A stretch of DNA of 45,311 nucleotides, taken from assembly GCA_028713635.1 (NCBI GenBank), contig JAQTNX010000004.1, positions 1 through 45,311 on the forward strand, written 5' to 3'. A program made the translations under genes and the position numbers. Shown here piece after piece: positions 1 through 45,311 of the stretch (its first letter is position 1; every line of letters begins with the position of its first letter). This DNA comes from Candidatus Bipolaricaulis sp. GTDB lineage: Bacteria > Bipolaricaulota > Bipolaricaulia > UBA7950 > UBA9294. A model generated the notes under the pieces. That model saw only the letters and a program-made list of their open reading frames with translations. It made no database searches and was not told the DNA's origin.

Positions 1-2
1 TG

Positions 3-476
3 GCGATCCGCACCGGAGAACGCATGGGTCTCCCCGCACAGCGCCTGATGGACTTGTCGTACGGCGCGTACCTCCACGACATCGGCAAGGTGCGCGTGCC
101 GGACGGAATCCTGAACAAGGCGGGCCCGCTCACCGATGACGAGTGGGTCGAGATGCGGCGGCACCCGGAGCACGGAGCCGAGATGCTTCGCGAGAAGGCG
201 TTCCTCAAGGATGCCGCAAAGATCGTGTTGGCCCACCACGAGAACTACGACGGGTCTGGGTACCCGAGGGGGATCCGCGGAGAGGAGATCCCGATCGAGG
301 CCCGGGTCGTCGCCGTGGTGGACGCGTACGACGCGATCACCTCCGAGCGCCCCTATCAGCAGGCCCTGGCCAAGCAGACCGCGGTCCTCGAGCTCAAACT
401 GAACGCGGGAACGCAATTCGACCCGCGTGTCGTTCGCGCCTTCCTGACCGTGATTGGGGAGGACGATCTTGCGTAA
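3..476 (+). CDS. HD-GYP domain protein, C-terminal part (5' truncated by window edge)
   Basis: Frame open from the window edge; motifs LHDIGKVRVPD, HPEHGAEML, AHHENYDGSGYPRG, DAYDAITSERPY are typical of HD-GYP phosphodiesterases. Confidence 0.93.
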   Translation, partial: AIRTGERMGLPAQRLMDLSYGAYLHDIGKVRVPDGILNKAGPLTDDEWVEMRRHPEHGAEMLREKAFLKDAAKIVLAHHENYDGSGYPRGIRGEEIPIEARVVAVVDAYDAITSERPYQQALAKQTAVLELKLNAGTQFDPRVVRAFLTVIGEDDLA

Positions 477-642
477 TCGACTGGGTCGGTGGCGGCATCT
501 GGCCGTGCTCGTGCCGCTCGGCGTCGTGGTAGGAGCCGTGGTAGGACTCGGCTTCGGCGACGTCCTGTTTGCAGTCGGCGTCGGCGCGGCCTTCGGAATC
601 GCCTTCGGCCTTCTGCTTGCCTGGCGGGCCCCCAACGCGTAG
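454..642 (+). CDS. small hydrophobic (two-helix) membrane protein
   Basis: TTG start (454 or 469) overlapping the end of the HD-GYP gene; two hydrophobic segments in about 60 aa; followed directly by a strong inverted repeat. Confidence 0.5.
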   Translation: MGRTILRNRLGRWRHLAVLVPLGVVVGAVVGLGFGDVLFAVGVGAAFGIAFGLLLAWRAPNA

Positions 643-645
643 GAA

Positions 646-686
646 CGAAGAGGCCCGCCGCGCACGGCGCGCGGCGGGCCTCTTCG
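646..686. terminator. strong hairpin between convergent genes, probable bidirectional terminator
   Basis: Perfect 18-bp inverted repeat CGAAGAGGCCCGCCGCGC / GCGCGGCGGGCCTCTTCG with 5-nt loop between the small membrane ORF (+) and the GTPase gene (-); no clear T tract. Confidence 0.7.
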
Positions 687-712
687 CGATCGTCAATCCG
701 TCGGGGTCGCTC

Positions 713-2032
713 CTAGAACTTCGGGAACTTCGCCGCGATGGTCTTCTCCAGGTTCGGAAGTCCGATCTCCTGTAGCTCGTACCGCACCCGCGTTGCGGGA
801 ACCTTGAACTTCAGGAGCCGCCCGAGGTCGATCGGCGTGCCGATGACGACGGCGTCGCAGTCGACCTTGTCGACGGTCTTCTGCAGGTCGCGGATCTGCT
901 TCTCGCCATACCCCATCGCCGGAAGCAGGTGCCCGATCTTTGGGTACTTGCGGTACGTTGCGGAGATCGAGTCGACGGTGTAGGGGCGCGGGTCGATGAT
1001 CTCCGCGGCGCCGAAGCGGCGCGCCGCGAGGACCCCGGCGCCGTACTCCATGCCTCCGTGGGTGAGCGTCGGACCGTCTTCGATGACGAGCACGCGCTTG
1101 TCGCGGATGACCGCCGGGTTGTCCACCTGAATCGGCGACGCGGCCTCAATCACAATGGCGTGCGGATTCAACTGCATGACGTTGTCGCGCAGGAACTGAA
1201 TGTCATCCAGGGCGGCGGTGTCGACCTTGTTGATGACGATGACGTCGGCCATCCGGACGTTGACGGCGCTCGGGTAGTAGAGGAGCTCGTGGCCGGCACG
1301 ATGCGGGTCGACGACGACGATCGACAGGTCGGGCTTGTAGAAGGAGAAGTCGTTGTTGCCGCCGTCCCAGATGACGACGTCGGCCTCCTTCTCGGCGGCG
1401 CGCAGGATCTTCTCGTAGTCAACGCCTGCGTAGACGACAGTCCCATTCTCGATGTGAGGCTCGTACTCCTCGCGCTCCTCGATCGTGCACTCGTGCTTGT
1501 CGAGGTCGGCGTAGGTCTCGAACCGCTGGACCTCCTGCTTCACGAGATCGCCGTACGGCATCGGGTGGCGGATGACCGCGAGCTTCTTCCCCTTGGCCTT
1601 GAGAATGTCGCAGACGCGGCGGGTGGTCTGGCTCTTGCCCGAGCCCGTGCGCACGGCGGTGATCGAGATCAGCGGCTTCTTGGGGAGGACCATCGTCGAC
1701 GTGGGTCCGAGGAGCATGAAGTCCGCACCGGCGGCGTTGACGAGGGCGGAGCGCTCCATGACGTACTGGTTCGACACGTCGCTGTAGCTGAAGACAACGA
1801 TGTCGACCTTGTGCTCGGCGATGAGCTTCACGAGTTCGTCCTCGGCGTGGATCGGGATGCCCGCGGGGTAGAGTCGTCCCGCGAGTTCCTTCGGGTACGT
1901 CCGCCCCTCGATGTCCGGGATCTGTGTTGCGGTGAACGCCACAACCTCGTAGTCCACGTTGTCTCGGAAGTACACGTTGAAGTTGTGGAAGTCGCGCCCT
2001 GCGGCTCCCATGATGATCACGCGTCGTTTCAT
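713..2032 (-). CDS. cyclic 2,3-diphosphoglycerate synthetase-like GTPase
   Basis: 439 aa; N-terminal MKRRVIIMGAAGRDFHNFN, P-loop-like TGSGKSQTTR, NKVD motif; resembles the archaeal/bacterial cyclic 2,3-DPG synthetase family. Confidence 0.8.
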   Translation of the reverse strand: MKRRVIIMGAAGRDFHNFNVYFRDNVDYEVVAFTATQIPDIEGRTYPKELAGRLYPAGIPIHAEDELVKLIAEHKVDIVVFSYSDVSNQYVMERSALVNAAGADFMLLGPTSTMVLPKKPLISITAVRTGSGKSQTTRRVCDILKAKGKKLAVIRHPMPYGDLVKQEVQRFETYADLDKHECTIEEREEYEPHIENGTVVYAGVDYEKILRAAEKEADVVIWDGGNNDFSFYKPDLSIVVVDPHRAGHELLYYPSAVNVRMADVIVINKVDTAALDDIQFLRDNVMQLNPHAIVIEAASPIQVDNPAVIRDKRVLVIEDGPTLTHGGMEYGAGVLAARRFGAAEIIDPRPYTVDSISATYRKYPKIGHLLPAMGYGEKQIRDLQKTVDKVDCDAVVIGTPIDLGRLLKFKVPATRVRYELQEIGLPNLEKTIAAKFPKF

Positions 2033-2079
2033 GACTAGGCCTCCCGTTGCCGGATCCTCAGCGGACCCTGAAGGCCGGG

Positions 2080-2109
2080 ATTATACCGAGCGCGATGAAA
2101 GAGCTTCAA
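2080..2109 (-). promoter_or_regulatory. putative sigma70-type promoter for the GTPase gene
   Basis: Minus strand TTGAAG - 18 nt - TATAAT, about 50 nt upstream of the start codon. Confidence 0.45.
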
Positions 2110-2115
2110 GGGTAG

Positions 2116-2144
2116 TTGTGAAGCGGGGAAGAGCGATCTATGAT
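2116..2144 (+). promoter_or_regulatory. putative sigma70-type promoter for the pgsA-like gene
   Basis: TTGTGA - 17 nt - TATGAT just upstream of the ATG at 2156. Confidence 0.45.
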
Positions 2145-2155
2145 TCAACGCGACC

Positions 2156-2668
2156 ATGTCTCTCGCCAACGCCATCACGCTGACGCGCGGCCTCGCGATC
2201 GCCCCCGTCGTCTACCTTCTCGCATCGGGACTGCGCTGGCCGGCGTGGTGGGTCTTCCTCGCCGCTTGCGCGACGGACCTGGTCGACGGACTCGTGGCAC
2301 GGAAGCTTCACGAGGTGACCCGGCTCGGCAAAGTCCTGGACCCGCTCGTGGACAAGGCGCTGTACGTCTCTGTTCTGTTCACGCTGTACGCAGTCGGACG
2401 TCTGCCGACGCTGGCCGTGGTCCTGTTCCTCATTCCTCAAGTCGGGATCGGAATCGGCGCCCTGGTGCTCCGCCTGCGAGGGAACCTAGTGCAAGCAGCG
2501 AGGGGCCTCGGGAAGGCCGCGTCGGCGTCCGCCTTCGTTGCGATCGCGTTCGTGATGGTCGGATGGCCCGGGGGACTCGAGCTCTTCTACGCGGCGACGG
2601 CGCTGACCTACGCGGCCGGGATCGACTACTACGTCGCCGCGAGGTCGCTCTCCCGCAGCGCCGTGTAG
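2156..2668 (+). CDS. CDP-alcohol phosphatidyltransferase family protein (PgsA-like)
   Basis: Motif DLVDGLVARKLHEVTRLGKVLDPLVDK matches the D-G-AR-G-D-D CDP-alcohol phosphotransferase signature; multiple TM segments. Confidence 0.88.
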   Translation: MSLANAITLTRGLAIAPVVYLLASGLRWPAWWVFLAACATDLVDGLVARKLHEVTRLGKVLDPLVDKALYVSVLFTLYAVGRLPTLAVVLFLIPQVGIGIGALVLRLRGNLVQAARGLGKAASASAFVAIAFVMVGWPGGLELFYAATALTYAAGIDYYVAARSLSRSAV

Positions 2669-3540
2669 TCGTAGGCCGGAAAGTCAGGAGGAGCCGGGGC
2701 TTCGAAGGTCATCGGCTCTCCCGACGAAGGATGGTGGATCGTCAGCCTCCACGCGTGCAACCCCAGCCGTGGCGCCGAGGGCCCACCGTAGATCTCATCC
2801 CCCACGACCGGGAAGCCGATGTAGCGGAAATGCACGCGAACCTGGTGCGTCCTTCCCGTCAGCGGCTTTGCGAGGAGGAACGATCGGCCGTCCTCGCGAC
2901 GCAGAACCCGAAAGAGTGTCTGCGCCGGGCGCCCTCCTGCCTGGATGCTCATGCGGCGCGGCACAGCGGGGTCTCGGCCGATCGGCGCTTCGATCCTCCC
3001 CTCGTCCTCGGCGATGACGCCATCGACCAGTGCTAGGTACAGCTTCTCGACGGTCCGCGCCGCGAACTGCCCCTGAAGCGATGCGAGGGCCGCGGCCGTC
3101 TTGGCGACGACGAGAACGCCGCTCGTCTCCTTGTCGAGCCGATGGACGATGCCCGGCCGGACGCGGTCGTCCGACGCCGGGAGACTGCGGCCGACGAGGA
3201 GGGCCTCGACGAGCGTGGTCTCCGTCGTGCCGGCGCCCGGGTGTACGACGAGGCCCGTCGGCTTGTTGACAACGAGAAGCGCATCGTCCTCGTACAGGAG
3301 CGGAATTGCGAGCTCCCGCGGGACCAGGACCTCTTGCGGGGCGACCTGCCAGACGATCCGCTCTCCGGCACGCAGCCGCCGGGACGGCTGGACGACGGCG
3401 GCGGAATCGATCCGAACGCGGCCGGCGCGAATCTGTCGCTGGATCTCGCTTCGAGCGAGACCTCCCCCGAGGGCGACGAGGGCGAGGTCGAGGCGACCGC
3501 CCTCTTCTTCAGGTTCGACGATTCGGATGATGTCTTCCAT
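2629..3540 (-). CDS. RluA/RluD family pseudouridine synthase
   Basis: N-terminal S4-like domain; motif RPGIVHRLDKETSGVLVVAK, GRTHQVRVH; convergent 40-nt overlap with the pgsA-like gene. Confidence 0.92.
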   Translation of the reverse strand: MEDIIRIVEPEEEGGRLDLALVALGGGLARSEIQRQIRAGRVRIDSAAVVQPSRRLRAGERIVWQVAPQEVLVPRELAIPLLYEDDALLVVNKPTGLVVHPGAGTTETTLVEALLVGRSLPASDDRVRPGIVHRLDKETSGVLVVAKTAAALASLQGQFAARTVEKLYLALVDGVIAEDEGRIEAPIGRDPAVPRRMSIQAGGRPAQTLFRVLRREDGRSFLLAKPLTGRTHQVRVHFRYIGFPVVGDEIYGGPSAPRLGLHAWRLTIHHPSSGEPMTFEAPAPPDFPAYDYTALRESDLAAT

Positions 3541-3556
3541 TGGGTTGGGGACTCGT

Positions 3557-3585
3557 TTGTTCGCTCACGTGGACTCCCGTATAAT
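3557..3585 (+). promoter_or_regulatory. putative sigma70-type promoter for nusA
   Basis: TTGTTC - 17 nt - TATAAT in the divergent rluD/nusA intergenic region. Confidence 0.5.
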
Positions 3586-3734
3586 GCTTGGCGCGTCCAC
3601 CAAGGACGGACGGCAGGTCGCCACTTGTGCGACCGCGTTGTTTGTTAGGGAAGAGAGTAAGAGGCCGGCGGCGGGAAGTCCACCGCGGTGGAGATGCGTC
3701 GCGGCTTGAGTCGGCACGACAGGATGGGCGAACG

Positions 3735-4673
3735 ATGAACATCGAGTTCATAGAAGCGCTGGAAGAGATGGCCAAGGAGAAAGGGATCCCGCGAGAGGAT
3801 CTCTATGCGGCCATTCGCAAGGGCCTCGCGGCTGCCTACCAGGAGGAGCACGGCCTGGAAGAGGAGGTCGAGGTCGAGATCGACCAGCGCTCCGGCGACA
3901 TCCTCATCGGCGGCGAGCACATCGACCTCGCGACGTTCGGTCGAATCGCCACCAAGAAGGCCGAGGAGACGATCCGACAGGAGATCGTCCAGCGCCGGCG
4001 CGAGATCGTCTACAACCTCTATGCAACTCGGGTCGGGGAGATCATCAGCGGCTCGATCCACCGATTCGAAGGGAAGAGCGTGTGGGTCAACCTGGGCGAG
4101 GCCGAAGCGATTCTTCCCGAACCTGAGCGGATTCCGGGCGAGCGGTACCACGCGGGCCAGCGCCTTCGCTGCTACCTTGTCAGCGTGGAGCAGACCCAGG
4201 GCGATCCCCGCATCCTCCTCTCGCGAACGCGTAAGGAGTTCGTCGCGGAGCTGATGCGACTCGAGGTGCCGGAGATCGACGAGGGGGTCCTCGTCATCCG
4301 GGCGATCGCTCGCGAGCCGGGCCGACGGTCCAAAGTGGCTGTCGAGTCGCTCGACCGAAACGTTGACCCCGTCGGAACGTGCGTCGGCGCCGGCGGCGCC
4401 AGGGTGCGCGTTGTGACGCGCGAGTTGTCGGGCGAGAAGATCGACCTCGTCCGGTGGAGCGAGGACCCGGTTCAGCTGCTCAAGAACGGCCTCGAGCCGG
4501 CGTCCGTCCTCTCCGTCGAGCTCGACAAGGAGAACCGGAAGGCGAAAGTCCTCGTGCCGGACGACGAGCTGTCGCTTGCGATCGGCAAGGGTGGGCAGAA
4601 CGTCCGGCTGACCGCCAAGCTCCTCGGGCTGGACATCGAGGTCACGAGCCCGTCCGAGGCCGCCGCCGCGTGA
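3735..4673 (+). CDS. nusA: transcription termination/antitermination factor NusA
   Basis: MNIEFIEALEEMAKEKGIPREDLYAAIRKGLAAAY, S1-like and KH motifs (DPVGTCVGAGGARVRVVTRELSGEKIDLV, LAIGKGGQNVRLTAKLLG). Confidence 0.96.
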   Translation: MNIEFIEALEEMAKEKGIPREDLYAAIRKGLAAAYQEEHGLEEEVEVEIDQRSGDILIGGEHIDLATFGRIATKKAEETIRQEIVQRRREIVYNLYATRVGEIISGSIHRFEGKSVWVNLGEAEAILPEPERIPGERYHAGQRLRCYLVSVEQTQGDPRILLSRTRKEFVAELMRLEVPEIDEGVLVIRAIAREPGRRSKVAVESLDRNVDPVGTCVGAGGARVRVVTRELSGEKIDLVRWSEDPVQLLKNGLEPASVLSVELDKENRKAKVLVPDDELSLAIGKGGQNVRLTAKLLGLDIEVTSPSEAAAA

Positions 4674-4741
4674 TGCGGGGCTCCCGCTCGCTCTCCTCCG
4701 CCCCGAGAGGTCGCCCTGCATCCCCTCCCTCGCGTCCGTCG

Positions 4742-4788
4742 GTTCCCGCCTGCCGTGTGCCGTGTCGGGGGCGGGAACAGGGTATAAT
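4742..4788 (+). promoter_or_regulatory. inverted repeat plus TATAAT -10 box between nusA and rny
   Basis: 9-bp inverted repeat GTTCCCGCC/GGCGGGAAC (4742-4750/4770-4778) immediately followed by TATAAT at 4783-4788. Confidence 0.4.
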
Positions 4789-4824
4789 CGTCTCGGCGGC
4801 CTCACGGAAAGGAAGGAACAGAGC

Positions 4825-6342
4825 TTGAGCCCGGTCCTGAACTACCTTGGGTTGGCACTGAGTCTGATCGCGGCCATTGGGATCGGCCTGTTGATCGGCA
4901 GTGTCCCCCGCCGCCGCCGTGAGGGCGAGATTCTCCGAGCCGCTCAGGACGAGGCGGAGCAGGCCAAGAAGGAGCTGCTGCTTGAAGCGCGCCAGCAGGC
5001 TCAAGAGCTGCGCGACGAGGCGGAGGAGCGCGCGAAGCGTCGGGAGGAGGACGTTGCCCGCGCCGAGGAGCGGGTCGCCAAGCGCGAGGAGCGACTCGGG
5101 ACGCGCGCAACGTACCTCGAGAAGATCGAGGACTCGCTCCGCGCCGACGAGGAGGAACTCGTCAAGCTGAAGGACGAAGGGTCGAAGCTCCTCGAGCAGG
5201 GAAAGCACCAGCTGGAGCAGGTCGCCGGATGGACCCAGGATCAGGCCCGGGAGCACCTCCTCAAGGTCGTCGAGAACGACTCCCAGCGGTACTTCTCCCG
5301 GAAGGTCGAGGACATCGAGCGGCGCGCCAGAGAGGAGGCCGAGGAGCGGGCGGCCCACATCGTCGCGACCGCCGTTCAGCGCTACGCCTCCGAGTACGTC
5401 GAAGAGAGCACCGTCAGCTCGGTACCCCTCCCGTCGGAGGAATTCAAAGGCCGGATCATCGGGAGGGAAGGCCGCAACATCAAGACGTTCGAGGCGCTCA
5501 CCGGCGTCGAGCTTCTCGTCGACGACACGCCCGAGATGGTCGTCCTCTCGTGCTTCCACCCCCTGCGTCGTGAGGTTGCGCGCATGGCCCTCGCGCGGCT
5601 CATCGAGGACGGGCGCATCCACCCGGCGCAGATCGAGGAGAAGGTTCAGCGTGCCAAGGCACGACTCGCCGAACGGGTCAAGGAGGAAGGACGCAAGGCT
5701 GCCTTCGACCTGGGGATCGACCTCCACCCGGAGCTTGCGGCGCTCCTCGGGCGACTGCACTACCGGACGAGCTACGGGCAGAACCAGCTCGTGCACTCGA
5801 TCGAAGTGAGCGTGATCGCGAAGATCCTCGCCGAGGAGCTTGGGGTGAATTCCAAGAAGGCGAAGCGCGCCGGCCTGCTCCACGACATCGGCAAAGCCGT
5901 CGACCACGAGGTGGACGGCCCCCACGCGGTCATCAGCGCCGACCTTGCCCGTCGCTACGGCGAGGCCAAGGACGTGGTGCAAGCGATCGCGGCGCACCAC
6001 GAGGATGTTGAGCCGAGCGGAATCCTCGACATCCTGATCCAGGCCGCCGACACGTTGTCGGCGGCGCGCCCCGGCGCGCGACAGGAAACGTACGAGCGCT
6101 ACGTCCAGCGGCTGCACGATCTTGAGGAGCTGTGCCGGTCGTTCCCCGCGGTGCAGGAAGCGTATGCCATTCAAGCCGGCCGCGAGGTGCGGGTCATGGT
6201 GCAGCCGGACCGCGCGAGCGACGACGCGGCGGCGAAGATCGCCTACGACATCGCCCGGGCCATCGAGCAGGAGCTGAGCTACCCCGGTGAGATCAAGGTC
6301 AACGTGATCCGGCAGACGCAGTTCAGCGAGAGTGCCAAGTAG
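4825..6342 (+). CDS. rny: ribonuclease Y
   Basis: N-terminal TM, long coiled coil, KH (GRIIGREGRNIKTFEALTGVELLVDDTPE) and HD (LLHDIGKAVDHEVDGPHAVI) domains; TTG start at 4825 preceded by GGAAGGA. Confidence 0.95.
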   Translation: MSPVLNYLGLALSLIAAIGIGLLIGSVPRRRREGEILRAAQDEAEQAKKELLLEARQQAQELRDEAEERAKRREEDVARAEERVAKREERLGTRATYLEKIEDSLRADEEELVKLKDEGSKLLEQGKHQLEQVAGWTQDQAREHLLKVVENDSQRYFSRKVEDIERRAREEAEERAAHIVATAVQRYASEYVEESTVSSVPLPSEEFKGRIIGREGRNIKTFEALTGVELLVDDTPEMVVLSCFHPLRREVARMALARLIEDGRIHPAQIEEKVQRAKARLAERVKEEGRKAAFDLGIDLHPELAALLGRLHYRTSYGQNQLVHSIEVSVIAKILAEELGVNSKKAKRAGLLHDIGKAVDHEVDGPHAVISADLARRYGEAKDVVQAIAAHHEDVEPSGILDILIQAADTLSAARPGARQETYERYVQRLHDLEELCRSFPAVQEAYAIQAGREVRVMVQPDRASDDAAAKIAYDIARAIEQELSYPGEIKVNVIRQTQFSESAK

Positions 6343-6356
6343 AGCGGAGGGCGTGG

Positions 6357-6665
6357 ATGAGCGTCCTGAGGGTGTCGACGAGTTCGAATCCCGGTGCGAC
6401 CGCGGGAGCGATCGCCAACGGGGTTCGCGAGTGCGGATCGGCGGAGATCCACGTCATCGGACCGCGGGCCGTGAACCAGGCGGTGAAGGCCATCGCGATC
6501 GCGCGAGGGTACGTCGCCCCGAGCGGCCTCGACCTTTACTGCACGCCGAGCTTTTCCACCGTTCGAATCGCAGACGGTGAGGACGAAAAGACGGTCATCC
6601 ATCTGGACATCCGGCCGCGGCACGACCCGCGCGTCGGAGTCCTGCGGGCCGGCGACGTCGCCTGA
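6357..6665 (+). CDS. spoVS: SpoVS family protein (stage V sporulation protein S-like)
   Basis: MSVLRVSTSSNPGATAGAIANGVRECGSAEIHVIGPRAVNQAVKAIAIARGYV; sits just after rny as in many genomes. Confidence 0.88.
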   Translation: MSVLRVSTSSNPGATAGAIANGVRECGSAEIHVIGPRAVNQAVKAIAIARGYVAPSGLDLYCTPSFSTVRIADGEDEKTVIHLDIRPRHDPRVGVLRAGDVA

Positions 6666-6685
6666 TTCGGGAGTTCGCGGAGTCC

Positions 6686-6714
6686 TTGTTGGGCGGGATC
6701 GAGGTCTGTACTAT
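6686..6714 (+). promoter_or_regulatory. putative sigma70-type promoter for the PpiC-TPR gene
   Basis: TTGTTG - 17 nt - TACTAT upstream of the ATG at 6758. Confidence 0.45.
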
Positions 6715-6757
6715 TCACGCGAGTCTGCAATCCTCACCAAGGGAGTGACGTACTGCA

Positions 6758-9358
6758 ATGTCAACGTTCTTCAAGCGACATCAGCGCGCGATTATCTGGG
6801 CCGTGGTTATCGCCTTCCTTGTGGGCGGCGTCGGGCTGTTCAGCGCCAACCAATCCGGGTTGTTCGGCGGATCGTCGACGCAGGGCGCAAGCGGGGAAGC
6901 GCCGACCTACGCGGCGAGCGTCGGGGGAGAGAAGATCGGCCTGACGACGTTCCAGGAGCGCGTGACGCAGCTCGTCACTCAGTACCAGAACCTGTACACA
7001 CAGTCGGGGCAGGACGCCTCCGGGATCTTTTCCGGGGCGTCGGGCGCGATGCTCCAGCTGCGGCTCCAAGCCGGCGCGATGTCCGACCTGATCCGCCAGA
7101 CCATCTACGCCCAAGAGGCAAAGTCGCGAGGGATCCGCGTTTCGAAGGAGACCATCGACGCGTCGCTCGCCGAACAGTACGCCCAACTCCTTGCATCGTA
7201 CAAGATCACGGAGGAGCAGCTTGTCACGTACCTGAGCCAGAGCGGGGAGACGCTCGAGTCGTTCAAGAACCGGCTGCGAACGAGCATCGAGTCGCAATAC
7301 GTCGTCGACGCCGTCGGCAAGCAGGTTGCGGGGACGATTGAGCCGAGCGAAGCCGAGATCGGCACGTACTTCGAGAAGAACCTTGCGCGGTACGACCAGG
7401 CCGAGCAGGTCCAGGCGTCGCACATCCTCGTCGATACCCTCGAGACGGCGAACTCCGTGCGGGCCAAACTCGAGGCCGGAGGGGACTTCGCGGCGCTGGC
7501 CAAGGAGTACTCGCTGGACGCGGGCACTCGAGACAAGGGCGGGGACCTTGGCTGGTTCGGGCGAGGGCAGATGGTAAAGGAATTCGAAGAGGCCGCGTTC
7601 TCCCTGAAGAAAGGCGAGCTCAGCCAGCCCGTGAAGACAGCGTACGGCTATCACATCATCCGAATCACCGACCGCAAGGAGGCCCGGACGCCGACGCTCG
7701 CCGAGGTGCGCGAGCAGGTCGTGAAGGACTACGTCAAGGACGAGACGACGACACGGGTCGACACGTGGTACGGCGAGCTCTACAAGACGAAGAGCGTCGA
7801 CGTCAAGCTCGACGTCGTGCGCGCGTTCCTCCTCCAGGAGGAGAACGTCGACCTCGGTCTTGCCGAGTTCGAGCGGCTGCAGAAGGAGGGAACGTCGAGC
7901 GACGAGTACGTTCCCTACTACATCGGGCAGATCTACGAGTCGAAGGCGTCGATCCTTCAGACGGAGCTGACGACGCTCGGCAAGATCGCCGCCCCAACGA
8001 CCGAGCAGACACAGAGGATCGGCGAGCTGAAGGGACTCCAGAAGGAGTACCAAGACAAGGCGCTCGCGGCGTACCTGGCCGCGCTGGAGGACGTCGAGGC
8101 GGACGAGAACTTCCTGAACCACATCCTCGAGCTCAGTCCGGACAGCGTCACCGCCACGTTCCTCCTCGGCAAGCTGTACGCGGACCGCGACAACTTCGTT
8201 GAGGCGGAGATGCGCTATGCCGAAGTCCTGGCCAAGGACCCGGCGAACGTCACCGCGTACGTGGCGTCGGGGGACCTCGCGGCCAAGCAGGCGAACTACA
8301 GCCACGCCAAGACGCGCTACGAAGGGGCGCTGCGTGTCCGGCCGAACGACGCGGGCGTGATGCTCAAGCTTGTCGGCGTCGACCTGGCGATGGATCAGGT
8401 CGATCAGGCCGGCGAGTTGATCGCGGCGATTCGGCAGGTCGACCCAGGGAACGCGAAGCTAACGATCGCCGAGGGCGACGTCGCCTATGCGCGGCTCACG
8501 CGGGCCGTCCGCGAGCGCGACACGCTGGCCAACAGGGCGTCTCGCAGCGAGGCGGAGGAGAAGGCCCTCACGATCTTCAAGCAGCAGGCCGTGGACTACT
8601 ACGCCACCACGGTCGCCCGCTACGAAGAAGGGCTCAAGAGCGGCGGCGGACTCGACCTCGACATCAAGCTCGGCAACGCCCACCTAGCGATGGGCAAGCT
8701 CGCCGACGCGGAGCGCGAGTACCACTCGGTCATCGTGCGCTCTCCGTACCGCGCTGACGCCTACGAAGGGATGGGAAACGTCTACCTCGCCAAGGGCCAA
8801 ACGGCGGACGCTCTCACGCAATTGCGGACGGCGCTCTCGCGCTCGTTCGACACGCAACAGCGCGAGCGGCTGGCGGCGAAGATCGTCTCTCTCGATCCCA
8901 CCGACGCGGACACCGTGTCCCGGCTGGCCAAGATCTACGCCGAGCAGTACAAGTGGAGCGCGGCGGTGCGCGAGTACGCAACGCTGATCGAGCTCAAGCC
9001 CACGATGGAGGACGCCTACCTCGGGATCGCCGAGGCCTATCGCTGGCGAACCGAGTATGACTCGGCCATCGACTACCTCAAGCGCGGGCTTGCGCGCGTC
9101 GACCGCGACGCGGCGAAGGTGAAGCTGTACGACGGGATCGTGACGACGGTGCAGACGAGCGTGGGGCAGGGCAAGCCGCTCACGTCGGTCGGGCTCGACG
9201 CGCTCGTCGAGTCGGCCAAGATCCAGCTTGCCCGCGGGAACACGTCCGACGCGCTGGCCCGTCTTGAGAAGGTCCGGGCCGTCGACGCCACGTACCGCGC
9301 GGACGAGGTCGGTGCCCTGATCGTCGACGCGGGCGGCACAGCGGGGAGCACGCCGTAG
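6758..9358 (+). CDS. membrane-anchored SurA/PpiC-type peptidyl-prolyl isomerase with large C-terminal TPR array
   Basis: N-terminal TM anchor; SurA_N-like region; parvulin domain ([92 protein letters not shown]); TPR-like repeats over about the last 450 aa. Confidence 0.9.
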
Positions 9359-9359
9359 G

Positions 9360-9977
9360 ATGGGCCAACGGCTCACCCGCCTCGTCGACCTGATTGCTCA
9401 GTTGCGCGATCCCGAGGGCGGCTGTCCTTGGGATCGCGCCCAGGATCATCGGACGCTCCGTCCGTATGTCGTCGAGGAGGCCCACGAGGTCGTTGCCGCC
9501 ATTGACGGCGGGGACCCGGAGGAACTCAAGGGCGAACTCGGCGACCTCCTTCTCCAGGTGCTCCTCCACAGCCGGATCGCCGAAGAGGCGGGGGAGTTCA
9601 CCCTGGACGACGTGATGGAGACGCTGGCGGAGAAGCTCGAGCGCCGGCATCCCCACGTGTTCGGAAACGCGCCGTCCGATCTCCCTTCGATCCGGACGCG
9701 ATGGGACCAGATCAAGGCGTCCGAGAAGGCCGCGGAGCCGGGGCGGCGCGATGTCGAACTGCCGCCTCTTCTCGCGGCGCGCAAGCTCGTCTCCTCGTTT
9801 CCCGGTCGCGTACCTATCGAGAGCCTCCTCGACGCCGCCGACGACGAAGAGCGATCGGGGCTCGAGCTTCTCGCTGCGGTGGCGCGGGCGTGGAGGAGCG
9901 GGGTCGACCCGGAGATCGCCCTGCGAAAGGTTGTCGACGCCGTTCGCGTCCGCTCGGGAGGGTCGAGTGGTCGGTAG
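9360..9977 (+). CDS. mazG: MazG family nucleoside triphosphate pyrophosphohydrolase
   Basis: LRDPEGGCPWDRAQDHRTLRPYVVEEAHEVVAAIDGGDPEELKGELGDLLLQVLLHSRIAEE. Confidence 0.94.
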   Translation: MGQRLTRLVDLIAQLRDPEGGCPWDRAQDHRTLRPYVVEEAHEVVAAIDGGDPEELKGELGDLLLQVLLHSRIAEEAGEFTLDDVMETLAEKLERRHPHVFGNAPSDLPSIRTRWDQIKASEKAAEPGRRDVELPPLLAARKLVSSFPGRVPIESLLDAADDEERSGLELLAAVARAWRSGVDPEIALRKVVDAVRVRSGGSSGR

Positions 9978-10239
9978 ACGGTTCTGCGGCGCCGTGCCCT
10001 ACTGGATCGCAACCACCGAGGATGAGATCCACTTCGTCGACGCCATCCTGAGCGCGCACGACGGCCTGGCGACGGTCCGGCGGGAGTTCAAGCTCCAGGA
10101 CGGCTCTGCGATGTACAAGGTCTACGTCGCGGAGGGCATGGAAGAGGAGTTCCTCGAGGTCATGGATCGTCTGAAGGCACACGCCCAGATCGGCGCCGTG
10201 CTGCGCGGAGGCGAAGATGGGCCCGCTCAGAGCGCGTGA
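9967..10239 (+). CDS. DUF4911-like small protein
   Basis: GTG start overlapping the mazG end; AVPYWIATTEDEIHFVDAILSAHDGLATVRREF..VYVAEGMEEEFLEVMDRLK. Confidence 0.6.
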   Translation: MVGRRFCGAVPYWIATTEDEIHFVDAILSAHDGLATVRREFKLQDGSAMYKVYVAEGMEEEFLEVMDRLKAHAQIGAVLRGGEDGPAQSA

Positions 10240-10645
10240 GGTTGCGCACTCGATCTTCGACGTCGATTACCCCCGTCTCTGGGCGAGCGGGAAGCGGGCC
10301 GTGATCTTTGACCTCGACAATACCCTCGGCGAGCGAAGGACCAGCAAACTGCACCCCGAAGTGAGCAAGCTCCTCGTCGACCTTCGTGCCCGCGGCTTCC
10401 GCGTCGGTGTGTTGACGAACCGCCGCTGGCGGAGCGTGGAGTCGCTCGTCGCGGAGCTCGGACCGGACGTACCCCTCGTGCGGATGGCCCACAAGCCCTC
10501 GCGAAAAGGCTACGCCGCACTCCTGGGCAGGCTTGGGGTCTCGGCCGCCGAGGCGGTCATGATCGGCGATCGCACGTTGACCGACGTCTTCGGCGCCAAT
10601 CGGTGCGGGATCCATTCGATCCGCGTCTCCGGCTTCTCATCCTAG
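10217..10645 (+). CDS. yqeG: YqeG family HAD-IIIA phosphatase
   Basis: AVIFDLDNTLGERR, GVLTNRRWRSVE, AHKPSRKGY, VMIGDRTLTDVFGANRCG. Confidence 0.9.
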   Translation: MGPLRAREVAHSIFDVDYPRLWASGKRAVIFDLDNTLGERRTSKLHPEVSKLLVDLRARGFRVGVLTNRRWRSVESLVAELGPDVPLVRMAHKPSRKGYAALLGRLGVSAAEAVMIGDRTLTDVFGANRCGIHSIRVSGFSS

Positions 10646-10749
10646 TGTCGCGTCCGCAAAGTCGCTGAGCGGACGATGATGTCGACAGGCTCAGCCCAAC
10701 GGCGGAGCCGCTTCAGGCTCTTCTGCGCAGCCATTCACGGGACGCGACA
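10646..10749. other. structured intergenic element, possible three-way-junction RNA or MITE-like insert
   Basis: Outer perfect 10-bp inverted repeat TGTCGCGTCC/GGACGCGACA enclosing hairpins GCTGAGC/GCTCAGC (10664-10670/10689-10695) and GAGCC/GGCTC (10705-10709/10716-10720). Confidence 0.4.
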
Positions 10750-10777
10750 GTAGGCCGCCCTCCCTACGCGGAGCGGG

Positions 10778-10806
10778 TTGGTGGCTCCTGCGGTGTCGGC
10801 TATCAT
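10778..10806 (+). promoter_or_regulatory. putative sigma70-type promoter for argF
   Basis: TTGGTG - 17 nt - TATCAT, about 60 nt upstream of the ATG. Confidence 0.4.
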
Positions 10807-10865
10807 CCCACCGTCCGGGGACGTCCCGGAAGCCATGTCAGGACGTGCAGGAGGGTCGGCCGACG

Positions 10866-11777
10866 ATGAACGCCCGTCACTTGATTTCGCTCGCAAGTCT
10901 CAGCTCGGAAGAGGTCTTCGAGATCCTCGAGACCGCCCGGAACCTCAAGCTTGAACACCGTGCGGGGATTCGCCACACCATGCTTGCAGGGAAGACCTTG
11001 GCAATGGTGTTCCAAAAGCCGTCCCTGCGGACCCGCGTGTCGTTCGAGGCTGGCATGGAGCAGCTCGGCGGGCACGCGATCTACCTCGGTCCGAGTGACA
11101 TCAAGCTCGGCGAGCGTGAGACGACGGAGGACATCGCCCTCAACCTGTCGCGGTTTGTGAACGGGATCATGGCGCGCGTCTTCAAGCACGAGTCCATCCT
11201 CGAGTTGGCCAAGCACTCGACGGTGCCGGTCATCAACGGCCTGTGCGATCTCCACCATCCGTGCCAGGGATTGGCCGACCTCTTGACTGTGTGGGAGAAG
11301 AAGCGCGGGTTCGAGGGACTGACGTTGACGTTCGTCGGGGACGGCAACAACGTCGCTCACTCCCTCATGGAGGGATGCGCCAAGGTCGGCATGGCGTTCC
11401 GCATTGCCTGTCCGAAAGGGTACGAGCCGGACGCGACGATCGTGGCGGCGGCGCGCGCCTTGGGGGCGTCGGTGGAGATCCTCCACGATCCGCTCGCCGC
11501 GGCGAGCGGCGCCGACGTGCTCTACACGGACGTCTGGGTAAGCATGGGACAGGAGTCGGAGGCGAAGTCGAAGCAGAACGCGTTCGACGGGTTCACGATC
11601 GACAAGAGGCTTCTGGGAGCCGCCAAGAAGGACGCGATCGTCATGCACTGCCTGCCCGCGCACTACGACGAGGAGATCACCTACGAGGCCTCGCGGAGCC
11701 CCGGAAGCGCGATCTTCGATCAGGCTGAGAACCGGATGCACGCGCAGAAGGCGGTCCTGGCGCTTCTCATGAAGTAG
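10866..11777 (+). CDS. argF: ornithine carbamoyltransferase
   Basis: FQKPSLRTRVSFEAGMEQLGGHAIYL (carbamoyl-P binding), HPCQGLADLLT, MHCLPAHYDEEIT. Confidence 0.94.
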   Translation: MNARHLISLASLSSEEVFEILETARNLKLEHRAGIRHTMLAGKTLAMVFQKPSLRTRVSFEAGMEQLGGHAIYLGPSDIKLGERETTEDIALNLSRFVNGIMARVFKHESILELAKHSTVPVINGLCDLHHPCQGLADLLTVWEKKRGFEGLTLTFVGDGNNVAHSLMEGCAKVGMAFRIACPKGYEPDATIVAAARALGASVEILHDPLAAASGADVLYTDVWVSMGQESEAKSKQNAFDGFTIDKRLLGAAKKDAIVMHCLPAHYDEEITYEASRSPGSAIFDQAENRMHAQKAVLALLMK

Positions 11778-11799
11778 GCACGTGAGGCAAGGAGGGACG

Positions 11800-12966
11800 A
11801 TGGAAGCCCGAGTCGGGGCGGAAGCGAAAGGGGACTGCCTCGTCGTTGCCCGACAGGCGGAGCGAGCGTCCGTGACCGTCGCCACGAAGAACCGGAACCT
11901 CTTGGAGACCGGAATCCGCACGGTTGCCGAGGCCGTTCTCGAGGCCCTCGGGACGCCGGGCGTCGCGATCGAGGTTCAGGATCAGGGAGCCCTCGACTAC
12001 GTCCTCGCTGCGCGGGTCGAGGCGGCTGTCCGGATGGTGCTCCCCGAGGCGAAGCTGATCCGCACTGAGCGGGTCGAGCGGGCGACGTCGGCCGCCGACC
12101 GGCCGCGCCGGAGTCGGCTCTACGCACCGGGAAACAACCCGCGGCTTCTCGTCGGGATCGACATCCACGGCGCCGACTGCGTTCTCCTCGATCTCGAGGA
12201 CTCCGTTCCGCTGGGAGACAAGGCCGCGGCGCGCGTGCTCGTGCGGCGTCTCCTCGCCGCCGTCCCATTCCCTGACGAAGTGTGGGTTCGGATCAACCCG
12301 CTCGACGCCGGGGGGAGAGAGGACTTGGCCGAGGTGCTCGAAGGGAGGCCGCACGGGGTGTGCCTGCCGAAGGCCGAGAGCGGCGAGGGCGTCCGCGACC
12401 TCGCGAAAGAGCTCGGGGAGATCGAGCGGCGCCTCGGCATCGACGTCGGCTCGACGCACATCATGCCGATCATCGAGACGGCGCGCGGCGTTCTCCGCTG
12501 TGAGGACGTGGCGGAGGCCGACGAGCGCGTTGCCGTGGTGGCGTTCGGTGCCGAGGACTACACCCGCGACGTGGGGGCGCGTAGGACTGGCGAAGCGCTC
12601 CTCTTTGCTCGATCGCGCGTCGTGGCGGCCGCCAAGGCGGCCGGCGTGCAGGCTTCGGACACCGTGTACGCCGACCTCGCGAACGACGCCGGTCTGGCCG
12701 AGGAGTGCGCGCGGGCCCGCGACCTTGGGTTCGACGGGAAAGGGGCCATCAACCCGCGGCAGATTCCGATCCTGCATCGCGCGTTCTCTCCGAGCGAGGA
12801 CGAGCTTGCGCAGGCGCGGACGATCGTGGACGCGGCGCGCGAAGCCGAGTCGCGGGGGCTTGGCGCGGTCGCCGTCGGCGGGCGGATGGTCGATCAGCCC
12901 GTCCTCGAGCGGGCGCGGCGGCTGATCAAGTACGCCGAGACGCTCGTCAAGGGAGGCACGGCATGA
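11800..12966 (+). CDS. CitD-CitE fusion: acyl-carrier-like N-terminal domain fused to citrate/citramalate lyase beta-type (HpcH/HpaI aldolase family) subunit
   Basis: N-terminal about 90 aa resembles CitD (VTVATKNRNLLETGIRTVAEAVLEALGTPGVAIEVQDQGALDYVLAARVEAAVRM); remainder CitE-like (RSRLYAPGNNPRLL, DCVLLDLEDSVPLGDKAAAR, GKGAINPRQI). Confidence 0.88.
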   Translation: MEARVGAEAKGDCLVVARQAERASVTVATKNRNLLETGIRTVAEAVLEALGTPGVAIEVQDQGALDYVLAARVEAAVRMVLPEAKLIRTERVERATSAADRPRRSRLYAPGNNPRLLVGIDIHGADCVLLDLEDSVPLGDKAAARVLVRRLLAAVPFPDEVWVRINPLDAGGREDLAEVLEGRPHGVCLPKAESGEGVRDLAKELGEIERRLGIDVGSTHIMPIIETARGVLRCEDVAEADERVAVVAFGAEDYTRDVGARRTGEALLFARSRVVAAAKAAGVQASDTVYADLANDAGLAEECARARDLGFDGKGAINPRQIPILHRAFSPSEDELAQARTIVDAAREAESRGLGAVAVGGRMVDQPVLERARRLIKYAETLVKGGTA

Positions 12967-14510
12967 TCCAAAACGCCCTAGGACGTGAGATCCCCGACCG
13001 GATTGGGAGCCGCACGGTGGTTCCGTTCGGCGGCGCCTTCGCGAAGACCGCGACAGGGACGAAGGCGCCCCGGCCGCAGAAGGTGGCCGCGCAGCGCGAG
13101 GACAAGGTGCTCCCGTCGATCGAAGCGGCGATCGAGGCGTGCGGACTCTCGAATGGGATGACGATCTCGTTCCATCATTCGTTCCGCGAAGGCGACCGCG
13201 TCATCAACCTCGTCCTCGACGCGTGCGCCCGCATGGGGCTGAAGGACCTGCGGATCTGCCCGACGGCCTTGTTCGGGGTCCACGAGCCCATTGTCGGGCA
13301 CATCGAGTCCGGCGTCGTGTCGAGGATCGAGGGATCGATGAACGGTCCCGTCGGCGCGTTCATCAGCAAGGGCGGAAAGCTGCGCGAGCCGGCGGTCCTC
13401 CGCTCGCACGGGGGGCGCTGGCGGGCGATCGAAGCAGGGACGATGGAGATCGACGTCGCGTTCATCGCCGCGCCGCAGGCAGATTCGTACGGAAACGCGA
13501 CCGGCATCCCCGGCAAGACCCCCTGCGGCCCCATCACGTTCCAGGCCGTCGACGCCCAGTACGCGCGACAGACGGTCGTCGTGACCAACGACCTCGCGCC
13601 CTACCCCGTCTTCCCGATGGAGATCCAGCAAGGGTGGACCGACTACGTGGTCGTCGTCGACGAGATCGGCGACCCGGCGTCGATCACCTCGGGGACGCTG
13701 CAGCTCACGAATTCGCCGACGAACCTCCTGATCGCGCGGCTTACGGTGGAGGCGGTCAAGGCGTCGGGGTACTTCAAGGACGGGTTCAGCTTCCAGGGCG
13801 GGGCCGGAGGCCTCTCGCTCGCGGCGACCAAGTTCCTCGGCGACGAGATGGAGAAGGCGAAGATCGTCGGCTCCTTCGGGATGGGCGGCGGGACGAAGAT
13901 CCTTGTCGACATGCTGCGGCGCGGCCAGATCCGCGCCATCCTCGACGGGCAGGCGTTTGACCTCGACGCGATCGCCTCGCTCCGCGAGGACCCGGCGCAC
14001 GTGATGATGGACCCGGGGATGTACGCGAACTACGACTCGCGCGGCTGCTCGACCTACAAGCTGGACGCCGCCTTCCTCGGTGCGACCGAAGTCGACCTCG
14101 ACTTCAACGTCAACGTGAACACGCACTCCGACGGGCAGCTCTTGCACGGGATCGGCGGCCATCAGGATGTGGCCGCCGGCGCGGCGATGACGATGATCAC
14201 GCTTCCCGCCTTGCGCGGGCGAATCCCTCCGGTTGTCGACCGGGTGACCACCGTGACGACGCCGGGGGAGGTCATCGACGTGATCGTCACGGAGCGAGGG
14301 CTTGCCGTGAACCCGCGCCGCGGAGACCTTCGCGAGCGCTTCCAGGCTGCAGGGCTCCCCGTGCGGGAGCTCGCGGACATCAAGCGGGACGCGGACCGGT
14401 ACATCCAGCCGGTGCGCCGCCCCGTCTTTGGGGACGAGGTCATCGCCGCGATCGAATGGCGGGACGGGACCGTGATCGACGTAGTGCGAAAGGTGGACGG
14501 ATGGCAGTGA
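12963..14510 (+). CDS. citF: citrate lyase alpha-type subunit (CitF family CoA-transferase)
   Basis: MIQNALGREIPDRIGSRTVVPFGGAFA, FHHSFREGDRVINLVLD, GSFGMGGGTKILVDML, GIGGHQDVAAGAAMTMI; 4-nt ATGA overlap with the upstream gene. Confidence 0.92.
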   Translation: MIQNALGREIPDRIGSRTVVPFGGAFAKTATGTKAPRPQKVAAQREDKVLPSIEAAIEACGLSNGMTISFHHSFREGDRVINLVLDACARMGLKDLRICPTALFGVHEPIVGHIESGVVSRIEGSMNGPVGAFISKGGKLREPAVLRSHGGRWRAIEAGTMEIDVAFIAAPQADSYGNATGIPGKTPCGPITFQAVDAQYARQTVVVTNDLAPYPVFPMEIQQGWTDYVVVVDEIGDPASITSGTLQLTNSPTNLLIARLTVEAVKASGYFKDGFSFQGGAGGLSLAATKFLGDEMEKAKIVGSFGMGGGTKILVDMLRRGQIRAILDGQAFDLDAIASLREDPAHVMMDPGMYANYDSRGCSTYKLDAAFLGATEVDLDFNVNVNTHSDGQLLHGIGGHQDVAAGAAMTMITLPALRGRIPPVVDRVTTVTTPGEVIDVIVTERGLAVNPRRGDLRERFQAAGLPVRELADIKRDADRYIQPVRRPVFGDEVIAAIEWRDGTVIDVVRKVDGWQ

Positions 14511-15037
14511 GAGATGAGATCCGGAAGATCCTGCCGGAGGTTGACGAGATCCGCGATCAGGGTCTGCGCGACAAGGTGCTCGCGACGTGGGAGGCGGGCC
14601 TCGCCCGTGGCGGTTGGAGGCCCGCCGACATCGCGCGGATTCCGTTCACGCTCCTGAAGCCGGTGAAGATCAGCTTCGCCGACCACGTGCGCAGTGTGAC
14701 CAAGATCTGCGTCGCAGTCTCTGAGACGTTTGATGAGATCTACAAGGGTGAGCTCAAGCTCGACCGCGACATCCTGATCGCCGGCGCGTTGCTCCACGAC
14801 GTGGGCAAGCTGCTCGAGATTCAGGAGAAGGACGGCAAGTTCGGCAAGTCGAGGGACGGTGCCCTCGTGCGGCACCCGTTTTCCGGGCTTGCCCTCGCCG
14901 ACGCGCAGGGACTGCCCGCCGAGGTGCTTCACATCATCGGTGCCCACTCGAAAGAGGGCGACCACGGGAAGCGGACGGCCGAGGCGATCATCCTGCATTT
15001 GGCGGACTTCATGAACTTCGATCCGTTGGAGGGATAA
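14501..15037 (+). CDS. HD domain protein (putative metal-dependent phosphohydrolase)
   Basis: HVRSVTKIC, ALLHDVGKLLEI, HPFSGLALA, HIIGAHSKEGD; start overlaps the citF stop. Confidence 0.85.
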   Translation: MAVRDEIRKILPEVDEIRDQGLRDKVLATWEAGLARGGWRPADIARIPFTLLKPVKISFADHVRSVTKICVAVSETFDEIYKGELKLDRDILIAGALLHDVGKLLEIQEKDGKFGKSRDGALVRHPFSGLALADAQGLPAEVLHIIGAHSKEGDHGKRTAEAIILHLADFMNFDPLEG

Positions 15038-15042
15038 GGCGC

Positions 15043-16314
15043 ATGGGACAGACGTTCGCCCAGAAGGTGCTGGCGAAGAAGGCGGGACTGCCGCGAGTCG
15101 AAGTCGGGCAGATTGTCGACGTCGAGCCCGACGTCTGCATGTCGCACGACAACACCGCGGCGATTGCGAAGACGTTCGCCAAGATCGGCGTCGAGCGCGT
15201 CAAGAACCCGGAGCGGTTCGTCGTCGTCCTCGACCACACCGTGCCCGCCTCCACCGAGGAGTACGCGAAGGGGCACAAGGAGATCCGCGAGTTCGTCGCC
15301 AAACAGGGGATCAAGGCGTTCTACGACGTCGGCGTCGGCGTCTGCCACCAGGTACTCCCCGAGATGGGGTACGCGCTCCCCGGCCGCCTCATCGTCGGCT
15401 CGGACTCCCACACCACCGCCTACGGGGCACTCGGCGCCTTCTCCGCGGGCGTCGGTCGCTCGGAGATGGCGGCCCTCTACGCCACGTCGCGCATCTGGCT
15501 CAAGACCCCGGCGTCGCTCAAGATCGACGTGCGCGGGAAGCTGAAGGAGCCGGTGACGTCGAAGGACCTCGTTCTCAAGATCATCGGCGACATCGGCGCC
15601 GACGGAGCGCTCTACAAGTCCGTCGAGTACGCGGGTGAGGCGATCGAGGCGATGAGCGTTGCGTCGCGCCTCGTCCTCTCGAACATGGCGATCGAGATGG
15701 GCGCGAAGAACGGCTACTGCGCGCCCGACAAGAAGACGTTCGCGTTCCTCGAGCCGCGCGCCCAGGCGGAGTACACGCCCATCTACCCTGACCCCGACGC
15801 CGAGTACGAGAAGGTGCTGACCTACGACGCGGCGAAGCTCGGCCCTCACGTCGCCAAGTCGCACACCGTCGACAACGTCAGCCCCGTTGAGGAGGTCGAG
15901 GGGACGAAGATCGACCAGGCGCTCCTTGGGACGTGCACCAACGGCCGGCTCGAGGACCTGCACCTGGCGGCCCGCTACCTGGAGGGCAGGAAGCTGGCAA
16001 AGGGCGTCCGGATGATCGTCCTTCCTGCGTCGCGCGAGATCCTGCTCGACGCGATGCGAGAGGGGTTGGTCGAGATCTTCGTGCGGGCGGGCGCCATGGT
16101 CCTCAACCCCGGCTGCGGCCCGTGCCTCGGCGCACATCAGGGCGTGCTCGCCGCGGGCGAGGTCTGCATCTCGACGGCGAACCGGAACTTCCAGGGGCGT
16201 ATGGGGTCGAACGAGGCGGCGACGTACCTCGCCTCGCCGGCGACGGTCGCCGCGTCCGCCGTGACCGGCGTGATCACCGATCCGAGGAAAGCCGTACGTG
16301 GAGGTGGCGCATGA
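15043..16314 (+). CDS. aconitase superfamily large subunit (LeuC/HacA-type dehydratase)
   Basis: VGSDSHTTAYGALGAFSAGVGRSEMA, LGTCTNGRLEDL, NPGCGPCLGAHQGVLAAGEVCISTANRNFQGRMG (three 4Fe-4S cysteines). Confidence 0.94.
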   Translation: MGQTFAQKVLAKKAGLPRVEVGQIVDVEPDVCMSHDNTAAIAKTFAKIGVERVKNPERFVVVLDHTVPASTEEYAKGHKEIREFVAKQGIKAFYDVGVGVCHQVLPEMGYALPGRLIVGSDSHTTAYGALGAFSAGVGRSEMAALYATSRIWLKTPASLKIDVRGKLKEPVTSKDLVLKIIGDIGADGALYKSVEYAGEAIEAMSVASRLVLSNMAIEMGAKNGYCAPDKKTFAFLEPRAQAEYTPIYPDPDAEYEKVLTYDAAKLGPHVAKSHTVDNVSPVEEVEGTKIDQALLGTCTNGRLEDLHLAARYLEGRKLAKGVRMIVLPASREILLDAMREGLVEIFVRAGAMVLNPGCGPCLGAHQGVLAAGEVCISTANRNFQGRMGSNEAATYLASPATVAASAVTGVITDPRKAVRGGGA

Positions 16315-16808
16315 TCGAGGGCAAGGTCTGGAAGTATGCGGACGACGTCAACACCGACGTCATCTTCGCCGGCAAGTACACCTACAAGCCGATGACCGCG
16401 GCCGAGATGGCCGAGCACGCGCTCGAGGACCTCGATCCGACGTTTGCCAAGGGCGTGAAGCCGGGCGACATCATCGTCGCCGGTGCCAACTTCGGTTGCG
16501 GCTCGTCTCGCGAGCAGGCAGCCACATGCGTGAAGGCGTCGGGCGTCGCCGCCGTCATCGCCGTCTCGTTCTCGCGGATCTTCTTCCGGAACGCCATCAA
16601 CGAGGGCCTGCCGGTCGTCGAGCTTGCCTCCGGGACGTCGATGATCGCGAAGGACGACACCGTCAAGATCGACTTCGACAAGGGCGTCGTCACGCACAAA
16701 GGGAAGGAGTACCGCTTCCCGCCTCTGCCCAAGGAAGTCCTCGCCATCCTGAACGACGGCGGGCTCATCCCTCACGTCAAGAAGGCGCTGGCTGCGACGA
16801 AGCCGTAG
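16311..16808 (+). CDS. aconitase superfamily small subunit (LeuD/HacB-type dehydratase)
   Basis: DVNTDVIFAGKYTYKPM, GANFGCGSSREQAATCVKASGVAAVIAVSFSRIFFRNAINEGLP; ATGA overlap with the large subunit. Confidence 0.93.
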   Translation: MIEGKVWKYADDVNTDVIFAGKYTYKPMTAAEMAEHALEDLDPTFAKGVKPGDIIVAGANFGCGSSREQAATCVKASGVAAVIAVSFSRIFFRNAINEGLPVVELASGTSMIAKDDTVKIDFDKGVVTHKGKEYRFPPLPKEVLAILNDGGLIPHVKKALAATKP

Positions 16809-16839
16809 CCGGGAGCTGTCCGAGATCTAGCCAGGGGGC

Positions 16840-17460
16840 CTACCGCGGCTCGGCGGAGGCCTTCGCAGCATCCCACTGCGGTGCCTGCTTGAGGCAGAAG
16901 GCGCGAGCGACGGCGATCGCCCTCGTGATCTGGTTCGCGTTCAGGTGGACGCGCTGCGTCTTCGGATCGAGGACGAGCCACGGGCAGTTCTTCACGGCGC
17001 GAGCGGGGTGCTCGTCGCGCACGGAGATCGTCTGCAGGATCGCGTTCGCGTCGTAGAGGCTGACGGGCTGTAGGTGGATCTTCTCGCCCCACAACAGGAC
17101 GAGCGTCAGCGCGAGGACGATGTTGCTGACCGCGCTTCGGCCGCGCTCGGCGGTGCCGCGCTTGAAGAGCTCCCAGTGAACCTTGCTCGGGAAGATGTAC
17201 GGGGGGATCGCGCGCGGGTGACACGCCGTGAGGACGTCCTGGACCGGGACGCCAAGGTCCTTTGCGAACGCGCGGATCAGAGCGCGGTCCTCCTCGGGGA
17301 CCCACTCGTCGAGATCGCTCTTGCGTAGGGACAGCGGGGTGTCGGCATTGACCCCGCGAATCGCCCCGAGGGCGGCCAGCCAGATGTCGGAGTCTTCAGA
17401 CTCCGCAACCACGACATCGTCCGCCATCAGCACGATCCTGAGCTTCGCGTGGAGCGCCAT
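16840..17460 (-). CDS. conserved-looking hypothetical protein, 206 aa
   Basis: Uninterrupted ORF with balanced composition and plausible start; no family recognised. Confidence 0.6.
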   Translation of the reverse strand: MALHAKLRIVLMADDVVVAESEDSDIWLAALGAIRGVNADTPLSLRKSDLDEWVPEEDRALIRAFAKDLGVPVQDVLTACHPRAIPPYIFPSKVHWELFKRGTAERGRSAVSNIVLALTLVLLWGEKIHLQPVSLYDANAILQTISVRDEHPARAVKNCPWLVLDPKTQRVHLNANQITRAIAVARAFCLKQAPQWDAAKASAEPR

Positions 17461-17542
17461 GGTTCCCTCCTAAGGCGCGACCTTTCATGGCGGAATTGTA
17501 GCGTGTGCCTCTCGACAAACCAACATACGAGCCCGCTACCTC

Positions 17543-17572
17543 TTGACGATAAGGCGGCCATATGTCTATTAT
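17543..17572 (+). promoter_or_regulatory. putative sigma70-type promoter in an AT-rich patch
   Basis: TTGACG - 18 nt - TATTAT upstream of the M29 peptidase gene. Confidence 0.55.
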
Positions 17573-17717
17573 ATGGATCTACTTAGCGACCAATGAACAA
17601 CCGGAGTCGTCAGATCCCCATAGGGGAGCGATCGAAAGACTAGGCAGCGGTGTCCGCCATGTTGTGCGGCGGAGGCGGTGTGGCAGCGACAAACAAGAAG
17701 AACCCGAGAGGAGAGGC

Positions 17718-18824
17718 ATGCACGACCCGCGCGTAGAGAAGCTGGCCCAGGTTCTGCTCCATCACTCTGTTTCCGTCCGGCCGGAGGACAAGGTCGTCAT
17801 CGACGGCTCGGTGCTCGCAGAGCCGCTCATCGAGGCTGTGTACGTCGAGGCGCTCAAGGCAGGCGCGTACCCGACCACGCGCGTTGGGTTGCCGAACCTG
17901 ACGGAGCTCTACTTCCACCTCGCGTCGGACGAGCAGCTGGCGTTCGTGCCGCCGGCCGCCCGGACGATCCAGGAGACGTACGACGTCTTCGTGAGCATCA
18001 AGGCGGAGTCGAACACCAAGGCGCTGTCGAGCGTTCCGGCAACCAAGCTGGCGTTCGAAGCGGACGCGAAGAAAGCGTTGAACGACATCTTCCTGCGGCG
18101 AATGAAGGACGGGGAGATCCGTTGGACGAACGCTGTCTTCCCCACTCCGGCCCAAGCCCAGGAAGCCGAGATGGGGTTCCTCGACTACCAGGACTTCATC
18201 TTCGGCGCCAGCGTGCCCGACCTAGACGATCCGATCGGCTACTGGCAGCGATTCTCGGCGTGGCAGCAGAAGCTCGTCGACTGGTTCCGCGGCAAGAAGT
18301 CGATTCGCGTCCAGGCTCCCGACACCGACGTCCGAATGAGCATCGCCGGGCGTACGTTCGTGAACGGCGACGGGCGCGTCAACATGCCCGACGGCGAGAT
18401 CTTCACCGGCCCCGTCGAGGACTCGGTCGAGGGCCACGTGCGGTTCTCGATCCCCGTCGTGCACTACGGGCGCCGGCTCGAGGGCGCGCACCTCTGGTTC
18501 GAGAAGGGCAAGGTCGTCCGAGCGACGGCCGATCGGGGAGAGGACGTCCTCCAGGCTCTCGATATCGATGCAGGGGCCCGCTACATCGGCGAGTTCGCGA
18601 TCGGCACGAATGCCGGCGTCGACCGACCGACGGGCGACATCATGATCGACGAGAAGATCGGTGGCAGCTTCCACATGGCGGTTGGGTCGGGGTATCCCGA
18701 GACGGGGAGCCTGAACCAGTCAGCCATCCATGGCGACCTCGTGTGCGACCTGAAGAACGGCGGTCGGATCTGGGTCGACGACGAGCTCGTCTACGAGAAC
18801 GGCGAGTTCCTGATCGTCGTCTAG
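17718..18824 (+). CDS. M29 family (thermophilic) aminopeptidase
   Basis: MHDPRVEKLAQVLLHHSVSVRPEDKVVIDGS; IGEFAIGTNAGVDRPTGDIMIDEKIGGSFHMAVGSGYPETG; IHGDLVCDLKNGG. Confidence 0.93.
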   Translation: MHDPRVEKLAQVLLHHSVSVRPEDKVVIDGSVLAEPLIEAVYVEALKAGAYPTTRVGLPNLTELYFHLASDEQLAFVPPAARTIQETYDVFVSIKAESNTKALSSVPATKLAFEADAKKALNDIFLRRMKDGEIRWTNAVFPTPAQAQEAEMGFLDYQDFIFGASVPDLDDPIGYWQRFSAWQQKLVDWFRGKKSIRVQAPDTDVRMSIAGRTFVNGDGRVNMPDGEIFTGPVEDSVEGHVRFSIPVVHYGRRLEGAHLWFEKGKVVRATADRGEDVLQALDIDAGARYIGEFAIGTNAGVDRPTGDIMIDEKIGGSFHMAVGSGYPETGSLNQSAIHGDLVCDLKNGGRIWVDDELVYENGEFLIVV

Positions 18825-18875
18825 CCCCAGGGGACGGCGACGCGTGCCAGGGTGCCGGGCAAGGCGTGGCCTGGC

Positions 18876-19415
18876 CTAGGCCATCCGCAGTTCGCCTGGG
18901 AGCAGGCTGTACAAGACGACGTCGGACGGGCCGCTCGGGAGGATGAGTTCCTGGCGCATGGTGCCCTCACGCACGGCGCCGAGCTTCGCGACGACCCGGT
19001 GGCTGGCCGCGTTCGCTGTGGGAACGCCGATTGAGATTCGCACGAGGCCGAGGTCGGTGAACGCGGCTTCGGCGACGAGACGGGCGGCGGTCGTCGCGAC
19101 GCTCTTCCTCGTCTCGGAGGTTCGCACCCAGTACCCGAGCATCGCGTGGCGGTGCTCGTTCGAGTAGCCGCTGACACCGCAGGCTCCGAGGAACCGCGAC
19201 GCCGCGGCATCCTCGACGGCGTAGTAGAAAGCATGCCGTTTCTCGCGCGCTCGAATCCACCACGTTACGTACTCCGTGGCTTCGTCGAGCGTGAAGTCGG
19301 GGTGGCACCACGTCTCGAACGGCGCGACCTCGGCGACCGACTCGGAGACCGCCTCGTGCAGCGGTTGGGCATCGGACTCTCGAAAGGCGCGAACGCGAAT
19401 GGGGCCGCTCGTCAT
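18876..19415 (-). CDS. GNAT family N-acetyltransferase (RimJ/RimL-like)
   Basis: MTSGPIRVRAFRESDAQPLHEAVSESVAEVAPFETWCH...GYWVRTSETRKSVATTAARLVAEAAFTDLGLVRISIGVPTANAASHRVVAKLGAVREG. Confidence 0.9.
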   Translation of the reverse strand: MTSGPIRVRAFRESDAQPLHEAVSESVAEVAPFETWCHPDFTLDEATEYVTWWIRAREKRHAFYYAVEDAAASRFLGACGVSGYSNEHRHAMLGYWVRTSETRKSVATTAARLVAEAAFTDLGLVRISIGVPTANAASHRVVAKLGAVREGTMRQELILPSGPSDVVLYSLLPGELRMA

Positions 19416-19564
19416 CTCGTCTCTCACGGGTACCTCCTTCGCTGGGGGCAGTGTACGCCGGATGGCCTCCGCGGGGAACTTCGTGGGGAATCGACCGGAT
19501 GCGGCGCGGAAGTGGGAGGATGGCGCCGGCCGCTGTGGACGCCGTTTGCCGCGGGCGCGCTTGC

Positions 19565-20461
19565 TTAGGACAGGAGCCAGAGGAGCAGCGTGGTGGTGGC
19601 GACACCCGCTATCGTGGTCAGGAGAATGACCGACGCCGCCAGCTCGGCGCGGCGCTCGTACTGAAGCGACAGGACAAGGGCGTTGACGGCCGTCGGCGTG
19701 CTCGCTTCGAGAATCAGGACCGCACGGAGCAGACCCTCGAACCCGAAGGCGGCGGTCAATCCCCAGGCAAGAAGGGGCGGAACGACGAGCTTTGCCATCG
19801 AGATCGGCGCGGCTTGTCGGATCAGGGAGCCGACCTTCGCTCCCGCGAGCGCCATGCCGAGGAGCAGAAGCTGGATCGGGATGGCCGCGGAGGCAACGAG
19901 TTCGATCGGGCGCGCGATGGCCAACGGAAGGTCGAGCGACAGCGCTCGAAGAGCGAGAGCTAGAGCCAACGCGTACAGCCATGGCACGGTGAGGACCTTC
20001 CAGACCACCGTGCGAACGCTCATTCCCCTTCGCCAGCTCGCCACGCTCACGCCAAAGAGGATCTGGTACACCTGGTGGACGACCATGTAGACCACGCCAA
20101 GGGTGAATCCGGCGTCGCCAAACGCGAAGAGCAAGACAGGCAACCCGTAGTTGCCGCAGTTGGAGAACGTGAACGAGAGGAGCGCCGACGCCTTGGTATC
20201 GGCGTCCCAACGGGTCCAGCGGACGCCGACGAACCCGAGGAGGAGGAGTGCCCCGTGGGCCGCGAAGACGAAGAGCGCCACGCGAGCCAGCGTGATGCCG
20301 GAGATCGAGGACGTCAGCATCGACTGGAAGATCAGCGCGGGACTCAAAACGTAGAACGACAACCGCGTGAACGGGGTCAGGTCGAACTTCACAAACCGTG
20401 CGAACACGTACCCCGCTCCGGCAATGAGCACGACGGGGACGATGACGTTGACGAGGAACAT
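19565..20461 (-). CDS. AEC (auxin efflux carrier) family transporter
   Basis: About 10 hydrophobic segments; NCGNYGLPVLLFAFGDAGFTLGVVYM and EASTPTAVNALVLSLQYERRAELAASVILLTT motifs. Confidence 0.9.
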   Translation of the reverse strand: MFLVNVIVPVVLIAGAGYVFARFVKFDLTPFTRLSFYVLSPALIFQSMLTSSISGITLARVALFVFAAHGALLLLGFVGVRWTRWDADTKASALLSFTFSNCGNYGLPVLLFAFGDAGFTLGVVYMVVHQVYQILFGVSVASWRRGMSVRTVVWKVLTVPWLYALALALALRALSLDLPLAIARPIELVASAAIPIQLLLLGMALAGAKVGSLIRQAAPISMAKLVVPPLLAWGLTAAFGFEGLLRAVLILEASTPTAVNALVLSLQYERRAELAASVILLTTIAGVATTTLLLWLLS

Positions 20462-20517
20462 CTCCCACTCCTCGCCGCTAGGCTACAGGAGAGCGTGGGC
20501 ACGCGCAACGCGCCGGG

Positions 20518-20549
20518 GGCTCGCTCGGCGCTGCACGCCTGAGCGAGCC
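20518..20549. repeat. inverted repeat between divergent genes
   Basis: GGCTCGCTC/GAGCGAGCC 9-bp stem with 14-nt loop. Confidence 0.4.
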
Positions 20550-20617
20550 ATCTGGCCTGTGCGGCGGCGCCAGCCTATCATCGTCGGCGTGACGCGCGGT
20601 GTGGAAGGAGGGTGGCG

Positions 20618-21340
20618 ATGGCCGAGACGTACTCGAAGATGGCGCAATACTACGACAAGATCTACGCGGAGAAGGACTACGCGGCCGAGGTCGAGCGCCT
20701 GGTCGCGATTCTGGGCGATGGGCGAGGCAGACGGCGCAGTCTGCTCGACGTCGCGTGCGGCACCGGACGCCACCTCGAGTCCCTTCGAGACAGCTTTGAC
20801 GTCGAAGGCCTCGACATCTGCGCCGAGGCGCTCGACGATGCACGGAAGCGGAATCCCGGCGTTGTCTTCCACGTCGCCGACATGACGAACTTCGATCTCG
20901 GGCGGACGTTCGACGTCGTGACGTGCCTGTTCAGCTCGATCGGCTATGTCAAGACGCTCGACCGACTCCGGGCCGCGGTGCGCTCGATGGCCGCGCACCT
21001 GAATCCCGAAGGCGTGCTCGTCGTCGAGCCGTGGTTCACACCCGGCGAGTGGCGGCCGAACACCGTGCACGCCGTCTACATCGACGAGCCGGAGCTCAAG
21101 ATCGCGCGGGTCAACACGAGTCTCGTTGAGGGGCGCCTGTCGATCCTCGAGATGCACTACCTTGTCGGTACCCCCGAGGGAACGGAGCACCTTGTTGAGC
21201 GTCACGAGCTCGGCCTGTTCGAGGTCGACGAGATGATCTCAGCCGTGGAAGGCGAGGGCCTGGTCGTTACGTACGATCGTGAAGGGCTGAGCGGGCGGGG
21301 GTTGTACCTTGGCCGTAAGGCGGGCCGGCGCGGGCGCTGA
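20618..21340 (+). CDS. class I SAM-dependent methyltransferase
   Basis: LLDVACGTGRHLESLRDSFDVEGLDICAEALDDARKRNP; YDKIYAEKDY. Confidence 0.92.
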   Translation: MAETYSKMAQYYDKIYAEKDYAAEVERLVAILGDGRGRRRSLLDVACGTGRHLESLRDSFDVEGLDICAEALDDARKRNPGVVFHVADMTNFDLGRTFDVVTCLFSSIGYVKTLDRLRAAVRSMAAHLNPEGVLVVEPWFTPGEWRPNTVHAVYIDEPELKIARVNTSLVEGRLSILEMHYLVGTPEGTEHLVERHELGLFEVDEMISAVEGEGLVVTYDREGLSGRGLYLGRKAGRRGR

Positions 21341-21352
21341 CGAAGAGAGATC

Positions 21353-22186
21353 ATGGACGATCGCGATGTCGGGCGACTGTGGAACGAGAACGCCGAGGCG
21401 TGGACGCGGCTTGCCCGCTCCGGCTACGACGTCTACCGCGACCGCCTCAACACTCCGGCGTTTCTCGCCATGCTGCCCGACGTGGGCGGTCTCCGAGGAC
21501 TCGACGTCGGGTGCGGCGAGGGGCACAACACGCGTCTGATCGCCGAGCGCGGCGCTCGCCTCGCGGCCGTCGACATCGCCGAGGTCTTCATCCGGCACGC
21601 ACGAGAGGAAGAGGCGCGCGCCCCGCTCGGCATCGACTATCGCGTCGCAAGCGCCCTCGATCTGCCGTTCCCGGATGGGAGCTTCGACTTCGTGACCGCG
21701 GTGATGTGCCTGATGGACATGCCGAACGTCGAGCGCGCCGTCGCCGAGGCGTACCGCGTCCTCAGGCCGGGCGGGTTCTTCCAGTTCTCGATCATGCATC
21801 CGTGCTACGACACGCCGCACCGGAAGAACCTCCGCAACCCGAAGGGGCACACGTACGCCTACGAAGTCGGGGGCTACTTCGAGACGCTCGACGGCAAGGT
21901 CGAGGAGTGGACCTTCAGCGCCGCTCCCGAGGACGTGCGGAAGAGCGTCGCGAAGTTCAGGGTTCCGCGGTTCACGCGAACCCTCGGCCGGTGGCTCAAT
22001 CTGCTCGTCGAGACGGGGTTCCGGATCGAGCGCGTCGAAGAGCCCTACCCGTCCGACGCCGTGGTCGAGCAGTGCCCCCAGGTGCAGGACGCGCAAGTCG
22101 TCCCGTACTTCCTCCACGTGCGGGTTCACAAACCGACCTCCGTCCGCGACAATAGCGCTGGAGGTACGCCAGAATGCCGAGGCTGA
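21353..22186 (+). CDS. class I SAM-dependent methyltransferase
   Basis: GLDVGCGEGHNTRLIAERGARLAAVDIAEVFIRHA; VASALDLPFPDGSFDFVTAVMCLMDM. Confidence 0.92.
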   Translation: MDDRDVGRLWNENAEAWTRLARSGYDVYRDRLNTPAFLAMLPDVGGLRGLDVGCGEGHNTRLIAERGARLAAVDIAEVFIRHAREEEARAPLGIDYRVASALDLPFPDGSFDFVTAVMCLMDMPNVERAVAEAYRVLRPGGFFQFSIMHPCYDTPHRKNLRNPKGHTYAYEVGGYFETLDGKVEEWTFSAAPEDVRKSVAKFRVPRFTRTLGRWLNLLVETGFRIERVEEPYPSDAVVEQCPQVQDAQVVPYFLHVRVHKPTSVRDNSAGGTPECRG

Positions 22187-22650
22187 AGAAGTCTGAGACA
22201 ATCGCCGCCTGCGGGTTGGATTGCGGGTCGTGCTCGATCCGCAGGTTCCCGTCCGACAAGGCCGCGGCCGCGGAAGTGATCGGCTGGTTCAAGCAGGAGG
22301 GTTGGCTCAAGGAGAACGAGGGCGTCGCCGAAGCGATCGAGCGCAAGCTTGTTTGCTGCGGCTGTCACGGCGATCGCAACGCCCACTGGTCGGCCGACTG
22401 CTGGATCCTCCGCTGCTGCGTCGACGCGAAGGGGCTGAAGAACTGCTCCGAGTGCACCACCTTCCCCTGCGCGCGGCTCGTGGAGTGGTCGAAGACCGAC
22501 GAATCGTACGGCAAGGCATTCGACCGGCTGCGGTCGATGCACGCGGGGTTGACCCGCCACACCATTCCGCGCCGCGAGCGCAAGTCGAAGAGAGTCAGCG
22601 ACCTAGGCTCGGAGCGAGACGACGCACCGCAGGACGACGCCGCCATGTGA
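22174..22650 (+). CDS. DUF3795 family Cys-rich protein
   Basis: IAACGLDCGSCSIRR, CCGCHGDRNAHWSADCWILRCCVDAKGLKNCSECTTFPC. Confidence 0.85.
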   Translation: MPRLKKSETIAACGLDCGSCSIRRFPSDKAAAAEVIGWFKQEGWLKENEGVAEAIERKLVCCGCHGDRNAHWSADCWILRCCVDAKGLKNCSECTTFPCARLVEWSKTDESYGKAFDRLRSMHAGLTRHTIPRRERKSKRVSDLGSERDDAPQDDAAM

Positions 22651-22917
22651 CCGGCGGGAGAGCCGGAGAAGCGTGACGTGGCCTGCGCGCCGATGCGCAG
22701 GCCGTTCCTTTCGCCTCGCGGCCGCGGCGAGAATGGGGACAGCGGAGAGAGCCGCCCCCGCGGCGGACCGAATCGTCGAGCGGCCGGAAAGCTGTATCCT
22801 GCTCATGGGCTCGCTCGACAGCAGCGCGGGCGACAGGAGCCCGCAGAGCGAGCACGGATCGCGGCGCAGGGCACGGCGTGACCCAAGGGCGGCTCCGTGG
22901 CCTGAGAGGAGGTCCTC

Positions 22918-23319
22918 ATGACGAAGGCAAACCTCGAGTGGCGCGGCGACTTCGATAACCACGAACTCAACCGACTCCACGCCGAGGCGTTCGGTCATCC
23001 GGTGCTCGACGCGGAAGATTGGGCCGGACGTGTTCGGTCTCACAGCCTCGGCTGGGTGACGGCGCGGGAGGGTCAGGACCTCGTCGGCTTTGTCAACGTT
23101 GCGTGGGACGGCAGTGTGCACGCCTTCCTGCTCGATACGATGGTGACGGAGGGGAAGAGGCGGCAGGGCCTGGGCACACGCCTCGTCAAGGAGGCAACCA
23201 AGCACGCGCGTGCCGCCGGCTGCGAGTGGCTGCACGTCGACTTCGAGGACAAGCTCCACTCGTTCTACTACAGCGCGTGCGGGTTCCAGTCCACGCCGGG
23301 AGGGCTCATCAAGCTCTAG
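22918..23319 (+). CDS. GNAT family N-acetyltransferase
   Basis: LDTMVTEGKRRQGLGTRLVKEATKHARAAGCEWLHVDFEDKLHSFYYSACGF. Confidence 0.88.
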   Translation: MTKANLEWRGDFDNHELNRLHAEAFGHPVLDAEDWAGRVRSHSLGWVTAREGQDLVGFVNVAWDGSVHAFLLDTMVTEGKRRQGLGTRLVKEATKHARAAGCEWLHVDFEDKLHSFYYSACGFQSTPGGLIKL

Positions 23320-23353
23320 GACGGCGGCGGCGAAGAGGTGCGCGGTCCGTGGC

Positions 23354-23436
23354 TGTCGGTCGATCTGCGTCGACCGACAGCTCGGGAGTTGCCAAGCAGT
23401 TGCCCGCCGAAGGCGACCACTGAAGGTGGCAACTCC
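23354..23436. repeat. two adjacent inverted repeats, REP-like
   Basis: TGTCGGTCGA/TCGACCGACA (23354-23363/23370-23379) and long imperfect hairpin GGAGTTGCCA/TGGCAACTCC (23385-23394/23427-23436) with internal CAGT/ACTG and CGCC-GAA-GGCG pairing. Confidence 0.55.
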
Positions 23437-23484
23437 TGGTCCGTGGACGGAGTGTGCGGTGCGCAACGTGGGCCGGAGGGTCGC

Positions 23485-24003
23485 ATGATCACCGTACGAG
23501 TCGAGCAGCCGGCGGACATCGCCGCCATACGTCAGGCGAACGATCGCGCGTTCGGCCGCGCGGCCGAGGGGGCGGTCGTCGACCGGCTCCGCGTTGCCTG
23601 CCCTGACGTGCTGTCCCTCGTTGCGGAGGAGGGCGGGCGAGTCCTCGGGCACGCTCTCCTCAGCCCGGTGCTGATCACGCGCGATGGGGTCAGCGTTCTC
23701 GACGGGATGGGCCTCGGGCCGCTCGCCGTCGTGCCGGAGCGGCAGCGGCAGGGGATCGGCTCGATGCTCGTTCGGGCCAGTATCCGTGCGATGCGCGCGC
23801 GGAGTTGCCCGTTTGTCATCGTGCTCGGGCACCCGGAGTACTACCCGCGGTTCGGCTTCGAACGCGCCTCGGGACGTGGCCTGGCGCCGCAGTGGGAGGG
23901 CATTCCTGACGAGGCCTTCATGGTCCTCGTCCTCGACGAACGCGCCATGGAGGGCGCCTCCGGCGTCGCCGGCTACCGCAGCGAGTTCGATCAGGCTGTC
24001 TAG
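23485..24003 (+). CDS. GNAT family N-acetyltransferase (YhbS-like)
   Basis: GMGLGPLAVVPERQRQGIGSMLVRASIRAMRARSCPFVIVLGHPEYYPRFGFERASGRGL. Confidence 0.9.
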   Translation: MITVRVEQPADIAAIRQANDRAFGRAAEGAVVDRLRVACPDVLSLVAEEGGRVLGHALLSPVLITRDGVSVLDGMGLGPLAVVPERQRQGIGSMLVRASIRAMRARSCPFVIVLGHPEYYPRFGFERASGRGLAPQWEGIPDEAFMVLVLDERAMEGASGVAGYRSEFDQAV

Positions 24004-24127
24004 CGGTGGGAGCCGGCACTCCCGTCGGAATCTACAATGACAAGTCCCCTCGCGCGGTGACGTCGGAGAGACGCGCTCGCGTAAGACTGCGGAGCGGTTT
24101 GGGGTGACACGGAGCGGAGGGACGTTG

Positions 24128-25468
24128 ATGACATCGATGCGGAGGCGCGGCCCGACGGGATTCACCGGGTTCACGATCGTGTGGGCAGGTCAGTTCTTCT
24201 CGTTGCTCGGCACGGGGATGACCCAGTTCGCGATCACGGTGTGGGCCTACGAACTAACGGGCACGGCGACGGCGCTCGCCTTCGTGGGTTTCTTCGGGTT
24301 TGCCCCGATCGTTCTGTTCAGCCCGCTCGCCGGAGCCATCGTCGACCGCGTGTCCCGCAAGGTGGTGATGGCGGCGAGCGACATCGCCGCCGGCCTATCA
24401 ACGGCGACGCTGCTCATTCTCCACGTCACGGGCCACCTCCAGCTCTGGCACCTGTTCGCCACAGGGTTTCTCGCCGGCGCGTTTGGATCGTTCCAGTTCC
24501 CGGCGTACTCGGCGGCGATCTCGACCATGATGGACAAGAAGCACTACGCGCGGGCGAGCGGGATGCTCGGCCTCGCCGAGTCGGCGTCGGGGATCATCGC
24601 GCCGATGCTTGCTGGCGGCCTCCTGCTTCTGATTGGGCTTCGCGGGATCTTCCTACTCGACCTCGCGGCCCTTGCGATTGCCATCGGTGCACTCCTGATC
24701 GTCTACATCCCCGAGCCGGAGCGCAGTCGGCAGACGGAGGCGAAGTCGAGCTTGTGGCAGGACTGCCTCTTCGGGTTCCGGTACATCTTTGCGAGCCCTA
24801 GCCTTCTCGGACTTCAGCTCGTGTTCCTGGCCATCAACTTCGTCTCGTCGTTCGGGTTTATCGTGCTGGCTCCGATGGTTCTCGCACGGACGGGCACCGA
24901 CATGCTGGCTCTTGGCGCGGTCCAGATGGCGCTCGGCGTCGGTGGCGTCGCGGGTGGCGCGCTGATGGCGGCCTGGGGAGGGTTCAAGCGGCGAGTTCAC
25001 GGCGTGTTGCTGGGGATGGCGTTCGGCGGCCTGTTCGGGCTCGCCGTTCTCGGGGTAGGCCGCGGGCTCGTCGTGTGGTGGATCGGCGCGTTTGCCGTGT
25101 CCTTTGCGATTCCCATTCTCACCGGGTCGAACCAGGCGATCTGGCAGACGAAGATCCTGCCGGCGCTCCAAGGACGCGTGTTCGCGACTCGGCGGATGAT
25201 CGCTCAGATTTCGGGTCCGATCGCGATGCTCATCGCGGGCCCTCTCGCCGACCGCGTGTTCGAGCCGTTGATGCAGTCCGGGAGTCGGACAGCGAACGCC
25301 TTCTCTCACCTCGTCGGAAGCGGCCCCGGAGCGGGAATGGGACTCATGTTCGTCTTCGCCGGACTCCTCTCCATGGCCGTCGGCCTCGGCAGCTACGCGT
25401 TCCCCGCGATTCGGAACGTCGACACGCTCATTCCGGACCACGACGCCGCGGCGGAAGCCGCCGAGTAG
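24128..25468 (+). CDS. MFS transporter (macrolide-efflux-like DHA3 type)
   Basis: FTGFTIVWAGQFFSLLGTGMTQFAITVWAYELTGTATALAFVGFFGFAPIVLFSPLAGAIVDRVSRK; 12 hydrophobic segments. Confidence 0.92.
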   Translation: MTSMRRRGPTGFTGFTIVWAGQFFSLLGTGMTQFAITVWAYELTGTATALAFVGFFGFAPIVLFSPLAGAIVDRVSRKVVMAASDIAAGLSTATLLILHVTGHLQLWHLFATGFLAGAFGSFQFPAYSAAISTMMDKKHYARASGMLGLAESASGIIAPMLAGGLLLLIGLRGIFLLDLAALAIAIGALLIVYIPEPERSRQTEAKSSLWQDCLFGFRYIFASPSLLGLQLVFLAINFVSSFGFIVLAPMVLARTGTDMLALGAVQMALGVGGVAGGALMAAWGGFKRRVHGVLLGMAFGGLFGLAVLGVGRGLVVWWIGAFAVSFAIPILTGSNQAIWQTKILPALQGRVFATRRMIAQISGPIAMLIAGPLADRVFEPLMQSGSRTANAFSHLVGSGPGAGMGLMFVFAGLLSMAVGLGSYAFPAIRNVDTLIPDHDAAAEAAE

Positions 25469-25524
25469 GTTGCAGTTCAGTGAGCAGGCTGAGTCCGGAC
25501 TCTCGGTCCTCGGTGCGTCGCGCT

Positions 25525-25827
25525 CTACTCGCCTGCGATCTTCTCGATCTGGAAGGTGACCGGGCGGAGTCCGTCGGTGCAGCACGGGAACGCCACGCCT
25601 GCCGAGAGCTCTGCGCCGGCGCACGCGAGGGCGAGGTTCGGGTAGATCGCGACCCACGCCCAGTCGCAGAAGCCCTGCGGCTTCTCGGGGAACGGGCCCT
25701 TGACGTCGAACGTCATGCCCTCGCGGAACACGCTGCACGGCCGAGCGACACTCAGGCAGTCGGCCAGGTGGGTCTCCACCAGGTCGATGTTCAGGGCTCG
25801 TTTGATGACCGTGATGCGCGCGTTCAT
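25525..25827 (-). CDS. TIGR04076 family protein
   Basis: MNARITVIKRALNIDLVETHLADCLSVARPCSVFREGMTFDVKGPFPEKPQGFCDWAWVAIYPNLALACAGAELSAG..FPCCTDGLRPVTFQIEKI. Confidence 0.75.
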   Translation of the reverse strand: MNARITVIKRALNIDLVETHLADCLSVARPCSVFREGMTFDVKGPFPEKPQGFCDWAWVAIYPNLALACAGAELSAGVAFPCCTDGLRPVTFQIEKIAGE

Positions 25828-26468
25828 GCAGCAACCTCCTCCCCTTGCGGTCGCTTGACTGCGATTGTCACCCCATCGCCGATCGGGAGGATGGTACTCT
25901 CCAGATCCGACTCCGCGGCCAGCAGCCGATTGAACGCGTCAATCGGCTCAATCAAGCGATGCCACTTCGCGTCGAGATTGATCACCGGGAAGAGCGTGTC
26001 TTCGACGACCAGAACACCGCCCGGCCGCAGAATGCGCGTGCAATGCGGCAAGAGCTCCGAGTAGAGCCGCTTGTCCACGTCGAGAAACACAAAGTCAACG
26101 CCAGGCTTGACCCTCGGCACCACTTCGCGAGCATCTCCGAGCAGAAGGGTAACCACATCAGAGACGCCCGCTCGGGCGAAGTTCTCCTGCGCCTGGGCCG
26201 CGACCGCCGAGTTGAACTCGATCGTTTCGATTCTCCCCTCATACTCCCGCACCCCGTTGGCCATTGAGACGGTCGAGTACCCGATGCTCGTCCCGATCTC
26301 GAGGACACGCGCCGGACGCAGCATGCGAAGAAGGGTGCGCAGGAAGCGAGCGACATCCTCGTCAACCACGGGGACGTACTCCTTGAGTTCCGTCTCAGCG
26401 ATATACCTGTCGCGTGTCGCCTGCGTTGCGTACAGGCTCTCTATGTACGTCCGGGACTGCGCCTTCAT
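25824..26468 (-). CDS. O-methyltransferase (catechol OMT-like, SAM-dependent)
   Basis: LRPARVLEIGTSIGYSTVSMANGV; GVDFVFLDVDKRLYSELLPHCTRILRPGGVLVVEDTLF; AAGGAGG ribosome-binding site before 26468. Confidence 0.92.
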   Translation of the reverse strand: MKAQSRTYIESLYATQATRDRYIAETELKEYVPVVDEDVARFLRTLLRMLRPARVLEIGTSIGYSTVSMANGVREYEGRIETIEFNSAVAAQAQENFARAGVSDVVTLLLGDAREVVPRVKPGVDFVFLDVDKRLYSELLPHCTRILRPGGVLVVEDTLFPVINLDAKWHRLIEPIDAFNRLLAAESDLESTILPIGDGVTIAVKRPQGEEVAA

Positions 26469-26511
26469 GAACCAGTCCTCCTTGGAGCTTTCGGGGGGTT
26501 GGGGGCGGGTG

Positions 26512-27033
26512 TCAATTCGTGACATCAAGAGGCAAGCTCTGACCCGGGTCTCCCATCCTGGCCTCGAGGTTCCGGGCGGAGTCCTCGGCGCGCTGGAGGT
26601 CCTCGGCGTTCGGCCGACCCCTGTTGAGGCCCCCGAAGAACCGCAGGAGCTTGTTCGTGTTCCAGCCCGGGCAGCCGAATTCGTCGACGATCGTGTAGCC
26701 CTTGGCCTGCAGCTTCTCCCGTAGTGCCGAGTGGTTCTTCAGGATGAAGCTCCGCGTCACGCCGAACGCCGGGGCGCCGCAGGTCGAGAAGATGAACGCC
26801 TTCTTGGCGGAGACGGTGGGCAGCCTGTCCGCTAGCGCGAGGAGCGGAGCGTAGTGCCTGCCGCTGTCGATCCCCGAGCCGAAGCCGACCAAGTCGCATG
26901 CCGCAAGCTCCGCCGGGTTCACTTCCTGTGGCGTCACGATGGGTGCGCCGAGGATCTGTGCGAAGGCCCTTGCGACGGCCTCGGTGTTCTTGTGATGGTA
27001 GGAGTACAGCACCAGGAGAGTCTTCATTGGCAT
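26512..27033 (-). CDS. flavodoxin family protein
   Basis: MKTLLVLYSYHHKNTEAVARAFAQILGAPIV; DLVGFGSGIDSGRHYAPLLAL; AFIFSTCGAP; FGCPGWNT. Confidence 0.9.
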   Translation of the reverse strand: MPMKTLLVLYSYHHKNTEAVARAFAQILGAPIVTPQEVNPAELAACDLVGFGSGIDSGRHYAPLLALADRLPTVSAKKAFIFSTCGAPAFGVTRSFILKNHSALREKLQAKGYTIVDEFGCPGWNTNKLLRFFGGLNRGRPNAEDLQRAEDSARNLEARMGDPGQSLPLDVTN

Positions 27034-27344
27034 GCGGCTCTCCTCCCTCGGTCAGCCCGATCTCTCCCGCCATTCTGCTCGGCCAACCTTTGGCGAGCAA
27101 GCTGCTCGACGGCAGGAGCCGGCGCTCTGCGAGTACGGACTTCGCGCGACACGCCGGAGTGTGGGAGTGCAGGACACGATCCAACGCTCTCGACCGGTTG
27201 GAGCGCCCGCATCACCCATGCCAAGCCATGCACCGGACTCCGCCGCCTGCTGCCCCGTACAAGGCCGCCCGCGCGGCACGGTTCTCATCACGGCGCGAGG
27301 GGACCTGGGCATCCCGCTCCCCGCTGCGTCTCGTCTGAGAGGGA

Positions 27345-27893
27345 TCACGAAGGCGGCGCTTCGTACTCGCTCGCGAGCAGGCTCATCATCACGAAGTCGG
27401 AGAAACGGCCATCGCAGAAGTAGCCGTCACGCTGCACTCCTTCGCGGCGGAAGCCGACCTTCTCGTAGAACGCAAGGGCAATCTCGTTGAACCCGACAAC
27501 GCCGATGGCCACGCGATGGAGCTTGAGTTCGCGGAAGGCATGATCGAGGAGGAGCCGGATCGCTTCCGTTCCGTATCCTTTGCCGCGCGCCGAGCGTTCG
27601 CCCACGATGATCGAGAGATCGGTGGTGCTCCAGGGAGAGAAGATGCGCAGGAACCCCGCTTCCCCGATCACCGCTCCGGTCGCTCGGATCTCGATCGCGA
27701 ACCACAGGCGGCTCTCATCGTCGCGCGCCTTCTGGAAGAGCTCCCTCGAGTCCGAGTCTGACATCGGCCCGGTCTCGCCGATGAGCTTCTGGAGTTCGGG
27801 ATCTGCAGACCATTGCTGAATGAGGAGAACGTCGCCCCACGTGAGCGGGCGGAGCCTGACGCGCTTCCCCTCCAGCACCACGGCCCTGTTCAT
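27345..27893 (-). CDS. GNAT family N-acetyltransferase
   Basis: VRLRPLTWGDVLLIQQWSADPELQ; IIVGERSARGKGYGTEAIRLLLDHAFRELKLHRVAIGVVGFNEIALAFYEKVGFRREG. Confidence 0.92.
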   Translation of the reverse strand: MNRAVVLEGKRVRLRPLTWGDVLLIQQWSADPELQKLIGETGPMSDSDSRELFQKARDDESRLWFAIEIRATGAVIGEAGFLRIFSPWSTTDLSIIVGERSARGKGYGTEAIRLLLDHAFRELKLHRVAIGVVGFNEIALAFYEKVGFRREGVQRDGYFCDGRFSDFVMMSLLASEYEAPPS

Positions 27894-28008
27894 GTCGGGC
27901 CCTCCTGTTGTGAGCGAGATTGTACTGCCGGGCGGCAGAGGCTCCGGGCGATGGGGCAGGACGTGAGTTCGCGGGCATCGCTCAGCACAGGGGGTGTCTC
28001 CCCTCACC

Positions 28009-28037
28009 GCATACGGCGCAAGCGCAGCGCCGTATGC
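28009..28037. repeat. perfect inverted repeat (hairpin)
   Basis: GCATACGGCGC / GCGCCGTATGC, 11-bp stem, 7-nt loop. Confidence 0.6.
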
Positions 28038-28432
28038 AGGGCGGGGCCAGGATCGCCTACCGCATGGAGATGTGGGCGCCCTCGGGGGCAACGGGCCGGG
28101 ATGGGAGTGCCCCGGGGGGTGGGCACGTCCTGCGTCGGCACGCCAGACTGTGGGGCCCGATCCTCGGGTACCAATACCCAGACTGCACTGGGCTATGCGA
28201 TCGATCCGCTGCCGTGTCGGCGGGCCAGACGGCGAGCGTTGCCCTGGCGAGCGGGGAGGCTGACCCCGCCGCGTTCGACGAGTGACGACGAGTGGTTGTA
28301 GCGTCGATGCCGGATGCGTTGAGACGCGCGAAGGTCGGGCGGGACGCTGCGCCTCTCGCATCGCAGCAGCCCGCGGGCCAGCGTGCGCCTTGTCCCATGC
28401 TGGTCAACACGAGCGCGGACACGGAGGCGCAC

Positions 28433-28930
28433 GATGACGTATCGATACGAGCCGCCCACTGAGACGCATCGAGCTCCGGTGATCGACATCTTCAACCACT
28501 ACATCGCCCGCACCTTCGCGGCGTATCCGGGCGGGGAAAAACCCGTGCCCCACGCATTCTTCGACCGCTTCGCCGAGGTGTGAAGCGGCTACTCGACCTA
28601 CGCGGTCAGCGATGGGGCAGGTCACGTCGTCGGGTTCGGCTGGCTTCGACCGTAACGGCCCGGGCGCGCATTCTGAAGGTGTGCCGAGCTGACGTACTTC
28701 CTCGCACCGGAGCACACGCAGCGCGGCGTCGGCACGGCGCTTCTCGGCCGAGTCAAGGCGGGAGCCCGAGCGCAGGGGATCGCCACGCTCTTTGCCGGCG
28801 TCTCGTCGCGGAATGAGGCCAGCCTCGCGTTCCACTTCAGGAACGGGTTCGTCGAGCGGGGCCGTCTCCGCCAGATCGCCGAGAAGCTCGGCAGGACTCT
28901 CGACGTCGTGTGGCTGCAACTGGACCTCTG
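28433..28930 (+). pseudogene. frameshifted GNAT N-acetyltransferase remnant
   Basis: MTYRYEPPTETHRAPVIDIFNHYIARTFAAYPGGEKPVPHAFFDRF / GYSTYAVSDGAGHVVGFGWLRP / LTYFLAPEHTQRGVGTALLGRVKAGARAQGIATLFAGVSSRNEASLAFHFRNGFVERGRLRQIAEKLGR lie in different frames separated by stops. Confidence 0.8.
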
Positions 28931-29156
28931 GCGGCGCCGAGACGGTCGGGCTGGGGATCCCGCCGCGTCGACGGTTCCGCGATGCTCGGGCGCGGCACCA
29001 TTCCGTCCATGACTGCAGGGAATCCTATGGCGGACCCCGACGCCCGCTTGGATGCTCACGAAGACCCTTCGGATCACGCCGCGCCGCGGTCGACCCGACG
29101 TGGGTGGAGTCTTGCCGGTTCAGGCGAACAGAGCCATCCTGGTGGGCGCCGGACCT

Positions 29157-29778
29157 CTAGCGCTCCGCGATCAGCGAGGCGGTGTATCCCGCGAAGCCGC
29201 TCGACAGCAGCAGCCACGGGACTCCATACCAGGCCTGGCCGAGGTACGACTCCCGGCGGGACCTGTCGAGCGACACAGAAGCGGCAGAGCGCCAGGACCG
29301 TGAACCCGAACGTCACCACGCCCTGCGTCATGCCGATCAGCGCGCCGCCGCGTCTCACTCGACAACCGGCGCGGCCAGAGGCGATCGGCATGGTCCCCAC
29401 AGAGTCCGGTCAGGAGGCCGGCGCGCACCATCCTACGACGGCAAGAGGACTCACAAGCGCCGGAGTCGAGACGTACTCCATGTAGAACTCGATGCCGAGG
29501 CCGAGGACGGCGTACGGAGCGTAGACGAGAAACCCGACCCAGAAACGCTTGAGCGGCAGGACCGGCAGCACCACGACGAGAGCGAGGAAGCAGCTTTCGA
29601 TGTACGTGAAGTACATGCCGACCCCTCTGTGGACGCTGAGATTGCCGGTCGCGGGAGTATCGGCTCCGGCGTAGATGTCGAAGGTGAGTGATCCCAGTGT
29701 GTAGAGTGCGCTCAGAAGGAAGCGGAAGAGAAGGACGAGCTGCCAGGGCTTGAGTCGTCGCGACGAGAAGCGCGTCAT
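29157..29778 (-). pseudogene. frameshifted membrane protein remnant
   Basis: First part MTRFSSRRLKPWQLVLLFRFLLSALYTLGSLTFDIYAG...VSPLAVVGWCA, then GALIGMTQGVVTFGFTVLALCRFC and DRSRRESYLGQAWYGVPWLLLSSGFAGYTASLIAER* in other frames of the same strand. Confidence 0.65.
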
Positions 29779-30316
29779 GTTGCCCCCTGGAATGCTGCGC
29801 GCGCACCGCGCATTCAGCCGCATGGGATAGTGTGGGCTCTGCAGCGTGCCCATCCTCTCCTGAGTCCGCCTGGCCGGGGACCCAGCCGGACCATGCGCCC
29901 GCGTTGCCCTCACAGCTTTTGGTACACATTCGCTGAGCGTCGCTCTTCCAGCTGCGTGTCAAGCACCGGAAGCTTGCGCGCCGGAGCTCGTCCGGGCCAC
30001 GTCGGTTGCGACGGCCGGCAAGCCGGAGCGACGTGCGGCGGCGCCGACCAGGACCTCCATCCCGAAGCTGGCGAGCGAAGGCTGCCGCAGGGACCCCGAC
30101 GGCGGGAGTCTGGGCTGGAGGTAGAGCGTCTCGACCGTCGGAGTGTTGCTAGGGTCCTGCAATCATGCTTCGCCGAGCGCAGGCGTCAGCCTTCATGCCG
30201 TGGCGTGAGGCATCCTGCAGGCGCGCGTCTGACGAGGCGAAACGCGATGCGTGTCTGGGGCGAGAACGTGACCGCGTCAGGCACTGAGGCCGTCTCAGGG
30301 TCGGATGGGCAACCGC

Positions 30317-31168
30317 CTAGCGGCCGAAGATCCGCGGGACGTCGTAGTCGAGCTCGACGATCTTCGCGGTGATGTACGTGAACGTCCCGCCGTCGAGATC
30401 CCAGGTTGCCTCTCCGGAGGTGGGGACAAGGACACCGTCGAACGCCGCGTGGTCGCGCAGCGGAACCCGCCACGTCCGCAGCACCGACGCCGGCTGCTCG
30501 GACCGGTAGCGCGTGGCCTTAAAGCCCACGACTCGCCCGTCGCTCGCGAACGTGAACAGCCCGTCGACCGACCCCTCTCCCACCGTGAGTGTAGCTCGAG
30601 CGGAGTTCTCATCGACCGCTTCCCACGAGATGTTTCGTGCGAGTGCGGCGAACGGGAACCACACGATCTCCTGCAAGTAGCGCAGCGCCGCGCCTTGGTC
30701 CATGTCCGCTCCGGACGCGTTAACGACCGTGAACAGACCGAGGACGACCATCCGCATGGCGCCGCGGCCGTCGCGCAGCTCGTCGACGCCGCGGATGAAG
30801 AAGCCGGGAGAGGCGGTCGCTGACACGCGCCAGATGAACGAAGTGGGATCGATGGTGTAGTACTGGTCTGCCGAGAAGCGCATCCACGGGGCGTCCGGAG
30901 CCTGTCGGATGGCCCCCTCCTGTCGGAGGCGGACGGTGGCCGGAACCTGACGCCCCACCACGCCGGCGGAGCGAAGCCACCGTTGCACGGGCTCAGGCAG
31001 CGGTTCAAGCGATGCTTCGGTGACGACCTGATCCGCTGCCGCGGCGTTCGCCAGCATCTCCCGGATCCGGGCATCTGCGGCGTGGTCGAAGCGGAGATTG
31101 GCGAGCCACACCGTCGCCGCTCCCAGGCCGACCGCGACGCCCACCGCCAGCAACAGCACCTTCCACAT
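30317..31168 (-). CDS. DUF6544-like protein with N-terminal membrane anchor
   Basis: MWKVLLLAVGVAVGLGAATVWLANLRFDHAAD; PEPVQRWLRSAGVVG; WMRFSADQYYTIDPTSFIWRV..ASPGFFIRGVDELRDGRGAMRM; EIVWFPFAAL. Confidence 0.7.
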   Translation of the reverse strand: MWKVLLLAVGVAVGLGAATVWLANLRFDHAADARIREMLANAAAADQVVTEASLEPLPEPVQRWLRSAGVVGRQVPATVRLRQEGAIRQAPDAPWMRFSADQYYTIDPTSFIWRVSATASPGFFIRGVDELRDGRGAMRMVVLGLFTVVNASGADMDQGAALRYLQEIVWFPFAALARNISWEAVDENSARATLTVGEGSVDGLFTFASDGRVVGFKATRYRSEQPASVLRTWRVPLRDHAAFDGVLVPTSGEATWDLDGGTFTYITAKIVELDYDVPRIFGR

Positions 31169-31410
31169 CGCTCCCTCCCACAGTCCCTGACCCGATGGGT
31201 TGTGAAGGTAGCGCATGAGAGCCGCTGCCACAAATGGCGGAGCGAACCGGATCGCGATGGGTCACGTGGCCCCTTCTGCGACGCACCGCGCACGCGCGTT
31301 GCGGGGGAAGGGAGCCGGATCTAGACTCTCGATCTGAGCCCGCGTGGGGCCAGACCGAAGCGTTGCCGCTTGGCGCGCACTCGGTGATCGCATCGCCGGG
31401 AGGGGAGTCG

Positions 31411-32745
31411 ATGTTCCGGGTTGTCTTGATGGTGGGCCTCTTGGCTGCGACCTTCGCGCCGCTGTACTTGGTGGGCTCGCTGCCGCCACCGAGCAACGCC
31501 TACGTCGACAATTTCGAGCGGCTCTGGCATGCACTCGATGCCGCGTATCCTTACTTCGCGGAGGCCGGGGTCAACTGGAATGCCATGCGTGACGCGTATC
31601 GCCCGCGCGTTGCCCAAGCCGCGAATGACATCGACTACGCCAACCTCGTGGATGAGATGCTTGCGGCCCTGAACGACGGGCATACCGGCGTCCTGACCCC
31701 GGCGCCACGCCGCGGGCGGACGTACTTCGGCGTTGCGCGGGCGTTGAGCGACGGGATCGTCATCGACCAGATTGGGCCGACGGGGCAACGGGCCGGGCTG
31801 GCGCGAGGCGACCGGCTGGTTGACGTGGGCGGACGCCCAGTGGAAGAGGCCCTGCTCGCCCTGCCGGCCTGGCTGCGTGCCGGGTCCACGGAGCAGCACC
31901 GGCGCGCGGTCGCAGCGAGGAACGTCCTGAGCTCAACGGAGAGGGAGCTTGCAGTGGCCGCCGATCATGCCGACGGCCGCAGCGAGACCGTGATCCTGCG
32001 CGCTCCGACCGAAGCCGCACCGGGACGCGGCACGGCCGTGCCCGCGCAGGAGCCGGCCAGCCCGGTGATCGTGGGGCGCCGATTGCCTTCCGGGTTCGGC
32101 TACATCCAAGTCCCGACGCTCTCCGCGAGCTCGAGCCACGATCTCGTCCGGGAGTTCGATGCCGCGCTGGGTGCGCTCTCCGGGAGCCCGGGGCTCATCC
32201 TCGACCTCCGTGGCAACGGCGGCGGCGACTCGCGCATCGGGGATCGGATTGCAGGTCGCTTCGTCGTCCGCCGCTTTGTCTACGGCGTAGAGTCGTACCG
32301 ACTTCCTCTTCCCCAGAGGCTGTGGGTGCGACGATTCCCGTACGCCGTGCGTCCGCGCGGTGAGACTTACGACCGCCCGCTCGTCCTTCTGATCGACAGC
32401 TCCTGCTTCAGCTCGGCGGAGATGCTCATCGTCGCCCTCGTGGACTCAGGTCGGGCCACGGCCGTCGGACGCCCGACGGGAGGCGGGAGCGGGAATCCCG
32501 TGACATTCGCCCTCCCGAACGGCGGGCAAGTGCGGTTCTCGACCGGCGCCTTCCACAGGAGTGACGGTACGTTGATCGAGGGCGTGGGCATCGCCCCCGA
32601 CGTCTTGGTGAGCTACACGGTAGCGGACTTCCGCGCAGGGCGCGATCCTGACCTGGAGGCCGCTGAGGCAGTCCTCTCGGGCCAGACTATCGCCCCGAGA
32701 TCAGTACAGGGATTGCAGGCGTCGGCCCGGGAGCGCGTGCCGTAG
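31411..32745 (+). CDS. S41 family peptidase with N-terminal signal/anchor
   Basis: LWHALDAAYPYFAEAGVNWNAMRDAYRP..LNDGHTGV; PDZ-like region; LILDLRGNGGGDS; LIDSSCFSSAEMLI. Confidence 0.9.
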   Translation: MFRVVLMVGLLAATFAPLYLVGSLPPPSNAYVDNFERLWHALDAAYPYFAEAGVNWNAMRDAYRPRVAQAANDIDYANLVDEMLAALNDGHTGVLTPAPRRGRTYFGVARALSDGIVIDQIGPTGQRAGLARGDRLVDVGGRPVEEALLALPAWLRAGSTEQHRRAVAARNVLSSTERELAVAADHADGRSETVILRAPTEAAPGRGTAVPAQEPASPVIVGRRLPSGFGYIQVPTLSASSSHDLVREFDAALGALSGSPGLILDLRGNGGGDSRIGDRIAGRFVVRRFVYGVESYRLPLPQRLWVRRFPYAVRPRGETYDRPLVLLIDSSCFSSAEMLIVALVDSGRATAVGRPTGGGSGNPVTFALPNGGQVRFSTGAFHRSDGTLIEGVGIAPDVLVSYTVADFRAGRDPDLEAAEAVLSGQTIAPRSVQGLQASARERVP

Positions 32746-32938
32746 GCGGGCGCACGATCGAATTCTGCAGCCGCGTAGGGTCTTGCTGCTGGATAGCAGG
32801 AACGAGACGCGACCCTCGCGACGCGATTCCGCAGATGGCTCTACGTGTTGGGCAGGCTCAGCCTGGATGTGCCTCTGGACCGGATTGTGTACACTGGGCG
32901 GTTCTGCATTCGCTTACAGACGTGGGGGTGCTTCTGCG

Positions 32939-34006
32939 ATGAGTGTGTGGAAACTGTCCATTCTGGCAATAGTTCTTGGATTCCTTGTCGGCTTCGGCCT
33001 GCTCGCGCCCAGGAGCGAGGGAACCGGGCCGATCTCGACCGACGTTCGATGGAGCATCGAAGACACCACCGTGCACGCGACCGTCACCAAGCCCCGTCAC
33101 TCCGAGGGCAGGGGCCCGGCGGTGTTGTTCGTCGCCGGAAGCGGCCCGACCAGTCGGGACTGGACATCCCCTCTCCTTGAGGGCGAGAACGGGAGTGCAC
33201 GGCTGCTGGCCGAAGTGCTCGCAGAGAGGGGCTACGTCACGCTCCGCTACGACAAGAGGACGACAGGGCCGGACGCCATGCCCAACATCCTCAAGCTGAC
33301 CGGCAAGATCAGCATGGCGAGCCACCTCGCGGAGGTCGCCAGTGCGGTCAAGTTCCTCGCCGCGCGATCGGACGTCGATCCGTCCAGGATCTACATCCTG
33401 ACCAGCAGCGAGGGCGCCATCCACGCTCTGAACTACGTGCGCGGCAACCCGGACATCCCCCTGGCCGGGATGATCCTGACCGGAGCCCCCGGACGGACGA
33501 TTGGCGCGGTCGCCGAGACGCAGGTGGGGGCGATCCTGTCGCGCAGCGAGGACGCAGAGGCGCTGCTTGCGTCGTACAAGCAGGCCGTCGACGCGTTTCT
33601 CGTCGGGAAGGAGATGGTCGTGGATCCCAAGTTCCCGGTGGCGGTCCAGCAGGTTCTCGGAGCGCTCGCTGCGCCGGTGAACCAGCCGTTCGTGCGCGAG
33701 CTGTGGGCGCTCGACATCGCCCCCTGGCTGGCCGAAGTGACCATTCCCACACTGGTCGTGATCGGGAAGAAGGACATCCAGGTCGACTGGCAGCTGGACG
33801 GGCAACCGCTCGAGGTACAGGCGGCGCGGAATCCGGCGGTGTCGTTCGCCTACCCGGAAGATGCCAATCACGTCTTGAAGTACGAACCCAAGGCGCGTGA
33901 GGCGCTGACGCCGGCGGATGTGGCGACCTACAACCTGCCGAGCCAAGTCCTCGACCCCGAGACCGTGACCCGAATCCTGGAATGGCTGCACAGCCAAGAT
34001 TCGTGA
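32939..34006 (+). CDS. alpha/beta hydrolase with N-terminal membrane anchor
   Basis: AVLFVAGSGPTSRDW, GYVTLRYDKRTTG, YILTSSEGAIHALNY, PTLVVIGKKDIQVD, DANHVLKYEP. Confidence 0.88.
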   Translation: MSVWKLSILAIVLGFLVGFGLLAPRSEGTGPISTDVRWSIEDTTVHATVTKPRHSEGRGPAVLFVAGSGPTSRDWTSPLLEGENGSARLLAEVLAERGYVTLRYDKRTTGPDAMPNILKLTGKISMASHLAEVASAVKFLAARSDVDPSRIYILTSSEGAIHALNYVRGNPDIPLAGMILTGAPGRTIGAVAETQVGAILSRSEDAEALLASYKQAVDAFLVGKEMVVDPKFPVAVQQVLGALAAPVNQPFVRELWALDIAPWLAEVTIPTLVVIGKKDIQVDWQLDGQPLEVQAARNPAVSFAYPEDANHVLKYEPKAREALTPADVATYNLPSQVLDPETVTRILEWLHSQDS

Positions 34007-34096
34007 GTGCCGCGCTGCCCCTTGGCCACGCCCGCGGCCTGCGCGGGGGCAGAGTGCTGCAGGAGCCCGAGAGGCTCGAAAGCTGAGGAGAGAGCC

Positions 34097-35047
34097 ATGT
34101 CAAGAGCGATCCTGATGGGTGTGGTCGTTGGGTTGGTCCTTGGCCTGGGGCTCCTCTCCGGGGCTTTCCTACGCGACATGGATCGCGCGCGCGATCGAGT
34201 CAGCAAGGGAAGCGCCCTCGTCTCGTCTCCCTACGGGAATATCGAGTACGCAGAAGGAGGTGCCGGGCCCTCGGTCTTGGTTGTCCACGGAAGTGGAGGT
34301 GGGTTCGACCAAGGCGAGCTGATCGCGCGAACCGTTCTAGGCGGCCAGTTCCACTGGATCGCGCCCTCGCGGTTCGGATACCTCCGGTCGAGCTTGCCGG
34401 AGAGCGCCTCATTCGACGATCAGGCCGACGCCTACGCGTACTTGCTCGATCAACTCGGCGTGGACCGAGTCGCGGTGGTCGCGATGTCGCATGGTGGACC
34501 GTCTGCTCTGCTGTTCGCCGTTCGCCATCCCGAGCGCGTGTCGTCGCTCACACTGCTCTCGTGCGGCGTCGCGTCGACGTCCGCTGCCGCGCAGGCGCAA
34601 GCCAGCCGGCAGGGCAATATGCTCGCCTGGGTTTTCCAGCACGACTTCGCGTACTGGGGTATGACTAAGGTGTTTCGGAAGACCTTCCTCGGCCTGATCG
34701 GGGCAACGGGGACGGTGGTTGCCTCGCTCACTCCTGACCAGCGCGAGATGGTCGACGCGTTCGTCGATGGGATGAACCCGGCGTCGCTTCGCAGCGCAGG
34801 CGCCCTGTTCGACAACAAGGCGGCCATGCCGAATGAACGGATTGCCGCCATCTCGGCCCCAACCCTGGTCGTCCACGCCGTGGACGACACGCTGCAGATC
34901 TTCCGCAACGCTGAGTTCGCTGCAGCCACGATACCGAGCGTGGATCTCCTGCGATTCGAGACAGGTGGGCACGTTCTTGCGATCGTCGAGCAGGCACTTG
35001 TGAGCAAGGCCGTTCAAGAGCACATCCAGAGGCACCTCAGCCCGTAG
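34097..35047 (+). CDS. alpha/beta hydrolase with N-terminal membrane anchor
   Basis: VLVVHGSGGGFDQGELIA, VVAMSHGGPSALLFAVRHPERV, APTLVVHAVDDTLQIF, FETGGHVLA. Confidence 0.92.
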   Translation: MSRAILMGVVVGLVLGLGLLSGAFLRDMDRARDRVSKGSALVSSPYGNIEYAEGGAGPSVLVVHGSGGGFDQGELIARTVLGGQFHWIAPSRFGYLRSSLPESASFDDQADAYAYLLDQLGVDRVAVVAMSHGGPSALLFAVRHPERVSSLTLLSCGVASTSAAAQAQASRQGNMLAWVFQHDFAYWGMTKVFRKTFLGLIGATGTVVASLTPDQREMVDAFVDGMNPASLRSAGALFDNKAAMPNERIAAISAPTLVVHAVDDTLQIFRNAEFAAATIPSVDLLRFETGGHVLAIVEQALVSKAVQEHIQRHLSP

Positions 35048-35347
35048 GACGGTCTGTAGTCATCAAGGTTTCCAGGCGGGATGGATCCGGGTGCCGACCG
35101 GATCGCGCGAAGTCTTCCTGAATTGGGTTGGCGCCGCGGGGCGGCGAGGCGGCGTCAGCGCACCATGGCGCGTGCGGTTCGACACCCTGTCGTGCGTGAA
35201 GGCGCCATTCCCGGATGCCCGGCTCCCAGGACGATCCCGGCGGCTCTACGGCACCATGACGACTTGCGAGCACGCGTGCAAGGTTGCCGCTGCCGACGCG
35301 CCCACTGCGAGAGGCGGGCATCACGAAGAGTGAGGACCTGAGCATCC

Positions 35348-35400
35348 GCGCCCAGCGAGCGTGACGTTGCGCAGCGACTCCCAGGTTGCTCGCTGGGCGC
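35348..35400. repeat. 13-bp perfect inverted repeat with nested hairpin
   Basis: GCGCCCAGCGAGC/GCTCGCTGGGCGC (35348-35360/35388-35400), inner GTTGC-GCA-GCGAC. Confidence 0.55.
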
Positions 35401-35474
35401 GTAGCCATCTGCAGAAAGCGGGTATCCATACCGCACGCGCCGAGAGCGGACAGGAAGTCTTGCGGAGCCCGCCA

Positions 35475-35497
35475 GCTGCTCGGCCATGCCGAGCAGC
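35475..35497. repeat. 10-bp hairpin
   Basis: GCTGCTCGGC-CAT-GCCGAGCAGC. Confidence 0.55.
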
Positions 35498-35620
35498 CCT
35501 CAACCATTCGACGCGGCAACTGAACCCGGCGCCTGCACCTGCACAGGGTGCGATGGTAGGCGCCGGCATCTTGAAAGAAGGTCGGGTCTCTGTACCATTC
35601 CCGGCCAGAGGGAGGCATCT

Positions 35621-35863
35621 ATGAAATGGCATGCCGGGGTGGGCTCCATTGTGACGGGCCTGGTTCTGGTCGCTGTGGGACAGCTTGTCCAGCGCACGAT
35701 CCCGCTCCTGGGACGCGCCGCGTATCAGGCAGCCGCGGCGGGGAGCTACAGTCCCGCCGACTATCGGGTCCCGCTGACTGGCTACTACCTGGTCGCCGTC
35801 GCCCTCATCGTCCTCGGTGTAGTCCTTGCTGTGCTGGAACACCGACGTGGTGCAGGACGGTAG
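35621..35863 (+). CDS. small two-TM membrane protein
   Basis: 80 aa, hydrophobic segments VGSIVTGLVLVAVGQLV and YYLVAVALIVLGVVLAVLEHRR; GGGAGG upstream of the ATG. Confidence 0.55.
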   Translation: MKWHAGVGSIVTGLVLVAVGQLVQRTIPLLGRAAYQAAAAGSYSPADYRVPLTGYYLVAVALIVLGVVLAVLEHRRGAGR

Positions 35864-36229
35864 CGCCGCCCCTTCGCGTCCAGGCTCAGACGGCGAGACC
35901 TGCGCACCCCTTTTGGCTTGTCACGATCAGGGGAAGGGTCATGTCCCGCGATCGCGCATTGCGTTCCGAAGTCAGCGCTCGTCAACAGCTCGCAGCTGCC
36001 AGTGGATGGTCGCGTAGCGGACGCCGAGATGTTCGATGATCCCCTCTTGGGGAGAGCGGTGCTTGCGGTACGCGGACACTGTCCAGGGCAGCCTCCGAGT
36101 CGGAGACGATGGCCGCGAATGCAGGGCGGCTGATGGGTCGATGCTTGCGGACTCCTCGCGATGGGAAGAGCGAAGATCTGCCCCCGCCGACCCTAGCCCG
36201 GCGGCAGCCCCTGGTGGTCCGTTCCGTTC

Positions 36230-36880
36230 TCACACGCCGGCGCGACGCCGGACGCGGTGCTCAGGCAGCCGGAAGAGCCACAGCGCGACGACGAACATCC
36301 ACTGCAGGTAGCTGAAGATGGTGATTCTCTCAAGGAGTCCGGATGCCCCGAACCCCGTGGCAACCGATGCGGCCGCGAGCCCTCCGGAGACGAATACCAC
36401 GATGAGGCTGGCAAACGAGTGGCGCGCCATCGCCGTCTCTTGCGTCGCACGAAGCCAGAGGCCGAAGAACAGCATCGACAACATCGAGAGGATGGAGCTT
36501 GAGCCGGCGAGCACGATGTGGACCGCTCCGGTCGCCGTGACGGCCGGTCCCGCGGGGTCCTGCGGGACGAAGACGGTCGCTAGCCCGACGAGTCCCCCGA
36601 GGAACAGGAACCCTGTCGCGATCAGCCCGAAGCGGCGCTTCTCCTCGGGCCGGGAGCGAACGCAACGAAGCACGCCGTACGCGAACGCGAGACCGGCCAG
36701 GTTGTAGAGGACGAAGAGAGGATCGAGAAGTGCCTTGTTGGGTGCTCCGCTCGCGACGAGCTCGCTGATGGCTTCGGAGTAGTGGCTGTAGCCGGGGCGG
36801 ATCAGCCCGCCGAGCACCACGACCACCAGATACGTCACAGGCGCAAGGATTCCGCCAGATAGCCACGCCCTCTTGCTCAT
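36230..36880 (-). CDS. DUF998 family membrane protein
   Basis: GGILAPVTYLVVVVLGGLIRPGYSHYSEAISELVASGAPNKALLDPLFVLYNLAGLAFAYG. Confidence 0.85.
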   Translation of the reverse strand: MSKRAWLSGGILAPVTYLVVVVLGGLIRPGYSHYSEAISELVASGAPNKALLDPLFVLYNLAGLAFAYGVLRCVRSRPEEKRRFGLIATGFLFLGGLVGLATVFVPQDPAGPAVTATGAVHIVLAGSSSILSMLSMLFFGLWLRATQETAMARHSFASLIVVFVSGGLAAASVATGFGASGLLERITIFSYLQWMFVVALWLFRLPEHRVRRRAGV

Positions 36881-37085
36881 GCCGACACCTCGCTCCGCCG
36901 CCATCGGCCATCACGCCTTCGTTCAGCCTAGCGTAGATCGGAATCCGCTCCAATTCGCCGCGCCGGGCGGCGCCCCGAGGACACCGTAGAGTCGCGGAGT
37001 CCGATCAGAGCCCGACGAAGCTCGCCACATACTCCGTCTGGGTGGATCGTGCTTCGAGCATGGGCTCCCTCACGAGATGATGGAG

Positions 37086-37137
37086 GTGATGGGGTCAGAT
37101 CTTCATTCTTGGTGATGGGGTCAGATCTTCATTCTTG
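37086..37137 (-). repeat. two tandem 26-bp copies of GTGATGGGGTCAGATCTTCATTCTTG
   Basis: 37086-37111 and 37112-37137 identical; inverted relative to the copy at 38019-38044. Confidence 0.9.
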
Positions 37138-37992
37138 GTGATGGCTCTTCCGCGCAACGCGTGCCGCGATTGTGCTGAGGGTGGACGGCCGCAGACCGAC
37201 AAAGGCGGCAACCTCTTGTAGCGTGTACTCGTGGACGCGCGTAGCGGCGTGGATCTGAAGGTCCCGCGCCCCTCTGTCGAGAACACGCGAGAACAGCTCC
37301 GCCAAACTCGGCCGAGTTACAGGCCGCTCGCGCCGCGGCAGTTCTCTCGCCGCCTCGTGGTCAGAGAGGAGCGGCTTGAGCTCTGCAACGAAGTCGTCGC
37401 CGCCGAGCAGTATCCCACCGCGCAGTTCAGTCCAGACATCAACGTCGCGACCATTCTCGACGAACCCGCGATAGATGCGCGTCGCGCGGCGCGGATCGCG
37501 ATCGAGTTGCTCGAGAATCCAGCCTGCCGTGAGGAACAGCGGAGCCCCGACAAGCGCAGCTGTTGCACGGTAGCTCGACCACCGCCAGTCCTTCGCCGAG
37601 CGAACCATCTCGGCGCGCACAGGGTTCAGCACGACGTACCGTGCAAGTTCCAGGAGGTGACTCTCCTTCTCGACCACGATCGCCTTGAACCGCCCCTGCA
37701 GCACATGGCCGCTACGCATGTGCCGTCGGTTGAAGGCCTGGGTGTAGACACCGTTCAGGTGTCGCATCCCCCGCGACAGATTCGGCTCCGGCGTTTCGAC
37801 GAGCAGGTGGTAGTGATTCGTCATCAAGCAGTAGCCATGGCAGATCCAACCGAAGCGCTCCACCGTGTCCGCGAGGGTCTGCAGAAACAACTTCCGGTCA
37901 GGATCGACGAGAAAGATGTCCTGCCGCGCATTGCCGCGACTCGTCACGTGATAGACCGCTCCCTCGTACTCCAGTCGCAACGGACGTGCCAT
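37129..37992 (-). CDS. REP-associated tyrosine transposase (Y1_Tnp/IS200-like, RAYT)
   Basis: MARPLRLEYEGAVYHVTSRGNARQDIF; WICHGYCLMTNHYHLLVETPEPNLSRGMRHLNGVYTQAFNRRH..GHVLQGRFKAIVVEKESHLLELARYVVLNPVRA. Confidence 0.95.
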   Translation of the reverse strand: MARPLRLEYEGAVYHVTSRGNARQDIFLVDPDRKLFLQTLADTVERFGWICHGYCLMTNHYHLLVETPEPNLSRGMRHLNGVYTQAFNRRHMRSGHVLQGRFKAIVVEKESHLLELARYVVLNPVRAEMVRSAKDWRWSSYRATAALVGAPLFLTAGWILEQLDRDPRRATRIYRGFVENGRDVDVWTELRGGILLGGDDFVAELKPLLSDHEAARELPRRERPVTRPSLAELFSRVLDRGARDLQIHAATRVHEYTLQEVAAFVGLRPSTLSTIAARVARKSHHQE

Positions 37993-38018
37993 GGCGGCAG
38001 TCTACTCGAAGTGAGGTG

Positions 38019-38044
38019 AAGAGTGAAGATCTGACCCCATCGCC
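38019..38044 (+). repeat. CTGACCCC-tag repeat copy (right end of RAYT unit)
   Basis: AAGAGTGAAGATCTGACCCCATCGCC. Confidence 0.85.
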
Positions 38045-38045
38045 C

Positions 38046-38140
38046 GAAGCTCCTGCTTCTCGCGCATGCCATCTACGAAAGCATGGAGCCGTTCCGCGCT
38101 CCCGCCGAGGAGGTGGGTTGACATTCGATACAGCATCTGA
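38046..38140 (+). pseudogene. IS110-family transposase C-terminal tail plus right-end remnant, copy A
   Basis: KLLLLAHAIYESMEPFRAPAEEVG*; 33 nt identical then diverged relative to 38263-38358. Confidence 0.6.
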
Positions 38141-38358
38141 CCTCAGCGCTTATTCGAAGCGACTCTGTCTGCTGCCCGCTTCAACCCCGGCATCCGCGCC
38201 ATCTACCGCCGACTGAAGGACGAGGGCAAGCCGGACAAGGTTGCACGGATCGCCGCAGCGCGGAAGCTCCTGCTTCTCGCGCATGCCATCTACGAGAGTG
38301 GAGACTGCTTCAGATCTCCCACCGAGGAGGTGAGTTGACTTCCGATACAGCATCTGAC
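38141..38358 (+). pseudogene. IS110-family transposase C-terminal fragment plus right-end remnant, copy B
   Basis: TLSAARFNPGIRAIYRRLKDEGKPDKVARIAAARKLLLLAHAIYESGDCFRSPTEEVS*, the typical IS110/IS116/IS902 C-terminus. Confidence 0.75.
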
Positions 38359-38380
38359 TCCCGCGCCTCTCCTAGACATC

Positions 38381-38406
38381 AAGAGTAAAGAGCTGACCCC
38401 ATCGCC
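38381..38406 (+). repeat. CTGACCCC-tag repeat copy
   Basis: AAGAGTAAAGAGCTGACCCCATCGCC. Confidence 0.7.
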
Positions 38407-38484
38407 TCACGAAAGGCCATGGTAGACCCTACCGCGCCGCTGTAGCGTCGCAGCTCGCTGCGACGTTGTTCCGCGCGTTGGGAT

Positions 38485-38520
38485 GCGTGATAGCAAGACC
38501 TGACCCCGCCGCCTGACCCC
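38485..38520 (+). repeat. CTGACCCC-tag repeat copy at the truncation point of the IS110 fragment
   Basis: GCGTGATAGCAAGACCTGACCCCGCCGCCTGACCCC. Confidence 0.75.
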
Positions 38521-39189
38521 CTCCTCGATGATCCTGGCGTACTTCACTCCCACGCTTGGGATCTGGCGAATCGTCGCCCGACGCAGTCGTGCGAGTCGCC
38601 GCAGGTCGTCGCGGAAGCTGAGGAACCTCAGGAACCAGAGGTTGTCGGCATCGTGAGTCGCCGCGAGGAGTTCGGGAGAGACGGCCTGAAGATCGACCTG
38701 CAGCCGATTCAGCACGCGCAGCTTCTCGGTGACGAGTTGGCGGCGACGGCGGCTCAGCCGCTTCAGCTTCTCGTTCACTTCGGGTGCCGGGAGCACCTCT
38801 TGCAGCACGTCCTTCGCCATCGGCAGCTGGTCGCGGAGGTGGAACAGCTCGAGGATCTTCCGCGCGTCGATCGGGTCGGTCTTTGCCGCCCCAGGAAACA
38901 CTTCCTTGAACCGAGCGAGCTTCAGGTTGTTGACGTTGAACAGCCGGTAGCCTTTCTCCTGAACCAGGCGATCGAGAGGACGGGCGTAGCCGTTGTACCC
39001 CTCCATCGCCACGGCAACGGGGAACCCAAGCTCTGACCTTCGTTCCTCGACCCGACGGAAGAACTCCCGGAAGCCGGCCTCGCTGTGCGAGATGTCGAAC
39101 TCCTCGAGGAGCGATCCGTCGGGATCAGCGATCCCAACCCGATGTGCGTGGCAGCCGACATCAACGCCGACGCGAAGCTGAGACTCCAT
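38521..39189 (-). pseudogene. IS110 family transposase, N-terminal DEDD part only (copy 1)
   Basis: MESQLRVGVDVGCHAHRVGIADPDG, AMEGYNGYARPL, KTDPIDARKILELF; C-terminal Tnp_20-type domain absent. Confidence 0.9.
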
Positions 39190-39419
39190 GCGTTCCTCCT
39201 TGCAGCGCGAGTTCGCTCATCCAGGCGGTCTCGTCTACTGCTCAGAGCCACAGGTCACCCACGTTGTGAGTGCCTTAGCACCATCCCTTCGGACTTCCCT
39301 GGATGGCATAGATGACGGGGGCGGCATTTCAGAGTCGAGCGGTGTCTCCGAAGAGGCCGCGGACCCCAGGAGCCACACCCCCGTCGTGGCCAGTCTACCG
39401 CGCCGGGAGTGTCCCCGTC
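38813..39419. repeat. 607-bp direct repeat, copy 1 (IS110 5' part plus left-end noncoding region)
   Basis: Reads as identical to 39454-40060 (offset 641). Confidence 0.93.
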
Positions 39420-39453
39420 TCCGTACGAAATACGATGGTAGACCCCAGCGCTT

Positions 39454-39830
39454 TTCGCCATCGGCAGCTGGTCGCGGAGGTGGAACAGCTCGAGGATCTT
39501 CCGCGCGTCGATCGGGTCGGTCTTTGCCGCCCCAGGAAACACTTCCTTGAACCGAGCGAGCTTCAGGTTGTTGACGTTGAACAGCCGGTAGCCTTTCTCC
39601 TGAACCAGGCGATCGAGAGGACGGGCGTAGCCGTTGTACCCCTCCATCGCCACGGCAACGGGGAACCCAAGCTCTGACCTTCGTTCCTCGACCCGACGGA
39701 AGAACTCCCGGAAGCCGGCCTCGCTGTGCGAGATGTCGAACTCCTCGAGGAGCGATCCGTCGGGATCAGCGATCCCAACCCGATGTGCGTGGCAGCCGAC
39801 ATCAACGCCGACGCGAAGCTGAGACTCCAT
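39454..39830 (-). pseudogene. IS110 family transposase N-terminal fragment (copy 2)
   Basis: Same MESQLRVGVDVG...HLRDQLPMAK, then homology stops. Confidence 0.9.
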
Positions 39831-40060
39831 GCGTTCCTCCTTGCAGCGCGAGTTCGCTCATCCAGGCGGTCTCGTCTACTGCTCAGAGCCACAGGTCACC
39901 CACGTTGTGAGTGCCTTAGCACCATCCCTTCGGACTTCCCTGGATGGCATAGATGACGGGGGCGGCATTTCAGAGTCGAGCGGTGTCTCCGAAGAGGCCG
40001 CGGACCCCAGGAGCCACACCCCCGTCGTGGCCAGTCTACCGCGCCGGGAGTGTCCCCGTC
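39454..40060. repeat. 607-bp direct repeat, copy 2
   Basis: See copy 1. Confidence 0.93.
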
Positions 40061-40230
40061 ACTGCACGGAATCCGATGGTAGACCCTGCCGCCCGCTCTG
40101 TCTCGAAAGAGGCCTTGCGCGGCAAGGCCATCATCAGGGTGTGATACGTCAGGAGGCCGAACCACGAGCCGCGGTGTGCAAGCAGCCTTCTCTCGGCCGC
40201 GAGGAAGCAGCATTGACTGTCAGAGCTGAT

Positions 40231-40257
40231 GCGTGATCACAGGGCCTGACCCCGGCG
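40231..40257 (+). repeat. CTGACCCC-tag repeat copy
   Basis: GCGTGATCACAGGGCCTGACCCCGGCG. Confidence 0.7.
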
Positions 40258-40261
40258 GTAT

Positions 40262-41310
40262 CTACCCCGGCTTCTGCAGTCGAGCGACATACGCGTTGAC
40301 GAACGCCCGAGCAGCTCTCTCACCAGGGGACATCGTTGATACGGCGCCGGGTTGCGTGAGGCGCAGCAGTGTCTTCGCGTCTTCTCGCCCCGGGTGAGCC
40401 ACCCTGTTCCGCACTGAGTTCATCTCAAGCGCTATGGAGCATTCATCGTCAGAGATGGCGAGCAGCCTGGCTGCCCGCCTGATCTCGTCAGCCTGGTACG
40501 CTTCGCGTAGCTTCTCAATCGACTTTGCGGCCGCTACGACTGCTGCCACCGCTGCCGCGCGAGCGCGTGGGTTCGCTGCCGAGTTCGGGATGTCAAGGGT
40601 AGACAGCTCCCGGCAGAGGTCGACAGCGACGTTCCCCTGTGCCTCTTCCAGTCCCTCCCTGTGGTCCTCCCTCCAGCCCTGGGCCATGTGATCCGAGACA
40701 AGTTCGATGGCGCGAAACAAACTGATGAGCACAAAAGCAGACACAGGCGCCACTGATTGCACCGCCATCAAGGAATGTGCGTCCTGCAGCATTGCCAGGC
40801 CCTTCTTGACAACCTCATCCGCCTCACAAAGGCGTGCGATCGCGACTGCCTGGTTGGCCATGGATACTGGCAAGGGCTCGGGCGTCAACAGCCTGAGCCA
40901 GGCTGGATAGGAAAAGGGGGTGCTGGAGACACGTTCGCCGGACCGAGCGACCCCGGTCAACTCGAAATCGTAGGCTGGCGCATCAGTGGCGAGCGCAAGA
41001 CACATGCAGGCAGCCTGGATGGCCCCTGTGCCAGATCGCTCAGCGGTGTCCTCGTCCGCGGCGGCTACGACGACGCGAGCCGTATGCGTACTACTGACCG
41101 CGAAGTGCGGTGGGTTCCATTGGACTCCGGGAGTGGACAGCTTGGCTCGCAGTTCGGTCTCCGATGCGAGAATAGACCGCTGCCGTCCGTCGCCGATGCC
41201 GAAGGACAGAACGTAACGCCGCCGATCGAGACCGGTGTCGAAGGGAGAAACGGTCCGACGACAAGCCCACCAACCTGCCACTCCTGTTGACTGGCTTCCG
41301 CTGTTGTCAT
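40262..41310 (-). CDS. uncharacterised protein with possible HEPN-type C-terminal motif; probable frameshift near the N-terminus
   Basis: C-terminal ECSIALEMNSVRNRVAHPGRED (R-x4-H-like); frame open through 40262-41440, but the plausible start MTTAEASQQEWQVGGLVVGPFLPSTPVSIGGVTFCP (41310) is in another frame. Confidence 0.5.
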
Positions 41311-41406
41311 ATAAGAGGAGTATACGCGAGGGAGCGGAAACGTGTGAGCTTGAGGCTGCGGACGGGCCGTGAGGGCGCCGGGGGCAGATCTCGAGGGTCA
41401 GGGTGT

Positions 41407-41432
41407 GAGGGTCAGTTCTTGATATCACGCAC
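41407..41432 (-). repeat. CTGACCCC-tag repeat copy (inverted relative to 40231-40257)
   Basis: GAGGGTCAGTTCTTGATATCACGCAC. Confidence 0.6.
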
Positions 41433-41463
41433 CTCCCCACGCTGCCAAGGAGCGCCCTCGCCC

Positions 41464-41508
41464 ACCCGGATGCGGCATACTCCTCGTTGCCGATGGCTAG
41501 TGCCGTAT
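41464..41508. repeat. imperfect direct repeat flanking a membrane-protein gene, left copy
   Basis: ACCCGGATGCGGCATACTCCTCGTTGCCGATGGCTAGTGCCGTAT vs 41975-42020. Confidence 0.65.
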
Positions 41509-41535
41509 TGGGAAGCCGCGAGGTCTTCCGGGGCT

Positions 41536-41958
41536 ATGACTACGAATCTACTCGTCAAGGTCTTGGTGACGGTTGGCAGCGCTGCATCTATTGGCTTTGG
41601 AGTCTGGCACTTCTTCGTGCCCACGTGGTGGAAGTGGTACTCGTACATCGACCCGAGCGCGACGGAGCTCGTGCTGGCGGTTCGGGCCATCAACGCGTTC
41701 TTCTCTCTCTCGCTTGTGTTGTTCGGCGTGGTGAACGTCTTGCTGGTCTGCGGGGGCAGGTCGAACCGGTACTCGATCGTCGTCGTGCTCGCTGCGACGT
41801 GCGTCTTGTGGCTGACGAGGGTGGTGTTCCAGCTCGTCTATCCACAAGGTTCGGCCAACCCCATCCTCCAGTACGGGATGCTGGCGGCATTCATCGTCGT
41901 CTTCTTGTGCTATGCGGCTTCGCTCGCCATCGTGGCGTTGGGAAAGCCTCTCGCCTAG
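41536..41958 (+). CDS. small integral membrane protein (4 TM)
   Basis: MTTNLLVKVLVTVGSAASIGFGVWHFFVPTWWKWYSYIDPSATELVLAVRAINAFFSLSLVLFGVVNVLL... Confidence 0.75.
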   Translation: MTTNLLVKVLVTVGSAASIGFGVWHFFVPTWWKWYSYIDPSATELVLAVRAINAFFSLSLVLFGVVNVLLVCGGRSNRYSIVVVLAATCVLWLTRVVFQLVYPQGSANPILQYGMLAAFIVVFLCYAASLAIVALGKPLA

Positions 41959-41974
41959 CACGGCGGAAGCAGCG

Positions 41975-42020
41975 ACCCGCATGCGGCATACTCGTCGTAG
42001 CCCCATGAGCAGCGCCGAAT
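41975..42020. repeat. imperfect direct repeat, right copy
   Basis: ACCCGCATGCGGCATACTCGTCGTAGCCCCATGAGCAGCGCCGAAT. Confidence 0.65.
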
Positions 42021-42029
42021 GAGGGACGT

Positions 42030-42058
42030 CGGGGTCAAATCCTGCAATCACGCATTCC
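42030..42058 (-). repeat. CTGACCCC-tag repeat copy upstream of the abiE operon
   Basis: CGGGGTCAAATCCTGCAATCACGCATTCC (reverse: GGAATGCGTGATTGCAGGATTTGACCCCG). Confidence 0.7.
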
Positions 42059-42084
42059 TGGACCACAGACCGTGCGGCCGCTGT

Positions 42085-42113
42085 TTGACCTGCGGGAGCG
42101 GGGGTGATATCCT
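42085..42113 (+). promoter_or_regulatory. putative sigma70-type promoter of the abiE operon
   Basis: TTGACC - 17 nt - TATCCT. Confidence 0.55.
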
Positions 42114-42123
42114 GGGCATCGAA

Positions 42124-42144
42124 AGTAACCCTCAGGAGGTTACT
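42124..42144. promoter_or_regulatory. candidate AbiEi operator
   Basis: AGTAACC-CTCAGGA-GGTTACT inverted repeat overlapping the AGGAGG RBS just after the predicted promoter. Confidence 0.5.
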
Positions 42145-42147
42145 CCA

Positions 42148-42966
42148 ATGACACAGAATATCACAGAGCTCGGTCCGCGGGAGGCGGAGTTCCTCTCTCG
42201 CATGGCGGCTTTCGAGCGCGGAGTCTTCACTTCGGCGAAGGCGGCGGAGTTCTGGGGGAGCCCCAACTACACCAAGGCCGTTCTCCATGAGCTCGTCAAG
42301 AAGGGCTGGGTCGCGCGTCTGGTGCGGGGAACGTATCTCGTGATTCCGCTCGAGGCGGGGCCGGCGCGCCTCTGGTCGGAGACGGCGGCGGTGGTGGCTC
42401 AGCACCTTGTCCGGCCATCGGCTGTTGCGTACTGGTCGGCGCTTCACTACTGGAACCTAACGGAACAGGCTCCCCGAACGACGTTTGTCCAGACCCCAAC
42501 GCGCCGCTCGCGCCGGGAGGTGGACGTGCTCGGGATGCGCTTTCGTTTCGTCACCGTAGCCGAGAGCAGGTTCTTTGGGCTCGCCACGCGGGCCGTAGGG
42601 GGCCGCCCTGTGGTCGTGACAGACCGCGAGAAGACCCTGATCGACGCTGCGGATCGGCCGGAGCTGTCGGGGGGAGTCGTTCAGCTGGCCGAGGCATTGC
42701 GCCAGGGGGCCAGAGACGTCGACTGGGCGAGGCTTGATGCCCACCTTGCGCGGTTCGGGGTTGGCACGGTCTACAAGAGGCTTGGGTTCTTGGTTGAAGC
42801 CCTGAGGATCCCGGCGCCCGGCGTCGAGGCGCGACTGGATGCGTGGCGATCGCACCTCACAGCCGGAATCTCGCTCCTGGAGCCCGGCGGAGTGGCTGAG
42901 GGACGCGTGGTAACCCGATGGCGGATTCGCGTGAACGTCAGAGGGTTTGAGGAGCCCGGGGCATGA
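42148..42966 (+). CDS. abiEi: type IV toxin-antitoxin system AbiEi family antitoxin
   Basis: N-terminal winged-HTH (FTSAKAAEFWGSPNYTKAVLHELVKKGWVARLVRGTYLVIPLEAG), SAVAYWSALHYWNLTEQ, VTDREKTLIDAADRPEL. Confidence 0.92.
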   Translation: MTQNITELGPREAEFLSRMAAFERGVFTSAKAAEFWGSPNYTKAVLHELVKKGWVARLVRGTYLVIPLEAGPARLWSETAAVVAQHLVRPSAVAYWSALHYWNLTEQAPRTTFVQTPTRRSRREVDVLGMRFRFVTVAESRFFGLATRAVGGRPVVVTDREKTLIDAADRPELSGGVVQLAEALRQGARDVDWARLDAHLARFGVGTVYKRLGFLVEALRIPAPGVEARLDAWRSHLTAGISLLEPGGVAEGRVVTRWRIRVNVRGFEEPGA

Positions 42967-43823
42967 TCTCCGAAAGCGAGCTGCGGCGGCTGGCGGCCGG
43001 CCGCGGAGTCGATCCGCTGATCCTCAACCTGGACTACGCTCTGGGATGGTTTCTGGCCGGCCTGTACCGCGACAGGAACCTGGCCCGCCTTCTGCGGTTC
43101 AAGGGCGGCACGTGCCTCTCCAAGGCGTACTTCCCCGACTACCGCTTCTCAGAGGACCTGGACTTCACGGCTGCGCAACGCATCGACGGCGACGAAGCCG
43201 AAGATGTCGCCCGACAGGTGGCGGGCTGGAGCGAGGAAGAGAACGGCCCCGACTTCCGAGCTGCACCGCCGCTGCTTGAGACTATCTCGGACGAGTACGG
43301 GGGTGAGACCTTCGAACTGCGCGTCTACTTCCGCGGACCTCTCGCCTGGGCGGGATCGCCTCAGGCAATTCGCATGCATGTGACGCGCGACGAGCGACTC
43401 GTGATGCCGGGAGAGGACCGACCCCTGCTCCACCCATACTCCGACGCCGATCGGCTGGGAGCCCCACGCCTCGTCTGCTATTCCCTTGTGGAGATGCTTG
43501 CAGAGAAGCTCCGCGCCCTCTCCGGCCAGCGGCGCTTCGCGATCGCACGAGATGTCTACGACGTTCATCGGCTGGCTGCGGCCGGGGACAATCCAGCACT
43601 CCTCGCGGACGTGCTGCGGCAGAAGCTCGAGGCGAAGGCCATGTCGCCGGAGTCGGTGGCTCCTGCGCAGCTCGTGGCTCGGCGAGGTGAGTTCGAGCGG
43701 AACTGGGAGAGCCAGCTCGCGTACCTTCTGCCTCGTGGGCAGGCAGTTGAGTTCGCCGTTGCTTGGACCACGACCACTGATCTTCTGAAGAGCGTGGGTG
43801 ATGCCCTGCAGGGTCGAAGCTGA
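42963..43823 (+). CDS. abiEii: nucleotidyltransferase AbiEii/AbiGii toxin
   Basis: LLRFKGGTCLSKAYFPDYRFSEDLDFTA; EMLAEKLRALSGQRRFAIARDVYDVHRLA; ATGA overlap with abiEi. Confidence 0.94.
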   Translation: MISESELRRLAAGRGVDPLILNLDYALGWFLAGLYRDRNLARLLRFKGGTCLSKAYFPDYRFSEDLDFTAAQRIDGDEAEDVARQVAGWSEEENGPDFRAAPPLLETISDEYGGETFELRVYFRGPLAWAGSPQAIRMHVTRDERLVMPGEDRPLLHPYSDADRLGAPRLVCYSLVEMLAEKLRALSGQRRFAIARDVYDVHRLAAAGDNPALLADVLRQKLEAKAMSPESVAPAQLVARRGEFERNWESQLAYLLPRGQAVEFAVAWTTTTDLLKSVGDALQGRS

Positions 43824-43843
43824 CGGGGCATGGGGAGGATGTG

Positions 43844-44788
43844 ATGAGAGCGATTGTCTACGAGAGGTACGGGTCTACGGACGTTCTGGAGCTCCGCGAT
43901 GTCGAGAAGCCGAGCGTTGCCGATGACGGCGTTCTGGTGCGCATTCGCGCGGCGTCGACGAATCCGTACGACTGGCACTTCATGCGCGCGAAGCCGCTGT
44001 TCACTCGGGCGATGTTCGGGTGGTTCAAGCCGAAGGACCATCGCCTCGGCGCCGATCTGGCGGGCGAGGTTGAGGCGGTGGGCAAGGACGTGACGCGGTT
44101 CCACGTCGGCGACCCCGTGTTTGGCGAAGGCGTCGGGGCGTTCGCCGAGTACACGTGCGTTCCGGAGCGTTGGCTGGCGAAGAAGCCGACGAACCTGTCG
44201 TTCGAGCAGGCGGCCGCGGTGCCGATGGCCGCCGGTACGGCCCTCCAGGGCTTGCGCGACGGCGGCAAGATCCAGGCCGGGCAGAAGGTCCTGGTGAACG
44301 GCGCGTCGGGCGGCGTGGGCACGTTCGCGGTTCAGATCGCGAAAGCGTTGGGCGCCGAGGTCACCGGCGTCTGCAGCACGAAGAACGTCGAGATGGTCAA
44401 GAAGCTCGGCGCCGATCGCGTGGTCGACTACACGCGCGCGGACTTCACGCGTGGCGAGGCTTGCTACGACCTCTTGCTCGACACGATCGGCAATCGGTCG
44501 CTCCACGCGTGCCGCCGCGTGCTCGCTCCGAAGGCCGTCTACGTCTTCATCGGCGGGCCGATGCGCCATCTCGTCGCCTCGATGCTCGCCGGCCCGTTCG
44601 TGAGCCAGGACGTGAAGGCCGTCGTGGCGAAGCGCAGCTCGGCCGACCTCGAGTTCCTCTCGGGCCTCATCGAAGCCGGGAAGGTCACGCCCGTGATCGA
44701 CCGCACCTACCCGCTCGCCGAGGTCCCCGCCGCCATCCGCTACCTCGAGGAAGGCCACGCCCGCGGGAAGATCGTCATCACGATCTGA
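43844..44788 (+). CDS. NAD(P)-dependent zinc-type alcohol dehydrogenase/quinone oxidoreductase family (MDR)
   Basis: MRAIVYERYGSTDVLELRDVEKP; VLVNGASGGVGTFAVQIAKALGAEVTGVCSTKNVEMVKKLGADRVVDY. Confidence 0.94.
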   Translation: MRAIVYERYGSTDVLELRDVEKPSVADDGVLVRIRAASTNPYDWHFMRAKPLFTRAMFGWFKPKDHRLGADLAGEVEAVGKDVTRFHVGDPVFGEGVGAFAEYTCVPERWLAKKPTNLSFEQAAAVPMAAGTALQGLRDGGKIQAGQKVLVNGASGGVGTFAVQIAKALGAEVTGVCSTKNVEMVKKLGADRVVDYTRADFTRGEACYDLLLDTIGNRSLHACRRVLAPKAVYVFIGGPMRHLVASMLAGPFVSQDVKAVVAKRSSADLEFLSGLIEAGKVTPVIDRTYPLAEVPAAIRYLEEGHARGKIVITI

Positions 44789-44889
44789 CACGCCACGCCC
44801 TGAGCTTGGCCGGCCTCTCGCGGCGACGATCGCGAGACGGGACGGCGGGACACTCGCACCCTTCCACTCCGGGCAGAGAAGGGGGATGC

Positions 44890-45311
44890 ATGGACGCAGG
44901 ACGTTCCCGCGGGCCCAGTGGGCTCGCGGGCTTCACGATCATCTGGCTCGGCCAGTTCATGTCGTTGCTCGGGTCGTGCATGACGGAGTTCGCGATCACG
45001 ATCTGGGCCTACGAGCTCACGGGTCGGGCGTCAGCGTTGGCCCTGGTCGGCTTCTTCGCGTTTGCCCCGGTCATCGCGTTCAGCCCGATCGCCGGGGCGA
45101 TCGTCGACCGCGTGCCGCGGAAGCTGGTGATGGCGGCGAGCGACATCGGCGCCGGGCTCTCTACGGCCGCGTTGCTCATCCTCAGCCTCACCGGCCACCT
45201 TCAGCTGTGGCACCTCTTCGTGACGGGGTTCCTGTCCGGAGCGCTGGGGGCGTTCCAGTTCCCCGCCTACTCCGCTGCGGTTACGACGATGGTCGACAAG
45301 AAGCACTACGC
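44890..45311 (+). CDS. MFS transporter, N-terminal part (truncated by window edge); paralog of 24128-25468
   Basis: Reading the + strand from ATG 44890: MDAGRSRGPSGLAGFTIIWLGQFMSLLGSCMTEFAITIWAYELTGRASALALVGFFAFAPVIAFSPIAGAIVDRVPRKLVMAASDIGAGLST...; absent from the ORF track because no stop occurs before the edge. Confidence 0.92.
   Translation, partial: MDAGRSRGPSGLAGFTIIWLGQFMSLLGSCMTEFAITIWAYELTGRASALALVGFFAFAPVIAFSPIAGAIVDRVPRKLVMAASDIGAGLSTAALLILSLTGHLQLWHLFVTGFLSGALGAFQFPAYSAAVTTMVDKKHY

Follow-up and report, generated by a model that had tools for sequence, protein, structure and literature searches.

We identified in a Candidatus Bipolaricaulota genome a five-gene operon that may encode a CoA-dependent citrate lyase operating without a covalent carrier, together with a hydratase that would join it to isocitrate; we place the probability of this reading at about 0.55. 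Textbook citrate lyase depends on three helper proteins and on a unique prosthetic group derived from CoA; within that complex, CitF forms citryl-ACP and CitE splits citryl-ACP into oxaloacetate and acetyl-ACP. As far as the sequence tells, the function encoded here would be citrate-lyase-like, with two hallmarks of the ACP-dependent family missing, namely the carrier serine and CitCXG. The serine-less CitDE/CitF operon thus suggests a known chemistry family in a new, carrier-free form, in which ordinary coenzyme A may be used and the complex may replace citrate synthase.

We counted for the CoA-dependent reading the change of the carrier serine to Lys or Arg, the missing CitC, CitX and CitG, the position of CitF in its tree, the occurrence of CitF and of the operon's HD-domain protein with citryl-CoA lyase (CCL), the ATP-citrate-lyase (ACL)-like pairs, a 373-aa isocitrate/homoisocitrate-type dehydrogenase (DH373), the lack of other citrate enzymes in several genomes, the kept catalytic residues and the use of free CoA by CitE-like enzymes (PMC3832036). 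Against this reading, CitE and the hydratase AcoLS reach no equivalog model, and the scheme leaves the HD protein unexplained.

Gene layout and conservation across the phylum

The window, that is the whole 45,311-nt stretch analyzed, is contig C4 of a 2.3-Mb MAG (G000) that is 88% complete, and the closest relatives of its CitF place the host in Candidatus Bipolaricaulota. A sequence-only reading had described five co-directional genes with 4-10 nt overlaps or tiny gaps, and the coordinates agree with it on both points: all five genes lie on the + strand, starting with citDE (11800..12966), a fusion of CitD (gamma, ACP-like; PF06857, residues 2-78) and CitE (beta, C-C lyase; PF03328, residues 104-319). 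Its end overlaps by 4 nt (ATGA at 12963) with citF (12963..14510), which encodes a 515-aa citrate lyase alpha-type CoA-transferase (TIGR01584; PDB 2hj0/1xr4), and citF in turn overlaps by 10 nt with the gene of a 178-aa HD-domain (HDIG) protein (14501..15037; PF01966, TIGR00277). After a 5-nt gap comes acoL (15043..16314; PF00330, TIGR01343), the 423-aa large subunit of an aconitase-superfamily hydratase of HacA/LeuC type, followed with a 4-nt overlap by acoS, the 165-aa small subunit (16311..16808; PF00694, over the TIGR02087 cut-off). Pfam and NCBIfam verified the domains (ACP (MdcD/CitD) plus HpcH_HpaI, CitF, HD, Aconitase and Aconitase_C). Upstream, argF (10845..11777, + strand; ornithine carbamoyltransferase, PF02729/PF00185, over the TIGR00658 cut-off) is separated from citDE by 22 nt and probably opens the transcription unit that includes the five genes.

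A protein search found a CitDE match in half of 100 Bipolaricaulota genomes, full-length CitDE fusions being confined to two families of the phylum (f1 and f3). The order citDE-citF-HD was present in 35 of 39 Bipolaricaulota loci (with two genes inserted before HD in one of the 35); the remaining four were truncated at contig ends, except for one whose order was upset by a mis-called frame. Across the 39 loci, argF stood in front of the operon 28 times and acoL followed HD in almost all cases where the contig was long enough. The arrangement is conserved phylum-wide and therefore not due to chance. DH373 was encoded downstream of acoS in five loci: in four f3 loci it is accompanied by a PrpD-family protein and in the fifth by a further LeuC-type pair; in G000 the DH373-PrpD pair sits on a separate contig (C58, L199). 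Among solved structures, DH373 is closest to isocitrate and homoisocitrate dehydrogenases, and it scores equally as either type.

Carrier serine, helper genes and citryl-CoA enzymes

The prosthetic group of K. pneumoniae CitD is carried by Ser14, in the motif GTLES14SD. In the CitD domain alignment, GAEAKGD of the window CitDE aligned with GTLESSD of the K. pneumoniae protein, which puts Lys10 (codon at 11827..11829, + strand) at the Ser14 position, and residues 1-23 of the window protein contain no Ser or Thr at all. Lys or Arg occupied this position in every N-terminally intact CitDE fusion, within a motif of GSDAKGDC type in f1 and GSEERSDA type in f3, and archaeal fusions from two loci carried Lys (L249) and Arg (L251). 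Among stand-alone CitD proteins with a readable motif, the serine was kept in 50 of 52, the exceptions being a Lys in a Negativicutes locus (L103) and an ambiguous case (L041). Within a limited body of papers, our literature searches turned up no account of a CitD lacking the serine.

The helper genes were missing as well. The sequence-only reading had seen no citC, citX or citG nearby, had considered a textbook citrate lyase not self-evident and had proposed a genome search for the three genes. When this search was run, none was found genome-wide either: CitC and CitX gave no match in any genome of the phylum (0/100 each) and CitG none in the family (0/33), the E. coli control being found each time; these absences are provisional because every genome is a MAG. 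The earlier doubt thus holds in a stronger form, the carrier serine itself being lost.

The catalytic machinery was largely kept. Of 38 positions that do not vary among 30 canonical CitE proteins, the CitE domain keeps the residue at 33, and it scores 272 bits against a cut-off of 443.4 for the citE equivalog (TIGR01588), and CitF retains 78 of 96 invariant residues and passes the NCBIfam citF equivalog (TIGR01584, 550.6 bits vs 501.45). All 31 fusion-type CitF sequences shared class-specific changes, one example being a His for Gly ahead of the GGH motif. When 109 CitF proteins were placed in a tree (quick method, midpoint root), this split at SH-aLRT 90 into two sides, one formed by the fusion-type Bipolaricaulota proteins, most archaeal loci and the CCL-associated loci, and the other containing all 47 citC-bearing loci, none of which fell on the side of the window CitF. 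The likeness to the Klebsiella-type ACP-dependent citrate lyase, CitDEF(CXG), includes the CitF equivalog, the CitE fold and catalytic residues, the CitD domain and the D-E-F order, but CitD and CitE are fused here, the carrier serine is Lys or Arg, CitC, CitX and CitG are missing and CitF lies on a separate side of its tree. Dimroth and Eggerer reportedly found, in 1975, that isolated Klebsiella subunits are active on free CoA thioesters. The AF2 model of CitDE, of weak confidence at residues 9-11, a span that includes Lys10, resembles CoA-dependent CitE-like lyases (nearest folds CLYBL, malyl-CoA lyase and citramalyl-CoA lyase), and characterized CitE-like enzymes outside the textbook complex do act on free CoA thioesters (PMC3832036).

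Related loci carry other citryl-CoA enzymes. One of these is CCL, whose type works on citryl-CoA that is not bound to a carrier. It is part of a divergent cluster in Calditrichota and Caldisericota, together with citF, a gene for a TrmB-type regulator, the same HD protein, the same dehydrogenase (here 372 aa) and PrpD; a Thermoplasmatales genome has the order HD-citF-CCL. The CCLs of all three groups exceed NCBIfam cut-offs, those in Calditrichota and Caldisericota being cut-offs of subfamily models, and in the loci examined CitF was found beside CCL without any CitD. In one genome (G085), an ACL-like pair (SucC-like, and SucD-like fused to CCL) lies between citF and HD, and in another without a CitDE match (G060) such a pair adjoins HD and PrpD. 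Since CitDE, CCL and the ACL-like pair each stand beside shared partners, three citryl-CoA routes thus alternate there. Compared with the CCS/CCL system of Hydrogenobacter and with ATP-citrate lyase, the window system would share a citryl-CoA intermediate with free CoA, and in Calditrichota, Caldisericota and Thermoplasmatales the place of CitE next to a homologous CitF is taken by CCL-type enzymes; it would differ in that activation proceeds by CoA transfer without ATP, and its lyase belongs to the CitE (TIM-barrel) family.

Proposed pathway and its substrate

In the proposed mechanism, CitF would convert acetyl-CoA (or another acyl-CoA) and citrate into citryl-CoA and acetate, and CitE would split citryl-CoA into oxaloacetate and acetyl-CoA, with, as we infer, a free CoA thioester as the carrier. 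The Lys or Arg that replaces the serine could bind the CoA phosphates non-covalently, which is a guess. AcoLS and the PrpD-family dehydratase would interconvert citrate, cis-aconitate and isocitrate, and DH373, acting as an isocitrate-type enzyme, isocitrate and 2-oxoglutarate. Cleavage is thermodynamically easier, and synthesis would need high acetate or a strong pull to 2-oxoglutarate; the argF neighbor would fit either direction, as glutamate-family synthesis or breakdown.

The hydratase itself is not of a named type. AcoL has the Fe-S cysteine motifs GTCTNG and NPGCGPC and is over the TIGR01343 cut-off (562.9 bits), and AcoS has a GSSRE motif and the substrate-recognition loop KYTYKPM. The pair passed subfamily models only (hacA family, IPMI_arch, LeuD/DmdB family) and no NCBIfam equivalog cut-off, whether for isopropylmalate isomerase (TIGR02083, 489.7 < 610.65; TIGR02084, 171 < 245.85) or for methanogen homoaconitase (NF040615, 500.4 < 550; NF040625, 169.2 < 230). 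For 2,3-dimethylmalate dehydratase (DmdAB), another parallel drawn in the sequence-only reading, the sole match was to the broad LeuD/DmdB family model. The recognition loop of the small subunit sets substrate preference (PMC7308503); in AcoS it combines a conserved YTY core (YTYK, YTYQ or YTYA among relatives) with one residue more than IPMI and homoaconitase have, and carries YTYK instead of the homoaconitase YLRT. It is unlike both types, and the substrate is therefore not readable from sequence. AcoLS thus resembles the methanogen IPMI/homoaconitase (HacA/LeuC-LeuD) in its two subunits, Fe-S cysteines and GSSRE, but not in its loop or in its scores, which are below all equivalog cut-offs. 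An ordinary leucine isomerase was rejected, LeuC-like, LeuB-like and HMGL-type synthase genes sitting together on another contig of G000 (C1).

Other genomes speak for citrate. In six MAGs, each at least 92% complete (G076, G092, G017, G026, G027 and G002), searches for a citrate synthase domain, an ACL-like domain and an HMGL-type synthase gave no match, so that CitDE/CitF is the sole recognizable citrate-type enzyme there. G000 gave no citrate synthase domain either; it does encode an aconitase in a single chain and an isocitrate-dehydrogenase-like protein, and at one contig end lies an aclA-like gene (L200), which restricts the claim of an only citrate enzyme to the other genomes. The ACL-IDH-aconitase set also occurs in many relatives (including G004, G007-G009 and G012; parts in G000), and with a citrate-to-2-oxoglutarate set already in G000, the operon could act on a citrate homologue.

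This point carries the strongest rival, which we regard as unlikely: the same CoA-dependent mechanism would serve another substrate (homocitrate, citramalate or a 2-hydroxy-diacid formed from acetyl-CoA and a 2-oxo acid), AcoLS, PrpD and DH373 then forming a 2-oxo-acid chain-elongation pathway or its reverse. The operon may indeed be dispensable for citrate in the several genomes that have the ACL-IDH-aconitase set, two hydro-lyases with an IDH-type enzyme recall the homocitrate route, the AcoS loop is unlike known types and DH373 ties with homoisocitrate dehydrogenase in score. However, LysX was not found over its cut-off in the own genome (best G000 score 33 bits vs 275.6), the own genus or many operon carriers, and lysine via homocitrate was rejected for lack of LysX in the own genome and genus. 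The window CitF passes the citrate equivalog, and the replacements and neighbors found elsewhere are CCL and ACL-like enzymes. Citramalate is also unlikely: methylaspartate ammonia-lyase had no match in the own genome or genus (G000, G076, G077), strong matches being restricted to G066 and G067, and the clostridial cluster, which shares a CitDEF-type complex, is built differently: its mesaconase is of the class I fumarase type and it also carries citCXG and methylaspartate ammonia-lyase (PMC4682846), none of which was found here. The methylaspartate/citramalate route was therefore rejected for this genus, which weakens the parallel to citramalate lyase and mesaconase drawn in the sequence-only reading, whose broader proposal of a lyase and hydratase pathway on a citrate-type 2-hydroxy acid is supported. 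The 2-methylcitrate cycle was rejected on chemical reasoning, its product being a tertiary alcohol that DH373 could not oxidize. Altogether, we rate citrate as about twice as probable as the other substrates combined, and the evidence best fits a putative route from citrate through isocitrate to 2-oxoglutarate.

More tentatively, and with some doubt, the carrier-free, ATP-free lyase could have replaced citrate synthase or ACL in Bipolaricaulota and some archaea, leading from acetyl-CoA and oxaloacetate to 2-oxoglutarate through a hitherto unrecognized half-TCA module (CitDE/CitF or CCL/CitF, HD, AcoLS and/or PrpD, and the 373-aa dehydrogenase). According to the parts of the published Bipolaricaulota genome accounts considered here, the TCA cycle is incomplete and amino acids are used; a CitDE/CitF complex is not described in them (PMC6092417, PMC3267732). 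If true, the proposal would offer a testable answer to how acetyl-CoA reaches 2-oxoglutarate in bacteria without citrate synthase or ATP-citrate lyase; the enzyme would be seen to manage without its carrier in a large family that has given up both the attachment serine and the helpers, and the label citrate lyase, as assigned by automatic annotation, would mask a different chemistry in these phyla.

The HD protein and the role of the CitD domain

The HD protein recurs beside citryl-CoA enzymes and citDE/citF, and therefore belongs with the lyase, as its partner, and not with the hydratase. In a Methanomicrobia genome it adjoins both citDE and citF, in one of the Thermoplasmata it adjoins citDE, and 11 of 14 genomes reached via other loci gave a strong HD match. 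Its AF2 model (pLDDT 90.8) has an HD fold, nearest to YhaM, a fold search returned generic HD relatives only, and the HD-domain phosphohydrolase fold and metal ligands are present. The alignment showed H62, D100, R124-H125, H149-S150, H166 and D169 to be invariant, and H99 is Ala in the Calditrichota and Caldisericota copies.

Most genomes whose CitF is of this type also have an HD orthologue, a fact on which a second, improbable rival would draw. In this view citrate is cleaved in the usual carrier-dependent way, and divergent, unrecognized enzymes, among them perhaps the HD protein, load the prosthetic group onto a different residue. In its favor, the CitD domain has not been lost, and f3 proteins have a Ser right after the Arg (ERSDA); against this, the window protein and most f1 proteins read K-G-D-C with no nearby Ser or Thr, none of the three helpers turned up in any genome searched, and CitF beside CCL does without CitD. 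Very improbable, finally, is that CitD is a purely structural remnant and the complex a CitE-like acyl-CoA lyase/thioesterase side activity outside central metabolism: other CoA substrates are common among CitE-like enzymes (PMC3832036) and the closest folds are CLYBL and the malyl-CoA and citramalyl-CoA lyases, but the tight operon with CitF, AcoLS, DH373 and PrpD is conserved phylum-wide and, in several near-complete genomes, holds the only recognizable citrate-type enzyme.

Gene insertion and possible gene exchange in Bipolaricaulota cit operons

The cit operon of one Bipolaricaulota genome, G085, contains an inserted ATP-citrate-lyase-like gene pair (a SucC-like gene and a SucD-citryl-CoA lyase fusion; L126, 3461-6870). 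In another (G017), a second LeuC/LeuD-type pair (L132, 11109-13604) follows the isocitrate/homoisocitrate-type dehydrogenase gene and occupies the place held in other genomes by the PrpD-family dehydratase, as if one dehydratase had been exchanged for the other. Next to the operon in the window lies a convergent ORF (16840-17460, minus strand; 206 aa), for which no match was found in Pfam or NCBIfam.

In the sister family f2 (G066 and G067), SucC/SucD-like genes accompany a stand-alone CitE-like lyase (L148 and L149), and the G066 contig bearing this locus (C31) also encodes a strong match to methylaspartate ammonia-lyase. This gene set looks like a methylaspartate-to-citramalyl-CoA glutamate pathway.

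Residue changes in CitD and the HD protein

Because a stand-alone CitD of Negativicutes (L103, 4748-5053; GFEQKND) also has Lys at the carrier Ser position, this Ser may have been lost more than once. In the Calditrichota/Caldisericota HD genes (L044, L045 and L050), the HD motif is Ala-Asp instead of His-Asp and the remaining metal ligands are kept, so these proteins may not be classical phosphohydrolases.

Citrate lyase loci in other lineages

Two citDE-citF loci (L055 and L056) are near-identical, with identical CitDE, under Treponema and Syntrophaceae labels, so one of the two MAGs is probably misbinned.

Two Heimdallarchaeota/Asgard operons (L054, 1251-7536; L057, 1272-7539) encode an IDH-like protein, aconitase, CitD, CitE and CitF. 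No citC was found in the fetched stretches; CitD retains the carrier Ser. These operons are a further coupling of citrate lyase with isocitrate metabolism.
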